From: Peristeroidobacter agariperforans
GTDB taxonomy: Bacteria; Pseudomonadota; Gammaproteobacteria; Steroidobacterales; Steroidobacteraceae
Direction: 5' to 3'
DNA length: 64,000 bases
NCBI RefSeq assembly: GCF_004138335.1
Contig: NZ_RYFW01000001.1
Coordinates: forward strand, 1,364,001 to 1,428,000
Made by a program: the position numbers and the translations under genes. The notes beneath the pieces were generated by a model, which did not search any database, was not told the origin of the DNA, and saw only the letters and a program-made list of their open reading frames with translations. Positions 1 through 64,000 of this stretch are shown here, in pieces (position 1 is the first letter of the stretch; each line of letters starts with the position of its first letter).

Positions 1-605
1 GCCTGGTGGCGCGAGCGGATGAACTCCTCGAAGTTGCCCGACGTATTGGTCAGCAAATAATCCTGGATCGCGGTTTCCTCCGGCACGCCCAGAGATCGCA
101 GCAGCACCGCGACCGCGATGCCCGTGCGATCCTTGCCTGCCGCGCAGTGGACGATCAACGGTACATCGCCATTCGCAATCGCGGAGAACATGCCGCCGAT
201 GCGCGGGCCCATCCACTCCGGAAGGGTGCGGTACAGCGCGATCATCGCATCAAACATTCCCGCCGCATTTTTCGGCCGATCCGCGGCCAGGCCACGAACC
301 GTCGGTGTCACGATGCCATCGTCCCAGGAGAGCGCATTGACGTTTGCGTGCGGCCAGCGTGTCGGCTCTCGCTCGCGTTCCTCTGCGCGTCGCAGATCGC
401 AAATCGCACGCACCTGGAGCCTGGTCAAAGGCGCGTGATCGTCCGCAGTGAAGTAGGTGAGCACGCCGGTGCGATACACCTTGCCCCAGCGCGTGTGGGA
501 GCCTTGCTGAGTGCGATAACCGCCGATGTCGCGAAAGTTACAGCCGCCTTGAAACGAGAGCACACGTTCGCGCTCGGCGCGAACGGCGGAAGCCGGTGAA
601 GTCAT
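1..605 (-). CDS. Tyrosine/dual-specificity protein phosphatase (partial, 3' end beyond window)
   Basis: The reading frame starts at the ATG at 605 and runs leftward off the window, so only about 200 N-terminal residues are seen. It carries the P-loop motif HCAAGKDRTG, the Cys-x5-Arg signature of the protein tyrosine phosphatase superfamily. The upstream N-terminal part (FRDIGGYRT, then YRTGVL) is typical of the Tyr_phosphatase3 family of bacterial tyrosine/lipid phosphatases. The Cys is the expected nucleophile and the Arg binds the phosphate. No signal peptide is visible, so it is probably cytoplasmic. The substrate is unknown. Family is confident; specificity cannot be judged. Confidence 0.85.
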   Translation of the reverse strand, partial: MTSPASAVRAERERVLSFQGGCNFRDIGGYRTQQGSHTRWGKVYRTGVLTYFTADDHAPLTRLQVRAICDLRRAEEREREPTRWPHANVNALSWDDGIVTPTVRGLAADRPKNAAGMFDAMIALYRTLPEWMGPRIGGMFSAIANGDVPLIVHCAAGKDRTGIAVAVLLRSLGVPEETAIQDYLLTNTSGNFEEFIRSRHQ

Positions 606-701
606 GGACACGCCTTACCAGGGAATCGAGTCGCAGTGTCGCACAGACACGGCCACGGTTCGACCTGTCGCCCGCGTTCTACCAGGGGAATTGGCTTCGA
701 C

Positions 702-1166
702 CTAGTGAGCGAAAGGCGACGGCGTGCCTGCCGGTTCAAGTAGATACGTGTCGGTGGCGTTCGCGCGCACGAAGCTCTGATCGCGTGTCTGATCCGGTGG
801 CAGGGGCGCAAATATGCGCCACGATTGAGCGGGATTCAGCAGGGCCCACACCGGCGCGGCGATCCCGGGCCATACGTCCGGCGTATCGGTCGGGCGGCGC
901 TCGCGCTCGCCCTCCACCTGCACCTCTTCGATGTCTTCACGAATGAACGTGGTCGCTAATATTCTATTGAGCTCTTCGGCGGTGTAGAGCTGCGTGATCA
1001 GCGGCGCACGCAGATCCAGCGGCTGGTGCGGGGGCGCTGTTTTCGCAGCGAAAACCGCCGTATTGGTCGCGGCGGGCGCCGGTTCTTCGGCCAGCCCATT
1101 GCCACTAAGCAATGCCCCGACGAGGATCATCGAGACCATCGAACCAGATCGATTGAATGTGATCAT
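702..1166 (-). CDS. Exported hypothetical protein with signal peptide
   Basis: A 154-residue protein not recognised from any family. The N-terminus has a basic start, a hydrophobic stretch (SMILVGALLSGNGLA, about residues 9-24) and a plausible signal peptidase site before AEEPAPA, so it is probably periplasmic. The remainder is proline- and alanine-rich with a central acidic segment (about residues 70-90) and no clear catalytic motif. An alternative start at residue 10 would give a shorter signal peptide. It stands alone on this strand between the phosphatase and the divergent CoA-transferase gene. Function unknown. Confidence 0.55.
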   Translation of the reverse strand: MITFNRSGSMVSMILVGALLSGNGLAEEPAPAATNTAVFAAKTAPPHQPLDLRAPLITQLYTAEELNRILATTFIREDIEEVQVEGERERRPTDTPDVWPGIAAPVWALLNPAQSWRIFAPLPPDQTRDQSFVRANATDTYLLEPAGTPSPFAH

Positions 1167-1273
1167 GGTGCGGCACCGACCAGCTCTGGTGATAGAAACG
1201 CCCTTGCTCCGCGGCCCTGGCTGCGATTAGTTTGCGCGGCCGAAGCCTAAGACCATGCAAGTCAAGAAGCAGT

Positions 1274-2536
1274 ATGACGCCTGAAAGTTCCAGCTCCAAT
1301 ACGTCGTCCTCTCACGTGCGCTCGGGCGCTTTATCACACATTCGCGTGCTCGATATGAGCCGCGTGCTCGCAGGGCCTTGGTGCGGGCAAATCCTTGCCG
1401 ACCTGGGCGCGGAAGTGATCAAGATCGAGCGGCCGGGCATCGGCGATGACACGCGCAGCTGGGGGCCTCCCTACTTGAAGGATCGCGACGGCAACGACAC
1501 TCGCGAATCCGCGTATTTCCTCGGCGCCAATCGCGGCAAGAAGTCGCTGACGCTCGACATCTCCAAGCCCGAAGGTCAGCAGGTGGCCCGCAGGCTCGCG
1601 GCGCGCGTCGATGTGTTGATCGAGAACTACAAGGCCGGCGATCTCACGCGTTATAACCTCGGCTACGAGCAATTGAAGGCGATCAATCCGGGTCTCATTT
1701 ATTGTTCGATCACCGGTTTCGGCCAGACCGGGCCGATGCGTCAGGTGGCCGGCTACGATTTCATCATCCAGGCCATGGGCGGCCTGATGAGCATCACGGG
1801 CGAGAAAGACGATCTGCCGGGCGGCGGCCCGCAAAAGGTTGGCGTCGCGGTCGCGGATATCACGACCGGCATGTACTCGACCGTGGCCATCCTCGCCGCG
1901 ATCGTGCACCGGTCGCTGACCGGACAAGGTCAGTACATCGACATGGCGTTGCTCGATTCGCAGGTCGCGATGATCGCCAACATGAACATGAATTATCTGG
2001 TCGGCGGCAAAGCGCCGAAGCGGATGGGCAACGCACACGCCAACATCGTGCCGTATCAGGTGTTCGATGCGTCCGACGGTCAGTTCGTCGTGGCCGTGGG
2101 GAATGACGGACAGTTTGCGAAGTTCTGCGAGGCCGCCGGTCAGGCGTTCCATCGGGATCCACGCTTCCTGCGCAATGACGATCGGGTGCGCAATCGCGAC
2201 GTGTTGATTCCGTTATTGGCGGCGGTATTGAAGCAACGGACGGTGTCGGCGTGGATCGCGCTGTTCGAGCCCCTGGGCATTCCGGTGGGCGGCATCAACA
2301 ACCTGGCGCAGGTGTTCGATCACGCGCAGGTGCGCAGTCGTGGGATGCGGATCGATCTGCCGCATCCGCAGGCGGGCACGGTGCCCATGGTCGCGAACCC
2401 GATCAAAATGTCGGAGACACCGCTGAGCTATCAGTCAGCACCGCCCTTGCTCGGACAGCACACGCGCGAGGTGCTGGAGGACGCCGGGTTGACCGCGGCT
2501 GAGATCGAACAGCTGCAGGCGTCCGGCATTGTCTAA
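1274..2536 (+). CDS. CaiB/BaiF family CoA-transferase
   Basis: This 420-residue class III CoA-transferase would move CoA between acyl-CoA and a free acid through an aspartyl-CoA thioester. The family N-terminus is present (RVLDMSRVLAGPWCGQILADLG, then GAEVIKIE), followed by YCSITGFGQTGP and GYDFIIQAMGGLMS. The catalytic Asp is expected in VADITTG. Length fits a single-domain family member. I chose the ATG at 1274 because the 14 codons upstream are low complexity and the conserved domain begins soon after. The acyl substrate cannot be told from sequence. No operon partner follows; a group of stem-loops lies downstream. Confidence 0.9.
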   Translation: MTPESSSSNTSSSHVRSGALSHIRVLDMSRVLAGPWCGQILADLGAEVIKIERPGIGDDTRSWGPPYLKDRDGNDTRESAYFLGANRGKKSLTLDISKPEGQQVARRLAARVDVLIENYKAGDLTRYNLGYEQLKAINPGLIYCSITGFGQTGPMRQVAGYDFIIQAMGGLMSITGEKDDLPGGGPQKVGVAVADITTGMYSTVAILAAIVHRSLTGQGQYIDMALLDSQVAMIANMNMNYLVGGKAPKRMGNAHANIVPYQVFDASDGQFVVAVGNDGQFAKFCEAAGQAFHRDPRFLRNDDRVRNRDVLIPLLAAVLKQRTVSAWIALFEPLGIPVGGINNLAQVFDHAQVRSRGMRIDLPHPQAGTVPMVANPIKMSETPLSYQSAPPLLGQHTREVLEDAGLTAAEIEQLQASGIV

Positions 2537-2574
2537 GGTCATCGCAAGCAGCCGTCCCTGGAGCCTTAGCCAGC

Positions 2575-2592
2575 CGGTACATCCGTGTACCG
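2575..2592. repeat. Dispersed palindrome, copy 1 (GGTACAT-CC-RTGTACC type)
   Basis: CGGTACATCCGTGTACCG is an 18-nt near-perfect palindrome with an 8-nt arm and a 2-nt loop; one pair is a G-T wobble. A sister copy, inverted and fully paired, lies at 44945-44962. Both are intergenic, about 40 kb apart, which suggests a dispersed REP-like element rather than a gene-specific site. Confidence 0.5.
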
Positions 2593-2604
2593 TCGTTCGC
2601 GCGG

Positions 2605-2631
2605 TTTGAAGCGACGTTAAGTCGCTTCAAA
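2605..2631. other. Perfect 11-bp stem-loop downstream of the CoA-transferase gene
   Basis: The arms at 2605-2615 and 2621-2631 (TTTGAAGCGAC and its exact complement) flank the 5-nt loop GTTAA. There is no U-tract on the plus side, so it may stabilise the 3' end of the CoA-transferase mRNA or form part of a bidirectional terminator with the neighbouring hairpin. Confidence 0.5.
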
Positions 2632-2676
2632 AGAAGCTCCCGCCCTCACCCCACCCGCAGTGGGCGCGGGCGGGAG
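2627..2676 (-). terminator. Probable intrinsic terminator of the TonB-domain gene
   Basis: On the minus strand the arms CTCCCGCCC (2668-2676, read in reverse) and GGGCGGGAG (2637-2645) form a perfect 9-bp GC stem, followed by the pyrimidine-rich tract CTTCTTTT. It begins 12 bp after the stop codon of the TonB-domain gene. Confidence 0.55.
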
Positions 2677-2688
2677 ACAAGGGGTGCT

Positions 2689-3039
2689 TTACTGATACTC
2701 CTCGTTGCGATATTCCACTGCGACCTGATGAGTCGCCGGGAACGTGTGGGAGCAATGGGAGACATCGAATTGCCACTTCTCGAGCACGCTGCGCTTGGCG
2801 GCGAGGTCGAGCAGCAGGTGACCGCTCGAGCGCTCCACGTCGGCGCCGGTGGCGCGTCCGTTCGCGTCGAGGGTTACATTGATCAGCACCGTTCCCTTTT
2901 GGCCCCGCAATTGCGAGCGCTCGGGAAAGTCGGTGTCGCTTTGGACCACTCGCATGCCGCACGAAGCGGAGATCGCAGTGGTGAGGGGAATCGCAGTCGT
3001 CGCGGCCAGGATCGCGAGGCCAGTGGTGAGCATGTTCAT
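2689..3039 (-). CDS. Small energy-transducer TonB C-terminal domain protein
   Basis: A 116-residue protein with an N-terminal hydrophobic segment (about residues 4-24, signal peptide or anchor) followed by a compact TonB C-terminal-like domain (GTVLINVTLDANGRATGADVERSSG, then LDLAAKRSVLEKWQF). The usual proline-rich spacer and ExbBD partners are absent, so it resembles the stand-alone TonB_C proteins common in this group rather than a true energy transducer. The ATG at 3039 was chosen because GGAGA lies just upstream and the signal-like segment follows directly. It is divergent from the tetR gene and shares the 3181-3225 operator region, which suggests control by that regulator. Confidence 0.75.
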   Translation of the reverse strand: MNMLTTGLAILAATTAIPLTTAISASCGMRVVQSDTDFPERSQLRGQKGTVLINVTLDANGRATGADVERSSGHLLLDLAAKRSVLEKWQFDVSHCSHTFPATHQVAVEYRNEEYQ

Positions 3040-3180
3040 TGCCGTCTCCGGAACAGTAATCGGACGCCGTCGCAAAGCCCCTCCCCGCTGGCCACGCGGG
3101 GTAGGGCAGTTCTGACAGGCGGCATGTCGCATAGAGAGCTTCGATTGCACTGGCCGGGTGCCCGAGGCTACTGTACGAGA

Positions 3181-3225
3181 CGCTACAGACCTGTCTGTTT
3201 GCATGCTACGTACAGGTCTGTAGCG
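3181..3225. promoter_or_regulatory. Paired palindromes, probable TetR operator region
   Basis: Between the divergent TonB-domain and tetR genes, the 14-bp arms at 3181-3194 and 3212-3225 are exact inverted repeats (CGCTACAGACCTGT). Each arm also sits inside its own short palindrome: ACAGACCTGTCTGT (3185-3198) and TACAGGTCTGTA (3211-3222). Twofold-symmetric ACAGAC/GTCTGT sites next to a tetR gene are typical of autoregulatory TetR operators. Binding is inferred. Confidence 0.65.
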
Positions 3226-3249
3226 CTGTCAAGCTGATTGAGGAGGCCC

Positions 3250-3867
3250 ATGAGTCCAAGTGCAAAACCGCGCGCCGGTAGCGAAGGGGCGGCCGCGCCC
3301 ACGGAAAGCGTCCGGGACCGGATTCTGAACACGGCCCGGGACCTGTTTTACAAGGAAGGGGCTCGCGCCGTCGGCGTGGACACCGTCGTTGCGCGCTCAG
3401 GCGTGGCCAAGACCAGCCTCTATCGCTGGTTCCCATCCAAGGACGCGCTGATCGTCGCGGTGCTGGAGCAGGAGCAAAAAGACCGCTGGGCGGGCTGGGA
3501 CAAGACGGCTGCGCAGAGCGACCCGGAGCCACGCGCCCGCCTGCGTGCGCACCTCAACGGCATTGTCCGCTTCGTGAGCAGCTCACATTTTCGTGGCTGC
3601 CCCTTCATGAATATCACGGTGGAGTTCGCCGACCCTCAGCATCCGGCGCGCGTGCTCGCGACCGAGGAGATGCAGGAGCTGCGTCGGCGCCTGCGTGGGC
3701 TGGTCGACAACATCGAAGGGGTGCGCAACCCCGAGGAGCTCACCGAACAGTTGCTGTTGCTCGTCGATGGCGCGTTCTCGTCGGCCCAAGCTTTGGGCAA
3801 GAGCGGACCTCAGCATTTCCTGGTGGCCACGGCCGACGCGCTGGTCGACGCGCAGCTCAGGAAATAG
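3250..3867 (+). CDS. TetR/AcrR family transcriptional regulator
   Basis: A 205-residue regulator. The N-terminal helix-turn-helix (about residues 20-65) is well conserved: RILNTARDLFYKEGARAVGVDTVVARSGV, then KTSLYRWFPSKDALI. The C-terminal ligand domain contains GCPFMNITVEFADP, seen in one TetR subgroup. The ATG at 3250 is preceded at ideal distance by AGGAGG (3241-3246), which decides the start against the upstream TTG. The gene is divergent from the TonB-domain gene across two palindromes and faces the MFS transporter gene tail to tail with 3 bp between. Probably a repressor of itself and the TonB-domain gene; the ligand is unknown. Confidence 0.9.
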   Translation: MSPSAKPRAGSEGAAAPTESVRDRILNTARDLFYKEGARAVGVDTVVARSGVAKTSLYRWFPSKDALIVAVLEQEQKDRWAGWDKTAAQSDPEPRARLRAHLNGIVRFVSSSHFRGCPFMNITVEFADPQHPARVLATEEMQELRRRLRGLVDNIEGVRNPEELTEQLLLLVDGAFSSAQALGKSGPQHFLVATADALVDAQLRK

Positions 3868-3870
3868 CGA

Positions 3871-5535
3871 TCACACGGCTTCGTTGCCGTGGGTTTCTCT
3901 GAGAAAGAATGTGCCGACGATCAGAGTCATCGCGCAGACGATGACCGGGTACCACAGCCCGGAATAGATATTGCCGGTGTACGCGATCATGGCGAAGGCG
4001 ATGCTCGGCAGGAACCCGCCGAACCAGCCGTTGCCGAGGTGATAAGGCAGCGACATGGACGTGTAGCGGATGCGAGCGGGGAACAGCTCGACCAGCCATG
4101 CGGCGATCGGGCCGTAGGTCACCACGCCCAGCACCGAAAGAATGAACAACAGCAGGAACACCTTGCCGTAGTCGATGCGGTCCGGATCGGCGCTGGTTGG
4201 ATAGCCGGCGTCCTTCAAGAGCGCAGACAGCTGTTGTTTGAAGGCCGCGGTGCGCGACGCGAATTCTGCGGCCGGCAGCGTCGAGCCGTCGAATGCGACG
4301 AGCGATTGCTCGCCCACTTTCACGATGGCGACCATTCCTACCGGCGCGGCTTCGTTCGAATAAGGAACCCGGGCGTTGGCCAGAGCCGTCTTCGCGACGT
4401 CGCATGAACTGGTGAAGCGTGCGCCGCCGATCGGATCGAACTGCAGGCTGCACTCGGCCGGGTCCGCCATCACGACGATCGGATGGCTCGCCTGAGCCGT
4501 CGCGATCGCGGGATTGGCGTAGTCGGTGAGACCTTTGAAGATAGGAAACATTGCCACGGCCGCGACCAAGCAGCCGAGCATCACCTGCGGCTTGCGGCCG
4601 ATCTTGTCGGCCACCTTGCCGCTGAGCAGATAGAACGGTGTCGCTGCCGTCAGCGCGGCTGCTACTAGAAGATTCGACGTCGCAGGATCGACCTTGAGCG
4701 TCTGCGTGAGAAACAAATTCATGTAGACCAGCGCGACATAGCCGACGACTGCCTGCCCGGCCATTGCACCCAGCAGCGCCAGCAGCACCAGCTTCAGATT
4801 GCTCCACTGGCCGATCGATTCACGCACCGGTTGCTTGGACAGCTTGCCGGTATCGCGCATTTCCTTGAATACCGGCGACTCTTCCAGCTGCACGCGGATG
4901 TAGACCGAGATGCACAACAGGATGATCGAGAGCAGGAAGGGGATGCGCCAGCCCCACACTTCGAACTCCGGGCCCATCAGCCAGCGACAGCCGAGAATTA
5001 CGATCAGCGACAGGATCATGCCCGCTGTCGCAGTGATCTGAATCCAGCTCGTGTAGTACGCGCGTCGGCCCGGCGGCGCGTGCTCGGCGATGTAAGTCGC
5101 CGCGCCACCGTACTCACCGCCGACCGCCAGGCCTTGTAACAATCGCAAGGTCACCAGGATGATTGGGGCGGCGATGCCTATGGTTTCATAGGAGGGCAGT
5201 ACGCCCACCAGCGCCGTCGCCAAGCCCATCAGCACGATGGTGATCAGGAATGTTTTCTTGCGGCCGGACAGATCGCCGAGCCTGCCGAAGATCACCGCTC
5301 CAAAGGGCCGGACCGCGAAGCCCGCGGCGAATGCGAGCAGCGCGAAAATGAATCCGGTGGTCTCGTTGACGCCAGAGAAGAATTGTTTGCTGATCACGGC
5401 CGCGAGCGAGCCGTACAAGTAGAAGTCGTACCATTCGAACATCGTGCCCAGCGATGAAGCGACGATGACGCGACGGTGCGTGCGATCGATCCCTGTCGCC
5501 GGCGCGGCGACGGTCTCCCCCGAGACTGCGACCAT
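3871..5535 (-). CDS. MFS transporter, metabolite:H+ symporter (MHS/ProP-like) type, with a periplasmic insertion
   Basis: A 554-residue inner-membrane transporter of the MHS branch of the major facilitator superfamily (relatives move organic acids, proline/betaine or shikimate with protons). The N-terminal SSLGTMFEWYDFYLYG, the loop 2-3 motif GRLGDLSGRKK, RLLQGLAVGGEYGGA and the second GKVADKIGRKP are all visible. It is about 120 residues longer than usual: residues ~336-456 form a hydrophilic insertion after the ninth helix, which should face the periplasm, and it has two cysteines (C362, C378). The ATG at 5535 precedes MVAVSGE and fits family starts. The substrate is unknown. It is convergent with tetR, so regulation by that protein is unlikely. 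Confidence 0.85.
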   Translation of the reverse strand: MVAVSGETVAAPATGIDRTHRRVIVASSLGTMFEWYDFYLYGSLAAVISKQFFSGVNETTGFIFALLAFAAGFAVRPFGAVIFGRLGDLSGRKKTFLITIVLMGLATALVGVLPSYETIGIAAPIILVTLRLLQGLAVGGEYGGAATYIAEHAPPGRRAYYTSWIQITATAGMILSLIVILGCRWLMGPEFEVWGWRIPFLLSIILLCISVYIRVQLEESPVFKEMRDTGKLSKQPVRESIGQWSNLKLVLLALLGAMAGQAVVGYVALVYMNLFLTQTLKVDPATSNLLVAAALTAATPFYLLSGKVADKIGRKPQVMLGCLVAAVAMFPIFKGLTDYANPAIATAQASHPIVVMADPAECSLQFDPIGGARFTSSCDVAKTALANARVPYSNEAAPVGMVAIVKVGEQSLVAFDGSTLPAAEFASRTAAFKQQLSALLKDAGYPTSADPDRIDYGKVFLLLFILSVLGVVTYGPIAAWLVELFPARIRYTSMSLPYHLGNGWFGGFLPSIAFAMIAYTGNIYSGLWYPVIVCAMTLIVGTFFLRETHGNEAV

Positions 5536-5730
5536 TGATGTGCCCGCTGTTGGCGCCCGCCAAGCATGGGCGTGGCGCACAGTACAGCACAAAGATTTGC
5601 GCCCGGTGCGAGCCTGACGGATCTCTACAAACGCTTCCGCTGTGCGGACGCGGAGCACACAAATCCGACCCCTGGCCCCTCCCGTGCACGCAAAGGGGGA
5701 AACAGGATCGCATTTATCCGATCGTGGTTA

Positions 5731-7650
5731 TCAGCTACCCGCAGACATTTCGGCCTCGAGTTTCTCGCTGGCGGCGAGCCACTCGGTTTCGACGTTCGCG
5801 ATGTCGCGCTTCAGCTGCGTCTGCTTTTGCAGCAGTTCCTGCAGCTTTTGCTTCGAGCTCGGGTTGTAGATGTCGGGTTCGGCGAGCGCGGTCTCGACGC
5901 TCGTTCGTTCCTGCTCCAGTTTCGCGAGCTGTTTTTCCAAGCGCGCAATATCGGCCTTGATCGGGCTGAGGCGATTGCGGCGCTCGGCTTCTTCGCGCTT
6001 GCGTTGTTTCTTTTGTTCGGCGCTGAGCGCGGCGGCCGTGGTCTCTTCTTCAGCGCTGGTTTCCGCGGCTTCGCGCGTTTGGAACCATTTCGCGTAGTCG
6101 TCCAGGTCGCCATCGAAGGGCTGCGCGCGTCCTTGGTCGACCAGAATCAGCTCGTCGGCGACGGCGCGCAACAGGTGGCGATCGTGCGAAACGAGCACGA
6201 CCGCGGCTTCATAGTCTTGCAGCGCCATCGCGAGCGCCTGGCGCATCTCGAGGTCGAGATGATTGGTGGGCTCGTCGAGCAGCAACAGATTCGGTCGCAA
6301 GTAACTGGTCAGCGCCAGCACCAGGCGTGCCTTCTCGCCGCCGGAAAATGGACCGACCGGCTCGAAGACGCGATCGCCGCTGAAGCCGAAACTGCCCAGG
6401 AAGCCGCGCAATTCCTGTTCAGTCGCTTTCGCCGCGGCTTCGCCACCCAGGCGTTTCAAGTGGCCGAGCGGAGAGTCGTCCACACTCAGCTGTTCGAGCT
6501 GGTGCTGGGCGAAGTAGCCGATCTTCAGATCGCGCGCTTCGGTGCGCTTGCCATCGAATGCGGTGAGCTCGCCGGCGAGCAGTTTCATCATCGTCGACTT
6601 GCCGGCGCCGTTGCGGCCGAGCAGCGCGATGCGGCTGCCGGGCGCGATGGTCATGTTGACGTTTTCCAGCACGACCCGTTCGCCGTAGCCGACCGATTGT
6701 TTCTCCAGCGCGAGCAGCGGCCGGGGCAACTTCTGCGGCGCCAGGAAAGTGAACTCGAACTGTGAGTCGACGTGCGCCGGCGCGATCTTCTCCATGCGCT
6801 CGAGCGCTTTGACACGGCTCTGTGCTTGCTTGGCCTTGCTCGCTTTCGCTTTGAAGCGTTCGATGAAGCTCGTCATGTGCTTGATCTCGCGCTGCTGCCG
6901 CTCGTACATGGACTGCTGTTGCGCGAGCTGCGAAGCGCGCTGCTCTTCGAACGCGGAGTAGTTGCCGGTGTAGATTTTCGCCGCGCCGTTTTCGATGTGC
7001 ACGATGCGACCGACCGTGCGATCGAGGAACTCACGATCGTGCGCGATCATCAGCAGTGTGCCTTGGTAATTGCGCAGCCACTGCTCCAGCCAGATCACCG
7101 CGTCGAGGTCGAGGTGGTTGGTGGGCTCGTCGAGCAACAACAGATCGGATCGGCACATCAGCGCTTGCGCGACATTGAGCCTCACTCGCCAGCCGCCGGA
7201 GAAGGCGCTCACCGAACGTGTCTCATCGGCAGCTGAGAAGCCCAGGCCGTGCATCAACTTGCCCGCGCGGCTGCGTGCGTCGTAGCCGCCGAGCGCGGCG
7301 TAGCGGGCATGCAGTTCGCCCAACTTGGCGCCGGCGTTGCTCGCTTCAGCTCGTTCGATCGCCGCTTCGGTCTCGCGCAGTTCCTCGTCGCCATCCATCA
7401 CGAACTCGATCGCGGGCCTGTCGGTCGCCTCCAGCTCCTGCGCCACGTGCGCGACGATCAACTGCGACGGGTACTCGACACTGCCCGCATCCGGTTGCAG
7501 CTCGCCCAGCACCAACGCCAGCAAGCTGGATTTGCCGCACCCATTGGCCCCCACGATGCCCACCTTCTCCCCGCGATACACGGTGAAGGACGCATCCGAA
7601 ATCAACAGGCGCGGACCGCGCCGGAGGGCGAGGGAGGAGAAGGAGAGCAC
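5731..7650 (-). CDS. ABC-F family ATPase, YheS-like
   Basis: A 639-residue soluble protein with two ABC ATPase domains and no membrane segment, the layout of ABC-F translation factors that act at the ribosomal E-site. Domain 1 has Walker A GANGCGKSS (about residue 35), signature FSGGWRVRL and Walker B LLLLDEPTNHLDL. Domain 2 has GRNGAGKST, FSGGEKARL and a second LLLLDEPTNHLDL. The linker KHMTSFIERFKAKASKAKQAQSRVK is typical, and the C-terminus (about 540-635) is a charged coiled coil. Overall length and the linker match YheS better than Uup or EttA. It stands alone; the exact role of YheS-type proteins is not well established. Confidence 0.9.
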   Translation of the reverse strand: MLSFSSLALRRGPRLLISDASFTVYRGEKVGIVGANGCGKSSLLALVLGELQPDAGSVEYPSQLIVAHVAQELEATDRPAIEFVMDGDEELRETEAAIERAEASNAGAKLGELHARYAALGGYDARSRAGKLMHGLGFSAADETRSVSAFSGGWRVRLNVAQALMCRSDLLLLDEPTNHLDLDAVIWLEQWLRNYQGTLLMIAHDREFLDRTVGRIVHIENGAAKIYTGNYSAFEEQRASQLAQQQSMYERQQREIKHMTSFIERFKAKASKAKQAQSRVKALERMEKIAPAHVDSQFEFTFLAPQKLPRPLLALEKQSVGYGERVVLENVNMTIAPGSRIALLGRNGAGKSTMMKLLAGELTAFDGKRTEARDLKIGYFAQHQLEQLSVDDSPLGHLKRLGGEAAAKATEQELRGFLGSFGFSGDRVFEPVGPFSGGEKARLVLALTSYLRPNLLLLDEPTNHLDLEMRQALAMALQDYEAAVVLVSHDRHLLRAVADELILVDQGRAQPFDGDLDDYAKWFQTREAAETSAEEETTAAALSAEQKKQRKREEAERRNRLSPIKADIARLEKQLAKLEQERTSVETALAEPDIYNPSSKQKLQELLQKQTQLKRDIANVETEWLAASEKLEAEMSAGS

Positions 7651-7701
7651 GGCGGTTCTGCTGGGCTGGTCAGGTAAGCGGGCGGAAATTGCGCGCGAAT
7701 C

Positions 7702-7938
7702 CTAACTGGTTCGTCGGGTTCTGGCTAACGCGAGCGCCTTACCTGGGTACAGGAATCGGACCACTACATAGCCCATGCCCACGATCTGCAGAAAGTTCTC
7801 GACGGTGATGAGTGGGATCAGCCACTGATACTCGAGGAAGTTCAGCCCGCCGAGACCGATGGCGAGCGTGAGTGCGATATGAAAGATGAGAAAGCAGGAA
7901 ATCCAGGCGATTACCGCGCAGGACCACTGTTGCCTCAA
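7702..7938 (-). CDS. Small predicted membrane protein
   Basis: A 78-residue protein with two or three hydrophobic segments: residues ~8-28 (VIAWISCFLIFHIALTLAIG) and ~37-62. No known family recognised. It lies 29 bp downstream of the ImmA-like gene on the same strand and may be co-transcribed with it. The start at 7938 has only a weak ribosome site. Existence is moderately supported by the hydrophobic pattern; function unknown. Confidence 0.5.
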   Translation of the reverse strand: MRQQWSCAVIAWISCFLIFHIALTLAIGLGGLNFLEYQWLIPLITVENFLQIVGMGYVVVRFLYPGKALALARTRRTS

Positions 7939-7967
7939 CCTGAAGAACGCCTTTCTGCCATCGAGTT

Positions 7968-8594
7968 CTACGCGTTCCCGATCAGCCGCACACGTCCGAT
8001 TTGAGATCGGGATCGACTTCTTCCTGTCCCCCGATGTCCGCCTTGAGCGCGGACGTGCCAGGCGCCGAACTCACGCCTGAGCCGATTCCGAATGACGGGC
8101 ATCGAGACGACAAACAAGCGCGACAGCTCTTCGATCGAAGCAACGTGCCGGTATTCGTCGAGCATGTCCCTGGGCACGAGGAGGTGAGCCGCGAAGGCAT
8201 TCGCCGCCTGCTCTTTTTCGTCAATGATCATGAGGCTTGGATCTCGAAGCATGACGCGGTAGTCGTTACTGGCGGCCCATTCCCGATGCAGCAGCCTGTG
8301 TCCCAGTTCATGTGCGATGGTGAACGTCTGTCGCTTGGGGTATTCGCCCTTCGCGATGTAGATGGCATCGTCCTGAGCATCATAGAAGCCCGAAACATTG
8401 GGATGTCTGGGCATGCTCACGAACGAGACTTTCACGCCGAGCTCGCGTGCGATAGTCACTGGATTGACCGGCGGTGCGGAGAAGCCGAACTCATCCAAGA
8501 TCCTGTTGGCTTCACCAATGGCTCCAGCGAAATCCGCCGTGGCGGGCTTTCGTTGCAGGGGAACGACCATGCCAGTGCCTTGAGGTGTAGTCAT
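7968..8594 (-). CDS. ImmA/IrrE family metallo-endopeptidase (possibly frameshifted at the 3' end)
   Basis: A 208-residue putative zinc peptidase of the COG2856 (ImmA/IrrE) family, whose members cleave repressors or act as toxins. The zinc motif HELGH is at residues 95-99, followed by LLHREWAASND and the conserved EKEQAANAFAAHLLVPRDML. Such genes normally sit beside a helix-turn-helix (XRE/ImmR) gene; none is visible on either side. The last ~30 residues are Arg/Ser-rich (GHRGTGRSRSRSQIGR) and look out of frame, whereas the neighbouring frame reads ALKADIGGQEEVDPDLKSD and stops at about 7982. A one-base change near 8065 is therefore possible. Confidence 0.8.
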   Translation of the reverse strand: MTTPQGTGMVVPLQRKPATADFAGAIGEANRILDEFGFSAPPVNPVTIARELGVKVSFVSMPRHPNVSGFYDAQDDAIYIAKGEYPKRQTFTIAHELGHRLLHREWAASNDYRVMLRDPSLMIIDEKEQAANAFAAHLLVPRDMLDEYRHVASIEELSRLFVVSMPVIRNRLRREFGAWHVRAQGGHRGTGRSRSRSQIGRVRLIGNA

Positions 8595-8732
8595 GGCTTG
8601 CCTTACTACCCGGAGCGCACCGCGGTATGCAACTTTGGCTGTTGTGAAGTTCCGCGCACTATCCCGCGGAGGACCACGCGCAGACGAGCAAATCCTTTCG
8701 GAGGGGGCGAATGCGCAATGGCGACGGGGCGA

Positions 8733-11177
8733 TTACGACGCGAACAACTCGCTGACCTTGGCGCGTCCGCTTTCTTGGGTCAGGACGAGGGATAGGAACT
8801 CGTCCGCGGTCATGGCGTCGCCGAAGAGGCGGCCCTGGCCGTAGTGGCAGCCGCGGTTGCGGAGGAAGTTGAATTGCTCTTCGGTCTCGACGCCTTCGGC
8901 GACGACTTCGACTTCGAGGGCTTTGCCCATGTCGATGATGGTGCGAACGATGGTGGCGTCGTCGCTGTTGATGGCGGCGTCGCGGACGAACGACTGGTCG
9001 ATCTTCAGCGTGCCGATCGGGAACTGTTGCAAGGCCGACAGCGAGGAGTAGCCGGTGCCGAAGTCGTCGATGGACAGGTGCAGGCCCATGGCATACAGCT
9101 CGTCCAGCAGTTTGATGGTGCGCTTCGGGTCGACCATCAAAGTCGTCTCGGTGATTTCCAGCTCGAAGCAGGTCGGCGACACTTCGTGACGACGGAACAC
9201 CGATTTGCAGCGAGTGATGAAGCTCGCCTGGCGCAGCTGTTTCAACGACAGATTGATCGACACGCGGCCCGGGTTTTTGATCTTGTCCTGCCAGCGGTGA
9301 TAGTCGGCGCAGACGCGGTTCAACACCCACTCGCCGATGCCGAGAATCAGATTCGTCTCTTCGGCCAGCGGAATGAACTGCGACGGCGGGATATCGCCAT
9401 GCCCCGGCAGGCGCCAGCGCAGCAGCGCTTCCGCGCCCACGATGCGGCCGTCGCGCAGGTCGACCTTTGGCTGATACACCATGATCAGCTCGTCACGCTC
9501 GAGCGCACGGCGCAGCTTGCTCTTCAGCATCAAACGTTCGACCGCAGCGGCGTTCATGTCGGGCGAGTAGAACGCGAAGCTGTTGCCGCCGTTTTGTTTG
9601 GAGTGATACATGGCCGCGTCGGCGTTGCGGATCAGGTCGATCACGTTCTCGGCGTCCTTCGGGCAGAACGCGATGCCGACGCTGGCGGTCAGGAACACTT
9701 CCTGCTGATCGACGTAATACGCTTTGCAGACTTCGGCGAGCACCATGCGCGCGAGGTTGGCGGCCTGTGTGCGCTCGTCCTCGGTGTCTGCGAAGCCTTC
9801 GATGAACAGGCCGAACTCATCGCCCGCCAGGCGCCCGACCACAGCTTCACGCGGCAGGATGCGAATCAAACGTTCGCTGAGCACTTCGAGCGTGCGGTCG
9901 CCCGCGGCGTGACCGAACGTGTCGTTGATCTCTTTGAACCGATCCATGTCCAGATACAGCAGCACGATGCCGCGATCGTTACGTCGCGCGCGGGCGATCG
10001 CCTGCTGCAGCATGTGCTGGAACTGCATGCGGTTCGGCACTTTGGTCAGTGCGTCGTAACGAGCGAGGTAGCGGATGCGCCGCTCGGCCCGCTTGCGATC
10101 GGTGATGTTGCGAACGACGAAGATCGTGCCCTGGAACTGCGGATCGTCGCCCGCGATCGGTGCGCCCGACAACGACACCGGAATGGTCTGCCCGCTGTGC
10201 GTGGCGATGACCGTCTCGCGGGTTTCGACGCCGGCCGCTTCGAGTGAAAAGTTTTCACGCTCGTTTTCGGCGATCAGGTTGATGAACGGCTGGCCGGCGA
10301 TCTCTTCTTCGTTGTAGCCGAACAGCCGGACCGCCGCATCGTTGATCTTGCGCACCATGCCGTCCGGCGAGGTCACCAGCACGGCATCGTTCATGCTGTT
10401 GAGGACGATGGTCAGATAGTTCTTGGTGATGGTCGTCTGGCGCAGGTTCTGACGCATGCGATCCAGCGCCATCTCCAGCTCGGCGATCTCATCGTTGCTG
10501 GTGACTTTGTGCGGGCGAGTGTAATCGCCTTCGCCGATGCGCTCGGCCGAGCGGATCAGCTCGACGATCGGTCGCTCCAGGCGCTGCGCCAGCATCCAGG
10601 CGACCAGCGTCAGCAAGCCGGTGATGAGCACGCCCACGCCGGTGACGATCCAGATGCGGCGCTCGAAGTCGCGCTGTTGAACACGCTCCAGTTGCGATTT
10701 CAATGCGAGTGCAGTGTCGGCCAGGCCGGGACGACCGACGATGATCTCCAGGGCCCCGAGCGACTCGACGCCGCCGAGGCCGCGACGGATCGTGCGCTTG
10801 TCCCGATCGGTGATCTGCTGAATCCACTGATCTTGCCGAATCGTCTCGTAGATGATGGAGCCGTCCGGCGCTACGACGCGCGCCGAAATCGAATACGGAT
10901 TGTTCAGCAGCGAGTCGACGACTTTTTCGACAGTCCCCTGGTCGTGGTCGAGCAGCGCTGTTTCCAGGGCTTGGGCGCCCGCGGCGGCCATGTCGCTCGC
11001 CAGCAGGTCCAGCCGCTGCGCCTCGGCGTTCAACAGCGAGCGCTCGCCCTGGCGGACCAGCACATCGCTGGACTTGCGATAGTCGAGGTATTCCAGCAGG
11101 AACAGGGTGGCGGCAATGGCGACGCCCGCCGCGATGGCGACGGAGAGCAACCTGATTTTGAGGCCCCGCGATCTCAA
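8733..11177 (-). CDS. Membrane-bound c-di-GMP protein: sensor-HAMP-PAS-GGDEF-EAL
   Basis: An 814-residue inner-membrane protein. TM1 is at residues ~9-30, followed by an extracytoplasmic sensor (~31-173), TM2 (~174-197), HAMP (~198-250), PAS (~252-365), GGDEF (~370-540) and EAL (~550-805). The cyclase motif is AGDEF (residues 451-455), a common functional variant, with LYLDMDRFKEINDTFGH upstream. The phosphodiesterase motif is EALLRW (583-588), with IDDFGTGYSSLSAL and VVAEGVET, so both halves look catalytically competent. The start is a TTG at 11177 preceded by GGAG, since no in-frame ATG lies near it. It should make and/or degrade c-di-GMP in response to an external signal; the net activity is not predictable. 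Divergent from the M15 peptidase gene. Confidence 0.92.
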   Translation of the reverse strand: MRSRGLKIRLLSVAIAAGVAIAATLFLLEYLDYRKSSDVLVRQGERSLLNAEAQRLDLLASDMAAAGAQALETALLDHDQGTVEKVVDSLLNNPYSISARVVAPDGSIIYETIRQDQWIQQITDRDKRTIRRGLGGVESLGALEIIVGRPGLADTALALKSQLERVQQRDFERRIWIVTGVGVLITGLLTLVAWMLAQRLERPIVELIRSAERIGEGDYTRPHKVTSNDEIAELEMALDRMRQNLRQTTITKNYLTIVLNSMNDAVLVTSPDGMVRKINDAAVRLFGYNEEEIAGQPFINLIAENERENFSLEAAGVETRETVIATHSGQTIPVSLSGAPIAGDDPQFQGTIFVVRNITDRKRAERRIRYLARYDALTKVPNRMQFQHMLQQAIARARRNDRGIVLLYLDMDRFKEINDTFGHAAGDRTLEVLSERLIRILPREAVVGRLAGDEFGLFIEGFADTEDERTQAANLARMVLAEVCKAYYVDQQEVFLTASVGIAFCPKDAENVIDLIRNADAAMYHSKQNGGNSFAFYSPDMNAAAVERLMLKSKLRRALERDELIMVYQPKVDLRDGRIVGAEALLRWRLPGHGDIPPSQFIPLAEETNLILGIGEWVLNRVCADYHRWQDKIKNPGRVSINLSLKQLRQASFITRCKSVFRRHEVSPTCFELEITETTLMVDPKRTIKLLDELYAMGLHLSIDDFGTGYSSLSALQQFPIGTLKIDQSFVRDAAINSDDATIVRTIIDMGKALEVEVVAEGVETEEQFNFLRNRGCHYGQGRLFGDAMTADEFLSLVLTQESGRAKVSELFAS

Positions 11178-11307
11178 CCCATACTCCGCGACTTACCTGC
11201 TTGTGCTGCCGAAGTGCCTCGGCTTCGGCACGGTGGCACTACCGCTTCGTTCCGGCATGATACTCGGGTTTTCCGCTGTGGCGAGACACCTGACCTACTT
11301 GTCGGTT

Positions 11308-11341
11308 TTTTTAACATACCGAACGATTAGAATGTTAAAAA
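11308..11341. repeat. AT-rich inverted repeat in a divergent promoter region
   Basis: Exact 10-nt arms TTTTTAACAT (11308-11317) and ATGTTAAAAA (11332-11341) are separated by 14 nt. A GCGGC-AAAA-GCCGC hairpin follows immediately. It stands out as AT-rich in a GC-rich genome and lies between the divergent GGDEF-EAL and M15 peptidase genes, so it may be an operator or promoter element. Confidence 0.45.
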
Positions 11342-11408
11342 GCGCGGCAAAAGCCGCTATTTCGTAACTATTTTCGGCATCGTTTGGTTGCTTAGGACGC
11401 AGATTGTA

Positions 11409-12086
11409 ATGAACGAGCTCGAGCTCACCGGACAGGCGCGCAGTCATGTCGTGGAATTGAGTGACCCGCGCTGCATGCTTCACTATGAAGCAGTGGCATC
11501 CTTTCTGGCGATGAGAGATGCCGCGCGAGAGGCCGGCATCGATCTCACGCCGCGCTCCAGTTTCCGGGACTTTCAGGCCCAGGTCGGCATCTGGAATCGC
11601 AAGTGGAGCGGCGAGCGGGCCATCTACGATCGGCAGGGCGCATTGCTCGATCGCAAGCAGCTGTCGGACTCGGCGGCCGTCGATGCGATTCTGTGCTGGT
11701 CGGCGATTCCGGGCGGCAGCCGCCACCACTGGGGCAGCGATGTGGATGTCATCGACGCCGCCGCGGTACCGCCGGGTTACACGGTCGAGTTGTTGCCTGC
11801 CGAGTACGCGGCGGATGGAATATTCGGGCGGCTGTCGCAATGGCTCGATGCGAACATGCGCCGTTTCGGATTTTATCGGCCGTACCGCACCGATCGCGGC
11901 GGCGTGAGTCCCGAGCCCTGGCACTTGAGCTACGCGCCGATTTCACAACCGGCGCTGGAATCGCTGAGCCTGTCGACCTTGCGGCGAGTCCTGGACGCCA
12001 GCAACATCGAAGGCAAGCCACACGTGCTGGCGCGCCTGCCCGAAATCTACACGCGCTACCTGCTGGCGGTGGACACGCCGGTCTGA
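11409..12086 (+). CDS. M15 family metallopeptidase (D-alanyl-D-alanine carboxypeptidase type)
   Basis: A 225-residue M15B (VanY/DdpX-related) peptidase that would trim D-Ala-D-Ala peptides of peptidoglycan. The zinc-binding motif SxHxxGxxxD appears as SRHHWGSDVD (S104, H106, D113), and the second motif EPWHLSY supplies the general base and third ligand. The SFRDFQAQ segment is also family-typical. There is no signal peptide from the ATG at 11409, so export would have to be non-classical or the enzyme acts on cytoplasmic muropeptides; an upstream TTG at 11388 would not add one. It converges with the SDR gene, with 1 bp between stop codons. Confidence 0.85.
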   Translation: MNELELTGQARSHVVELSDPRCMLHYEAVASFLAMRDAAREAGIDLTPRSSFRDFQAQVGIWNRKWSGERAIYDRQGALLDRKQLSDSAAVDAILCWSAIPGGSRHHWGSDVDVIDAAAVPPGYTVELLPAEYAADGIFGRLSQWLDANMRRFGFYRPYRTDRGGVSPEPWHLSYAPISQPALESLSLSTLRRVLDASNIEGKPHVLARLPEIYTRYLLAVDTPV

Positions 12087-12087
12087 A

Positions 12088-12924
12088 TCAGTCCGCCTGC
12101 GGCTGCCGCTGCCTGAAGTTCCTTACCCAATCGAGGAAACGCAGCGGCATCCAGCGTTTCATCCGCCACATCGTGCGGGCCGCTTTGGGTACCACGATGT
12201 AGATCTGGCCGTCGGCGGACGCTGTCAGCAAATCGCGCGCGGCCTGCTCGACCGGATATTCCGAACTCTGTGTTGCTTTGTTTGCAAGCAGCCGCGCGTG
12301 CGCCGGGCCGCGAAATGTTTCCAACAGCGAAGAGCGAAAGAACGTCGGCATCACCACGGACACCTGGGTGCCGGCCGAGCGCAATTCGTTTACTAACGTT
12401 TCGCTGATCGACACGACCGCGGCCTTGGTGGCGTTGTACGAGATCATGCCCGGCGCCGACGCGAATGCCGCCGCGCTCGCCACATTGATCAGCAGGCCGC
12501 TGCCATTGCGTTGCAGATGAGGAATGGCGGCGCGCGAGCCGTGCACGACGCCCATGACGTTGATGTCGATGATCCAGCGCCAGTCTTCCAGCGACACTTC
12601 CATCATCGAGCCGCCGCCGGCGACGCCGGCATTGTTGATCATCACGTCTAGGCCGTCGTGAGTCGCGGCGAACGAATTCACGGCGACCGTGAGCTCGTCC
12701 GCTTGGGTGACATCGCCCGGATAGGCGACCACTTTCACACCGGCTTCGGCGAACTGCGCTTCGACACTGGTGAGGCGCTCCAGATTGCGATCGAACAGCC
12801 CGAGCGTCCAGCCGTCGGCGGCCAGCGCCTTTGCCAATTCGAGACCCAGACCACTGCCCGCGCCGGTGATGAAGACGCGCTTATGTGGAAACCGGGCATT
12901 CAGTCGGGTGAACCGTAAACTCAT
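12088..12924 (-). CDS. Short-chain dehydrogenase/reductase (SDR)
   Basis: A 278-residue classical SDR. The cofactor-binding TGAGSGLG is at about residues 20-27, followed by NNAGVAGGG, a serine in INVASAAAFASAPGMIS and the catalytic YNATK. The C-terminus (ARTMWRMKRWMPLRFLDWVRN) is basic and hydrophobic and may touch the membrane, as in several SDRs active on lipids. It is an NAD(P)-dependent oxidoreductase of unknown substrate. The ATG at 12924 is preferred over the TTG one codon upstream. Downstream it meets the M15 peptidase gene tail to tail. Confidence 0.88.
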   Translation of the reverse strand: MSLRFTRLNARFPHKRVFITGAGSGLGLELAKALAADGWTLGLFDRNLERLTSVEAQFAEAGVKVVAYPGDVTQADELTVAVNSFAATHDGLDVMINNAGVAGGGSMMEVSLEDWRWIIDINVMGVVHGSRAAIPHLQRNGSGLLINVASAAAFASAPGMISYNATKAAVVSISETLVNELRSAGTQVSVVMPTFFRSSLLETFRGPAHARLLANKATQSSEYPVEQAARDLLTASADGQIYIVVPKAARTMWRMKRWMPLRFLDWVRNFRQRQPQAD

Positions 12925-12956
12925 CAATCCCTCGCAACTACAGAGCTCCCTCGCAG

Positions 12957-12985
12957 GAGGCTCGTGGCAGGATGCCCGATCCCGA
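12957..12985 (+). repeat. Dispersed 29-nt intergenic repeat, copy 1
   Basis: A 29-nt segment including GCAGGATGCCCGATCCCGA (12967-12985) recurs at 45014-45042 with 27 of 29 bases identical. Its core GGAT-GCCCG-ATCC is a short interrupted palindrome. This copy lies between the SDR gene start and the DUF4010 gene end. Confidence 0.5.
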
Positions 12986-12987
12986 CA

Positions 12988-14241
12988 TCAAAATGCGCGG
13001 ACCGACCACGCACCCCAGGCAGCTGCCGCCATCAGCACCAACCCCGGCGTCAGCTCAGTGGCGTAGCGTCGATCGCCCAGCGAAAATGCAATGGCCGTCT
13101 TGCTCACGATGTTGGTCGAGAAGCCGACCAGCACCGCGAGCGCCGCGAACTCCGTGTGCGCCCGGCCACTCGCGGCCAGCGATGCTGACGAAATTGCGGC
13201 CGCATGGGCATCGGTAAAACCAGCGACGCCGGCTGCGATCATCAACCCCCGGTCGCCGAGCCATTGGGTCAGCAGTGCCGAGATCAGCAGCGTCACTCCG
13301 ACCACCAGCACGAAGACGATGGCGGTCTTGGGCTCGAAGGGCCGGCCTTTGGGCGCATCGCCAGGTCCTGACTTCTCGCGGAAACTGCGCAGCGCAAAGA
13401 TGCCTGCGTAAGCAACGGCCGCGATTCCCGACGCGATCAGCGAAGGTATGAGCATCAACAGCGTCGGCGTGCTCACCAGGCCAACGACGATTGCGAGTTG
13501 AATCACGGTTGCCACGGACGAGGCGGCAGCACCGGCGACTGCGCCCTTACGTAGTTCCGGCTGACTCTTGGTGCGCGCGCCCATGGCGCCGATGGTGGCT
13601 GTGCTCGACACGAAGCCCGACAGCAACCCGGCGATCGCGAGTCCGGTCTTGGCGCCGAAAGCGCGCAACGCGACGTAACCTAGCGCGTTGATCGCCATGA
13701 CGAGCACCGCGAGCATCCACAGCTTGCGCGGCTGCACGACGCCCCACGAATCGATCGGTTCGGTCGGCGTGAGCGGCAGGATGACCAGCGCGGCGGCCGC
13801 GAGCAGCAGACCGTCGCGCACCTCTTCATCGGTCAGAACGTTCTTGACCCAGTTGTGTGCGGAGCTGCGGAAGGCGAGCAGGATGGCGACGATCACGGCC
13901 AACGCGGCGGCGAGACGGGGATCCCGAACCGCCAGGCCGCCGAGCAGGAAGGTCACGACCATGGCGATCTCGGTGGTGAGTCCGGGATCGGTATCGCGAG
14001 TGCGCACATAGCCCACCGCGATCAGCAGGCCGATGACGCCGCCGGCGGCGATGAAGACATAAACGCCGCCGATCCACAGACCGAGTGCGCCGGCGAGTGC
14101 GATGAGGGTGAAGGTGCGAAGTCCGGCGACGGCGCGGTTCGGGCCGGTGCCTTTACTGCGTTCGCGCTCGATGCCGATCAGGAAGCCGACGGCGAGGGCG
14201 ACGCCGAGGTTGAGCCAGCTGGGTTCGGGAGTGTCGGGCAT
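12988..14241 (-). CDS. MgtC/SapB-DUF4010 family integral membrane protein
   Basis: A 417-residue polytopic membrane protein with roughly 11-12 hydrophobic helices. The N-terminal ~130 residues (AVGFLIGIERERSKG, GLRTFTLIALAGALG) match the MgtC/SapB domain. The rest is the DUF4010 domain, with AINALGYVALRAFGAKTGLAIAGLLSGFVSSTATIGAMG. Function is unproven; relatives are sometimes linked to ion or metal homeostasis. Its promoter would lie in the 14242-14266 gap shared with the HD protein gene, so the two may be co-transcribed. Confidence 0.85.
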   Translation of the reverse strand: MPDTPEPSWLNLGVALAVGFLIGIERERSKGTGPNRAVAGLRTFTLIALAGALGLWIGGVYVFIAAGGVIGLLIAVGYVRTRDTDPGLTTEIAMVVTFLLGGLAVRDPRLAAALAVIVAILLAFRSSAHNWVKNVLTDEEVRDGLLLAAAALVILPLTPTEPIDSWGVVQPRKLWMLAVLVMAINALGYVALRAFGAKTGLAIAGLLSGFVSSTATIGAMGARTKSQPELRKGAVAGAAASSVATVIQLAIVVGLVSTPTLLMLIPSLIASGIAAVAYAGIFALRSFREKSGPGDAPKGRPFEPKTAIVFVLVVGVTLLISALLTQWLGDRGLMIAAGVAGFTDAHAAAISSASLAASGRAHTEFAALAVLVGFSTNIVSKTAIAFSLGDRRYATELTPGLVLMAAAAWGAWSVRAF

Positions 14242-14266
14242 CCCGCCATGTTAGCGGGAGGCCGGC

Positions 14267-15265
14267 TCAGCCGCTCTTCCACACCTGCTTCAGATGGCCG
14301 ATGACCAGCGAGCGGATGTTCTGCACTGGGTTGCGTTCCCAGGTGAAGCACGGCGGATCGCGACGGAGCATGGGCCAGCGGCCGGTGCGCAGCACCTCGC
14401 TGAGATAGCTCAGGTTGGCTTCGATCGCTTCCATATACGGGTTGCGACCGTTGAACAGCGATTCCAGGTAGCTGTACGCGCTGCCGAACTCGCCATCCAG
14501 GCGAGAGCGCCGCACGTCCTCGATGAAGCCGGGCGTCTGCCGCAGCACATCCAGGCCGGAGCTGTACTTCACCTGAGTCTTGCCGGTCGAGTCGCTGGGC
14601 ATGGCGATGCCGCCCAGCACGAATTCGGGATAGAGCCGGTCGCGGCATTTTTCCAGGTAGCAGCGATCCGACATCTGGGCGATCAGGTCGCCGGTGCCGA
14701 TCAGGTGACCGAGCTTGCGGTCGCGTGGGTCGTCGAGGCGGATCTGGTCGAACTGCACTTCGTAACCGGTGAAGTGCACGATCTTGGTCGCCACCGGCAC
14801 CCATTCGGCCATGCCAATGGTGGGCAGGTAACGACCGATGAACTGGGCGCTGCGGCTGACGTGGCTGAGCGTGAACTCGGCGCCGTTGCGATGAGTCTGG
14901 TCGTCGGTCTGACGAATGTAACCGGCGTCGTGAAACAACGCGGTGACCACGCCGAGGATGGCGCGCTCCGGGCCGAGGCGCTCATCGGCCAGGTGGGTGC
15001 GATCGTAACTGACGATCAGGCGTGCGACGGCGAGCGTGCCGTCGAGCGAGTGCTGCAGATCGTGATAAACGGTGTCGCAGCCGTAGTAGCCGGGAAACTG
15101 GCCGTTGAACAGGCGCTCGAAATCCCGGAACGCCGTGTCCACCCGGTCGAGCGGGTAGTGCGGCCAGCTCTGTCGAAACAAATCGACCACAGCCCGACGG
15201 ACCGCGTCGGGTGAGCTCACCTGCACGGTATTGGTGACATCGAAATCGCTGCGCCGATACTGCAT
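14267..15265 (-). CDS. HD-domain metal-dependent phosphohydrolase
   Basis: About 332 residues. The HD superfamily signature is present: YHDLQHSLD then ALFHDAGY (the HD pair), with downstream HFTGYEVQF and GTGDLIAQMSDRCYLEKC, giving metal-binding His/Asp residues of a phosphohydrolase fold. The substrate is unknown (often nucleotides or cyclic nucleotides). The start is uncertain: the frame stays open upstream to 15484, with possible starts at 15445 and 15337, but that region is low-complexity and compositionally unlike the rest. I chose the ATG at 15265, which directly precedes conserved-looking sequence (YRRSDFDVTN). It probably forms an operon with the DUF4010 gene, 25 bp downstream. Confidence 0.75.
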   Translation of the reverse strand: MQYRRSDFDVTNTVQVSSPDAVRRAVVDLFRQSWPHYPLDRVDTAFRDFERLFNGQFPGYYGCDTVYHDLQHSLDGTLAVARLIVSYDRTHLADERLGPERAILGVVTALFHDAGYIRQTDDQTHRNGAEFTLSHVSRSAQFIGRYLPTIGMAEWVPVATKIVHFTGYEVQFDQIRLDDPRDRKLGHLIGTGDLIAQMSDRCYLEKCRDRLYPEFVLGGIAMPSDSTGKTQVKYSSGLDVLRQTPGFIEDVRRSRLDGEFGSAYSYLESLFNGRNPYMEAIEANLSYLSEVLRTGRWPMLRRDPPCFTWERNPVQNIRSLVIGHLKQVWKSG

Positions 15266-15553
15266 CTCTAGCGGGAAACTCGTTGGGGAAATGACCAACG
15301 ATGCCGCGAGTCTAGTCGGCTTTCGGCGTTTGTCCATGTCGGAAAAATTGTCAGGGTTTGGCGTCACCGGTTGCGGCGGAGCGGCTTTTTCAGCGGATTT
15401 ACCCACACTTTTTGCCGCAGTGTCGGACCCCGGACGCTGCAGCATCGCCAACGACTTGTTATCTATGTGACCAGCTTCACACAAATCGGTGAGCCAGAAA
15501 CTCGCCTGAACACGTCTGTGCGCAAACCGTCCCGAGCGACTCGATGCGCCTTG

Positions 15554-15952
15554 TTAAGTCCGTTCCTGGGTGCGCTTGATGTCGGCAATGCCTGCTTCGA
15601 TCATCGCCGTGACCGTCGGCTCCAGTTCGTTGGGCAGCAGGTCGGAGAGCCAGGTGAATCGACAGGCGCCGTCGTCCAGCGGCGTGACATGCGCCGCGCC
15701 GTTGTAGTGGACGAACGGTTCATCGACGATGGCCCAGCAGACGCGTCGCGCGGCGTCATCGACGCTCACGATCATCTCGCGCGCCTGTCGTCCGTTGGCG
15801 AATGTCACCAAGCGGACATCTTTGGCTTCCATCTTGGTGTCGATCACGAAGCCGGGGCACAGCCGCGTATGCAGCGCACCCACGTCACGCATCGCGTCCC
15901 ACACCTGGTCGGCCGACGCCTGAATACGAACTTCACGATGGATGCTGGCCAT
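15554..15952 (-). CDS. SRPBCC family protein (polyketide cyclase/START-like)
   Basis: A 132-residue single-domain protein. Its N-terminus (HREVRIQASADQVWDAMRDVGALHTRLCPGF) and the late CRFTWLSDLLPNEL are typical of the START-like/SRPBCC fold, which forms a hydrophobic ligand cavity. No catalytic residues can be assigned, so it may bind or transform a small hydrophobic compound. It stands alone; the ATG at 15952 follows a weak AGGA-like site. Confidence 0.75.
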   Translation of the reverse strand: MASIHREVRIQASADQVWDAMRDVGALHTRLCPGFVIDTKMEAKDVRLVTFANGRQAREMIVSVDDAARRVCWAIVDEPFVHYNGAAHVTPLDDGACRFTWLSDLLPNELEPTVTAMIEAGIADIKRTQERT

Positions 15953-16022
15953 GACTGCTCTCCTCGAGGAACGAGCAGTCAGCTTAGACCTGGCCGATCG
16001 GCCTCGCTGTCAAAATCTTATG

Positions 16023-16457
16023 CTAGACGCGCGGCAGGGTCGGGTAGCGCGTGTGCCAGAAACGTTCGTAGTAGATCGGTGCGATGGACGCGAAGCCGGC
16101 CTCATAGGCGAGCGTGATCTTGTCGCCGCCGATCAGCTGCACCTCGGCGACTTCGATCTGCACCCTGCCTTCCTGCTTGAAGTCGCCCCAGATGCACTTG
16201 CGAACGTGCAGCGGCGAGAACTCGAAGCGTGTTCCGCGGTAGATGCCGAACACGCGAGTGGTGGTCATGACGTACCAACGCTGACCGTCGATGAAACAAC
16301 TCACCACGCACAGCTCGCCCGGATTCAACTGAATCACTCGCGCCAGCGCATCGTGCACCTCGCCGAGCTGAGTGAAGCTCCAGTTCGATTGCTTCACGTG
16401 ACTGCGAATGTACTGCAGTACCGCGGCTTGAATGACTGAGTGCGGCCAATCGCTCAT
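16023..16457 (-). CDS. Conserved-looking hypothetical protein
   Basis: A 144-residue protein of mixed beta character without signal peptide or membrane segment. Stretches such as GQRWYVMTTTRVFGIYRGTRFEFSP and VAEVQLIGGDKITLAYEAGF resemble the beta-strand-rich PH-like domains that replaced many DUF families, but I cannot assign a family. The start could also be the GTG at 16481; the ATG at 16457 is preferred by weight of codon pattern. Function unknown. Confidence 0.6.
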   Translation of the reverse strand: MSDWPHSVIQAAVLQYIRSHVKQSNWSFTQLGEVHDALARVIQLNPGELCVVSCFIDGQRWYVMTTTRVFGIYRGTRFEFSPLHVRKCIWGDFKQEGRVQIEVAEVQLIGGDKITLAYEAGFASIAPIYYERFWHTRYPTLPRV

Positions 16458-16524
16458 AAGCAAGCTGTTTCCGTGCGCCACTTCCGTGTTAGCCAGAATT
16501 GGGGGCAGGCATCATAGCGTCCGA

Positions 16525-17163
16525 TCAGGTGGCTGAATATAGAGACAGGGATGACAGCATCGGCTCCAGCGCAGCGCGCAGTGTGGGCAAATTCTGGAAA
16601 TGAATGCCGTGCATGCCGGCGGATATCGCCCCTTGTATGAACTGGGAATCGTCGTCGACGAATACTGCTTGCCGGGCGGGTACTCTGCAATGTTCGAGCA
16701 GGCGCGTGAACACCAGCGGGTCCGGTTTGCGCGCGCCGAATTCATAACTGGCGTGCAGATTCTTCGTGAATACTCCGCAAACTTCGGGCACGAGCTCCGG
16801 CAACGCTTCGTGTAACAACGCGCCGTTGTTGGTGAGCAAAGCCAGTCGCACGCGTTCGCTGAGCGAGCGGGCGTAGTCCACCATGTCGGGCCGCAACCGC
16901 ATGGCGGAGCGCCGAGCGGCCACCCATTGGTCCCGTGACAGCTGATAACCGAGGCGCTCGTTGAACGCTGCGAGATACGCATCACCCGTGCGATACGCGC
17001 CTGCCTCCGCGCCACGCTCGAAATCCGAGCCCCAGATGGCGGCGTGAATATCGGCCGCAGGCCTGCCGGTGAGGCGCTCCAGGAACTGCAGGCGCAGCTG
17101 CGGTTCGAAGTCGATCATCACGCCGTCGAAATCGAATACCACCAGGCGGATGTCATGACTCAT
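16525..17163 (-). CDS. HAD superfamily hydrolase
   Basis: A 212-residue haloacid-dehalogenase-like hydrolase. Motif I is VVFDFDGVMIDFEP (nucleophile Asp), motif II LALLTNNG, motif III the Lys in GARKPDP, and motif IV FVDDDSQF. A cap domain lies between motifs I and II (about residues 20-85), as in phosphoglycolate-phosphatase-like members. It is likely a phosphatase on a small phosphorylated metabolite. The ATG overlaps the stop of the upstream M16 gene by 4 bp (ATGA), so it is translationally coupled as the third gene of the M16 operon. Confidence 0.88.
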   Translation of the reverse strand: MSHDIRLVVFDFDGVMIDFEPQLRLQFLERLTGRPAADIHAAIWGSDFERGAEAGAYRTGDAYLAAFNERLGYQLSRDQWVAARRSAMRLRPDMVDYARSLSERVRLALLTNNGALLHEALPELVPEVCGVFTKNLHASYEFGARKPDPLVFTRLLEHCRVPARQAVFVDDDSQFIQGAISAGMHGIHFQNLPTLRAALEPMLSSLSLYSAT

Positions 17164-18572
17164 GGCTTGGCCTGGAACTCCGGATCCGACAGCTTTACTT
17201 CGGTGAGCGGGCCATATTTACGCAGCCCATCGCGAATGGCTTCGGCCTTGCCGATCACGACCAGCACCAATTGCTGGCTCGTTGGGATGACTTCGTCGAT
17301 GACGCGCTTGGCGTCCTCGAGCGACACGGCCGCGAGCTTGTTGCCGTAGTCGTCGATGTAGCTGCGGTCGAGCCCATAGAACTCGAGCGTTGCGAGCTGA
17401 TAAGCCCACTGCGAGCCGGTTTCCAGGGCGAGCGGATATTGGCCGAGCACGTAGCTCTTGGCGGATTCGAGCTGCGCGGCGTCGATCGATCCGCTGTGCA
17501 GCTTGTCGAGCGTGGCGAGCGCGAGGTCGATGGCTTCGATGGTTTTCTCGGTGCGGGTGAACGAGCCGAGCTCCCAGCTGCCGCCCTGGGTCATGCGATC
17601 GAAGCTGGAGTTCGCGCCGTAGCTCAAGCCACTGCGAATGCGCAGCTCGGTGTTGAGCATCGAGGTGAAGCGTCCGCCGAACAGCGTGTTGACGATGTCG
17701 AGCGAAGCCCGCCGCGGATCGCTCCTGGCAACACCGACGTTGCCGCACCAGAAATACGATTGCACGGCGTCTGGCGCATCGACCAGCAGCACGCGACGCG
17801 CAGTGACCTCGGCTTGCTTGCCCACTACGGGTAGAGACTTTCCAGCCTTGCGCCAGTTGGCGAAGGCGCTCGACAACAAGGTTTTCAGCTGCGCGGTCTT
17901 GAAGTCACCGGCGACGGCGATGATGACTCGATCTGCGCCGACGTGATCATCGTAGTACTGCCGGACATCGGCGTGCTTGATCGCCGCGAGGCTGGCTTCG
18001 CTGCCGCCGACTGAACGGCCATAGGGATGAGCGCCGAACAAGCTCGCCGCGCCGTAGATGGGCGTGAGCGCCGAGCGATCTGAATCTTTCTCGGCGCGAA
18101 TGAATTCGATGGATCGGTCGCGCAATGTTTCGAACTGTTCTTGTTCCAGGCGCGGTCGCTGCAGCACATCGGCCAGTAACTCGACCATCAGCTTCTGATC
18201 ACGCGCCAGGAACGATCCGCCCACAGAGATGCTCTCGGTGCTCGCGCCGGTCTCGATCGAGCCGCCGACCGATGCGACCGTTTCCGCGAAAGTGTTCGCG
18301 TCGCGATTGCCCGCGCCCTTCTCGAGCAGGCTGGCAAGCAGGCTGGCGGTGCCGAGGCGATCTGTCGGGTCGGTCAGTGCGCCGCCGCGAATCACCGCAG
18401 TGAATGAGATCAGCGGCACATCGTGACGCTCCATCAACAGCAGCGTGGCGCCGTTGGCGAGCTTCACTCTCTCGAAGTCAGGTGTCTTCACGGCGCTGGC
18501 CGCGAACGCGGCGGGCGCGGCGAGTGAGCAAACAGTCGCGGCGATGACGACAAAGCGACGGAGGCGGTTCAT
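17160..18572 (-). CDS. M16 family peptidase homologue, non-catalytic partner
   Basis: A 470-residue exported protein (signal peptide about residues 1-24, AAPAAFA-A). It has the M16 (pitrilysin/processing-peptidase) fold, shown by LANGATLLLMERHDVPLISFTAVIRGGALTDP and later ARSDPRRASLDIVNTLFGGRF. The zinc motif HxxEH is missing: at its place the sequence reads GTASLLASLLEKG, so it cannot bind zinc normally. Such inactive subunits pair with an active one, as known for heterodimeric bacterial M16B peptidases. Its ATG overlaps the stop of the active gene by 4 bp, which supports a 1:1 complex. Confidence 0.88.
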   Translation of the reverse strand: MNRLRRFVVIAATVCSLAAPAAFAASAVKTPDFERVKLANGATLLLMERHDVPLISFTAVIRGGALTDPTDRLGTASLLASLLEKGAGNRDANTFAETVASVGGSIETGASTESISVGGSFLARDQKLMVELLADVLQRPRLEQEQFETLRDRSIEFIRAEKDSDRSALTPIYGAASLFGAHPYGRSVGGSEASLAAIKHADVRQYYDDHVGADRVIIAVAGDFKTAQLKTLLSSAFANWRKAGKSLPVVGKQAEVTARRVLLVDAPDAVQSYFWCGNVGVARSDPRRASLDIVNTLFGGRFTSMLNTELRIRSGLSYGANSSFDRMTQGGSWELGSFTRTEKTIEAIDLALATLDKLHSGSIDAAQLESAKSYVLGQYPLALETGSQWAYQLATLEFYGLDRSYIDDYGNKLAAVSLEDAKRVIDEVIPTSQQLVLVVIGKAEAIRDGLRKYGPLTEVKLSDPEFQAKP

Positions 18573-19918
18573 TTCGCACCTCCAGACTGGGTCTGCGCTT
18601 CGTTCGGTGGGGGCGGCGATTTCAACACGCCCACCGTTCGGTTCGTCGATCGCAGCAACTCTGCGGCGAGTTTCTGAATGTCCTGCTGTGTGACCGCTTC
18701 ATAAGCGCGCGGCTCATCGAACAGCTTCTTGTGACCGCCTTGCAGGACCTCGAAGGTGCCGAGCGCCTGCGCTTTGCCATCGATCGTCGCGAGGCCGCGC
18801 CAGAAATCGGCGAGCGCCTGGCTGCGAGCGCGAGCCAGCTCGTCTTTGGTTACGCCTTGCTCGATCAGTCGCTCGACCTGTCGAGTGAACTCGGCCTCGG
18901 CTTGCTTGGCGTCGCCATCGGCTGGCAGCGAAAGGAAGAACCACACCAGGCCAGGATCGAAGCCCGCGGTGAAATAACTATCTGCCGAGATCGCCAGCTT
19001 CTGCTCCTCCACCAGCGCGCGGTGCAGGCGGGATGCATCGCCATCGGTCAGTACGCGCGTGAGCAAATCCAGAGCGGGCCGCCGCGGATCCTTGCCGGAA
19101 ATGCCGTGATATGCGAACTGGACGAGCGGGGTTTGCGCATCGGCATTCACCGCGACCCGTCGCTCGCCGAGCTGTTCCGGCTCCTCGGTCTTCACCGGTC
19201 GCGGCGGCTCCTGTTTGGGAATGGGCTCGAAGTATTTGCGGGCCAGTGCGATCGCCTTGTCGGGCTCGACATCGCCGACCAGCACCAGCGTGCAGTTGTT
19301 CGGCGCGTAGTAGGTCGAGAAGAATTTTTTCAGATCGTCGATGGTCCACGACAGGATGTCCGACGGCCAGCCGATGGTGGGGATGGCATACGGGTGTGCG
19401 ACGAAGGCGGTCGCCTGCACCTGCTCCTGCAGCCGGCCTTGATGACTGTCATCGACGCGCAAGCGCCGCTCGGAGTGCACCACATTGCGCTCGCTCTCGA
19501 CCACCTTGGGATCGAATGAGAGATTCTGCAGGCGATCCGCTTCCAGCTCGAAGACAGTTTCCAGCGCCGAGCGCGGGAACCAATCCTGGTAGACGGTCAC
19601 GTCGTCGCTGGTGAATGCGTTGTTACGCGCGCCATTGGCTTCGAGTATCTGATCGAACTCGCCGGGTGCGCGCGTGCTGGTGCCGTTGAACATCATGTGC
19701 TCGAAGAAATGCGCCAGGCCGGTGATGCCGGGCGCCTCGTTGCGGCTGCCGACGTGCACCCAGTTGTAGAGCGCGACGTTGGGGATGTCATGGTCCGGCC
19801 AGACGATGATCTGCATGCCATTGGCCAGGGTTGCGGTACGCACTTCGTTGCCGCCCGGGACCTGCGCAAAAGCTACCGGCGCGACCAGCGCCAATCCCAC
19901 CAACAGTGATCGAATCAT
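18569..19918 (-). CDS. M16 family zinc metallopeptidase, catalytic subunit
   Basis: A 449-residue periplasmic zinc peptidase. The signal peptide spans residues ~1-18 (MIRSLLVGLALVAPVAFA). The inverted zinc motif HFFEH is at residues 70-74 within GLAHFFEHMMFNGTSTR, and the distal Glu lies in FELEADRLQNLSF. The C-terminal half has the usual LVLVGDVEPDKAIALARKYFEPIP. It probably degrades or processes short peptides. The ATG at 19918 is preceded by GCAGGAG at proper spacing, which settles the start. First gene of a three-gene operon with the inactive M16 subunit and a HAD hydrolase. Confidence 0.92.
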   Translation of the reverse strand: MIRSLLVGLALVAPVAFAQVPGGNEVRTATLANGMQIIVWPDHDIPNVALYNWVHVGSRNEAPGITGLAHFFEHMMFNGTSTRAPGEFDQILEANGARNNAFTSDDVTVYQDWFPRSALETVFELEADRLQNLSFDPKVVESERNVVHSERRLRVDDSHQGRLQEQVQATAFVAHPYAIPTIGWPSDILSWTIDDLKKFFSTYYAPNNCTLVLVGDVEPDKAIALARKYFEPIPKQEPPRPVKTEEPEQLGERRVAVNADAQTPLVQFAYHGISGKDPRRPALDLLTRVLTDGDASRLHRALVEEQKLAISADSYFTAGFDPGLVWFFLSLPADGDAKQAEAEFTRQVERLIEQGVTKDELARARSQALADFWRGLATIDGKAQALGTFEVLQGGHKKLFDEPRAYEAVTQQDIQKLAAELLRSTNRTVGVLKSPPPPNEAQTQSGGAK

Positions 19919-19987
19919 GGAAGCTCCTGCAATGAGAGCCGGCATGATAGCGGTGTCGAGAGGGGGAGGGAGCCGCGTGCGTTGGGC

Positions 19988-20028
19988 AAAAAAAAGCGCC
20001 GCCAGCGGGGAAGAACGCGTGGCGGCGT
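19988..20028 (-). terminator. Strong intrinsic terminator upstream of the M16 operon
   Basis: Read on the minus strand, CGCCGCCA (20020-20027) pairs perfectly with TGGCGGCG (19997-20004) across a 15-nt loop and is followed by eight consecutive T (19988-19995). It lies 70 bp upstream of the M16 start codon rather than after a gene. Confidence 0.75.
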
Positions 20029-20154
20029 GAGATCGAACTCAAGGGCTCGCTCGCGAGCCAGCTTGGAGGTTCAGCGCATAAATGCCAGCTCTTCAGTGCA
20101 ACCGCTGTGCCAGCGTCTGTAAAAATTCCATAGTTGATCGGCGGCGCACCGAAT
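19988..20154 (-). ncRNA. Candidate small RNA or attenuated leader upstream of the M16 operon
   Basis: On the minus strand a TATAAG box (20161-20166) is followed about 165 nt later by the strong terminator at 19988-20028. In between lie the perfect palindrome GGCTCGCGAGCGAGCC (20044-20059) and a 12-codon frame MEFLQTLAQRLH followed by a stop. No annotated gene on this strand ends here, so the terminator needs a transcript: either a separate small RNA or a leader of the M16 operon. Inference from sequence only; the -35 box is weak. Confidence 0.4.
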
Positions 20155-20331
20155 CAGTCACTTATAGATCGTGGTATGACCGTCGGGCAGACGCACGACT
20201 GACGCGAAGTGTCAGCTTCGGACCGCTTCGGTGACTTGGGTCACGGACTGACGCCATTCGCCGACTGCACCCTGCATGACTACTGCGCGACCAACGGTCG
20301 ATAATCCGCGCTCGCTTGTCTGGAGATGTTC

Positions 20332-20730
20332 ATGGCCGATACACCCCGCCGCCGTCTTGCCGATCGTGTGTCCAGCAGCCCGACGTTCGTTGGCTCGGGC
20401 TCGCGGTTCACGGGTGACCTCGAATGTGCCGGCGACCTGGTGGTCGGGGGCAGTGTGATCGGCGATGGCGATGTGCAGGGGGCGCTGACCCTATCCGACG
20501 GCAGCCGCTGGGAAGGCGAGCTTCGCGCCGGCAATGCAGTCATCGCGGGCGAGGTCGTCGGTTCGGTCTCGGTGGCGGAGAAGTTGGAGCTGCGCGCGAC
20601 CGCTCGCATCAAAGGCTCGCTGAAGGCGCGCTCGATTGCGGTCGCCAAGGGCGCCATCATCGAAGGCGACATGGCCGTCACCAGCGGCACGCCGGTCGTG
20701 CATTTCGAAGAGAAGCGCGGCGATAAATAG
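20332..20730 (+). CDS. Bactofilin family protein (polymer-forming cytoskeletal)
   Basis: A 132-residue bactofilin. The central beta-helix is seen as short repeated strands (GSRFTGDLECAGDLVVGGSVIGDGDVQGALTLS, then AVIAGEVVGSVSVAEKLELRATARIKGSL). Disordered ends flank it: an Arg-rich N-terminus and KRGDK C-terminus. Bactofilins self-assemble into filaments that scaffold cell-wall or polar proteins. The ATG at 20332, six bases after GGAG, is preferred to the ATG two codons upstream. It stands alone, convergent with the PQQ-dehydrogenase gene. Confidence 0.88.
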   Translation: MADTPRRRLADRVSSSPTFVGSGSRFTGDLECAGDLVVGGSVIGDGDVQGALTLSDGSRWEGELRAGNAVIAGEVVGSVSVAEKLELRATARIKGSLKARSIAVAKGAIIEGDMAVTSGTPVVHFEEKRGDK

Positions 20731-20735
20731 CTCGA

Positions 20736-22970
20736 CTACTGGCAGCTCGACAGGCTGTCGATCCACTGCGAGATCAGCGTTACGCCGGCGGTGTCCGGCG
20801 TGAGCGATGCCAGCGGCGGCATCGCCGAGGAATCGCGGCGGTTCATGCGATTCACCACCAGCGAGTTGGCCGAGCTGCCTGGTGCGATCACGCGCGCGTT
20901 CGAACCCAGTCCAAGATCGCCGGCCTGAGGCACGGCGTCGCAGGCATTGGTTGCGATCAAAGAGGTCGTGTAACGAAAGTCGAGGTTGGTCGGCGTCGCG
21001 CTGCCCGGCCGATGACACTGCGAACAGTTCGTGTGCAGGTAAGCGCGAGCGCGTTCGCTGAGCGTTCCGGTCGCGCCGTACGGATCTGGCATCGAGGGCT
21101 GAGTCGATGCATCGGCGATCGCTGGCGTCAGCACGCCGATGTGGTTCAGCGTCGTGAGCTCGTTCGCCGAGCGATTGGTTTGCGGATAGGTGAACGAGCG
21201 ATTGAGCTGCGCCGTCTCCAGTCCCAACGAGCGCCCCGCGGCTTCCGTGTGACAGTCGAGACATTGGCCCTCGCTTGGGAATATCCAGCTGCGGCCGCCA
21301 CCGAGATCGCGCGTGGCGCCGCCTTCCAACAGCGTTGCCTGCGTTTGCTCCGCATTCCATTCGTAGCTGAAGCCGCCCCACGCCCCGTCGGGGTGACGCA
21401 TGAACAGGCGCGTCTCGACCAGCTGCGTGCCGATGCGGAAGTTCTTCATCAGCACCGTGCCGCTCGGGAAGCTCCAGTCGCCGTCGACGCCAATGCTGAT
21501 GCCCTGGCCCTCCGGCAGCGCGATCCAGCGGTCCTTCTCCGCGCCATCCGACCAGAAGGGCGCATTGACTGCGTAAGGAATCAGGCCCGAGGCGGGCTGT
21601 TTGGGATCGGTCGAGCTGACACAGCCGGTTTCGCTCAACTGCCGAGGTGCAGTGCCGGCGCCTGCGACCGAATCGAAGTCGATCCGTTGCAGAGTGCCGC
21701 CGTAGTCGACCACATACAATTCGCCGTCATTGCCCTGGCCGAAGGAAGAAATATTCAATTCAGTATCGATCAGCTGCGTCGGCTCGCGCGGTTGCGGGGC
21801 GCTCTCGGCAAGCCAGGCCCAGATGCGACCGGAGTTGAAGTCGCCGAACAAATATCGTCCCAGCAGGCTGGTGTTCTGCGCGCCTCGATATACATAGCCG
21901 CCAGTGATCGAGATGCCGAGCGTGTGGTTGTACTCCGCGACGGGATCGATCAGCGTGCCAGTGGTGCAACCCGGCGTGCCGCCAGTATTGAAATCGTGCG
22001 CACCTTCCCGGCAGCGCCAGCCGTAGTTGCCGCCCAGTGTGACCAGATCCACTTCTTCCCAAACTCCCTGGCCGACGTCACCTGCCCACAGATCGCCATT
22101 GTCGCGATCGAAACTCCAGCGCCACGGATTGCGAAACCCGTATGCATAGATTTCCGGACATTCGCCGCTGGTGCGGCCGCCGGGCGGACACGGCGCATTG
22201 CCGGCGTATGGATTGGTCGGCGGGATGGCGTACTGCGCAGGGTTGCTGACGTCGATACGTAACATCTTGCCGAGCATCGTCGTGAGTCTTTGGCCGTTGC
22301 CGCGCTCGCCGTGTGGATCGCCGCCGCTGCCGCCGTCGCCCATGCCGATATACAAATATCCATCGGGGCCGAACGCGATGTTGCCGCCGTTATGGTTCTG
22401 TTCGGGCTGATTGATGGTGAGCACAACGGATTCGGTGGCGGGATCGAGTGTCGCGCCGCCGTCGCTGCTGGCGAACGCCGAGATGCGCGACACCAGCGGA
22501 TTGCCCTGCGTGTATGACAGGAAGACACGATTGTCGGTCGGAAAGTCGGGATGAAAAGCCATGCCCAGCAAACCCATCTCGCCGCCATCGCGCACCCGGT
22601 CGCTGATATCGATGAACGTGCTGGCGCTCGTTGGATTCGTGCCGCTGAACTGCCGGACGATGCCGTCCTGCTGAACGACGAACCAGCGGGAGCTGTCGTT
22701 CGGAGTCTGCAGCAGAGCGACCGGCACGTTGAACGACAGGTTGGTGAATCGACTCAAGGAAATATCGCTGCCTGCACTGGGTCGAGGCCATGCAGTACAA
22801 GTAGCATTCGCGGGGCGCGCATCGAGGCCGGAATTGCCGTTGGCAGGCGGCGGCGTCGGTGGAGGCTCCTGGCCGGCAGGCTGTTGTTGAGTTCCAGAGC
22901 CGCCACCGCACGCCTGCAGCCCCGCGAGCAGCAGCCCTGCCAGCGCAAATCGTGCCCGCCATCCATTCAT
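20736..22970 (-). CDS. PQQ-dependent sugar dehydrogenase fused to an SO2930-type diheme cytochrome c (lipoprotein)
   Basis: A 744-residue exported lipoprotein (lipobox LQAC, Cys21). Residues ~45-425 form a soluble-glucose-dehydrogenase-like beta-propeller, with GEMGLLGMAFHPDF, EQNHNGGNIAFGPDGYLYIGMGDGG and GFRNPWRWSFD. Residues ~430-744 match SO2930-family diheme cytochromes (NAPFWSDGAEKDRWIALPEG) and carry two heme sites, CLDCH (570-574) and CSQCH (649-653). The layout suggests oxidation of a sugar or polyol in the periplasm with direct electron transfer to the respiratory chain. A proline-rich linker follows the lipid anchor. Substrate unknown. Convergent with bactofilin, 5 bp apart. Confidence 0.88.
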   Translation of the reverse strand: MNGWRARFALAGLLLAGLQACGGGSGTQQQPAGQEPPPTPPPANGNSGLDARPANATCTAWPRPSAGSDISLSRFTNLSFNVPVALLQTPNDSSRWFVVQQDGIVRQFSGTNPTSASTFIDISDRVRDGGEMGLLGMAFHPDFPTDNRVFLSYTQGNPLVSRISAFASSDGGATLDPATESVVLTINQPEQNHNGGNIAFGPDGYLYIGMGDGGSGGDPHGERGNGQRLTTMLGKMLRIDVSNPAQYAIPPTNPYAGNAPCPPGGRTSGECPEIYAYGFRNPWRWSFDRDNGDLWAGDVGQGVWEEVDLVTLGGNYGWRCREGAHDFNTGGTPGCTTGTLIDPVAEYNHTLGISITGGYVYRGAQNTSLLGRYLFGDFNSGRIWAWLAESAPQPREPTQLIDTELNISSFGQGNDGELYVVDYGGTLQRIDFDSVAGAGTAPRQLSETGCVSSTDPKQPASGLIPYAVNAPFWSDGAEKDRWIALPEGQGISIGVDGDWSFPSGTVLMKNFRIGTQLVETRLFMRHPDGAWGGFSYEWNAEQTQATLLEGGATRDLGGGRSWIFPSEGQCLDCHTEAAGRSLGLETAQLNRSFTYPQTNRSANELTTLNHIGVLTPAIADASTQPSMPDPYGATGTLSERARAYLHTNCSQCHRPGSATPTNLDFRYTTSLIATNACDAVPQAGDLGLGSNARVIAPGSSANSLVVNRMNRRDSSAMPPLASLTPDTAGVTLISQWIDSLSSCQ

Positions 22971-23118
22971 GAGGAAGGAACCTGTGTGAATGCGCCAGGA
23001 AAATAGCCAGTCCGAACCAGACTCTCAACGCTTGACGGGTCAATGCGGGTCCGAGGCATCAACCCGGTCCCTTGCTGCGGTTAAGATAGTTACCGAATCA
23101 CTGGAGCCGCGCGCCCGG

Positions 23119-23883
23119 ATGAGTGCCAGCAGACTGTTGTCGCCTTTGCCGGATCTGATCGCTCAACGCGGCAACGCCGAGGAGTATCCCGAAAATACCC
23201 TGCCGGCGCTGCGCTCGGCGCTGGATCTCGGGGCGCGTCACCTTGCCTTCGATGTTCAGCTCAGCGCCGATCGGCAACCCGTCCTGCTGAACGATGCCAA
23301 CCTGAAGCGCATGGCCGGGCTGGACCGTAGCGCATTGACCATGACCTGGCCGCAGCTGGCCGAAGTTTCGGTGAGCGAGCCGGATCGGTTTCAGCAGAAG
23401 TACACCGATATCGGCGTGCCCACGTTGACTCAGGCAGTGAGCCTGATCGGTACCCATCCCGCCGTGACCGCTTTCATCGAGATCAAGCGCGCGAGCTTGC
23501 GCGTGTTCGGTGCGGAAGTAGTCGTCAGAAAGATTTGCGAAGTGATAAAGCCGGTCGTGCGCCAGTGCGTGCTGGTGTCGCGGGACCTGGCGGCCGTCCA
23601 CCACGTGCGGCAGATATCTTCCTATCGGGTCGGCTGGCTCTTGTCGGAGTATTCCAGCCTGTCGGCGTTGAAGTGCGAGGCGCTGGTGCCGGACTATTTG
23701 TTGTGCGATCGGGAACTGCTCACTGACAGCAACGCACAACTATGGCGCGGGCCGTGGCGGTGGGCGATTCTCAATGTGAGCTCTCGCGAAGCTGCCGTTC
23801 ACCTGGCGGCGCGTGGTGCGAGGTTGGTGGCGACCACGGCTTACCGAAAGGTGCTGCGAGAATTCAAAAGCAACGCGCCCTAG
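23119..23883 (+). CDS. GDPD-fold protein, probably catalytically inactive
   Basis: A 254-residue glycerophosphodiester phosphodiesterase-like protein by pattern: RGNAEEYPENTLPALRSALDLGARHLAFDVQLSADRQPVLLNDANLKRM, as in the family TIM barrel, and a later FIEIK. Three conserved active-site positions are changed: the HRG histidine is Gln16, the Glu before FDV is Ala43, and the HD histidine is Asn58. Arg17, Glu25 and Asp45 remain. It is therefore likely a pseudoenzyme or one with altered chemistry. The ATG at 23119 was chosen because upstream codons look non-coding. No signal peptide. Its stop overlaps that of the YheT gene in the shared CTAG. Confidence 0.8.
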   Translation: MSASRLLSPLPDLIAQRGNAEEYPENTLPALRSALDLGARHLAFDVQLSADRQPVLLNDANLKRMAGLDRSALTMTWPQLAEVSVSEPDRFQQKYTDIGVPTLTQAVSLIGTHPAVTAFIEIKRASLRVFGAEVVVRKICEVIKPVVRQCVLVSRDLAAVHHVRQISSYRVGWLLSEYSSLSALKCEALVPDYLLCDRELLTDSNAQLWRGPWRWAILNVSSREAAVHLAARGARLVATTAYRKVLREFKSNAP

Positions 23884-24932
23884 GCAGCGTTGCGCCGCTC
23901 GGCAACCGACGTTTCGCGAAACATGATGTTCGCGATCTGACGATCCGCCCAGCTCGCGCCATTGAAGGTATCCATGAAGCCGCAGTGGCCGCCGTTGGGA
24001 ATGCTGGTCACGTGCAGATTCGGCGAGCGCGCCAGGTTCTCCAGGTCGTGCGCCGGGATGATGGGATCGTCCAGCGAAATCAGGATGTGACTGGGCACTT
24101 GCAGGTGCGCGAGCGCATCGCCAGTGATCGCGTAACCGTTGAGATACGCATCCAGGTCGGAGAATTCGCCGAAGTTGCGCACCAGCAGCTCGGTCATGGA
24201 GCGAATCGTCCGCTGCGCCAGGATCTTGCTGAAGTCGTAGCGCTTCGGGAAGCACTGCTGCTTCCGGCGCAGCGAACGCTTCCACTTGTTGATGAAATAC
24301 TGCTGATAGATGAACCAGCCGTTCTCCAGCACTTCCATCGTGCTGTGCGGCCTCAGCACCGGGCACACCGCTGCCGCGCGTTCCAGTTCGATGCCGGCTT
24401 GCGGCGCCTTGGCGGCGACGCGCAGTGCGAAATTTCCACCCAGGGAGAAGCCCGCGATCGTAATGCGTTTGTCAGGCATCGAGCGCTGAATGCTACGCAC
24501 CGCGCCGACCACTTCATCGAGCCGGCACGAATGGAAGATGTCTTCGTTCAGATGATGGCTCGGGCCGTGATCGCGGAAGTTGAGCCGGAAGATGTCACAG
24601 CCCTGATTGAACAGATGGCTGCCGAGCGACAGCACATACACCGAATCGGAGCTGCCTTCCCAGCCGTGCAACAGGATCGCGAGATCGCGCGAAGCCGGCC
24701 TGCCGGCCGCGGCCTGGCTCGAGTAGTGACCGAGCAAGCGCACGCCTTCGCCGCAATCGACGATCTGGGTGTCGGCCACCGCCAGCATTTCTTTGGCGCG
24801 CCCGGCGACGAACGGCCGGCGCAGGCTCAGGCTGGGCACGATGGATTGAAAATGCGCGTTGGCGAGCCAGCCGGTGGGTGCGAATTTGGCGACGAGCGTG
24901 TCAGTGTAAGTCAGGGCAGCGGAGTCAATCAT
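23880..24932 (-). CDS. YheT-family alpha/beta hydrolase
   Basis: A 350-residue hydrolase. The catalytic serine is in GFSLGG, the oxyanion region in ILLHGWEGSSDS, and the acid and His are in LDDPIIP and NGGHCGFMD. NFRDHGPSHHLNEDIFHSCRLDE is characteristic of the YheT/ABHD1-3 group, which acts on lipid esters or short acyl esters; the physiological substrate is unknown. The ATG overlaps the stop of the upstream saccharopine-dehydrogenase-like gene by 4 bp, so the two are translationally coupled. Confidence 0.88.
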   Translation of the reverse strand: MIDSAALTYTDTLVAKFAPTGWLANAHFQSIVPSLSLRRPFVAGRAKEMLAVADTQIVDCGEGVRLLGHYSSQAAAGRPASRDLAILLHGWEGSSDSVYVLSLGSHLFNQGCDIFRLNFRDHGPSHHLNEDIFHSCRLDEVVGAVRSIQRSMPDKRITIAGFSLGGNFALRVAAKAPQAGIELERAAAVCPVLRPHSTMEVLENGWFIYQQYFINKWKRSLRRKQQCFPKRYDFSKILAQRTIRSMTELLVRNFGEFSDLDAYLNGYAITGDALAHLQVPSHILISLDDPIIPAHDLENLARSPNLHVTSIPNGGHCGFMDTFNGASWADRQIANIMFRETSVAERRNAA

Positions 24933-25993
24933 GGGTCGATGCGGATCGTGGACGAGCCTGGCAGGCTGCTGACGAAGTCAGCGCCAACCAGCAAGCTTGG
25001 CGTCGTGAAGCCTGGGTTGCAAGCGCGGCTCAGCACGTCGCCAAGAATTCCCAGCGACGCGTGCACCGTCAGCGAGTAGCCATTGGCGGTGCGCAGCCTT
25101 GCAGTTGTGACTTCCCCCGCGGCATTTCGTGCTTCGCCCCACACGTGCGTGGGATTGTTGTCACGCTCGGTCTTGTTGGGTGGCGTGATCCTCCGTTGCG
25201 CGCTGAACTTCGCCAGCTCGCGGAACCAGCCTTGCCGGAGCAGCGGCCGGAACAGGTTCGCGCGCCGCATGCTGTTGGCGGATTTTTGCGAGGTCGCGGT
25301 GTAGACCTCGATGTTGGGAATGCCGGTCGTGTAATACGCAGTACTGACATCGCCCCACGGAATGCTGACACCGAGTTTCTCGCCGGCGCCGAAGTCGATG
25401 CGACGGGTGCGCGACGCCAGTTTCTCGGTGACCAGTCGGCCATCCAGACGCACGCAGGAGCCTTTGCCCGCCGACTCGATCGCCGTCTTGGCCGTGCCTT
25501 TGCTCAAGCCGGCGCGACTGTCGAAGCCCAGCGCCAGATGGGTCGCGTCCGGCATCACTTCTTTCAAGCGAGCCGCGACGCAATCAGTCGGCACGACGTC
25601 GAAGCCGACGCCGGGGCACAGCACGATGCCGGACCGTTGCGCCTTGCCGTGCACGCTCGCGGCGAGTTCGAACACATCGATTTCGCCGGTGATGTCCAGA
25701 TAGTGGACGTGCGTCGCGAGACAGGCTTGCATCATCGAGGGCGCGGTGTGCGAGAACGGACCGGCGCAGTGAAGCACGGCCGCGACCTGCGAGAGTGTCG
25801 AACAGAGCGCGGTGTGATCGTCGAGATCGAACACGGCGCTGGGACAATCGAGCTCGGCGGCCAGCTTCGCGATTTTTTGTTTGGAGCGCCCGGCCAGCAC
25901 GGGCCGCATGCCGCGCGCGACCGCCTCACGCGCGATCAACTCGCCCGTGTAGCCGTTGGCGCCATACAGAAGCCAGGGAGTCGACGTCGACAT
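24929..25993 (-). CDS. Saccharopine dehydrogenase-like / trans-acting enoyl reductase family protein
   Basis: A 354-residue NAD(P)-binding protein. The N-terminal Rossmann motif is LLYGANGYTGELIAREAV, with later GPFSHTAPSMMQACLATHVHYLDITGE, typical of the saccharopine-dehydrogenase/trans-acting enoyl reductase family. Members reduce double bonds on lipids or carrier-bound chains, or act as oxidoreductases of unknown substrate. AGAGGG upstream of the ATG at 25993 decides the start. It leads a two-gene operon with the YheT hydrolase, suggesting a lipid-related step. Confidence 0.82.
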   Translation of the reverse strand: MSTSTPWLLYGANGYTGELIAREAVARGMRPVLAGRSKQKIAKLAAELDCPSAVFDLDDHTALCSTLSQVAAVLHCAGPFSHTAPSMMQACLATHVHYLDITGEIDVFELAASVHGKAQRSGIVLCPGVGFDVVPTDCVAARLKEVMPDATHLALGFDSRAGLSKGTAKTAIESAGKGSCVRLDGRLVTEKLASRTRRIDFGAGEKLGVSIPWGDVSTAYYTTGIPNIEVYTATSQKSANSMRRANLFRPLLRQGWFRELAKFSAQRRITPPNKTERDNNPTHVWGEARNAAGEVTTARLRTANGYSLTVHASLGILGDVLSRACNPGFTTPSLLVGADFVSSLPGSSTIRIDP

Positions 25994-26030
25994 GAAACCC
26001 TCTAGCAACGTCCGTGACGAGGGTTACAAC

Positions 26031-27380
26031 TCATGAACCGGCCGGTTGAGTTGCGAATTCCACCCGATTGTTCTGGGCGGCGATGCGATTCCACTCGCCG
26101 GCAGTGACGCGCACCAGCTGATCCGAGGTGGGATAGGGCACGGTCGGGCGGCGACCCTCGTGGGCGACCTCGACGGTCAGGCCGCCGTCCGGGCGCAGCG
26201 ACGAGAGCAGATTGGCGAAGGCCAGCGACTGGCGCTGGGCGCTCGGCAGGCTGTCCTCGAACGGATTGCCGACCAGATCGCAACGCTTCACCGGCAGGTC
26301 GTCGGTGGCCATGGAGTAGCCTTCGATGCCGTTGCCCGTGAGGCAGAACTCGCCGACGAAGGTGGCAATCTTCACCTTGCCTTTGAAGCCGTTCGCGCGC
26401 AGCTGGGCCAGCATGTCGCGCAGCCGCTCCAGCCGGGCGCCGGACAGCGGCGCCTCGCCATAAGGAACTGTCTCGGCAGTCACATTGTCGGGCTTGGCGG
26501 CGGGGGCCGCGACCAGCTCACCGGACTCGAGACGCTTTTGCAGCGTCGTCAGCTGCGCTTGCTGACCGTCGACGGTCGACTGCAGGCTCGTGACTGCGCC
26601 GCGCAGCGCCTTCGTGGTCTCGAGCTCTTTGGAATAGAACAGCGCCAGCACCAATGCTGGAATCAGAGCGATAGCCCCGACTCCAGCAGCGAGCGGCCAT
26701 CGGCTTTGACGCACGACGACAGTCTGCGTCTGCACGTCGGCCGGCTGCGACTGCTCGGGGGTGGCGGCCGCCGGAGTCTGCGCGGGCACCGTCGCGGGCC
26801 TGCCCTCGGGCGCGATGCGCCGGGCAAACGCCTCAAGACTGGCCAGCACGAAGCGCCGCATCTCCGCGCTTTGCTCCTTGAGCAGCGGCGCGACGGCATT
26901 GCGAATCATGCTTTCGACATCGCCACCGCTCGGACGGACCGGCTCCACCTGCACCGCGGCCGACCCTTCCTGGGCGACTGCGACCGGCGTCGGCCGGGGC
27001 TCGCGACGTTCCGGCAACAACCGCAGCTGGTACAGGACTCGCGACACGTCGGAGTGCTTCACCGTCTTCGGCAATACGCCAACCGCGCCGAGCGCGCGGG
27101 CCTGGCTGACGTACAACTCGCCTTCCTGCGAGGTGTACATGACGACGGGAATGGTTGCCGTGTCTGGATTGCCCTTGATGGCCTGGATCGCCTGGAAGCC
27201 GTCCATGCCGGGCATCAAGTGATCCATGAAGATCACGTCCGGCCGGGCCTGGCGCAGGAATTCCAGAGCGGCCTCGGCCGACTCGGAGGAATCCACTTCC
27301 AGCCCATAGCCTTCCAGCATGCGGCTCAATATGACGCGCGCGGAGCGCGAGTCGTCGACGATCAGGGCGCGCTTGCTCAT
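26031..27380 (-). CDS. Membrane-anchored response-regulator receiver with C-terminal extracytoplasmic domain
   Basis: A 449-residue protein of unusual layout. Residues 1-120 are a CheY-like receiver with acidic pocket (VDDSRS), phosphoacceptor Asp53 in IFMDHLMPGMDG, T83 and Lys105, so it looks phosphorylatable. A Pro/Ala-rich linker follows (~125-225), then one transmembrane helix (~228-249), a coiled coil (~251-287) and a C-terminal domain (~310-445) with two cysteines (C346, C367) that should lie in the periplasm. No HTH or enzymatic output domain is seen. A kinase gene is not adjacent. It could transmit a phosphorylation signal across the membrane to a periplasmic or envelope partner; that is inference. 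Confidence 0.8.
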   Translation of the reverse strand: MSKRALIVDDSRSARVILSRMLEGYGLEVDSSESAEAALEFLRQARPDVIFMDHLMPGMDGFQAIQAIKGNPDTATIPVVMYTSQEGELYVSQARALGAVGVLPKTVKHSDVSRVLYQLRLLPERREPRPTPVAVAQEGSAAVQVEPVRPSGGDVESMIRNAVAPLLKEQSAEMRRFVLASLEAFARRIAPEGRPATVPAQTPAAATPEQSQPADVQTQTVVVRQSRWPLAAGVGAIALIPALVLALFYSKELETTKALRGAVTSLQSTVDGQQAQLTTLQKRLESGELVAAPAAKPDNVTAETVPYGEAPLSGARLERLRDMLAQLRANGFKGKVKIATFVGEFCLTGNGIEGYSMATDDLPVKRCDLVGNPFEDSLPSAQRQSLAFANLLSSLRPDGGLTVEVAHEGRRPTVPYPTSDQLVRVTAGEWNRIAAQNNRVEFATQPAGS

Positions 27381-27551
27381 GGGGAAGCAGGGTGAGTAGT
27401 TAGTTCAAGGTGTGTAGGTTAAGCGTAGGGCGCGACAGCTCCAATAGGCTGGAAGCTTCTTAATGGCCGGTTGAGGAGTATGCTGAGCCTCGATCTGCGG
27501 TTAAGCGACACAAGACGGCCACAAATGCCGTGGTCGTGGAGGTGACACCTC

Positions 27552-29630
27552 ATGTCAATCCCAGGGGCAATCACAGGCGCCCATTCGACCTCGGACATTC
27601 GCAATATCGCGCTGGTCGGCCAGGCAGGTTCGGGTAAAACCCTCCTGACCGAAAGCCTGCTGGTCGAGGCTGGCGTGATCCGCAGCCGCGGTAGCCTTGA
27701 GCGCGGCACCACCGTTTGTGACTTCGACCCGCAGGAAAAGCAGTTGCGCCACTCGCTGGACGCGGCGCTGGTGCATCTCCCGGTATCCGACCGTCACGTC
27801 CAACTGTTCGATACACCGGGCTACCCGGATTTCGCCGGACGCGCACTGACGGTGCTGGAGGCGGTGGAGACCGCCGCGGTCGTGGTCAGCGCCGTGAACG
27901 GGGTCGAGCCGGTCACCCAGCGGATGATGGATTTCGCCCGCGACCGAGAGCTGTGCCGGCTGGTCATCATCAACAAGATCGACGCCAAGGATGCCCAGCC
28001 CGAAGCGGTGCTGGCGCAGCTGCGGGAACTGTTCGGGCGCGAGCTGCTGCCGTTGAACCTGCCCGCCCAGGGCGGCAGGTCGGTCGTGGACTGCTTCTTC
28101 GATCCGGGGCCCGACGCCATCCAGCCGCCAGATTTCTCATCGGTCGAGACCGCGCACACCGAGATCATCGACCAGGTGGTCGAGGTCGACGAGGACCTGA
28201 TGGCGCTGTATCTGGAACAGGGCGAAGAGTTGTCCCCGGAGCAGCTGCACGACCCTTTTGAGCGCGCCCTGCGCGAGGGCCATCTCGTGCCGGTCTGCTT
28301 CACCTCGGCCGAGACCGGCGTCGGCGTCAAAGAATTGCTGAATATCTTCGCGCGACTCATGCCCAATCCCCTGGAAGGCAATCCGCCGCCCTTTCTGCGC
28401 GGCGAGAATGGGCAGACCGAGCGAGTCAAGGTCAAGGCCGATCCCAGTCAGCACGTGGTCGCGCACGTTTTCAAAGTGAACATCGATCCATTCGTCGGCC
28501 GGCTCGGCATTTTTCGCGTTCATCAAGGCACGGTGCGATCGGGAGCGCAGCTGTTCATCGGCGACGCGCGCAAGCCTTTCAAGGTCGCGCATTTGTATCG
28601 GCTGCAGGGCAAGGACCATGTCGAGGTGCCGCAGGCCATTCCCGGCGACATCTGCGCCGTGCCGAAGGTCGAGGAGATGCATTTCGATGCGGTGCTCCAC
28701 GACTCGCACGACGAAGATCACTATCACCTCAAGTCCATTACCTTGCCGCCGGCGATGGCCGGTGTCGCCATCGAGCCGGAGCGTCGCGGCGAGGAACAAA
28801 AACTCTCTGACGCGTTGCATAAGCTCGTCGCCGAAGATCCGGGCGTGCGCATCGAGCATCAAGCCGGCATGAATGAGACCGTGCTGTATGGAATGGGCGA
28901 TCTGCACCTGCGTGTGCTGCTGGATCGCATGAAGGATCGCTACGGCGTCGGCTGCAAGACCAAGTCGCCGAGCATTCCTTATCGCGAGACCATCACGCGG
29001 CCGGCGGAAGGTCATCATCGTCACAAGAAGCAAACGGGCGGCGCGGGGCAGTTCGGCGAAGTGTATTTGCGCGTGGAGCCGCTGCCGCGCGGCGAGGGAT
29101 TCGAGTTCGTCGATGAAGTGGTCGGCGGCGTCATTCCGTCGCAATACATTCCCGCGGTGGAGAAAGGCATTCGCCAGGCCTTGAACGAAGGCGCGGTCGC
29201 CGGCTTCCCGCTACAGGACATCCGCGTGATCGTTCACGACGGCAAACATCATCCGGTGGATTCGAAGGAAGTAGCATTCATCGCTGCCGGTCGTCGTGCG
29301 TTTCTCAACGCGGTCGAGGAGGCGTCGCCGATCGTGCTCGAGCCGCTGGTGCGCATCGAAGTCACATCGCCCAGCGCGGCCACCGGAGATATCACTGGCG
29401 ATCTGGCGACTCGTCGCGGTCGAGTGAGTGGCAGCCAGGCGTTGGCGAACCAGCGCACCCGGATCAGTGCGCTGGTGCCGTTAGCAGAGATCAACGACTA
29501 TCAGTCGCGCATCAAATCGCTCACCGGCGGCGAAGGCGCGTACACCATGGAGCTGAGCCACTACGACCCGGTGCCGCCGCGTAAACAACAAGAGCTCGCG
29601 CAAGCGTTCAAACGCGAGGCGGAGAGCTGA
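27552..29630 (+). CDS. Elongation factor G-like translational GTPase (EF-G paralogue)
   Basis: A 692-residue GTPase with the EF-G domain order. The G1 loop is GQAGSGKTLL, G3 DTPGYPDFAG and G4 NKID; domains III-V follow (YGMGDLHLRVLLDRMKDRYGV, then TGGAGQFGEVYLRVEPL and GGVIPSQYIPAVEKGI). Compared with canonical FusA, the N-terminus has GSLERGTTVCDFDPQEKQLRHSLDAA, a hallmark of EF-G-like paralogues, and it stands alone rather than in the str operon (rpsL-rpsG-fusA-tuf). It probably assists translocation or recycling under special conditions. GGAGGTGA seven bases upstream fixes the ATG at 27552. Confidence 0.9.
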   Translation: MSIPGAITGAHSTSDIRNIALVGQAGSGKTLLTESLLVEAGVIRSRGSLERGTTVCDFDPQEKQLRHSLDAALVHLPVSDRHVQLFDTPGYPDFAGRALTVLEAVETAAVVVSAVNGVEPVTQRMMDFARDRELCRLVIINKIDAKDAQPEAVLAQLRELFGRELLPLNLPAQGGRSVVDCFFDPGPDAIQPPDFSSVETAHTEIIDQVVEVDEDLMALYLEQGEELSPEQLHDPFERALREGHLVPVCFTSAETGVGVKELLNIFARLMPNPLEGNPPPFLRGENGQTERVKVKADPSQHVVAHVFKVNIDPFVGRLGIFRVHQGTVRSGAQLFIGDARKPFKVAHLYRLQGKDHVEVPQAIPGDICAVPKVEEMHFDAVLHDSHDEDHYHLKSITLPPAMAGVAIEPERRGEEQKLSDALHKLVAEDPGVRIEHQAGMNETVLYGMGDLHLRVLLDRMKDRYGVGCKTKSPSIPYRETITRPAEGHHRHKKQTGGAGQFGEVYLRVEPLPRGEGFEFVDEVVGGVIPSQYIPAVEKGIRQALNEGAVAGFPLQDIRVIVHDGKHHPVDSKEVAFIAAGRRAFLNAVEEASPIVLEPLVRIEVTSPSAATGDITGDLATRRGRVSGSQALANQRTRISALVPLAEINDYQSRIKSLTGGEGAYTMELSHYDPVPPRKQQELAQAFKREAES

Positions 29631-29646
29631 GCCCTCCGCGCCCGGA

Positions 29647-30486
29647 TCAGCTCTTTCTAAATCGATACATTACTTGATCCGTCTTGTGACGGATTGCCGG
29701 GTCGAATACCGGCTTGGTGTGATCGTCCCCGGCGTTTGCAAACGCCTTGCTCTCGCTATCGAACGCCAGTCCCGCTGCTTCGAACTCACGCTTGATGATG
29801 GCCGGATCGATGCGATGAAGCGCGTCGACGCTCACGGCCGGATCCGCGCCGGCCACGGCGGCGTGATCCAACACGACGACGGTCGCGCCCGACTTCAACG
29901 CTGGAACCAGTTTGGCGAGCGACTGCGCCGGATCCGTGCTCGGCCACGAGCCGTCTTTCGCTTTCCAGTGCAGATCGTGATACGACATCACGAACAACGC
30001 CGCGTCGAGCGTATTCGGCTCGAACGGCGCCTCTTCGGGCGGCGTGGTGAGCTGCACGACGTTGGGCAAGCGATCGTCGCCGTAGCGTTGCTTGGGCTTC
30101 TCGCCCGAGAACTTGAGATAGGCGGGATTGTTATAAGCGATCACCTGGCCATTCGGACCGACGACGCGCGACAGCAGCTCGGTGTAGTAGCCGCCGGCAG
30201 CAAGGTAATCGACCACCTTCATGCCCGGCCGCACCTGGAGGAACATCAGCACTTCGCTCGGCCGGCGCCACGAGTCTTCATCCATATCGCCCGGCAGGCG
30301 CTCGATGTTGTCGATGGACGCGAAAATTGCAGCCTTGTCTTCGGCCGACAGCTCGGCGCTGGGCGCAGCTGCAGTTGCGGCCGGTGCGGCCTGCTCGGCG
30401 GGCGGTTGTTCGGGTGGCGGGGCTTTCTTGCAGCCCGCGACGGTCAGCAACGAAACGGAGATGGCCAGCAACAGTGCACGGCTCAT
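29647..30486 (-). CDS. Lipoprotein with class I SAM-methyltransferase-like domain
   Basis: A 279-residue protein with a type II signal peptide (lipobox VAGC, Cys19) and a Pro/Ala-rich linker, then a methyltransferase-like fold: MKVVDYLAAGGYYTELLSRVVGPNGQVIAYNNPAYL corresponds to motif I, and later DAALFVMSYHDLHW and GATVVVLDHAAVAG. It resembles the COG4798 group of predicted methyltransferases, which are often exported. A SAM-dependent enzyme in the periplasm would lack its cofactor, so its function is puzzling. GGAG precedes the ATG. Downstream of the DUF6279-type lipoprotein gene on the same strand (33 bp), so probably its operon partner. Confidence 0.75.
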   Translation of the reverse strand: MSRALLLAISVSLLTVAGCKKAPPPEQPPAEQAAPAATAAAPSAELSAEDKAAIFASIDNIERLPGDMDEDSWRRPSEVLMFLQVRPGMKVVDYLAAGGYYTELLSRVVGPNGQVIAYNNPAYLKFSGEKPKQRYGDDRLPNVVQLTTPPEEAPFEPNTLDAALFVMSYHDLHWKAKDGSWPSTDPAQSLAKLVPALKSGATVVVLDHAAVAGADPAVSVDALHRIDPAIIKREFEAAGLAFDSESKAFANAGDDHTKPVFDPAIRHKTDQVMYRFRKS

Positions 30487-30519
30487 GGGCGCTCCTTTGA
30501 GATATTTGCTGTTGGTGAA

Positions 30520-31398
30520 TCAGCTTTGTGTCATCGCCTCGAGCTGTTGTGCCAGCTGGTTCAGCTCGCGTTGCAAATGGCTGCGTTGCTCCGGCGTCAG
30601 CGATGCATCGATGGCGCCCAGCACCACGAGCGAGTGCTCGCGATTCTGCGCGGCCTTGGTCTGATAAGCGCGAGTCCACTGACTTTCGGGCGCACGCAAC
30701 AGCGCGAGAATACGCTCCTCGACTGAAGCCGGCGACTGGCCTGCGGTGAAACGTTCCTTGAGTGCGCCGAACATGGCTTTACGCCAGCGCGCCTGGCTCT
30801 CGAGCCAATCCGCGGTCGTGCTGTCGAACTGCTTGCTCTCCGCGGCGATCAGCAGTTGCTGTTGCTTGGTGATCGAGCCGGTCCAGCGCTTCAATTGTTT
30901 TTCGATGTCTTTGGCGCGCTTCTCGTGCCACTTGCCGTCCGCGAGTGCTTTGAGATCCTTCTCGTTGCGCTCACGGGATTTCTCGGTGAGGTTGTTTTCG
31001 AACTCGGTGAGTTGCTCGGGCGACAGGCTCATCAGCAGGCGAGCCGCCTCGGGCGTGGCTTGTTCGACGAGGCGTGCGCCGAACTCTTCCACCTGAGCTT
31101 CGATGCCCTGATAAGTCGATGCGTTGCCGGGACGCGCCGCTGTGCCGGCAAGGTCGCGCAAAAATTTCGCGTAGCGCGCCAGCTCCGAGCTGCGATGCCA
31201 TTGCAGCGTGCTCTCCAGCCAGGAGCGCAGATCGCTGCGTTGGTCGTCATCGAGCGAGACCAGGTCCTGGATGTACCAGGCGGCCAGCGCGTCCAGCCGG
31301 TTATAGAAGAAGTTGGTACATGCGCAGACGCCGAGCGTCACCGCAAGCATCAACAACAGTATTCGTGCACGAGCGGGAGACGCGGCGGTACGGGTCAT
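30520..31398 (-). CDS. DUF6279-like lipoprotein
   Basis: A 292-residue lipoprotein. The signal peptide ends in the lipobox VCAC, followed by NFFYNRLDALAAWYIQDLVSLDDDQRSDLRSWLESTLQWHRSSEL, the pattern of the DUF6279 family. The remainder is highly helical and charged (EFENNLTEKSRERNEKDLKALADGKWHEKRAKDIEKQ), likely a helical bundle facing the periplasm. Function unknown. The ATG at 31398 was chosen for the lipoprotein signal; an upstream open frame lacks one. Located 4 bp after the lacI stop codon on the same strand. Confidence 0.8.
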   Translation of the reverse strand: MTRTAASPARARILLLMLAVTLGVCACTNFFYNRLDALAAWYIQDLVSLDDDQRSDLRSWLESTLQWHRSSELARYAKFLRDLAGTAARPGNASTYQGIEAQVEEFGARLVEQATPEAARLLMSLSPEQLTEFENNLTEKSRERNEKDLKALADGKWHEKRAKDIEKQLKRWTGSITKQQQLLIAAESKQFDSTTADWLESQARWRKAMFGALKERFTAGQSPASVEERILALLRAPESQWTRAYQTKAAQNREHSLVVLGAIDASLTPEQRSHLQRELNQLAQQLEAMTQS

Positions 31399-31402
31399 CC
31401 TG

Positions 31403-32431
31403 TCATTTGTGAACGACGGCCGTCGAAGCGCGGCACACCAGACGATACCCCAATCGCATCGACTGTGGGGCCGTGCCTGTTTGTAGCATTTGCAGAAGCA
31501 GGTTGGTCGCGGTGTATGCCAGGTCGTACGTGGGCTGATGCACCGTCGTGAGCCGCGGCCAGACGGTTTTCGCAATGTAGGTGTCGTCGAATCCCGCCAC
31601 CGACAAACGTTCAGGAACGGTGAGACCCAGCTCGTGCGCGGCCATCAACACGCCGGCGGCCATGTCATCGTTACTCGCGAAGATGGCGGTCGGCGGATCC
31701 GGTTGGATGAGCAATTCCTTGGCGGCTTCCATGCCGGACTCGAACACGAAATAGCCCTGGCGCACGTAACGATCCCGAAACTCGATGCCGTGCGCGGCCA
31801 GCGCCGCCTTGTAGCCGACCAGCCGCTGACCGCTGGCGAAATGATCCGGATGACCGACGATGAAACCGATGCGGCGATGACCGAGGCCGATCAAATATTC
31901 GGTCATCTCGCGCGCGGCGCCGGCGTCGTCCATGTCCACGTACGGCGTTGGATGCGGGACGTCGTTCGGCGCTACTCGGACGAAGGGCAGGGCTCGTCGG
32001 TCGAGTGCGCGCATCAGATCCACCGATTCGCTCAACGGCGCGGTCACGATCAAGCCATCCAGATGCGTCTGGTCGACCAGGCCGAGCACATCGCGCTCCA
32101 TCTCTTCGCCGCGCCCGGTGACCTGGTGCATCAGCAGCTGGAAGCGGTCCTCGCGGCAACGAGCCATCGCGCCGTGTTGCACGTCGACGATGTAGTTGGC
32201 GCTGGGGTTTTCGTAGATCAGCCCGATCAGGAACGAGCGCCGGCCTGCCAGGCTGCGCGCCGACAGGCTCGGGTGGTAGTTGAGTTTCTTGACGATGGCG
32301 AGCACGCGCTGGCGAGTTTCCTCGCGCACGTTGGGCTCGTTGTTCAATACCCGCGAAACGGTCTTGATGGCGACGCCGGCTGCTTCGGCCACGTCCTGGA
32401 TCTTCGCCCGTCGGGGCGGTGCTTTGGTCAT
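31403..32431 (-). CDS. LacI family transcriptional regulator
   Basis: A 342-residue regulator. The N-terminal helix-turn-helix (KIQDVAEAAGVAIKTVSRVLNNE) and hinge (YHPSLSARSLAGRRS) are canonical, followed by a periplasmic-binding-protein-like ligand domain (IFASNDDMAAGVLMAAHELGLTVPERLSVAGFDDTYIAK). It should sense a sugar. It lies 23 bp downstream of the GH3 glycosidase gene on the same strand, and a LacI-type palindrome sits just upstream of that gene, so it probably represses its own operon in the absence of a beta-glucan-derived sugar. Confidence 0.92.
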   Translation of the reverse strand: MTKAPPRRAKIQDVAEAAGVAIKTVSRVLNNEPNVREETRQRVLAIVKKLNYHPSLSARSLAGRRSFLIGLIYENPSANYIVDVQHGAMARCREDRFQLLMHQVTGRGEEMERDVLGLVDQTHLDGLIVTAPLSESVDLMRALDRRALPFVRVAPNDVPHPTPYVDMDDAGAAREMTEYLIGLGHRRIGFIVGHPDHFASGQRLVGYKAALAAHGIEFRDRYVRQGYFVFESGMEAAKELLIQPDPPTAIFASNDDMAAGVLMAAHELGLTVPERLSVAGFDDTYIAKTVWPRLTTVHQPTYDLAYTATNLLLQMLQTGTAPQSMRLGYRLVCRASTAVVHK

Positions 32432-32454
32432 TGCGGACAACTTATAACAACTCT

Positions 32455-35025
32455 CTATTCGCAACCGGCCGTGTCGTTCAAGCCTGACTCCAGCCGCACA
32501 TTGGCAATGCCCAGCTCGAGCTTGCCGGCGCTGGTCAGCAGGAACGGCGCGGTGACATTGCGCAGGTCGGCGCCCTTGCCCTGGAAACAGTGCAACGGCA
32601 TTTTCAGCTGGCGCCACTCCCCTGCCGGCGCCTGTCGCAGCTGCGCATCGATGGGCAAGTCTCCACGACAACCCGGTCCGCATTCAATGCCAAGCGTGAC
32701 TTTGCCGGTCGGCGGCGTGTCCACGCGGTACTCGAAGGTCACCGACAGCTGGCCATTGGCCTCGCGCTGCAGGTCGATCGGGGCCTCGCCTTGCAGGGCC
32801 AGGGTGGCCGGGCCTTGGCCAGACCACTTCACCAGTCGGGCGTCTTCCTGCGCCGAGTGATCGAGGGCGCTCACGGTAAGCGTATCGTCTTGTGAATTGC
32901 CGCTTGCCGTGGCGAGGATCGTGCGGGCACCCGCACCGTTGCCGACCGCAAGGTGCCAGCCCGCCGACGGACGGCCAGCGGCGAAGTAGTTGTGCGTCGA
33001 TGTTTGGCCCGCGGGGCCGGTGGGGACTTCCTCGGACAGCGCCGGAACGTCGGCGGTGTCCTGATAGGTGAGGCCGTAACCGTAATCGAACAGCGGCGCT
33101 GCCGGCGCGCCCTCGCTGTTGAACTTCTGCGGCGTACGCGGCCACGCAAACGGCAGCTTGCCTTTGAAATCGTAGTTCACCGCGCCGTCTTTCTTCGTGA
33201 ACAGCACGTCCGCGATGCCGCCCCCTTCAGAGCCAGGCAGCCACGCGGCGACGAACGCATCCGACGCGTTTAAATAGGCGTTCACCCACATCGGGCGGCC
33301 GGACAGGAAAACCGCGACCACCGGGATCTGATCCGCGCGCAGTTTCTTCAGCAGCTCGAGATCTTTGGTGTCGCCTGGCTTGTACTGCAGCGTCGCGATG
33401 TCGCCCTGGAATTCGGCGTACGGATCTTCGCCGAACACGACGATGGCGACATCGGGCTTGCGCGTGTACTTGCCCTCGACGCTCAGGGCGGCCGATCCGC
33501 CGCCCGCAGTCACCGCCGAACGGATGCCGGCGAAAATGGACTCGGCCTTGGGGAAATGTTTGTTCGTGATGCCGGTGCCCTGCCAGGTCAGCGTCCAGCC
33601 GCCATTTTGTTTCGGCAGATTGTCCGCGCCGTCGCCGGCGACGAGCACTTTCATATTGGGCTTGAGCGGCAATACCTTGTTGGTGTTCTTCAGCAGCACC
33701 AGCGATTCGCGCACGGCTTGTCTCGCCACCGCGCGATGCTCCGGCGCGCCGAGCAGTTCGAACTTTCCACCCGGCGGGCGGCTCGACGGCCTGCCTGCTT
33801 CGAACAGACCCGCGCGCAGCTTCACGCGCAGAATGCGGCGAACAGCATCGTCGAGGCGCGCCATCGGAATTTCGCCGGACCGCACTTGCGCGAGCGTGTT
33901 GTCGTAAAGGCCTTTCCAGCTGTCCGGCGCCATGAACATATCGAGGCCGGCATTGACGGCCGCGGGGCAGCTCGTGACCGAGCAGCCTTCGACCTGGCCG
34001 TGCGCGTTCCAGTCGCCGACGATGAAGCCATCGAAGCCCAGGCGATCCTTGAGCACGTCGGTCAGCAGGCCGTGATGACCAGTGATCTTCTGGCCTTGCC
34101 AGCTGGAGAAAGACGCCATGACGACTTGCACGCCGGCGCCGATCGCGGCGACATAGCCAGGGCCGTGCAGGTCGCGCAGCTGTTCTTCGGTGATGCGGGC
34201 GTCGCCCTGATCGCGGCCTTCGAACGTTCCGCCATCGGCGAGGAAATGTTTGGCCGTCGCGATGACGTGATTGCCGCGCAGGAAATCCGGCTTGCCCGGA
34301 TCGCCTTGCAGGCCGAGCACGATCGCGTGCGCGTACTCACGAACCAGCGTGGGATTTTCCGAGTACGACTCGTAAGCCCGGCCCCAGCGCACGTCCTGCG
34401 CGACGGCGATCGTCGGTGCGAACGTCCACTCCTGGCCGGTGACGCGCAGCTCGGTCGCCGTGATCGCGCCGATCTTGCGCATCAAGTCGGCGTTGCGAGT
34501 TGCGCCCAGCGCAACATTGTGCGGGAACAACGTGGCGCCGATGATGTTGTTGTGGCCATGGACCGCATCGACGCCCCACATGATCGGAATGGCATGCTTG
34601 CCATCGCGCGTATCCATCGACGCTTCATAGAACGCGTCCGCCGCGGCAAGCCATACCTTCGCCGGCGCGAGATCGTCACCGCCCGGTGCGGAGTTGCCGC
34701 CATTCAAGACCGAGCCGAGTCGGTATTTGCGCACGTCTTCGGCAGTGACGCTGCCGACGTCGGCTTGGATGATCTGCCCGACCTTTTCTTCGACGCTCAG
34801 CGAGCTCATCAACTCATTCAGGCGCGGTTCGAGCGCAGTGTCATCCAATGCGGGCAGCGAAACTTGCGGCCAGATTTCCGGATGCACATTGGAGGCAGTA
34901 GTGATGCGACTGGGCTGAGTCTCGCCCGTCGTTTCTTCTTTCTTTGCGCACCCATAAAGAGTGCTCACGAGCAGTGCAGCCACTATGGCGCCGCGAAGTC
35001 CGGCGCGCGCGCGTGCCTCGATCAT
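32455..35025 (-). CDS. Glycoside hydrolase family 3 exo-beta-glucosidase/glucan glucohydrolase (lipoprotein)
   Basis: An 856-residue exported GH3 enzyme. The lipobox is LYGC (Cys near residue 22) after MIEARARAGLRGAIVAALLVS. The N-terminal (alpha/beta)8 barrel carries VHGHNNIIGATLFPHNVALGATRN and the nucleophile region GFDGFIVGDWNAHGQVEG; the second domain (AIVVFGEDPYAEFQGD, TKDLELLKKLRADQIPVVAVFLSGRPM) is also typical. A C-terminal beta-sandwich (~690-850) may bind carbohydrate. Close in layout to exo-1,3/1,4-beta-glucanases. The ATG at 35025 has GGGGG upstream. First gene of an operon with lacI; controlled by the operator at 35076-35089. Confidence 0.9.
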   Translation of the reverse strand: MIEARARAGLRGAIVAALLVSTLYGCAKKEETTGETQPSRITTASNVHPEIWPQVSLPALDDTALEPRLNELMSSLSVEEKVGQIIQADVGSVTAEDVRKYRLGSVLNGGNSAPGGDDLAPAKVWLAAADAFYEASMDTRDGKHAIPIMWGVDAVHGHNNIIGATLFPHNVALGATRNADLMRKIGAITATELRVTGQEWTFAPTIAVAQDVRWGRAYESYSENPTLVREYAHAIVLGLQGDPGKPDFLRGNHVIATAKHFLADGGTFEGRDQGDARITEEQLRDLHGPGYVAAIGAGVQVVMASFSSWQGQKITGHHGLLTDVLKDRLGFDGFIVGDWNAHGQVEGCSVTSCPAAVNAGLDMFMAPDSWKGLYDNTLAQVRSGEIPMARLDDAVRRILRVKLRAGLFEAGRPSSRPPGGKFELLGAPEHRAVARQAVRESLVLLKNTNKVLPLKPNMKVLVAGDGADNLPKQNGGWTLTWQGTGITNKHFPKAESIFAGIRSAVTAGGGSAALSVEGKYTRKPDVAIVVFGEDPYAEFQGDIATLQYKPGDTKDLELLKKLRADQIPVVAVFLSGRPMWVNAYLNASDAFVAAWLPGSEGGGIADVLFTKKDGAVNYDFKGKLPFAWPRTPQKFNSEGAPAAPLFDYGYGLTYQDTADVPALSEEVPTGPAGQTSTHNYFAAGRPSAGWHLAVGNGAGARTILATASGNSQDDTLTVSALDHSAQEDARLVKWSGQGPATLALQGEAPIDLQREANGQLSVTFEYRVDTPPTGKVTLGIECGPGCRGDLPIDAQLRQAPAGEWRQLKMPLHCFQGKGADLRNVTAPFLLTSAGKLELGIANVRLESGLNDTAGCE

Positions 35026-35075
35026 TGTCCGCCCCCGTTGGATCGCTGTTCTGGCCGGACAGAATTCCATAGCCG

Positions 35076-35089
35076 TGACAACGTTGTCA
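35076..35089. promoter_or_regulatory. LacI-type operator of the GH3-lacI operon
   Basis: TGACAACGTTGTCA is a perfect 14-bp palindrome with the central CG typical of LacI-family sites. It lies 50 bp upstream of the GH3 start and overlaps a minus-strand TTGACA (-35 like), so bound repressor would block the promoter. Confidence 0.75.
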
Positions 35090-35147
35090 ATTTGTCTGTG
35101 CAGGATTTCGGCCGCAGGCCTGCTTGGCGGGCCCGAGTGGCCTCGTC

Positions 35148-37325
35148 ATGATGCCGTCGATGACGAGCGTCTCCGGCTTACAACAATCGCAGCGACCGAC
35201 CCGCCTTCGTGCTCGCAATCTCGCTGCGATAGCCGCGGTGCTCGGGGGAGTCGTGCTCGCAACAGCCGTGCGCGCCGTGGATGACGTGACATTGCATATC
35301 GAGCGCGTCGACGGTGACGGCTGGAGCGCGAGCGATGTCGTCGTTGACCTGGGGTTGCCCAAGAAGAATGCGCTGGTGCGCGCACGAGTGGGCAAGCTGA
35401 ACGTGCCCGCGCTGTCGCAAACACTCACCGATGTGCGCATCGAGTGTCCGGCGCTGGAGCTGAGCGGCGATGTCATTGCTTGCGCGAAGGCGCGTGTGCT
35501 CGCGGACTTGCCGGCTCTGGGCAAACAGTCCCTCGATGCGAACTTGAGCTATGGACGCATCGATGGCTCGCTCGACGTGGCGTTGCAGGGCCTGCGCATC
35601 GGTGACGGTCGCGTGGGCTTGCAGGGAACGCTCCAAGATGCAGGTTGGAATGCGACAGTCCGCCTGCAGCGCGTGCCCATCGATCGACTGATGAAGCTTG
35701 CGGCTGATCTCAAAGCGCCGCTGCCTGAGCTGACCGCCACCGGGCTGGCGGATCTCGACATCGCCGCGCGCGGCAAGCAAACAAATCTCAGTGAAGCGAA
35801 AGTCACTGGCTCGTTGCTGGAACTGACCGCCAACAATGAGGAAGGCAGCCTGGCGAGCGACAAGTTGTCGCTGCACGTGGATGCAAGCGTGCGAGGCACG
35901 GCGAAGCAATGGACGTTTGACGTAGCGGTCAAATCGTCGCAAGGACAAGCGTTCGCCCAGCCCATCTTCGTCGATCTGTCAGCGCATGCGATGTCGCTGA
36001 AGGCGCAAGGCAAGCTGATCGATGGCAAGTCGCTGTCGCTCGATCGTTTCACCCTCGATCATGCGGATGTGGCGCAAGTGTCCGGACGCGGGCAATTGCA
36101 GCTCGATCTGGAACAACCCGTGCGTGATCTCGACGTTGAGCTGACTGCACTGAAGTTCCCGGGCGCGTATGAGAGCTACTTGCAGCCGCTGCTGATCGAT
36201 ACCAACTTCAAGTCCATGCAGACCGCCGGCAGCGTCACTGGCAAGTTGTCGTTGGTCGGCGGCGAGCCGCGTCGCATGGATCTGCGCTTCAACGATGTCA
36301 CCGTCGATGACGGCGCCAGCAATTTGAACCTGTCGATGTTGAGCGGCGACTGGCACTGGCTGGCGGACGCGACCGGCGACGACTCTGACGAAGACGATGC
36401 GCCACCCAGCCGCACGATGCAGGTCGCGCAATCGCACTTGAAGTGGCAGGGCGGGGCGTTGCTCGGCCTGGACCTGGGTGCGAGCGAGCTGAACTTCACG
36501 ACTCAAGGCCGGCAGTTTCGTCTCACGCAGCCGACGAGCGTTCCGCTGTTGGACGGCGCCCTCGATCTCGAAACGTTCCGCGTTCGCAACGCCGGCCTGC
36601 CTGGAATCGCCTTCCTGGTCGATGCGACGCTGCAGCCGGTCAGCGTGCAGAAGCTGTGCAAGGCCTTCGGCTGGCCTGAGTTCGGTGGGCGGATCGGCGG
36701 CACGATTTCGAAACTGCGCATGCGTGAAGGCATCGTCACGCTCGGCACGACGCTGCGTGCGCAGGTGTTCAACGGCGCAGTCACGATCAGTGATTTGCGG
36801 CTGGAGGAGCCCTTCGGTCAGTGGCCGCGCTTCTACTCGAGCATCGCGCTCGACAACCTGGATCTGGAGCCGATGACCAGCGCGTTTTCATTCGGGCGCA
36901 TCACGGGGCGGCTGTCGGGCGCCATCAATGGGCTGGAGCTGTTCAACTGGACGCCGATCGCCTTCGACGCGCGGCTCTATACGCCGCCGGAGGATCGATC
37001 GCGTCATCGCATCAGCCAGCGTGCGGTGGAGAACATCGGCAGTATTGGCGGTGGCGGCGCCGGCGTGACCGCGGCCTTGTCGAGCGGCTTCCTGCGCTTC
37101 TTCGACGATTTCAAGTATGACCGGCTGGGCATTTCCTGTCGGTTGCACAACGAAGTCTGTGTCATGGATGGCGTGGCGCCGGCGGCCAATGGCAATTACT
37201 ACCTGGTGAAAGGGCGGGGTGTGCCGCGCATCGATGTCATCGGCAGCTCGCGCCGTGTGGACTGGCCACGCCTGGTGGAACAATTGCTGGCCGCCACGCA
37301 ATCCGAAGGTCCCGTTCTACAATGA
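35148..37325 (+). CDS. ydbH: YdbH-like AsmA-superfamily intermembrane protein
   Basis: A protein of about 725 residues anchored by one N-terminal hydrophobic helix (LAAIAAVLGGVVLATAVRA), then a long repetitive beta-rich body and the conserved C-terminus SIGGGGAGVTAALSSGFLRFFDDFKYDRLGISC, characteristic of YdbH (dicarboxylate-transport/DUF3971-related family). YdbH, with YhdP and TamB, is thought to bridge inner and outer membranes for phospholipid traffic. Several ATGs lie close together (35148, 35151, 35160), so the exact start is uncertain. Directly followed by ydbL; in E. coli a small ynbE lies between. Confidence 0.85.
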   Translation: MMPSMTSVSGLQQSQRPTRLRARNLAAIAAVLGGVVLATAVRAVDDVTLHIERVDGDGWSASDVVVDLGLPKKNALVRARVGKLNVPALSQTLTDVRIECPALELSGDVIACAKARVLADLPALGKQSLDANLSYGRIDGSLDVALQGLRIGDGRVGLQGTLQDAGWNATVRLQRVPIDRLMKLAADLKAPLPELTATGLADLDIAARGKQTNLSEAKVTGSLLELTANNEEGSLASDKLSLHVDASVRGTAKQWTFDVAVKSSQGQAFAQPIFVDLSAHAMSLKAQGKLIDGKSLSLDRFTLDHADVAQVSGRGQLQLDLEQPVRDLDVELTALKFPGAYESYLQPLLIDTNFKSMQTAGSVTGKLSLVGGEPRRMDLRFNDVTVDDGASNLNLSMLSGDWHWLADATGDDSDEDDAPPSRTMQVAQSHLKWQGGALLGLDLGASELNFTTQGRQFRLTQPTSVPLLDGALDLETFRVRNAGLPGIAFLVDATLQPVSVQKLCKAFGWPEFGGRIGGTISKLRMREGIVTLGTTLRAQVFNGAVTISDLRLEEPFGQWPRFYSSIALDNLDLEPMTSAFSFGRITGRLSGAINGLELFNWTPIAFDARLYTPPEDRSRHRISQRAVENIGSIGGGGAGVTAALSSGFLRFFDDFKYDRLGISCRLHNEVCVMDGVAPAANGNYYLVKGRGVPRIDVIGSSRRVDWPRLVEQLLAATQSEGPVLQ

Positions 37326-37346
37326 CTGTCGCTTCGATAACTCGGA

Positions 37347-37375
37347 TTGACGGTTCGCGAGCGGCCGACTGTAAT
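37347..37375 (+). promoter_or_regulatory. Sigma-70-like promoter of ydbL
   Basis: TTGACG (37347-37352), 17 bp, TGTAAT (37370-37375), then AAGGAG and the ATG at 37405. It suggests ydbL has its own promoter in addition to readthrough from ydbH. Confidence 0.55.
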
Positions 37376-37404
37376 CGCGCTCGACTCTCAAGGAGCTTGT
37401 TCTG

Positions 37405-38025
37405 ATGCGTTCCGCCTCTTACAAATTCGCTACGTTGTTGTGCCTGGCCTCGTGCCTGCTGGTCGCCGCCTGCGTCACCATCAATGTTTACTTTCCGGCG
37501 GCCGCCGCCGAGAAGGCGGCTGACAAGATCATCGACGACGTGTGGGGCGCCGATGGTCAGCCGGCCAAGAAGGACGACAAGCGTTCCTCGCTGCCGGTTC
37601 AGTCAGGCGACCTGCTGTTGGCGGCTGCGCACTCCGTGTTGAACCTGCTGGTGCCCACTGCTGAAGCTGCGCAGGCGGACCTGAACGTATCCACACCGGC
37701 GGTTCGCCAGCTCACCCAGTCGATGGAAGAGCGGCATGCGCGCCTGAAGAAGTACTACGACTCCGGCGCCGTCGGCCTGACCCGCGATGGCCTGGTGGAA
37801 ATCCGCGATCAGAATCTGGTGCCGCTGCCGGAGCGCAATTCCACGCGCAAGCTGGTTGCCGACGAGAATGCCGATCGCACCAATCTGTATCGCGAGATCG
37901 CAAACGCGAACGGCCATCCCGAATGGGAAATGGACATTCGCACCACGTTCGCCGAGCGCTGGGCCAGCAAGGCCGCGCCGGGCTGGTTCTATCAGGACAA
38001 GGACGGCAACTGGAAACAAAAGTAA
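37405..38025 (+). CDS. ydbL: YdbL-like DUF1318 lipoprotein
   Basis: A 206-residue lipoprotein. The signal peptide ends at the lipobox VAAC, followed by VTINVYFPAAAAEKAADKIIDDVWG, the usual start of DUF1318 lipoproteins. The C-terminal DUF1318 domain includes RLKKYYDSGAVGLTRDGLVEIRD and ERWASKAAPGWFYQDKDGNW. It works with YdbH in envelope phospholipid transport; here it is longer than E. coli YdbL (about 108 residues) and itself lipidated, so it may combine YnbE-like anchoring and YdbL functions. AAGGAG precedes the ATG. Confidence 0.85.
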   Translation: MRSASYKFATLLCLASCLLVAACVTINVYFPAAAAEKAADKIIDDVWGADGQPAKKDDKRSSLPVQSGDLLLAAAHSVLNLLVPTAEAAQADLNVSTPAVRQLTQSMEERHARLKKYYDSGAVGLTRDGLVEIRDQNLVPLPERNSTRKLVADENADRTNLYREIANANGHPEWEMDIRTTFAERWASKAAPGWFYQDKDGNWKQK

Positions 38026-38046
38026 CGGTCGCTATCAACTCGAAGC

Positions 38047-38076
38047 AAAAAAAAGCCCCGCATTCGCGGGGCTTTT
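38047..38076 (+). terminator. Intrinsic terminator after ydbL
   Basis: AAAAGCCCCGC-ATTC-GCGGGGCTTTT forms an 11-bp stem with a 4-nt loop and ends in TTTT; the A-run on the other side makes it bidirectional. Confidence 0.85.
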
Positions 38077-38462
38077 CGTTTCCGAGTCGACGACTCTTCG
38101 AGTTGTTTGGTGGCGCCGGCTAAATCTGGAAACGTCGCTGTTGTCGCTCAACCCTTCTAGCTCCCGCCTCGCCTGGTTATTACCAGGACGGAAGGCTGCG
38201 CATCCTTGTCGCTTGTGATTCGATCCCACTCCCCTCGCGGTGCCATCCCCGCTTCTCTGCCACTTCGTCGCCCCCGGAAGAGGCGCCGTTGGACCTATCA
38301 AAGCAAACCGCGTGCCGTTCGGCTTGCGGTGCATTCTGGAACAGGAACTTAGTCCTAATCGTCGCGCTTGCGCAACTACTATTTTGGCGAGGCGGCAGCC
38401 CGCGTTGTAAGGTTTGTCGACGCTGCACAGTCTCGGAATCGCTCGCAGCGGTGCGGCTTCTG
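38077..38462. other. 386-bp intergenic region without a recognised gene
   Basis: Between the ydbL terminator and the histidine kinase stop codon I see no plausible ORF. It holds one perfect 6-bp stem-loop (CCTGGT-TATT-ACCAGG, 38172-38187). No known riboswitch or small RNA was recognised. It may be 3' untranslated sequence of the kinase operon. Confidence 0.5.
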
Positions 38463-40520
38463 CTAAGTCCTTGGAATCTCCAGGGTGATACCGACGCCGC
38501 TGTCGTTAGCGAGGTTCGTTGCGGAGACGCTACTGCCGTGGAAGTCGGCGATCAGGCGCACGATATAGAGGCCGAGGCCGAGATGGGGTTTGCCATCGGC
38601 GCTGCCGCGGCTGCTCACCAGCGACTCGAACAGCCGGTCGTTCAGCTGCGGCGGCAGCGGCGGACCCTCGTTGTTGACGCTGAGCCGGTACTCGCGCGGC
38701 CCGATCTCGAGTGCCAGCGTGATCTGTTTGCCGACAGGCGTGAAGTCGCTGGCGTTGTCCATCAGCTTGTCGAGCAACTGCGCGATCAAGTCGGGCGAGC
38801 CATCGATCATGCACGACTCGTTCGGCACCTGGGTCTCGATACGGTGCTGCGCAAACGTCTGGCGATACGCCTGCCCCATGTTCCGCACCAGCTCGCTCAG
38901 ATCGAAACGCACCCGGTCGGTGTGCTCGATGCTCTGCTCGACCCGCGTCGCCTCGCTCAACGCCGTCAGGATCGCGTGCATGCGATTGGTGCCGCTGCGG
39001 GCGCGGTCCACGTAACTCTGCGCGTTCGGCGCCAATGTTTCTTCCGAGACCAGGTTGTCCAGGGACGAGCTGACAATGGTCAACGGCGTGCGCAGCTCGT
39101 GCGACAGCTTGGTGCCGAGCGTTTGCAGATAGATCGTATATTCCTTCACACGGCCGAGCAGCGTGTCGTAGCTGCGAGCGAGTGCGCCAAGCTCGTCCCT
39201 CGCCTCCGTCCCCGGAATGCTGTGCTCGATGCGGCCCTCCGCCGTCAAGGCAGTTCGCGCGGCGCGACTCAGCCGGCGAATGCGATGCGAGAGGCGTGCG
39301 GCGAACACCAACATTACGATGACGGAGAACAGTGTCGCGACCAACGTGAGATTCAGCAAACGAGTGAGTGCCAGCTCGCGGACCAGCACGAGCTGCTCGC
39401 CGGGCTGTTCGACGACCAGCGCACCTAATATCTCATCGCCGTAGTGCACGGGCACGGCGGCGCGCACCAAGGAAGGTTCGCCACTGGCCTGATCGAACCA
39501 GATCGCCGCGTTCGTTCCTTTGCGCGCTTCGTCGACCGGCGCGCCCCACATTCCGTACGGCAATCCATAGGCTTGAGGTTTCACCGAACTGCTTGGAAAC
39601 AAGCCGCGATACACCGAGCGCATGAAGCCGTATTCATTGGCTTGCAGGCCCGGATACGTCGACGATGCGTTCACCGTGACTTCGCCCGCACGCGCGAGCA
39701 GCCAGCCGTTCACATCGACGACCGAGACGCGAACGCCGTCGGGCGCGTACTGTTCCAGGCGCTGCTTCAATGCTTCTGATCCGGCGTGAACCCACGCGAG
39801 CCCGCGTGTGCTGGCAATCGTGGCGTTGTTCTTATCGAGTGCGTAGACGGCCAGCTGCGTACCAAACAAATTCTGCGGCCCGCGGAGCTCGACGGCATAA
39901 CCCGACGCCGTTTCACGCCACACGCCGGTGATGTAGGGCATGTCTTCGGCGTGCGGGCGCCAAGGAGAGCCGATGTCACTCGGACGCACGATGATCGGTC
40001 CGGGCGCCAGCGCACTGATGGACCACGCGCGCTCGCGACTGAATTCGTCGCGCGTAAGAATGATGAGGCGATCGGAGCCGCTTTCCGGAACGGCTTCGTT
40101 GCCGGCCGGCGTTTCGTAAGCGCGGCGCGCTGTCTGGATCTCGGCATAGACGTGCAGGGAGCGACCGTGCACGCCGAGTCGAAGCAGCGGCGCATTCGGC
40201 TGAGGGTTGCCGAAGCCCGGCACGGGGCGGGTCGGCTCGGGCCATTCATCCGCGAACCCGTCGATCAGCGGTTGAGTGAGCAGCAGCGGAGCAAAGAAAT
40301 CGCCGCGCTTCGGATCGAAGGTGTCGCGCAGCTCGCCGGTGCGATAAAGCAGCTCCGGCTCGCTCGCGACGACGCGGCCGAGCACATCGGCCGTAGTGAT
40401 CAGCGCCGCCTCCTGGCCGCTGCGCAGTGTGTTCTCCATCTGCTGCGCATATTTCCAGCCGGCCCACGGCAGGATCAGCGTCAGCAGACTGAGCAGCAGC
40501 AGCTTGGTACGAAGCGACAT
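38463..40520 (-). CDS. Sensor histidine kinase, proteobacterial-dedicated-sortase type
   Basis: A 685-residue membrane kinase. TM1 spans residues ~6-24. A large periplasmic region follows, with a DOMON/CBM9-like segment (~85-230, DGFADEW to YALD) and then a second sensory part. TM2 is at ~388-410, then HAMP, HisKA with phosphorylated His474 in KLSHELRTPL, and an HATPase domain (KLMDNASDFTP, GLGLYIVRLI). Length, domain order and adjacent regulator match the kinase family tied to proteobacterial dedicated sortase systems, but no sortase or its target is in the window. It probably senses an envelope or carbohydrate cue. Second gene of an operon after the regulator gene, 33 bp apart. Confidence 0.8.
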   Translation of the reverse strand: MSLRTKLLLLSLLTLILPWAGWKYAQQMENTLRSGQEAALITTADVLGRVVASEPELLYRTGELRDTFDPKRGDFFAPLLLTQPLIDGFADEWPEPTRPVPGFGNPQPNAPLLRLGVHGRSLHVYAEIQTARRAYETPAGNEAVPESGSDRLIILTRDEFSRERAWSISALAPGPIIVRPSDIGSPWRPHAEDMPYITGVWRETASGYAVELRGPQNLFGTQLAVYALDKNNATIASTRGLAWVHAGSEALKQRLEQYAPDGVRVSVVDVNGWLLARAGEVTVNASSTYPGLQANEYGFMRSVYRGLFPSSSVKPQAYGLPYGMWGAPVDEARKGTNAAIWFDQASGEPSLVRAAVPVHYGDEILGALVVEQPGEQLVLVRELALTRLLNLTLVATLFSVIVMLVFAARLSHRIRRLSRAARTALTAEGRIEHSIPGTEARDELGALARSYDTLLGRVKEYTIYLQTLGTKLSHELRTPLTIVSSSLDNLVSEETLAPNAQSYVDRARSGTNRMHAILTALSEATRVEQSIEHTDRVRFDLSELVRNMGQAYRQTFAQHRIETQVPNESCMIDGSPDLIAQLLDKLMDNASDFTPVGKQITLALEIGPREYRLSVNNEGPPLPPQLNDRLFESLVSSRGSADGKPHLGLGLYIVRLIADFHGSSVSATNLANDSGVGITLEIPRT

Positions 40521-40553
40521 CCGAAGGGTTCGTGCGCCTGGGCGAGCCTGCCG

Positions 40554-41246
40554 CTAGGCTTCCTTCCAGCGATAGCCCATGCCGTACATGGTTTCGATGT
40601 TGTCGAACGAGGCGTCGACGGCCTGGAACTTACGACGAATGCGTTTGATGTGCGAGGTGATGGTGTTGTCGTCGAGCACGACGTTGGCGGCATCCATCAG
40701 CTGCTGCCGGTTCTTCACATGGCCGGGGTTCTTCGATAACGCGTGCACGATCCAGAACTCGGTGAGAGTCAGGCCGAGGGGCTGATCGTTCCAGGTTGCG
40801 TGCAAGCGCGCCGCGTCGATCATCAGCGAGCCTCGTGAGATCACTTGATCGCGATTCGACGGCTGCGTCAGCGCCTCGATACGACGGAAGAGGGCGGTCA
40901 CGCGCGCGATCAGGTGAGTGAGCGAGAGATCCTTGGTCAGATAATCGTCGGCGCCGAGCCGGAGGCCGGAAACGGCATCGAGCTCGCTGTCACGGGCGGT
41001 GAGAAAGATGATTGGCAACTCGGCCGACATCGAGCGCAGCTCGCGACATAACTCGAAGCCGCCCTCGGGTTCTTCTTTCAAGCCAACGTCGATGACTGCC
41101 AGGTCCGGCAGGCGGGCGCGGAACGCCTCGATGGCTTCCTTGCGAGTGCCGTAGGTGCGCACCGAATAACCATTGCGCTGAAAGGCAGCAGCATAGTTGT
41201 CGCGGATCGCGGGTTCGTCTTCGACGATGGCAATGACTTTCTTCAT
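40554..41246 (-). CDS. OmpR-type response regulator paired with the sensor kinase
   Basis: A 230-residue response regulator. The receiver has VEDEPAIRDNY, the phosphoacceptor Asp in DLAVIDVGLKEEPEGG, FLTARDSE and the Lys in DYLTKDLS. The winged-helix output is seen in LTLTEFWIVHALSKNPGHVKNRQQLMDAA and TITSHIKRIRRKFQ. The GLKEEPEGGFELCRELR segment is typical of regulators of the dedicated-sortase group. It precedes the kinase gene and is probably transcribed from the region shared with the divergent small ORF at 41400. Target genes are unknown. Confidence 0.88.
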   Translation of the reverse strand: MKKVIAIVEDEPAIRDNYAAAFQRNGYSVRTYGTRKEAIEAFRARLPDLAVIDVGLKEEPEGGFELCRELRSMSAELPIIFLTARDSELDAVSGLRLGADDYLTKDLSLTHLIARVTALFRRIEALTQPSNRDQVISRGSLMIDAARLHATWNDQPLGLTLTEFWIVHALSKNPGHVKNRQQLMDAANVVLDDNTITSHIKRIRRKFQAVDASFDNIETMYGMGYRWKEA

Positions 41247-41364
41247 GGCGCACAGTGTACCGCCGCGCCCGGCCCGAGGCCCCATGGCCATAATTAATCA
41301 CAATCTGCCCGCGCCGCGCCTTCTGACAGCGATCATGCATCCGGGCTTTGAAGCGGTAATAGCC

Positions 41365-41390
41365 CCAACGCCGATCTCAACCGGCGTTGG
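41365..41390 (+). promoter_or_regulatory. Stem-loop overlapping the ribosome site of the small ORF
   Basis: CCAACGCCG (41365-41373) and CGGCGTTGG (41382-41390) are exact complements with an 8-nt loop. The 3' arm ends in GG of GGAGA, the ribosome site for the ATG at 41400, so the hairpin could hold that site closed. Confidence 0.45.
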
Positions 41391-41399
41391 AGAACCGCC

Positions 41400-41702
41400 A
41401 TGATCGACCGCCCGATTCCCACCAACCCCCGCATCCGCGCCGGCTCGTCACCGCAACTGCCTGCGTCGGAACAGCCCCGCCACTGGATGCAAGACCGCGC
41501 CCCCAGCTTCAAGTCGCTGGCCCGCGATCGTCAGCGTCGCGAGAAGGCCTGGGCATGGTTGTCGCTGGTCGTGCTGATCATCTGCTGGGACGCTTCGTCG
41601 CGCTTGGGCGAGCGCGTCTCGCCGCCTCGCGCGCGGATTGCGCATGCGGTGGAGGAGGATGCGATGTTCAAGCCGGCGGCTTCGTTTAGCGTGGACTTGT
41701 GA
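41400..41702 (+). CDS. Small single-span membrane protein
   Basis: A 100-residue protein with a basic, proline-rich N-terminus, one transmembrane helix at about residues 50-65 (EKAWAWLSLVVLIICWDAS) and a short polar C-terminus, probably N-in/C-out. No family recognised. GGAGA lies six bases upstream of the ATG. It is divergent from the response regulator/kinase operon, so it could be a target or accessory of that system. Function unknown. Confidence 0.5.
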   Translation: MIDRPIPTNPRIRAGSSPQLPASEQPRHWMQDRAPSFKSLARDRQRREKAWAWLSLVVLIICWDASSRLGERVSPPRARIAHAVEEDAMFKPAASFSVDL

Positions 41703-41779
41703 GGTTCAGGTTTTCGGAGAGGAGGGGTGGTGGCCCGGCGGCCTGCTGCTGCCGCATCTGATAGGAGCGTTGGTGGCTC

Positions 41780-42031
41780 GGCGGCGGCTGCCGCGGGGGT
41801 CTCGGGAAACTCGCGAGCGCCTTCACTGTAGCAGTAAAGTCTTTGATGGCTGCCGCACGATTTAGGCAGTGGTCGGTTCGCCGGCAGTGTCGCTCGCTGC
41901 GCGCTAACGCGCTGCGAGCTGCAATGCGCGGCGCCGGCTGTACAACAAGCGTGCAACGGTTTGCTCGAATGGCGACGGGCTTAAAGTCACCGGGGTGCGA
42001 ACTTCCCGAGACCCCCGCGACAACCACCGCC
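41780..42031 (-). ncRNA. Structured RNA candidate: 35-bp inverted repeat enclosing further hairpins
   Basis: Part of a 520-bp gap (41703-42222) with no convincing gene. Arms at 41780-41814 and 41997-42031 are inverted copies, 30 of 35 positions matching. On the minus strand (downstream of gcdH) all five mismatches become G-U pairs, giving an unbroken 35-bp stem; on the plus strand they are C-A mismatches. Inside, 41892-41919 forms an 11-bp hairpin with one A-A mismatch. This strand asymmetry argues for selection on a minus-strand RNA such as a long 3' UTR structure or a separate ncRNA. Confidence 0.45.
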
Positions 42032-42058
42032 CGAAATCTCGGCGGCGACGTCACCAGA

Positions 42059-42081
42059 GCGGCCGCGCTTAGCGCGGCCGC
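42059..42081. other. Perfect 10-bp GC stem-loop
   Basis: GCGGCCGCGC-TTA-GCGCGGCCGC is a perfect 10-bp stem with a 3-nt loop, located between the gcdH stop codon and the 35-bp inverted repeat. No U-tract follows on either strand, so it is not a standard terminator. Confidence 0.6.
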
Positions 42082-42222
42082 AACTGCCGTAACGACACCG
42101 AGCGAGCTCAACTCACATCTGAGGGTTGCACGGTCGGAGCAGAGTCACGCGCGAATGCGCAGCTGACGCAGACCACCGAGGCCTCTTACTCCGGGGCCCC
42201 GGCGGCGGAATCACAACAAACG

Positions 42223-43419
42223 TTAGAACGCGTTGATCCCTGTCAGAGCACGACCAACGGTCAGCTGATGAACCGTCTCCGTCCCTTCATACGTGATGAC
42301 GCTTTCCAAATTCAGCGCGTGCCGAATCGGCGAATACTCAACGCTAATCCCCGCGCCACCGAGAATGTCACGCGCATCTCGCGCCACTTCGATCGCCGCA
42401 CGAGCGTTGTGCCACTTCGCGACGGAAACCTGGGTCGGCTGCATCATGCCCTGATCTTTCAAACGTCCGAGCTGCAGTGACAGCATCTGCGACGTCGTGA
42501 TCTTCCGGGCCATCTCCGCCAGGCGAATCTGGATCGCCTGAGTCGCCGCCAGCGGCTTGTTGAACAGAATGCGCGTCTTCGAATAGTCGATGACGTCTTT
42601 CAAACACGCCTGCGCCGCGCCGGTCACGCCCCAGCAGATGCCATAGCGCGCTTGCGTCAAGCACGACAGCGGGCCTTTCAAACCGACCACGTTCGGAAGC
42701 ATGTTTTCTTCCGGCACGACGACATTGTCGAAGAACAAGCTGCCCGTCAGCGACGCGCGCAAGCTCATCTTGTGTTTGATGGTGGCCGTGGTGAAACCTT
42801 TGAAGCCTTTTTCCACGAGGAAGCCGCGGATGCCCTCGTCGGTGCGGGCCCAGACGATCGCGAGATCGGCAATCGGGGCGTTGGTGATCCACATCTTCGC
42901 GCCGTTCAACACCCAGTCTTTGCCCTGGCGCTTCGCGTGCGTCTTCATGTTGGCCGGATCGGAGCCGCCGTGCGGCTCGGTCAGGCCGAAGCAGGCGATG
43001 GTTTCGCCTTTGGCCATGCTCGGCAGCCAGCGCTCTTTCTGCGCTTCGCTGCCGAACGCGTCGATTGGATACATGCACAAGCTGGATTGCACGGAAACAA
43101 AGCTGCGCAAACCGGAGTCGCCGCGCTCCAGTTCCTGGCAGATCAACCCATACGACACGCCATTCAAACCGGCGCAGCCATAACCGTGGATCGAGCTGCC
43201 CAGCAGACCGAGCTCCGCGACGCCAGTCACCAGTTCGCGCGGGAAACGTTCGTGCTCGAAGCAGTCGCCCATGATGGGAATGACTTGCTCGTCGACGAAT
43301 TTCGCGACCGAGTCCTGTACCAGGCGCTCTTCGTCGCTGAGCATGGCACGGACGTTGTACAGATCGACGGGATCGAGTTCGGGGGCCGCGGACGGCGCTG
43401 CTTTCGGTTTGGCTGACAT
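42223..43419 (-). CDS. gcdH: Glutaryl-CoA dehydrogenase (acyl-CoA dehydrogenase family)
   Basis: A 398-residue flavoenzyme that would convert glutaryl-CoA to crotonyl-CoA with FAD, in lysine/tryptophan and aromatic degradation. It follows glutaryl-CoA dehydrogenases closely over its whole length: CFGLTEPHGGSDP, WITNAPIADLAIVWAR, IRGFLVEKGFKGFTT, ARYGICWGVTGAAQACL, QLGRLKDQG and ARDILGGAGI. The catalytic base is Glu378 in TYEGTETVHQL. AGGAGAG upstream of the ATG at 43419 fixes the start. It stands alone without an electron-transfer flavoprotein or lysR partner nearby. Confidence 0.9.
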   Translation of the reverse strand: MSAKPKAAPSAAPELDPVDLYNVRAMLSDEERLVQDSVAKFVDEQVIPIMGDCFEHERFPRELVTGVAELGLLGSSIHGYGCAGLNGVSYGLICQELERGDSGLRSFVSVQSSLCMYPIDAFGSEAQKERWLPSMAKGETIACFGLTEPHGGSDPANMKTHAKRQGKDWVLNGAKMWITNAPIADLAIVWARTDEGIRGFLVEKGFKGFTTATIKHKMSLRASLTGSLFFDNVVVPEENMLPNVVGLKGPLSCLTQARYGICWGVTGAAQACLKDVIDYSKTRILFNKPLAATQAIQIRLAEMARKITTSQMLSLQLGRLKDQGMMQPTQVSVAKWHNARAAIEVARDARDILGGAGISVEYSPIRHALNLESVITYEGTETVHQLTVGRALTGINAF

Positions 43420-43668
43420 GTGGCTCTCCTGGTCGGGCGAATAATAGCGCACGCGACCGATAGCCACTTGGTGCGCACTTGGGCGGAGGTGGTGTCGTCG
43501 CCGCCGGCGCGGGCGTTGGGAAGGAGCAAAAACGCTTGATTTTCCAGCCGGCGTGCGCCCGGGCAAGCCCGGTACTGCAACGCAAGCCCACAATTCTTGT
43601 CGGTGGCGCCTGAGCGGGGGTAACTTGTAGGAGCAATCTCAAGAATCACGTTGAGCAAGGGGGGATCG

Positions 43669-44136
43669 ATGCGCACCGTGGAGCAATGGCTGGATGAATA
43701 TGGCGAGAGTCATCGCAACGCCATCAACAAGACGCTGCACTGGATCTGCGTGCCCGTCATCGTCGTCAGCTTGATCGGGCTGCTGTGGTCGGTGCCCGCG
43801 CCACGGACTTGGCAGGAAATATCGCCGCTGCTGAACTGGGGCTTGCTGTTTCTATTGGCGGGCGTGGTCTATTACCTCTCCATGTCGTGGTCGCTCGCGG
43901 TCGGCATGGCGGTGTTCGCCGGGCTGGTGACGCTGGTCATCGTCGGACTGCAAAGCTTGCCGTGGCCGTTGTGGAGCGTCTGCATCGCATTGTTCGTCGT
44001 GGCGTGGATCGGTCAGTTCATCGGACATCACTACGAAGGGCGTCGACCGTCGTTTTTCAAAGACATTCAGTTTTTGATGATCGGTCCGCTATGGTTGCTC
44101 AGCTTCATCTATCGAAAACTGCGAATCCCTTACTAG
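43669..44136 (+). CDS. Mpo1-like/DUF962 membrane protein
   Basis: A 155-residue inner-membrane protein of the DUF962 family. The conserved N-terminus is TVEQWLDEYGESHRNAINKTLHWICVP, the C-terminal part has WIGQFIGHHYEGRRPSFFKDIQFLMIGPLWL, and three or four transmembrane helices lie in between. The yeast relative Mpo1 is an Fe-dependent dioxygenase of 2-hydroxy fatty acids using these histidines; the same role here is inference. The ATG at 43669 follows AGGGGGGA, which decides it over the upstream TTG. Confidence 0.82.
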   Translation: MRTVEQWLDEYGESHRNAINKTLHWICVPVIVVSLIGLLWSVPAPRTWQEISPLLNWGLLFLLAGVVYYLSMSWSLAVGMAVFAGLVTLVIVGLQSLPWPLWSVCIALFVVAWIGQFIGHHYEGRRPSFFKDIQFLMIGPLWLLSFIYRKLRIPY

Positions 44137-44262
44137 TTTCGGTAGCTCACCGCGGCAGACACTCACGGATTCAGTGCCGGTTCAGTCCGGTTTTTCCAGG
44201 CTGATCCCCAGCGTGGCGCGGGTGCATAGTGCCGCGCGATTTTTTCAGCGGAGAGGAAACCT

Positions 44263-44931
44263 ATGGTCGATCGTTTTTCCAAGCTCGCCGGTGTCGGCAT
44301 CGTCGTGACCTGCCTGCTCGCAGGCTGCACCACGGTCAATCCGTATACGCGAGAGTCGCAAACCAGCAAGGCTGCCAAGGGCGCGGGCATCGGCGCTGCA
44401 GTGGGCGCGGTGGCTGGCTTGCTGACGAAAGGCGACAAGCTAGAGAACGCGCTGATCGGTGCGGGCGTGGGTGCGTTGGCCGGCGGTGGCGTTGGTTATT
44501 ACATGGACGTGCAGGAAAAGAAGCTGCGCGACAAGCTCGAAGGCACGGGCGTGAGCGTTACGCGCTCGGGCGACAACATCACGTTGAACCTGCCGAGCAG
44601 CATTACTTTCGCGACCAACAGCGCGGACCTGAATTCAGGTTTCTATAACGCGCTCGGCGGCGTTGCGATGGTGCTGAAGGAATACAACAAGACGGTGATC
44701 GAAGTGGCCGGCCACACCGATAGCACGGGCAGCGACCAGTACAACCAGCAGCTGTCGGAGCGCCGCGCTTCGTCGGTTGCGAATTATCTGACGGGCCAGG
44801 GCGTTACTCAGCAGCGCTTGCTGACCGTCGGCGCGGGTGAGTCGCATCCGATTGCTTCCAACGATTCGGAGTCGGGTCGCGCGCAGAATCGGCGTGTCGA
44901 GATGACGATCGTGCCTATCACCAAGGGTTGA
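44263..44931 (+). CDS. OmpA-family lipoprotein with glycine zipper
   Basis: A 222-residue outer-membrane lipoprotein. The lipobox is LAGC (Cys22). A glycine-zipper segment follows (GAGIGAAVGAVAGLL and GAGVGALAGGGVGYYMD, residues ~40-83), then an OmpA C-terminal peptidoglycan-binding domain (~105-220) with ITFATNSADLNSGF, VAGHTDSTGSDQYNQQLSERRASSVANYL and AQNRRVEMTI; the Asp and Arg that bind diaminopimelate are kept. It should tie the outer membrane to the wall. AGAGGAAA precedes the ATG. Followed by a composite repeat region and a terminator. Confidence 0.92.
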   Translation: MVDRFSKLAGVGIVVTCLLAGCTTVNPYTRESQTSKAAKGAGIGAAVGAVAGLLTKGDKLENALIGAGVGALAGGGVGYYMDVQEKKLRDKLEGTGVSVTRSGDNITLNLPSSITFATNSADLNSGFYNALGGVAMVLKEYNKTVIEVAGHTDSTGSDQYNQQLSERRASSVANYLTGQGVTQQRLLTVGAGESHPIASNDSESGRAQNRRVEMTIVPITKG

Positions 44932-44944
44932 TAGAGAAACATTC

Positions 44945-44962
44945 GGGTACATGGATGTACCC
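44945..44962. repeat. Dispersed palindrome, copy 2 (GGGTACAT-GG-ATGTACCC)
   Basis: A perfect 8-bp inverted repeat with 2-nt loop; it is the reverse orientation of copy 1 at 2575-2592. Two more perfect stem-loops follow directly, CCGCCGC-TT-GCGGCGG (44962-44977) and GGCAAAAG-CTTTTGCC (44983-45004). Confidence 0.55.
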
Positions 44963-45013
44963 CGCCGCTTGCGGCGGCGAGAGGCAAAAGTCACGCCTTT
45001 TGCCGACTCGCAC

Positions 45014-45042
45014 GAGGGTCGTAGCAGGATGCCCGATCCCGA
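45014..45042 (+). repeat. Dispersed 29-nt intergenic repeat, copy 2
   Basis: Shares 27 of 29 bases with 12957-12985, with the last 19 identical. It sits between the OmpA lipoprotein gene and the rpoH terminator, next to palindrome copy 2. Confidence 0.5.
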
Positions 45043-45048
45043 GTAATA

Positions 45049-45082
45049 AAAAGGGCCGGCTCTTCACGAGTCCGGCCCTTTT
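45049..45082. terminator. Bidirectional intrinsic terminator between the OmpA-lipoprotein gene and rpoH
   Basis: AAAAGGGCCGG (45049-45059) pairs with CCGGCCCTTTT (45072-45082); inner CTC/GAG extends the stem. T-runs occur on both strands, so it can end both converging transcripts. Confidence 0.85.
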
Positions 45083-45123
45083 GTTTACAGGGTCCATAAC
45101 GCTGATTCAGTCCATTCGTTCGC

Positions 45124-46017
<894 letters not shown>

Positions 46018-46051
46018 GTCGAAGATTCCCCTCCAGTCAGTGGTCAGAAGT

Positions 46052-46078
46052 TTAGCAATCGCGATGTTTGAGTGCTAA
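46052..46078. promoter_or_regulatory. CIRCE element (HrcA operator) upstream of rpoH
   Basis: TTAGCAATC (46052-46060), 9 bp, GAGTGCTAA (46070-46078) matches the CIRCE consensus TTAGCACTC-N9-GAGTGCTAA with a single mismatch. It lies 35 bp upstream of the rpoH ATG. On the minus strand it coincides with a weak promoter (TTAGCA, 18 bp, TAAACT), so HrcA binding would block rpoH transcription. Confidence 0.8.
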
Positions 46079-46115
46079 GTCGACTTGAAAGTTCCGGCGG
46101 CGCCCATAGGTTCCG

Positions 46116-46205
46116 AACGGTTTGCGCTCAGCTAAACCGTTGATAATCCTGAAGTCTTTTAGCCTTCAGGCGGCCCGTGAACCGCAGTCACGAATGCCGT
46201 GACTG
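46116..46205. other. Three consecutive perfect stem-loops between ftsX and rpoH
   Basis: AACGGTTT/AAACCGTT (46116-46123/46134-46141), CCTGAAG/CTTCAGG (46148-46154/46164-46170) and CAGTCACG/CGTGACTG (46185-46192/46198-46205). The middle one has a TCTTTTAGC loop. They may end ftsX transcription, structure the rpoH leader, or form a small RNA. Confidence 0.55.
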
Positions 46206-46236
46206 AGCATTCGGATTGGCGAGGAGAATCGACCGA

Positions 46237-47151
46237 CTAGGTGGGTTCGATGGCCCGCAGATGGCGGGTGGCCGCAAGGTAAGACCCCAGCCAGCCCAGA
46301 ACGATCCCGCTGCCGAGCAGGATCAGGGTGGCCCGTGCGTCCAGGCCGCCCAGCTGGAAGGCGCTGCCGTACAGGCCGGCCAGGCGGCCAATGGGCTCAC
46401 GCAGGATGGCAATCACGGCCGCGGTGATGATCCAGGCGGTAATGCCGCCGCCCAGGCCGTACCAGATGCCGTTGTACAGGAAGGGCCGACGGACGAAGCC
46501 GTCGGTGCCGCCGACGAGCTTGGTCACTTCGATCTCGGCGCGGCGGTTCTGGATGTCCAGCCGGATGGTGTTGCCGACGATGACCATGACGCCGAGCGCC
46601 AGCAGCGCTGCGGCCACGATCAACCCCCGGCGGACCGTCTCGAGGATGGCATTGAGGCGATTCACCCAGGCCGTATCGAGCTGCACGACTTCCACCGACG
46701 GCATCGCGCGCAGGTCGGCGGCGAGGCTGTCGAGATTGGCAGAGGTCGTGAAATCCGCGGCCGGGGTGACGACCAACGTATGCGGCAACGGATTCTCATT
46801 GAGCGCATCGATGGCAGCGCCGAATCCCGAGTCGTGCCGGAACTCCTTCAACGCCGCGTCCGCCGTGATCACTTCGACGTTGCTCACATCACGGCGCTGC
46901 TTGATGCGGCCGGCAGTGCGGCTCGCATCTTCCGCGGAAGTGGGGCGCTTGAGGAACACTGTGAGATCGACGGCTTTGTTCCAATTGCCCGTTGCGTTCT
47001 GCGCATTGCTGATGAGCAGGTGCAAGCACGCGGGCAACGCGAGCGCGATGCCGATGACGAGCACCGTGAGCAGTGTGGCCAGCTTTTGCTGGGACAATCG
47101 GCCGAGCGAGCCGATCGAGGTCTGGGCGTGTCGGGTCAGCCAGGCGCTCAT
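46237..47151 (-). CDS. ftsX: Cell-division permease-like protein FtsX
   Basis: A 304-residue membrane protein. TM1 is at about residues 25-47 (LATLLTVLVIGIALALPACLHLLI), then a large periplasmic domain (to ~165) and three C-terminal helices. VFLKRPTSAEDASRTA and GNTIRLDIQNRRAEIEVTKLVGGTDGFVRRPFLYNG are diagnostic. With FtsE it forms the type VII ABC complex that activates septal peptidoglycan hydrolases. The ATG (TGATG) overlaps the ftsE stop by one base, so it is coupled. Confidence 0.95.
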   Translation of the reverse strand: MSAWLTRHAQTSIGSLGRLSQQKLATLLTVLVIGIALALPACLHLLISNAQNATGNWNKAVDLTVFLKRPTSAEDASRTAGRIKQRRDVSNVEVITADAALKEFRHDSGFGAAIDALNENPLPHTLVVTPAADFTTSANLDSLAADLRAMPSVEVVQLDTAWVNRLNAILETVRRGLIVAAALLALGVMVIVGNTIRLDIQNRRAEIEVTKLVGGTDGFVRRPFLYNGIWYGLGGGITAWIITAAVIAILREPIGRLAGLYGSAFQLGGLDARATLILLGSGIVLGWLGSYLAATRHLRAIEPT

Positions 47152-47882
47152 CACATCGCTCCTTCGGAGCCGGTGATGAGCTTGGCGGGGTCGACGAGTT
47201 TCTCGCCGGCGCTGATGCCCGCGGGAATGTCATCGACGACTCGGCCGCATTCCAGCCGCACCCGTCGCACCGGGAAATGCTCGAGCAGGTACAAGTCGTG
47301 GCTCGCGACCAGCACCGTCACGCCGACTTCGTTGAAGCGACGGAAGATATTCATCACTTCCAGCGACAGCTCGGGATCGAGGTTGCCGGTCGGCTCATCC
47401 GCAATCAGCACCGGCGGCTTGCTCACGACCGCCCGCGCGATGCCGACGCGTTGTTGTTCACCCGTCGAAAGCTCGAGCGGCACGCTCTGTTCGCGACCCA
47501 GCAGTCCCACTTGATCCAGTGCCGCGCGCACGCGCTTGCCGATTTCCTTCGTGCCGACACCCGCGATGATCAGCGGCAGCGCGACGTTGTCGAAGATGGT
47601 GCGATCGTGCAGCAGTTTGTGATCCTGGAACACCATGCCGATCTGGCGGCGAAACGCCGGGACCTTGCGACGCGAGACGCCGCTGACGTTCTGGCCATTG
47701 ATGATGAGTTGGCCGCGCGTCGGCCGCTCGATCAACGAGATCAGCTTGAGCAGGCTGGATTTGCCGGCGCCCGAGTGACCCGTGAGAAACACGACCTCGC
47801 CGCTGTCGATCTCCAGTGAAAGATCGCTGAGCGCCTCGCGGCCGTTCGGGTAGCGTTTGAAAACGTGATCGAAACGAATCAT
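47151..47882 (-). CDS. ftsE: Cell-division ATP-binding protein FtsE
   Basis: A 243-residue ABC ATPase. Walker A is GHSGAGKSSLLKLI, signature LSTGEQQRVGIARAVV (a family variant) and Walker B PVLIADEPTGNLDPE, with the H-loop in VASHD. The opening MIRFDHVFKRYPNGREALSDLSL is typical of FtsE. It powers FtsX during division. The start at 47882 is chosen over an upstream extension because the domain begins there; the gene lies 10 bp after ftsY. Confidence 0.95.
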   Translation of the reverse strand: MIRFDHVFKRYPNGREALSDLSLEIDSGEVVFLTGHSGAGKSSLLKLISLIERPTRGQLIINGQNVSGVSRRKVPAFRRQIGMVFQDHKLLHDRTIFDNVALPLIIAGVGTKEIGKRVRAALDQVGLLGREQSVPLELSTGEQQRVGIARAVVSKPPVLIADEPTGNLDPELSLEVMNIFRRFNEVGVTVLVASHDLYLLEHFPVRRVRLECGRVVDDIPAGISAGEKLVDPAKLITGSEGAM

Positions 47883-47892
47883 GCAGATCGAG

Positions 47893-48876
47893 TCAGTCCC
47901 GCTTGAGCAACGCATCGACGAAAGACTCGGCTTCGAAGCCGACGAAGTCTTCGACGGTCTCGCCGACGCCGAGGTAACGGATCGGCAGTTTTAATTCGTT
48001 GGCGATGGCGAACACGATACCGCCTTTGGCGGTGCCGTCGAGCTTGGTCAGCACGACGCCGGTGACGCCCAGCGCTTCATGAAACAGCTTGGCTTGCTGG
48101 AGCGCGTTCTGCCCCTGGCTCGCATCCAGCACCAGCAACACTTCGTGCGGCGCGCTGGGATCGAGACGCCCCATCACGCGCTTCACTTTCTTGAGCTCGT
48201 CCATCAGGTTCGACTGCGTGTGCAGGCGACCGGCGGTGTCCGCAATCAGCACGTCGAACTTGCGGGCCTGTGCGGACTGCAAGGCGTCGAATGCGACGGC
48301 CGCGGGATCTGCGCCAGTCGCTTGCGCGATCACCGGCACGTCATTGCGCTGACCCCACACTTGCAACTGCTCGACGGCAGCGGCGCGGAATGTGTCGCCC
48401 GCCGCCAGCATCACTTTCATGTCGGCTGCTTTGATGATGCGGGCGAGCTTGCCGATCGTCGTGGTCTTGCCGGCGCCATTCACGCCGACCACCAGCACGA
48501 CGAACGGAATGTATTTGCTGTCGATGACCATCTGGCCCTGCACCGGCCGGACGATGTCCATGAGCTGCTCGCGCAAGGCTTCCAGCAGCGCGTCCAGGTC
48601 GTCGAGCTCGTGGCGCGCCACTTTTTTACGCAGCGCCGTCAGAATTCTTTCGCTGGTGTCGACGCCCACATCGGCGGTGATCAGGCGCATCTCCAGCTCG
48701 TCGAGCACGTTCTCGTCGATCTTGCCGCCGGGAATCAGGTTCGCGAGGTCGTAAGTGAGCCACGAGTCGCCCCTGTTCAACTTGGTGCGCAGGCGCGTGA
48801 ACAGGCTGACCGGCTCCTCGGCAGGAGGTGCAGGCGGTGGGGCGGCGGGCGGCTTGTCCTTCTTGAAACCGAACAT
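47893..48876 (-). CDS. ftsY: Signal recognition particle receptor FtsY
   Basis: A 327-residue SRP GTPase. The short acidic/proline-rich A region (FKKDKPPAAPPPAPPAEEP) is followed by the NG domain: VVGVNGAGKTTTIGKLA (G1), AGDTFRAAAVEQLQVW, DTAGR (G3), VLTKLDG (G4) and GVGETVEDFVGF. It docks ribosome-SRP complexes at the membrane. First gene of the ftsY-ftsE-ftsX cluster, divergent from rsmD. Confidence 0.95.
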   Translation of the reverse strand: MFGFKKDKPPAAPPPAPPAEEPVSLFTRLRTKLNRGDSWLTYDLANLIPGGKIDENVLDELEMRLITADVGVDTSERILTALRKKVARHELDDLDALLEALREQLMDIVRPVQGQMVIDSKYIPFVVLVVGVNGAGKTTTIGKLARIIKAADMKVMLAAGDTFRAAAVEQLQVWGQRNDVPVIAQATGADPAAVAFDALQSAQARKFDVLIADTAGRLHTQSNLMDELKKVKRVMGRLDPSAPHEVLLVLDASQGQNALQQAKLFHEALGVTGVVLTKLDGTAKGGIVFAIANELKLPIRYLGVGETVEDFVGFEAESFVDALLKRD

Positions 48877-48963
48877 TCGTGAGCTTGGATCAGGGTCTCG
48901 CGGCGGGGCGCGCAATTCTAACAGCAACGGCGGCGCGCGCCGGGGCTATCATCCGCCGCGCAC

Positions 48964-49611
48964 ATGGCCAGAGTTCCCAGCAATCGCCGCGCCGTCGGCA
49001 AAACCACCGCCCAGGCCGGCCGCCGTCCGCCGAATCAGTTACGCATCGTGGGCGGCCGCTGGCGCGGCATGCGGATCGATTTTCCCGACGTCGCAGCGAT
49101 CCGCCCGTCGCCGGACCGGGTTCGCGAGACGCTATTCAACTGGTTACAGACGCACATCTCCGGCGCGCGCTGCCTGGATCTGTTCGCGGGCAGCGGCGCG
49201 CTGGGCATCGAAGCGCTGTCGCGTGGCGCCTCGGCGGTGACATTTGTAGACCGCGAGCCGCAGGTGGGCCGGCATTTGACGCAGACTTTGGAGCGTCTGG
49301 GCGCAGCCGGCGCGACCGTCAAAACCGAAGACGCGGTCCGTTTCCTGGAGCGAACGCCGCAGCCGTTCGACCTGGTATTTCTCGATCCGCCATTCGCTTC
49401 GACACTGTTGCAGGCGGTGTTCGCCAGGTTGCCGCAGGGTTGGCTGGCACCGGAAGCGCACATTTACGTGGAATGTCCCTCGAATGTGCCGATGCCACCG
49501 CTGTCAGCCGGCTGGAGCGTGTACCGTTCCAAGCAGGCGGGCCAGGTCGGCTATCATCTGCTGCGAGTCACGACGGCTCGCATCCGTTCCGCTGAAGAGG
49601 TTTTGCCATGA
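48964..49611 (+). CDS. rsmD: 16S rRNA (guanine(966)-N2)-methyltransferase RsmD
   Basis: A 215-residue Rossmann methyltransferase. [51 protein letters not shown] (SAM motif I) and the catalytic DPPF are all present. It modifies G966 of 16S rRNA. A basic N-terminal extension of about 25 residues precedes the domain. It overlaps coaD by 4 bp, the common rsmD-coaD pairing. Confidence 0.95.
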
Positions 49612-50102
49612 CCGGCGCCATGTATCCCGGCACGTTCGATCCGATGACCAACGGCCACCATGATTTGGTGCGTCGAGCCGCCGGCATTTTCGATCGGGTC
49701 GTGGTCGCGGTCGCCGCCAATCCGGGCAAAGCTCCGCTGTTCACATTGGAAGAGCGCGTCGAGCTGGCGCGCGAAGTGCTGCACGACATTCCCAACGTCG
49801 AGATCACGGGTTACTCGGGTCTCACCGTCGAGTTCGCGCGACAACACGGCCTCGGTGTCGTGGTGCGCGGGTTACGAGCGGTCTCCGACTTCGAGTTCGA
49901 GTTTCAGCTCGCGACCATGAGCCGGCATCTGTCGGATAAGGTCGACTACGTGTTCCTGACCCCCACCGAGCAGTTCAATTTCATTTCCTCCACTCTGGTG
50001 CGCGAGATCGCCAGTCTCGGCGGCAACGTCGCGCAGTTCGTTCATCCCAAGGTCGAGGCCGCCCTGCAACGCGCATGGGCCAAGCGCCGCGCGCAGCAGT
50101 AG
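49608..50102 (+). CDS. coaD: Phosphopantetheine adenylyltransferase
   Basis: A 164-residue nucleotidyltransferase. [19 protein letters not shown] holds the (H/T)xGH motif (here NGHH), [21 protein letters not shown] is family-specific, and [16 protein letters not shown] is the ISSTxxR motif. It makes dephospho-CoA from phosphopantetheine and ATP, the fourth step of CoA synthesis; coaBC for earlier steps is in the same window. Translationally coupled to rsmD. Confidence 0.95.
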
Positions 50103-50169
50103 TCCTCGCCCGTTGAAGCGCTCGCTCGTCTGATTGATTTCGGACGAGACGCGCGCGATTCGAGATCCC

Positions 50170-51852
50170 ATGAAAGTCATCCCGTTGCTTCGTGTCCGCG
50201 TTCTATTCGTTGCATTGTTCGTGTTGCCGCTGGCCGCGCTGGCGGATCAGCCGGATCGCCCGGGCAAAGCAGGCATCGCCAGTGCGCATCAGCTGGCGAC
50301 CGAAGCGGGCATGGAGATTCTTCGTCAGGGCGGCAATGCATTCGATGCGGCGGTGGCTGTGAGCGCCGCGCTCGCGGTGGTCGAGCCGAGCAGCTCGGGT
50401 TTGGGCGGTGGTGCCTTCTGGTTGTTACATCGCGCCTCCGATGGTTTTGAAACGATGGTCGACGCGCGCGAAGTGGCGCCTCGTGCGGCCACTCACGACA
50501 TGTTTCTCGATGAGAAGGGCGATGTCGTCAAAGGTCGGTCGACGTCGACTGCGCTGGCTGCAGGCATTCCAGGCGAGCCCGCCGGTTTCGAATATGTTTC
50601 CAAAACGTATGGAAAGCTGCCGTTCAAGACCGTGTTGCAGCCGGCGATTCGACTGGCGCGCGAAGGCTTTCCTCTGAACAATCGACTGCGCGGCGGCATC
50701 GTCGCCAAGCGCGAGACCTTCAACGCTGGCGCTGCGGCCAGAGTATTTCTGGATAACGGCCAGGTGCCGGCGGTCGGCTTCATCATCAAACAGCCGGAAC
50801 TGGCGAAGACGCTGACGGCGCTCGCCGAGCGCGGCGCCGATGGGTTTTATAAGGGCCAGGTCGCAAAGCAGCTGGTCGACGGCGTAAAGAAAATGGGCGG
50901 CGTCTGGTCGCTGCAGGATCTCGCCGAGTACAAAGTCAAAGAACGCAAGCCGGTGGTAGGCGAATATCGTGGCGCTCGCATCGTCACTGCGCCGCCGCCG
51001 TCGTCCGGTGGCGTGGGCTTGATCAATGCGCTGAATATTCTTTCCGGCTACGACCTGAAGACGGTCGACGACGCGACGCGCGTGCACCTCATCGTCGAAG
51101 CTGCGCGGCGTGTGCACCGGGATCGTGCTGAATATCTGGGCGATCCGGATTTCGTGAATGTGCCGGTGGAGCGGTTGATGAGTCCGCACTACGCGGCTGG
51201 CCAGCGCGCGTCGATTCGCATGGATCGCGCCACGCCGAGTGATTCGTTGCCGAGTATCGCGCCAGCGCCGGTCGGCATGCAGACCACGCACTTTTCCATC
51301 ATCGATGCCGACGGCAATCGGGTCGCCGGCACCATGTCGATCAACTTTTTCTTCGGCTCGGGCCTGATGGTGCCGGGCGTGGGCATTCTGCTGAACAACG
51401 AAATGGACGATTTCGTCGCCAAGGCCGGCGTGCCGAATGGCTTCCGCCTGGTGGGCGCGGAAGCGAACTCGATCGCGCCGGGCAAGCGGCCGTTATCGAG
51501 CATGACGCCGACGTTCGTCGAACGACCGGAAGGCGTGATGGTGCTCGGCACGCCGGGCGGCAGCTACATCATGGGCATGGTGTTGCTCGCCACGCTGGAT
51601 TGGATGCACGGCGTGGCGCCGGATGAACTGGTGAAGAAGGGCCGTTTTCACCATCAGTACATGCCGGACGTTCTGTCGTTCGAGCCTGGTGCGCTCAGCG
51701 CTGACGTACAGGCGACGCTGAAGCAGTTCGGTCACAACCTGCGCGAGTCGCGCCAGCCCGGCAACGTACAGATCGTGACCTGGGATTACCAAACCGGTCA
51801 GGTCAAGGCTGTGTCCGATCCGCGTGGTGTGGGTGTCGGCGTCGTTTATTAA
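50170..51852 (+). CDS. ggt: Gamma-glutamyltransferase (glutathione hydrolase)
   Basis: A 560-residue periplasmic enzyme precursor. The signal peptide spans residues ~1-25 (VLFVALFVLPLAALA). The Ntn-hydrolase body has GNAFDAAVAVSAALAVVEPSSSGLGGGAF, and autocleavage should occur before Thr372 in MQTTHFSIIDADGN, giving the catalytic N-terminal Thr of the small subunit. GTPGGSYI near the C-terminus is also conserved. It cleaves glutathione and other gamma-glutamyl compounds. The ATG at 50170 begins the signal peptide; it lies 67 bp after coaD. Confidence 0.93.
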   Translation: MKVIPLLRVRVLFVALFVLPLAALADQPDRPGKAGIASAHQLATEAGMEILRQGGNAFDAAVAVSAALAVVEPSSSGLGGGAFWLLHRASDGFETMVDAREVAPRAATHDMFLDEKGDVVKGRSTSTALAAGIPGEPAGFEYVSKTYGKLPFKTVLQPAIRLAREGFPLNNRLRGGIVAKRETFNAGAAARVFLDNGQVPAVGFIIKQPELAKTLTALAERGADGFYKGQVAKQLVDGVKKMGGVWSLQDLAEYKVKERKPVVGEYRGARIVTAPPPSSGGVGLINALNILSGYDLKTVDDATRVHLIVEAARRVHRDRAEYLGDPDFVNVPVERLMSPHYAAGQRASIRMDRATPSDSLPSIAPAPVGMQTTHFSIIDADGNRVAGTMSINFFFGSGLMVPGVGILLNNEMDDFVAKAGVPNGFRLVGAEANSIAPGKRPLSSMTPTFVERPEGVMVLGTPGGSYIMGMVLLATLDWMHGVAPDELVKKGRFHHQYMPDVLSFEPGALSADVQATLKQFGHNLRESRQPGNVQIVTWDYQTGQVKAVSDPRGVGVGVVY

Positions 51853-51871
51853 CGCGTCAACATCACAAGCG

Positions 51872-52687
51872 CTACTTCTGACACTGCGGGCAGAAGTACG
51901 TCGATCGCTGCCCCTGCACGAAATGTTTGATCGGCGTCTTGCACACTCGACACGGATCTTTGGTCCTCTCGTAAACGTACAGCTTTTGGCGGAAGTAACC
52001 CGGATTGCCCTCCGGGTTGATGTAGTCGCGCAAGGTCGTGCCGCCGGCGCGAATCGCATCGTTCAGCACGTCCTTGATCGATTTGACCAGTGCGTCGAAT
52101 TCGGGCCGCGTCAGCCGCCCCGCCGCGCGGCGCGGCCGAACGCCGGCGCGAAACAGCGCTTCGCTCGCGTAAATGTTTCCCACGCCGACCACGATCTGGC
52201 CGTTCATGATCAATTGCTTGATCGCGACGCTGCGGCCTTTCGCAGCCCGCGCCAGATATTCACCGTTGAACTCCTCCGACAGCGGTTCCGGCGCCAGCGA
52301 TTTCAGCAATTTGTGCTGGAGCGGATCGTCCTCGGCCCATAGCAGGCTGCCGAACCGTCGCGGATCGTTGAATCGCAGGCATTGGCCGGTATTCATCACG
52401 ATATCTACGTGATCGTGCATGGACGGCGGCGTTGCTGCCGGCAGAACGCGCAGGCTGCCCGACATGCCCAGGTGCAGGATCATGCTGCCGCGCTCGAGAT
52501 CGAACACCAGATACTTGGCGCGCCGTCGCAGCTGAACCACGCGCTGCCCGGCGGCCAGTTCAGGCAGCTGTTTCGGTATCCGCCAGCGCAGTCGTGGCTC
52601 GCGGACGACGACTTTCGCGATCACCCGGCCGACGACCGAGGATTCGATGCCGCGTCGGGTGGTTTCTACTTCAGGTAATTCAGGCAT
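51872..52687 (-). CDS. mutM: Formamidopyrimidine-DNA glycosylase
   Basis: A 271-residue Fpg/MutM. The catalytic N-terminus PELPEVETTRRGIE (Pro2 nucleophile after Met removal, Glu3), the Lys in RRRAKYLVFDLE, VGVGNIYASEALFRAG (H2TH) and the C-terminal zinc finger CxxC-x16-CxxC (CRVCKTPIK to CPQCQK) are all intact. It removes 8-oxoguanine and opened purines from DNA. Convergent with ggt, 19 bp apart. Confidence 0.96.
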   Translation of the reverse strand: MPELPEVETTRRGIESSVVGRVIAKVVVREPRLRWRIPKQLPELAAGQRVVQLRRRAKYLVFDLERGSMILHLGMSGSLRVLPAATPPSMHDHVDIVMNTGQCLRFNDPRRFGSLLWAEDDPLQHKLLKSLAPEPLSEEFNGEYLARAAKGRSVAIKQLIMNGQIVVGVGNIYASEALFRAGVRPRRAAGRLTRPEFDALVKSIKDVLNDAIRAGGTTLRDYINPEGNPGYFRQKLYVYERTKDPCRVCKTPIKHFVQGQRSTYFCPQCQK

Positions 52688-52878
52688 GACGATGGCGATG
52701 ATAGCGGTGCCATGCTCCGCGCATTGAAAGTCGCCGGTTCGGCTCGAACATAGCTGTCGCCGGTGCGTTGCTGGTGCTCAGGGAATGGCTCATTTGTGGG
52801 GGCTTTCGGGGTTGGTTATAGTCCGGCAGCCTGGTTTTTTTTGAATCCTATAAGCTTTGCAGCCTTGCAGGGGCGCCT

Positions 52879-54069
52879 GTGAATCTAGACTTCTTGTACG
52901 GCATTCTGAATCTCAGCTTCTGGGAATACGTGCTGGTGACCTTCGTGCTGATCCAGATCACGTTCATGGGCGTGACGCTGTACCTGCACCGGGACGCCAC
53001 CCATCGCAGCCTCGATCTGCACCCCGCGCTACGCCATTTCTTCCGTTTCTGGCTGTGGATGACCTCGGGCATCGTCACCAAGGAATGGGTCGCCGTGCAT
53101 CGCAAGCATCACGCGCGCTGCGAGACGCCGGAGGATCCGCACAGCCCGGTCATCGTCGGCTTGAAGAAAGTGCTGCTGGAAGGCGCCGAGCTGTATCAGG
53201 CCGCCGCCCGCGATCCGCAAGTGACCGAGAAGTTCGGTCGCGGTACGCCCGATGACTGGATGGAGCGCAACGTCTACTCCAAGTATCGGAACATGGGCAT
53301 CGTGCTGCTCATCGTCGTCGATCTGCTGCTGTTCGGCGTGCCGGGCATCATCATCATGGCGGCGCAGTTGATGGCCAATCCGCTGCTCGCGGCCGGCGTG
53401 GTCAACGGGGTGGGCCACTACTACGGCTATCGCAATTTCGAGTGTGCCGATGCCGCTCGCAACGTGATGCCCTGGGGCTTGCTGCTCGCCGGCGAAGAGC
53501 TTCACAACAATCATCACGCGTTCCCGAGCTCGGCGAAGTTCTCGGTGCAGCGTTGGGAATTCGATATTGGCTGGCTTTACATCCGCGTCTTCAAGACGCT
53601 CGGCCTGGCCCGCGTGCTGAGGACCGCGCCTGAACCGGTGAAGGTCGAGCCTCGCGTGCACATCGATCTGGAGAACGTCCGCGCGGTGATCGTGAATCGC
53701 ATGCACGTGCTGCGGGATTACACCCGCAATGTGACCTTGCCGGTCTTCCGCGAAGAACTGGGCAACGCCGGCGGCGCGTTGAGCAGCCGGGTCCGCAAGT
53801 TGCTGGTTCGCGAGCCGGCCTTGCTGGACGTGAATGCGAAGTCGCGGTTGAGCGAAGTGCTGGCGTCCAATCAGACGCTCAAGACCGTCCATGAATTCCG
53901 CGAGCGCCTCGCGGTGATGTGGAGCGGCGCGAATATGAGCAATGAAAAGCTCATTCAGCACCTGCGGGAATTGATCGCGCAGGCCGAGGCCAGCCGCATC
54001 AAGGTGCTCCAAGACTTCGCGGGCACCCTGCGCAGCTACTCGATGCCGCTGCAGCCGCACGCCGCCTGA
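52879..54069 (+). CDS. Acyl-CoA desaturase (DesB-like membrane fatty acid desaturase)
   Basis: A 396-residue di-iron membrane desaturase. Three histidine boxes are present: HRDATH (37-42), HRKHH (74-78) and HNNHH (about 209-213), with hydrophobic helices between. The C-terminal ~130 residues (ARVLRTAPEPVKVEP onward) form a charged helical extension, as in the longer bacterial desaturases of about 390 residues. It would introduce a double bond into acyl-CoA or phospholipid-bound chains. The start is a GTG at 52879. A strong terminator follows. Confidence 0.88.
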   Translation: MNLDFLYGILNLSFWEYVLVTFVLIQITFMGVTLYLHRDATHRSLDLHPALRHFFRFWLWMTSGIVTKEWVAVHRKHHARCETPEDPHSPVIVGLKKVLLEGAELYQAAARDPQVTEKFGRGTPDDWMERNVYSKYRNMGIVLLIVVDLLLFGVPGIIIMAAQLMANPLLAAGVVNGVGHYYGYRNFECADAARNVMPWGLLLAGEELHNNHHAFPSSAKFSVQRWEFDIGWLYIRVFKTLGLARVLRTAPEPVKVEPRVHIDLENVRAVIVNRMHVLRDYTRNVTLPVFREELGNAGGALSSRVRKLLVREPALLDVNAKSRLSEVLASNQTLKTVHEFRERLAVMWSGANMSNEKLIQHLRELIAQAEASRIKVLQDFAGTLRSYSMPLQPHAA

Positions 54070-54101
54070 TCTCCAGGCGTTGGCCTCAGTGCCGACGGAA
54101 G

Positions 54102-54130
54102 AGCCCGCCCAAAAGGCGGGCTTTTTATTT
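54102..54130 (+). terminator. Intrinsic terminator of the desaturase gene
   Basis: AGCCCGCC (54102-54109) and GGCGGGCT (54115-54122) form an 8-bp stem with a 5-nt loop, followed by TTTTATTT. Confidence 0.9.
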
Positions 54131-54143
54131 CCCGCCAAAAGCA

Positions 54144-54167
54144 AAAGGCCCACCGAGGTGGGCCTTT
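54144..54167 (-). terminator. Intrinsic terminator of rpmB-rpmG
   Basis: An almost loopless 11-bp palindrome (AAAGGCCCACC/GGTGGGCCTTT) is followed on the minus strand by TTTTGCTTTT. It lies 43 bp past the rpmG stop codon. Confidence 0.85.
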
Positions 54168-54210
54168 CACAGATTCAGCAAGCAACCCGCCGCCAGCGGG
54201 CCAGCTCGAC

Positions 54211-54366
54211 TTACTTGATCTTCGCTTCCTTGTAGGCCACGTGCTTGCGTGCCTTCGGGTCGAACTTGCGCACTTCCATCTTGTCCGGATGCAGGCGCTT
54301 GTTCTTGGTGGTGGTGTAGTAGTGGCCGGTGCCGGCCGTGGACACGAGCTTGATCTTTTCGCGCAT
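54211..54366 (-). CDS. rpmG: 50S ribosomal protein L33
   Basis: A 51-residue protein, read from the ATG at 54366 to the TAA at 54211. The sequence ([20 protein letters not shown], ending VAYKEAKIK) is a zinc-free L33. Cotranscribed with rpmB, 18 bp upstream, the usual L28-L33 pair. An AGGAGG-like site (ccggtAGGAGGctc region) precedes the start. Confidence 0.97.
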
Positions 54367-54384
54367 GGCTGAGCCTCCTACCGG

Positions 54385-54621
54385 TTAGACCGCAACGCCC
54401 TTGGCGCGCAGTTCGGCAACGACAGTCTCGATGCCCTTCTTCTCGATCGTGCGCAGGCCGCGGGTCGACACGCGCAGGCTCACGAATTTGCGCTCGCTCT
54501 CGACCCAGAAACGCTGCACGTGCAGGTTGGGGAGGAAGCGGCGACGACGCTTGTTGTTGGCGTGTGACACGGTGTTACCGGTCATCGGCCCTTTGCCGGT
54601 GATCTGACAGACTCTGGACAT
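54385..54621 (-). CDS. rpmB: 50S ribosomal protein L28
   Basis: A 78-residue L28: [31 protein letters not shown], then [19 protein letters not shown]. The ATG at 54621 matches the family start; an in-frame extension upstream is spurious. First gene of the rpmB-rpmG operon. Confidence 0.97.
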
Positions 54622-54694
54622 GGCGGAGTACCTAATCTGAGGCACGCGGCTCACATTAAATTAATGGGACCGGGGGCCTAAAAACGAGTCGCGC

Positions 54695-54723
54695 TTTATA
54701 CCAGCAGCGGCGGGCTTAGGGAA
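54695..54723 (-). promoter_or_regulatory. Probable rpmB-rpmG promoter
   Basis: On the minus strand an extended -10 TGGTATAAA (TATAAA at 54695-54700) lies 74 bp upstream of the rpmB start, with a weak TTCCCT -35 at 17-bp spacing. Confidence 0.5.
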
Positions 54724-54760
54724 GTCGTCCGCGCCCCGAAAATGCCTGAAAGGCATCCTT

Positions 54761-55435
54761 TTACAGCCAGCCCCGCTCGGCGAAGGACTCGCAGACCCCG
54801 TCCCCGACGATCAGATGGTCCAGAACCCGGATGTCGACCAGGGCGAGCGCGTCTCTCAGGCGGACGGTGATGCTCCGATCGGCCGGGCTGGGCTCGGCGA
54901 TGCCGGAAGGATGGTTATGGACCAGGATCAGCGCCGCCGCGTTCCGCGACAGGGCCAGTCGCAGGACTTCGCGAGGGTGAACGATGGCGCCATCGATGGT
55001 GCCGCGGAATAGCTCCTCGAAACCGACCACCCGGTAGCGGCAATCGAGCAGCAGGCAGCAGAAAACCTCGTACGGCAGGTCTCTCAGCCGAAGCTGGACG
55101 AACTCCCGTGTGGCCTGGGGGTTCTCCAGTGCCGAGCCGACCGTCATCAGTTCCTGGTAGTGCCGTCGGGTCAGCTCCAGCGCTGCCTGGAGCACTACAT
55201 ACCGGGCCGGGCCGAAACCGCGCGTCTTGCAGACTTTCAGGCGGTCCGCAGTCAAAAAGGCGCGCAGCGATCCGAAATCGGCCAACAGATCTCGGGCCAC
55301 GTCCAGGGCGCTTCGGCCTCGAACCCCGGCGCCCAGCAGGATGGCCAGCAATTCGGTCTCGCTCAGTCCTGCCGCGCCGATCTTCAACAGTTTTTCTCTC
55401 GGCCGGTCGTGCTCCGGCCAGTTGCGAATCGACAT
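54761..55435 (-). CDS. radC: RadC family JAB-domain protein
   Basis: A 224-residue protein. The N-terminal helix-hairpin-helix (IGAAGLSETELLAILLGAGVRGRSALDVARDLL) is followed by the JAB/MPN metalloprotease-like domain with the motif HNHPSGIAEPSPAD and the upstream catalytic-type Glu. The name is historic and its biochemical role is unclear. It is divergent from coaBC and upstream of the rpmBG genes, the standard gammaproteobacterial order. Confidence 0.94.
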   Translation of the reverse strand: MSIRNWPEHDRPREKLLKIGAAGLSETELLAILLGAGVRGRSALDVARDLLADFGSLRAFLTADRLKVCKTRGFGPARYVVLQAALELTRRHYQELMTVGSALENPQATREFVQLRLRDLPYEVFCCLLLDCRYRVVGFEELFRGTIDGAIVHPREVLRLALSRNAAALILVHNHPSGIAEPSPADRSITVRLRDALALVDIRVLDHLIVGDGVCESFAERGWL

Positions 55436-55659
55436 CCTTGTCTCCCGGCGATGCTCCGGACGCCTTGCCCGGACGCGCTAGTCTGCCGGCCGGCGGGGCG
55501 GCGCTTTCGGCTCGATTTGGCGCGGCTTTGGCTCGAAATGGTCAGCTTTTCGCCGCCAAGTTGCGCTATGCGGGCCAGCAATCGTCCATATCTGCGCGGA
55601 ATGGCTCCATGCGACAGCGACGTTTGCCGGGCTCCCGGGTCGCCCCCATAATCCGGTTC

Positions 55660-56907
55660 ATGAGCTCGCAGCCTCGCAAAATTCTTCTGGGTGTCACGGG
55701 CGGAATCGCGGCTTACAAGAGTCCCGATCTGGTGCGCCGATTGATGGAGCAGGGCGCCGAAGTCCAGGTCGTGATGTCACGCGGGGCCCTCCAATTCGTC
55801 ACGGCTCTCACGTTCCAGGCGGTTTCCGGCAAGCCGGTGCGCGATGACCTGTGGGACGAGAGCAGCGAAGCCGCGATGGGGCACATCGAGCTGGCGCGCT
55901 GGGCGGACGAGATCGTGATCGCTCCGGCGACGGCCGATTTCATCGCCAAGCTCACGCACGGCTTTGCCGAAGACCTGCTGACGACGCTGTGTCTTGCGAC
56001 CGCTGCGCCGATCACGATCGCGCCGGCGATGAATCGTCAGATGTGGGCGAATCCGGCCACTCAAGCAAACATTCGCATATTGAAAGAGCGCGGCGTGCGC
56101 GTGCTCGGCCCGGCGAGCGGCGAGCAGGCGTGCGGTGAAGTGGGTGTCGGCCGCATGCTCGAGCCGACGCAAATTGCCGCCGAGGTTTTTACCACTCGCG
56201 GTGGTGCGGGCCCGCTGCAGGGACTCAAGGTCGTCGTTACGGCGGGTCCGACTCGCGAGAAGATCGATCCGGTGCGTTTCATCAGCAATCGCAGCTCGGG
56301 CAAGATGGGTTACGCGGTCGCTGAAGCGGCACGCGAAGCAGGCGCTCACGTCATATTGGTGAGTGGCCCCGTGCAGATTCCGACACCGCGCGGTGTCGAG
56401 CGCGTCGACGTGGAAAGCGCGGAACAAATGTTGAGCGCGGTTCAGAGCAACGTCGTCGGCGCCGATATCTTCATCGCCGCGGCCGCGGTTTCTGATTATC
56501 GCTGTCGAGAGATCGCCTGCGAGAAGATCAAGAAGACCAGCGACACATTGAATCTTGCACTGGCGCGCGCGCCGGATGTTCTTGCTACCGTCTCGCGAGG
56601 CGAGCACAAGCCGTTCCTGGTCGGCTTCGCGGCCGAGACCGAGCACGTCGAGCGCAATGCGTTGACCAAGCTCATCAACAAGAACCTCGACATGATTGCC
56701 GCCAACAAGGTCGGTGACGGCCTGGCGTTCGATAAGGACGACAATGCTCTCACCGTCTACTGGCAGGATGGCAAACGCGAGCTTTCGCTGACCAGCAAAG
56801 CGGCCCTGGCGCGCCAGCTGGTCGAGCTGATCGCCGAGCGCTATCGGGCGCGCGGCACGACCCAAAACCAAAACTCAACGCCTGCTTTGACCGCTCATGC
56901 CCGCTGA
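55660..56907 (+). CDS. coaBC: Bifunctional phosphopantothenoylcysteine decarboxylase/phosphopantothenate-cysteine ligase
   Basis: A 415-residue flavoprotein. The N-terminal CoaC half has [21 protein letters not shown], the catalytic His in [11 protein letters not shown], and [16 protein letters not shown] (Cys proton donor). The C-terminal CoaB half has [33 protein letters not shown]. It performs steps two and three of CoA synthesis. The ATG at 55660 directly precedes [10 protein letters not shown]; the frame is open upstream but overlaps radC. It overlaps dut by 11 bp. Confidence 0.95.
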
Positions 56908-57388
56908 TGGAATGACCTCCGGCGACGGCGCTCGCCGTCGTTTGCAGATTCGCGTGCTCGATCCTCGGATCGGCAGCGAATATCCCTTGCCTCAATACGC
57001 GACCTCGGGCTCGGCGGGCGTGGACCTGCGCGCCTGTGTCGATGCGCCGCTCGAATTGAAGCCCGGCGATACCCAGCTGATTCCTTCGGGCATCGCGATT
57101 TATCTGCACGATCCGGCCTATGCCGCCATCGTGCTGCCGCGCTCGGGGCTCGGCCACAAGCACGGCATCGTGCTCGGCAACCTGGTGGGACTGATCGACT
57201 CGGATTACCAGGGCCAGATTTTCGTGTCGTGCTGGAATCGCGGGCAAAGCACTTTCACGATCCAACCGGGCGAGCGCATCGCGCAGCTGGTCGTGGTGCC
57301 GGTGGTGCAGGTCGAGTTCGACGTGGTGAACGAATTCGTCGCCACCGAGCGTGGCGCCGGCGGCTTCGGCAGCTCGGGCCGCGGCTGA
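56897..57388 (+). CDS. dut: dUTP diphosphatase
   Basis: A 163-residue trimeric dUTPase. The five motifs are clear: [32 protein letters not shown] (catalytic Asp), [12 protein letters not shown] and the C-terminal [12 protein letters not shown]. It hydrolyses dUTP to dUMP. The N-terminus is about ten residues longer than usual; a start at 56912 is possible. Coupled to coaBC by overlap, the common dfp-dut pair. Confidence 0.96.
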
Positions 57389-57389
57389 G

Positions 57390-58031
57390 CTAGTTTATTC
57401 CCTTCAATTCCTTGAAGCGCTTGATGTCGGCGCTGAAGCTCGCTTCGACTTGGGCTTGCTCGGCCCGGTTCTTCTGCAGCGATTCCTCATACACCTTCAT
57501 GCTGTTCACGGTGTTGACCATCTCCTCGGCGAGATGGTCCGGCAGCGGCGGTGCGCCGGGCTTCGAGCTGTAAGGTTTGAAGCGCGAGATCTGACTTTCG
57601 AGCCGGCTCTGGCGCTCGCGCATGTTGACGATGGTTTGCTCGGTGGCGCGGTGCTGGGCGACCAGCATCTCGAGGCGTTGATCGCGCAGCCGCTCGATGT
57701 CTTCAACACTCAGATACGTTTCCAGGAGCATGCGGTCGCGCAGCTCGCGTTCCTGCTTCTGCTTGCGTTCGAGGCTTTCGCCGGCTTCCCGCGCCAGCCG
57801 GGCGGCACGCGTCCGCTCGCCTTCGATCACTCTCAGCACCGTGCCGTGCGCGTTCAACACCTCGGTGTCCTGGCCCTGGCAGCCCATCGGCATGCTGTCG
57901 CTGAACAGCTGCTGGCCGTTCACGTCCTTGCACCGGAAATAGGCTTCGTTGCCCCGTTGTGCCTTTTGCGCGAAAGCAGCGCCCGATGCGACTAGTGCGA
58001 CAACGATCGGCAGTGTGCGAATCCCGCGCAT
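57390..58031 (-). CDS. DUF4124 domain exported protein
   Basis: A 213-residue periplasmic protein. The signal peptide covers residues ~1-21 (LPIVVALVASGAAFA), followed by a DUF4124 domain (YFRCKDVNGQQLFSDSMPMGCQG, with two cysteines). A long charged coiled coil (~70-205, EGERTRAARLAREAGESLERKQKQERELRDRM) completes it. Function unknown; common in Gammaproteobacteria. Convergent with dut, one base between stop codons. Confidence 0.82.
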   Translation of the reverse strand: MRGIRTLPIVVALVASGAAFAQKAQRGNEAYFRCKDVNGQQLFSDSMPMGCQGQDTEVLNAHGTVLRVIEGERTRAARLAREAGESLERKQKQERELRDRMLLETYLSVEDIERLRDQRLEMLVAQHRATEQTIVNMRERQSRLESQISRFKPYSSKPGAPPLPDHLAEEMVNTVNSMKVYEESLQKNRAEQAQVEASFSADIKRFKELKGIN

Positions 58032-58165
58032 CGGTTTGAAATATTCCCGTGGAGCTGAATGGTTATTGTGCCGGAGCGCGCCGTTGGGTCAACTTTGGAC
58101 AGTTTTTGTCACTGGCGATGTCGCGCCGGCGTGCACTGAGCTGCACCGTTGAGCCGCGCATTCTC

Positions 58166-58798
58166 TCAGCCCGACACACCATATTCGCCGCGATAACGCT
58201 CGATTGCCGCCAGTTGTGCCGCATCTCCGCTCTGCCTCAGATAGTCGATGAGGTCGGCCAGTCGCAGGATGCTGGTCACCGGTAGCTGCAATGTCTGTTC
58301 CACCTCCTGAACGGCGGACAGCTGACCCTGGCCGCGCTCCTGCCGGTCCAGCGCGAGCATGACCCCGACGGGCTGTGCGCCGGCGGCGCGGATGATATCG
58401 GTAGCTTCGCGGATCGCCGTTCCTGCGGTGATCACGTCGTCGACGATCAGCACCCGGCCGCGCAGGGGCGAGCCGACGATGTTGCCGCCTTCGCCGTGGT
58501 CCTTGGCTTCCTTGCGATTGAAAGCCCAGGGAACATCGCGGCCGTGCTGGTCATGCAGCGCCACTGCGGTGGTCGCGACCAGCGGAATACCTTTATAGGC
58601 GGGGCCGAACAGCACATCGAACTCCAGGCCCGCGCTCTGAATGGCCTGCGCATAGGCGCGCCCGAGCTCCGCCAGCGCCCGTCCCGAATTGAACAGGCCG
58701 GCGTTGAAAAAGTACGGGCTCACCCGGCCGGATTTGAGCTTGAACTCGCCGAAACGCAGCACGCCGAGCTGCAGACAGAGATCGATGAAAGAGCGCAT
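58166..58798 (-). CDS. pyrE: Orotate phosphoribosyltransferase
   Basis: A 210-residue type I phosphoribosyltransferase. [33 protein letters not shown] and the PRPP motif [17 protein letters not shown] are present, with the flexible loop [16 protein letters not shown]. It forms orotidine 5'-phosphate in pyrimidine synthesis. Divergent from the AmpG-like gene across about 105 bp. Confidence 0.96.
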
Positions 58799-58903
58799 GA
58801 CGCGGAATGGTAGTCGATTTGCGCGCGACGTCGGATATAGATCAAGCCTGATTTCTCGCGGGTTCAGCCATGTGCGGCGGCGAGCCTTCTATAATCGCCC
58901 GCC

Positions 58904-60184
58904 ATGAGCACAGTGGCAGCGAGCACGACACCGGCAACGGCCGCACCCAAACCCAAGTGGCGCGACATTCTGGCCAGTCCGAAGATGATCGCCATCATGG
59001 TGCTCGGCGCGTCTTCGGGGTTTCCGAATCAGATCACCGAAGCCGCCTTGATGGCCTGGCTGAAGGACAGCGGCGTCAGCAATACGAACATCGGCATCCT
59101 GTCCTACGTCGCGCTGCCTTACTTGCTCAAGTTCCTGTGGGCGCCGGCGATCGATCGCTATCCGCTGCCGTTTCTGGGGCGACGGCGCGGGTGGGTCCTG
59201 CTCACGCAGCTTGGTCTCGCGTTGGCGATCGGGGCGTTCGCGTTGCAAAACCCCGCAGTGTCGTTGACCCCGATCGCAGTGTGCGCCGTGGCCATCGTGT
59301 TTTTTTCGGCGACTCAAGACATCGCCTTCGATGCTTATCGAACCGACGTCGCGCAACCCAACGAGCGAGGGCTGGCGGCCGCGGCCAACCAACTGGGCTA
59401 TCGAACTTCGGCCTGGTTGGCGGCGGCGTTCGCACTGGTGGTCGCGGACTATCTCGGCTGGAAGCCGGCGTTTCTGATTCTCGCAGCGGTCATGGCCGCC
59501 TTCTGTCTCGGCACACTGCTGGCGCCCGAGCCTCACTACGAGCATCAGCCGCCGCGCACGCTGAAGGAGTCGCTGGTCGTGCCGTTGCGCGAACTGCTGG
59601 GCACGCCGAGCGCCGTCGCCTTCATCGCTCTGGTGATCCTGTTCAAGGTGGGTGACGCGTTCGCGCTACGGCTGTTCACGCCCTTCATGATGGATGTGGG
59701 CTTCACCAAGACCGAAATCGCACTGGTGTTGAAAGCGCTGTTCACGGCGAGCGCGGTGATCGGCTCGATTCTCGGCGGTATCGCGATGGTGCGCCTGGGC
59801 CTGCTGAAGTCGATGCTGATATTCGGCGCGATGCAGGCTGCGTCCAACTTCCTGTACTACGCGTTGGCCCTGACGGGCAAAAGCTACCCGCTGATGATCG
59901 CGGCGGTGAGTATCGACAACATGGCTGGCGCCATGGGCAACATTGCGTCGGTCGCGCTCATCATGGCGCTGTGTGATGTGCGCTACAGTGCGTTTCAATA
60001 TGCGCTGCTGTCCGCGATAGCGCTGACGCCGCGATATTTGCTCGGCGGCCCGGCCGGTTGGATCGCCGATCATGCCGGTTGGGACATGTACTACGTCATC
60101 AGCGTGCTGCTGGCTCTGCCAGGATTGGCGCTGGCCTGGCTGATGCGCGAGAAGATCAAACTGCTCGACCAGCCCCGCGCTTGA
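58904..60184 (+). CDS. AmpG-like MFS permease
   Basis: A 426-residue membrane protein with about 12 helices. The N-terminal GASSGFPNQITEAALMAWLKDSGVS, LPYLLKFLWAPAIDRYPLPFLGRRRGW and ATQDIAFDAYRTD are diagnostic of the AmpG family, which imports anhydromuropeptides released in wall turnover. C-terminal HAGWDMYYVIS is also typical. Whether this copy carries muropeptides or another solute is not certain. It stands alone after pyrE. Confidence 0.88.
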   Translation: MSTVAASTTPATAAPKPKWRDILASPKMIAIMVLGASSGFPNQITEAALMAWLKDSGVSNTNIGILSYVALPYLLKFLWAPAIDRYPLPFLGRRRGWVLLTQLGLALAIGAFALQNPAVSLTPIAVCAVAIVFFSATQDIAFDAYRTDVAQPNERGLAAAANQLGYRTSAWLAAAFALVVADYLGWKPAFLILAAVMAAFCLGTLLAPEPHYEHQPPRTLKESLVVPLRELLGTPSAVAFIALVILFKVGDAFALRLFTPFMMDVGFTKTEIALVLKALFTASAVIGSILGGIAMVRLGLLKSMLIFGAMQAASNFLYYALALTGKSYPLMIAAVSIDNMAGAMGNIASVALIMALCDVRYSAFQYALLSAIALTPRYLLGGPAGWIADHAGWDMYYVISVLLALPGLALAWLMREKIKLLDQPRA

Positions 60185-60216
60185 GCGCGGGGCTGAATTA
60201 GAAATATTTCGAGAGT

Positions 60217-60549
60217 TTATAAATCCCGCGGCGACGGCCACTCGGAATAGCCCGAGGCTTCCGAGCGATCCAGGCTCATCAGCGGATCGACCCACGAACC
60301 GGCGGCGGTGATCTCCCGGTCGGACTCATAGTCCTCGGGCTCGACGTCGACCGAGCCGGTCCAGTCCTCCGGGGCTTGTGCCTCTTCGAAGTCCTGTTCT
60401 TCCCAAGCCTCCAGGTCGAACTCTTCCAGAGTGCCATCGAAGTGTTGCACTTCCACAGTGCCGTCGTCGCGATCGATCGCAACCACTTCGAACAGGGCGC
60501 CATTAAAGCGGCGATACCAATCACCCACGACTGGGCTCGGCGAAGTCAT
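60217..60549 (-). CDS. DUF6763 family small acidic protein
   Basis: A 110-residue, very acidic protein. PVVGDWYRRFNGALFEVVAIDRDDGTVEVQHFDGTLEEFDLEAW followed by APEDWTGS matches the DUF6763 family. No signal peptide; a small beta-rich cytoplasmic domain is likely. The function is unknown. GGAGGATGG precedes the ATG at 60549 and fixes the start. Confidence 0.82.
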   Translation of the reverse strand: MTSPSPVVGDWYRRFNGALFEVVAIDRDDGTVEVQHFDGTLEEFDLEAWEEQDFEEAQAPEDWTGSVDVEPEDYESDREITAAGSWVDPLMSLDRSEASGYSEWPSPRDL

Positions 60550-60780
60550 TGACCATCCTCCGGCAGGAGTGAGGGAGCCTCCTTGCGGAAGCATCCTTGC
60601 GTCAGGCGACACGCGCTATATATCGACGTTTGTTTTAGACCTGCGCCGCGCGGGATTCAAGTGGGATTTTTTCTGCAAGGCATCAACCCGGCGCTACGAA
60701 ATCACCCTCACAACAGCGTCGGTCTCACGTGGTGTTCAAGGCGCAACGTGAACTTTTTTCTAGCGATGCCGAATGTGACT

Positions 60781-61497
60781 TTATTGTGATGGTGACGCCA
60801 GGCGCGTGTAGCTCAGATCCCAGACGCCGTGGCCCAGTCGCTGGCCACGCCGCTCGAAACGCGTGAGCGGGCGCTCCTCGCTGCGGGTGACGAAACCTGT
60901 CTCGGGCGCGTCATTCGCGAATGAGGGTGAAGCATCGATCACTTCGCGCATCTGCAGGGCGTAATGTTCCCAATCCGTCGCCAGCCGCAATGTGCCGCCC
61001 ACCGCCAGCACTCGCGCCAGCAGTTCGACGAATACCGGCTGGATCAGGCGCCGTTTGTGATGGCGCTTCTTGTGCCAGGGGTCGGGAAAGAAAATATGGA
61101 TCAGCTGAATCGAGGCGGGCGCGAGCTGCTGTTGTAACACCTCGACGGCGTCGTGACAGATCACGCGTAGATTCTTCAGCCCGGCCGCTTCCGCGCCCAG
61201 CAGCAGGTGACCGACGCCGGGTTTGTGAACTTCCACACCGATGCAATCCAGCTCGGGATGCGCTTGGGTGAAGGCGAGCAAGGCTTCGCCGGCGCCGAAG
61301 CCGATCTCCAGCATGCGCGGCGCCTGACGACCGAACACTCGATCCAGATCGACCGGCTGCTCGCTGAATTCAACCCCGTAGCTTGGCCACAGCTCATCCA
61401 TCGCGCGCTGTTGGGCGGCGGTCTGACGGCCGCCGCGAATCACGAAACTGCGGACGGTGCGACGCGAGGGCGGATCTTGAGACTTTTCCGGGGTCAT
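60781..61497 (-). CDS. trmB: tRNA (guanine-N7-)-methyltransferase TrmB
   Basis: A 238-residue SAM enzyme. LEIGFGAGEALLAFTQAHPELDCIGVEVHKPGVGHLL (SAM binding), LIHIFFPDPWHKKRHHKRRLIQPVFVELLARVL (signature) and TDWEHYALQM are all present. It makes m7G46 in tRNAs. The ATG overlaps the stop of the upstream LysR gene by 4 bp (ATGA), an unusual coupling of a tRNA modifier to a regulator. Confidence 0.95.
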   Translation of the reverse strand: MTPEKSQDPPSRRTVRSFVIRGGRQTAAQQRAMDELWPSYGVEFSEQPVDLDRVFGRQAPRMLEIGFGAGEALLAFTQAHPELDCIGVEVHKPGVGHLLLGAEAAGLKNLRVICHDAVEVLQQQLAPASIQLIHIFFPDPWHKKRHHKRRLIQPVFVELLARVLAVGGTLRLATDWEHYALQMREVIDASPSFANDAPETGFVTRSEERPLTRFERRGQRLGHGVWDLSYTRLASPSQ

Positions 61498-62405
61498 TTC
61501 TGGATGGCGTGGGATTGCAGATGGTCGTAAAGCAATTTCGCAGCCGAGTGCATCGGCGCCCCGCTGCGAATACAAAGAAACAATTGTCGGTGCGCCCACG
61601 GATCGGTCAGCGGCACCGATGCGAGCGACAACGAGCGGATGTAAGCACTGGTCGCCGCTCTGGGCACAATGCTGACGCCGAGTCCGGATGCCACCATCGC
61701 GCAGGCCGCATCGAAGCTCGTTACTTGCACGCGCCAGTTCAACGATCGATCCGCTTCCGTGGCCGCGCGCGTCAGCAAACGGTGCAACGAGCTCCCGGCG
61801 TGCAGGCCGACGAACGGCTGATCGATCAACTCCGCGAACGACAGCGAGGGGTGCTTCGCCAGCGGATGATCGGGTTGCAACACGACCACCAGGTCGTCAT
61901 TCCGGAACGGCACCGTGCTGAGACCGTCGATCGCCGGCAACTCGCTGACGATGCCCAGGTCGGCGGAGTTGTCCGCGACCGCCGCGGCGATCGCCGAGCT
62001 CACGTGCTCTTCGAGATGAACGTGAATGTCGGGGTGCTGTCTGGCGAACGAAGCGAGTGCGTCCGGCAGGAATTCGACGATGGCCGAAATGTTTGCAAAC
62101 ATCCGCACGTAGCCACGCGTGCCCGAGGCATGACGACGCATCTCATCGTCCAGCTGTCCGGCCTGGTGCAGCAGTACGCGGGCTCTTGCGAGCAGCGCAT
62201 GGCCAGCCGCGGTCAGTTCGACACCTTTCGCCCCGCGCAGCAACAGCGGGCAGCCCAGATTGTCTTCCAGGTCGGAGACCCGCTTGCTGACCGCCGACGC
62301 CACGGTGTGCGACCGTTCGGCGGCACGCGCGATGCTGCCCGCATCGGCGACGGCCACGAACAGCTCCAGGTCACGTAAATCGAATCTCAGGGCCACGGAA
62401 GACAT
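61494..62405 (-). CDS. LysR family transcriptional regulator
   Basis: A 303-residue LysR regulator. The N-terminal winged HTH is RDLELFVAVADAGSIARAAERSHTVASAVSKRVSDLEDNLGCPLLLR; the C-terminal co-inducer domain includes HVHLEEHVSSAIAAAVADNSADLGIVSE and GLGVSIVPR. The target and ligand are unknown; no divergent metabolic gene is adjacent (the neighbour is a tRNA). Translationally coupled to trmB. The ATG at 62405 is chosen because residues upstream lack conservation. Confidence 0.9.
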   Translation of the reverse strand: MSSVALRFDLRDLELFVAVADAGSIARAAERSHTVASAVSKRVSDLEDNLGCPLLLRGAKGVELTAAGHALLARARVLLHQAGQLDDEMRRHASGTRGYVRMFANISAIVEFLPDALASFARQHPDIHVHLEEHVSSAIAAAVADNSADLGIVSELPAIDGLSTVPFRNDDLVVVLQPDHPLAKHPSLSFAELIDQPFVGLHAGSSLHRLLTRAATEADRSLNWRVQVTSFDAACAMVASGLGVSIVPRAATSAYIRSLSLASVPLTDPWAHRQLFLCIRSGAPMHSAAKLLYDHLQSHAIQK

Positions 62406-62455
62406 CGGCGGGGTGAATCGAGGAGCGGCAGTATACCGCCCAATCCGACCGCCAA

Positions 62456-62484
62456 TTGATCGGCGGCACCGCACCCCCTAGAAT
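62456..62484 (+). promoter_or_regulatory. Sigma-70-like promoter of tRNA-Gly
   Basis: TTGATC (62456-62461), 17 bp, TAGAAT (62479-62484); the predicted start lies a few bases before the tRNA. It overlaps the upstream part of the divergent lysR gene region. Confidence 0.65.
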
Positions 62485-62493
62485 CGGCCAAAC

Positions 62494-62569
62494 GCGGGTG
62501 TAGCTCAGTTGGTAGAGCACAAGTTTCCCAAACTTGAGGTCGCGGGTTCGAGACCCGTCGCCCGCTCCA
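62494..62569 (+). tRNA. tRNA-Gly (anticodon CCC)
   Basis: A 76-nt cloverleaf with encoded CCA. The acceptor stem GCGGGTG pairs with CGCCCGC, the D-arm is TAGCTCAGTTGGTAGAGCA, the anticodon arm CAAGT-TTCCCAA-ACTTG gives anticodon CCC (reads GGG), and the T-arm GCGGG-TTCGAGA-CCCGT is typical. Confidence 0.97.
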
Positions 62570-62692
62570 GATTCCAGGCCCGGGTCCCCATGGATCCCGC
62601 CTGGATCCTCAGCACACCTCACCTTGCCGCAAGCTTCACGGCACCTCGTTGCCGCGGCGGCTTGTATTTTATTCGAAAGGGGTAGCTTTCAG

Positions 62693-64000
62693 ATGACCGC
62701 CAGCCGTCGCGATTTCCTAGTGGGCACCGGGGCCGCCCTGGCCGTGGCCCACCTGCCGGCCGCCGTTCGGGCCAACAGCCCGTCCGGCGCCGACAAGGCC
62801 GCCGAGGCGCTGCTCGCCGAGCTGGCCGAAGAAATCATGGTCGACTATCCGGAAAGCGCCACCGGCTTGGGCATCGACACCGGGCCGCGCGCGCCGTTGA
62901 AGGCAAAGCTGAGCGACCGCTCGGCCGAGGGTCAGCGAGCCATCGCGCAGCGGGCCGCGAAACGTCTGCAGCGACTGAAGGCCATCGATACGTCGAATCT
63001 CAGCGATGCCACTCGGATCGACGTCGACGTCATGCGCACTTCGCATGAGTTCGCCACTGAAGGCTTCGCGTTTCCGTATGGCGATGTCGCGACCTTGAAT
63101 CAGAACTGGTCGTATCGGAACGCGCCTTACGTGTGCGCTCAGAACACCGGCGCCTTCCTCGAAATCCCGAGCCTGCTCGACACGCGCCACACGATTGCAA
63201 CCCCGGCGGACGCGGACGCCTATCTGTCGCGGCTCGAAGCCTATGCCGGGCAGATCGAAGGCGAGACCGGCCGCTTGCACACAGCCGCCGCGCAAGGCGT
63301 GATCGCGCCGGACTTCCTGCTCGACAAGACGCTCAAGCAATTGCGCATGGCCAGCGGCGGCAACGTTGCCGAGTGGTCGCTCGTCACTTCGTTGGCGAAC
63401 CGGACCAAGAACATGAAAGGCGACTACGCAGCGAAGGCGGCCAAGATTGCGCAGGACAAGATTGCACCGGCGCTGCAGCGTCAGCTCGCCGAAATAGAGG
63501 CGCATCGTAAGAAAGCCACCAGCGATGCGGGCGTGTGGAAACTGCCGCGCGGTGACGAGTACTACGCATGGGCATTGAGCGCGGCTACGACGACGCGCAT
63601 GACGCCGGATCAAATCCACGAGCTCGGCCAGCAAGAACTGCGTGCGTTGCAGTCCGAGATGGATGTGATTCTAAAAGCTCAGGGCCTGACGCAGGGAACG
63701 GTGGGTGAGCGCATGACGGCGCTCGGCAAGCAAGAGCGCTTCCTGTTTCCTGACAACGACCAGGGGCGCGAGCAGATCATGGCCCTGTTGCACGATCGGG
63801 TTGCGGACATTCGCAAACGATTGCCGCGCGCATTCGCAACGCTCGTGCCAGGAAACCTCGAGATCACGCGCATGGCGCCGGAAGTGGAGCCGGGCGCGCC
63901 CGGAGCCTACGGCGGCGCCGGCACGATCGACGGCAAGGTGCCGGGCAAGTTCTGGATCAACCTGCACACGACCAAGCTGTGGACCACCTATGCGCTGCCG
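62693..64000 (+). CDS. DUF885 family exported protein, Tat signal (partial, 3' end beyond window)
   Basis: At least 436 residues, running off the right edge. The N-terminus TASRRDFLVGTGAALAVAHLPAAVRA carries a twin-arginine signal, so it should be exported folded. The body (ADKAAEALLAELAEEIMVDYPESATGLGID, then YAWALSAATTTRMTPDQIHELGQQEL, later GKFWINLHTTKLW) follows the DUF885 pattern, a predicted metal-dependent peptidase-like family whose HExxH-like motif would lie beyond residue 436. Function not established. Start is the ATG at 62693, downstream of the tRNA. Confidence 0.85.
   Translation, partial: MTASRRDFLVGTGAALAVAHLPAAVRANSPSGADKAAEALLAELAEEIMVDYPESATGLGIDTGPRAPLKAKLSDRSAEGQRAIAQRAAKRLQRLKAIDTSNLSDATRIDVDVMRTSHEFATEGFAFPYGDVATLNQNWSYRNAPYVCAQNTGAFLEIPSLLDTRHTIATPADADAYLSRLEAYAGQIEGETGRLHTAAAQGVIAPDFLLDKTLKQLRMASGGNVAEWSLVTSLANRTKNMKGDYAAKAAKIAQDKIAPALQRQLAEIEAHRKKATSDAGVWKLPRGDEYYAWALSAATTTRMTPDQIHELGQQELRALQSEMDVILKAQGLTQGTVGERMTALGKQERFLFPDNDQGREQIMALLHDRVADIRKRLPRAFATLVPGNLEITRMAPEVEPGAPGAYGGAGTIDGKVPGKFWINLHTTKLWTTYALP

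Follow-up and report, generated by a model that had tools for sequence, protein, structure and literature searches.

Textbook accounts of how sigma-32 is controlled come from Escherichia coli, a bacterium without HrcA. Control of the sigma-32 gene, rpoH, by sigma-E is already established: in Pseudomonas aeruginosa the sigma-E factor AlgU transcribes rpoH, and rpoH promoter P3 is the sigma-E/AlgU promoter in both that species and E. coli (PMC13104619). For the repressor HrcA, the available part of PMC6032397 describes titration between HrcA and GroE in Helicobacter, Bacillus and Chlamydia. A CIRCE element, the binding site of HrcA, has also already been predicted in front of rpoH. Rodionov et al. 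2004 (PMC545781) placed one computationally at position -51 before rpoH of Geobacter sulfurreducens, a delta-proteobacterium and the only species with an rpoH CIRCE in the table of that paper. In G. sulfurreducens hrcA and groESL are under CIRCE as well (PMC545781, accessible part), whereas in the genome studied here groES has a CIRCE and none was found at hrcA. The rpoH CIRCE described below overlaps a sigma-E-type promoter, and the accessible part of PMC545781 describes no such overlap for G. sulfurreducens.

The sequence-only reading of this locus had set it against E. coli as a species without HrcA, and the contrast holds at both ends: E. coli, one of 14 control genomes in the HrcA search, gave no HrcA match, and rpoH of E. 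coli K-12 has no CIRCE-like site, the best candidate having 8 mismatches. HrcA control of rpoH in Gammaproteobacteria is not named in the literature titles and abstract openings listed, which is a weak absence given that subscription journals are thinly covered there. The class-wide extent of the arrangement and the fusion of promoter and operator at rpoH, which we describe as new, are not named there either, although a 2003 study by Permina and Gelfand, which by its title reportedly deals with the same regulators and bacterial groups, may overlap and may already report rpoH CIRCE sites in some of them.

The operator before rpoH and its repressor

The window, by which we mean the whole 64-kb stretch of DNA analysed, carries rpoH on the minus strand at 45124..46017, an open reading frame for a sigma-32 of 297 aa that scores 415 bits against TIGR02392 (cut-off 323). 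Its ATG is at 46017, and a likely ribosome-binding site, GGAGGGG, can be read from the sequence at 46028..46034 on the same strand. A CIRCE close upstream of the rpoH start, with a single mismatch, was the central claim of the sequence-only reading, and the motif scan places exactly such a site at 46052..46078, separated from the ATG by 34 nt. On the plus strand it reads TTAGCAATCGCGATGTTTGAGTGCTAA, with the arms TTAGCAATC-N9-GAGTGCTAA, one mismatch away from the consensus TTAGCACTC-N9-GAGTGCTAA. On the minus strand, the direction of rpoH, it reads TTAGCACTC-AAACATCGC-GATTGCTAA, and the mismatch falls in the right arm. The next gene upstream, an open reading frame at 46237..47154 on the minus strand, is presumably ftsX, a name that we assign from its position; in the annotation of E. 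coli K-12, ftsX likewise lies directly upstream of rpoH. Between this ftsX-like gene and rpoH stands a hairpin, CCTGAAG-N9-CTTCAGG (46148-46170, minus strand), which is possibly the end of the upstream transcript; a strict terminator scan made no call for it.

In the 64 kb scanned, 46052-46078 is the sole match to CIRCE at three or fewer mismatches (shuffle mean 0.01). The 7.65-Mb assembly has two sites with at most one mismatch, those upstream of groES and rpoH, compared with 0.006 expected under the assumption of equal base frequencies. A search for other CIRCE sites in the genome was one of the checks that the earlier reading proposed, and the groES site, again with a single mismatch, provides one. 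When three mismatches are allowed, the whole genome gives 3 matches, the same number as the reversed-pattern control (3), so weaker matches carry no weight and only near-perfect sites rise above the background. A chance match as the origin of the rpoH CIRCE is ruled out by the window shuffles, the genome expectation and the conservation in the order and the class. The third CIRCE-like site, with two mismatches, lies at C9:1886654-1886680 (L003:1501-1527) before the gene for a 209-aa protein; the two proteins downstream of it match no Pfam family, and, among the matches listed, its sequence recurs in a close relative (G001) and is confined to these two genomes.

The HrcA search found one hrcA gene in the genome, the gene without which the sequence-only reading would not have stood. 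Its product is a full-length HrcA that exceeds the TIGR00331 cut-off of 197 bits with a score of 347 and has a winged-helix and a C-terminal Pfam domain, both above their cut-offs; the gene after it is one that we take to be grpE. The 3.7-kb hrcA locus contains no CIRCE at six or fewer mismatches. Autoregulation of hrcA through CIRCE is out, because none of the three assembly sites at three or fewer mismatches adjoins hrcA, and a strict sigma-32-type promoter pattern was not found before the gene. With no CIRCE at the hrcA locus, the predicted HrcA set therefore consists of groESL, rpoH and one doubtful site.

We consider it very probable that the inverted repeat at 46052..46078 is a working HrcA operator that controls transcription of rpoH and lies over a sigma-E-type promoter and probably also a sigma-70 promoter. 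Binding of HrcA at rpoH, and repression by it, are what we infer from the DNA and its conservation.

Conservation in the order and the class

The sequence-only reading also depended on the repeat being kept in relatives, and the comparison of rpoH upstream regions bears it out. The order sample comprises 60 genomes, own included, with RpoH in 56, hrcA in 53 and a CIRCE of two or fewer mismatches somewhere in 59. A CIRCE at that threshold precedes 55 of the 56 rpoH genes, own included. The lone exception (G047) has no hrcA match and no CIRCE of two or fewer mismatches anywhere in its genome. Three genomes (G039, G048 and G054) have the rpoH CIRCE while hrcA was not detected, and six of the seven genomes without an hrcA match still carry a CIRCE somewhere.

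For the class we sampled 124 genomes, about one per family. RpoH was found in 112, 108 loci were taken and 105 passed alignment. At three or fewer mismatches, CIRCE precedes 73 of these 105 rpoH loci (43 sites with no mismatch, 21 with one, 5 with two and 4 with three), where the chance of a match is about 0.0001 per rpoH upstream region. Three loci left out at alignment also carry an rpoH CIRCE, with 0, 1 and 1 mismatches. The rpoH-CIRCE layout is common in the class and not peculiar to this genome. In one genome (G069, L171) CIRCE-like repeats stand in tandem before rpoH, by eye TAGCAGTC-N9-GAGTGCTAA and then a perfect CIRCE a few bases on.

The site goes together with the repressor gene. 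The search detected hrcA in 87 of 124 class genomes, and among the 104 with a usable rpoH locus the rpoH CIRCE is present in 66 of 73 hrcA-positive versus 7 of 31 hrcA-negative genomes (Fisher p 1.6e-11, with ancestry ignored, as no tree was used). Exceptions run both ways, with the site but no detected hrcA in 7/31 and hrcA but no site in 7/73. The assemblies, in class and order, that have a CIRCE but no detected hrcA include both incomplete and complete ones. Outside the class, rpoH CIRCE was found in 1 of 30 Pseudomonadota families, and in just 2 of 10 further gammaproteobacterial families drawn at the phylum level. The single family outside Gammaproteobacteria (L335, G314) has one mismatch in its CIRCE and no match to the sigma-E regular expression used below.

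A CIRCE is able to fold in a 5' leader, as has been discussed for Bacillus, and the repeat could instead work at the RNA level, as a leader hairpin of rpoH that serves stability or thermosensing, not as a DNA operator. Pairing within the repeat gives two answers: in the class set it is retained at 25 of 40 deviant arm positions when G-U is counted, but in the order at just 5 of 20, and the window's own mismatch breaks a pair. A hairpin would not predict the co-occurrence with hrcA, and its left arm would be untranscribed if the start is that of the sigma-E-type promoter. We regard an RNA element as extremely improbable and keep to a DNA operator for HrcA.

Predicted promoter elements that overlap the operator

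Promoters of sigma-E (RpoE/AlgU) have the consensus GAACTT-N16/17-TCnnA, with GGAACTT as the -35 and TCnnA as the -10. In the window, GGAACTT (46095-46089) is followed at N17 by TCAAA (46071-46067) in the direction of rpoH. We thus have a predicted -35 at 46089..46095 on the minus strand, based on the sequence and a conserved GAAC, and a predicted -10 at 46067..46071 on the same strand, the TC of which closes the left CIRCE arm. The earlier claim that the site lies over the likely promoter is thus supported and can be made more specific: the operator has bases in common with a sigma-E-type promoter and with an extended -10-like element.

The spacing recurs in relatives. GAAC starts 15-16 nt before CIRCE at 45/55 rpoH sites in the order and 43/73 in the class, and TCnnA stands at the end of the left arm, 16-17 nt past the -35 hexamer, at 46/55 and 48/73. 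A sigma-E regular expression matches 43 of 55 CIRCE-bearing rpoH regions in the order and 49 of 73 in the class (shuffle means 0.3 and 0.5), and is absent from the other 12 and 24.

The right arm holds a second candidate element. Together with the following ACT it forms the extended -10-like TGCTAAACT (46049..46057, minus strand), conserved as TGnTAnnnT, which we tentatively read as a sigma-70 element. The extended -10 of sigma-70 has a TGnTATAAT-like consensus and occurs with or without a -35. TGnTAnnnT is present in 55/55 order and 66/73 class rpoH sites, and the T at +3 after the right arm in 55/55 and 67/73, against 2 of 28 groE sites. A strict scan gave no consensus sigma-70 promoter, which lowers our confidence in the sigma-70 assignment.

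These counts also bear on a rival account in which HrcA represses rpoH from a promoter of sigma-70 type only, and GGAAC and TCnnA are a by-product with no link to sigma-E. TGnTAnnnT is wider in both samples than the sigma-E expression, and of the 24 class sites that lack the latter, 21 have it. Genome-wide, the strict sigma-E motif has 3 matches versus 13 for the reversed control; it is not enriched and, alone, is uninformative as a genome-wide predictor. Nor is the motif clean at rpoE. One gene exceeds the curated rpoE cut-off (310 bits against 236), and around it strict GAACN17-20TCNNA was not found, the nearest element by eye being GAACTT-N16-TCTAT. Against a promoter of sigma-70 type only stands the -35, which lies outside CIRCE and is fixed at the sigma-E spacing, and just one of 28 groE CIRCE sites has GAAC at this distance. 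Moreover, in 10 of the 49 class matches the sigma-E match sits farther upstream of CIRCE and has its own TC. The same expression also gives a single match upstream of rpoH in E. coli K-12, GAACTTGTGGATAAAATCACGGTCTGA (GAACTT-N16-TCTGA), which we take to be the known sigma-E promoter P3. Overall, we hold the sigma-70-only account to be unlikely and prefer an operator that lies over both a sigma-E-type and, probably, a sigma-70 promoter. As a side observation, the RpoE family model has 43 matches in the genome, one of them over the cut-off, so that ECF-type sigma factors are abundant in it.

A protein-blind check started from the DNA alone, with a pattern of GAAC, CIRCE and TCnnA at their spacing scanned over genome contigs. 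It matches at least 118 loci, and 100 of the 118 listed have an RpoH match that starts no more than 350 bp downstream (70 among the first 80). Matches before rpoH include Deefgea, Dyella, Alcanivorax, Aromatoleum, Methyloversatilis, Pseudacidovorax and a Steroidobacteraceae MAG. Of the 18 others among the 118 listed, seven stop no more than 200 bp from the site, nine come from records with the titles Glycomyces (with groES), Ruminococcus, Ruminococcaceae, Oscillospiraceae, Clostridia or Eggerthellaceae, and two are records, titled Thauera and Geobacter, in which the RpoH match overlaps the site and is hence uncounted under the 350-bp rule. Locus L322, titled uncultured Geobacter and from a metagenome, has the fused GAAC-CIRCE at rpoH and is either a case of mis-binning or a delta-proteobacterial example.

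The groE operators use the same motif in a different setting. Among 28 groE sites from this order, the -35 before CIRCE is TTGAA in 21, TTGAC in 6 and TTGAT in 1, and by eye the promoters are mostly sigma-32-like, with CTTGAAA...CCTATTA before CIRCE. Operator and repressor are those of the known HrcA/CIRCE control of groESL, and CIRCE stands before groES here too. The difference is that CIRCE follows a TTGAA-type, sigma-32-like promoter at groE, whereas at rpoH it lies over a sigma-E-type -10.

The groE sites also help in judging whether the rpoH site is a relic, formerly bound by HrcA and now without a role in this genome, with its right arm decayed. The right arm does have one mismatch, and the same position deviates in 11 of 14 genus members. 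The left arm, GAAC and TCnnA are, however, all kept in 14/14 genus members. CIRCE sites at groE in several genomes of the family (for example L001, L378 and L386) deviate in one arm too, reading TTAGCAGCC or TTAGCACCC, often at arm positions 7-8, and in the 11 genus members the deviation at rpoH falls on position 7 of the opposite arm. Taken together, the one-arm deviation at groE and position 7 at rpoH suggest that the preference of HrcA has shifted rather than that the site has decayed. We give the relic very little chance and continue with a functional operator.

The predicted circuit and its meaning

In the circuit that we propose, HrcA, aided by GroEL, would occupy the rpoH operator in the unstressed cell, covering the sigma-E-type -10 in the left arm and the extended -10, probably of sigma-70 type, in the right arm. 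Heat or misfolded protein would disable HrcA, upon which sigma-E and sigma-70 polymerase would transcribe rpoH and sigma-32 would rise. Sigma-32 would then act on groESL through the sigma-32-like promoter just ahead of the groE CIRCE, and the new GroEL would restore HrcA and close both groESL and rpoH. From this arrangement we infer an AND-type gate at rpoH, in which envelope stress, acting through sigma-E, would bring about the full rise of sigma-32 only if HrcA is inactive as well.

With somewhat better than even confidence, we extend this to hrcA-bearing Gammaproteobacteria in general, including records titled Betaproteobacteria. The fused rpoH promoter-operator would be the normal state there, with a single 27-bp CIRCE contributing to a sigma-E -10 as well as to an extended -10 of sigma-70, and HrcA, sigma-E and sigma-32 would form one AND-gated circuit. 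The E. coli type of rpoH, with sigma-E control and no HrcA, would be what remained after the loss of hrcA and the operator. One count runs counter to this last point: among class rpoH loci without CIRCE, the sigma-E expression matches within 330 bp upstream in only 6 of 32.

If the proposal is true, the other main heat-shock system would itself act on the sigma-32 gene in most hrcA-bearing gammaproteobacteria. Cytoplasmic signals, through HrcA and GroEL, and envelope signals, through sigma-E, would meet within about 50 bp. This would explain why hrcA and the rpoH CIRCE go together, and would make a derived origin of the E. coli scheme likely.
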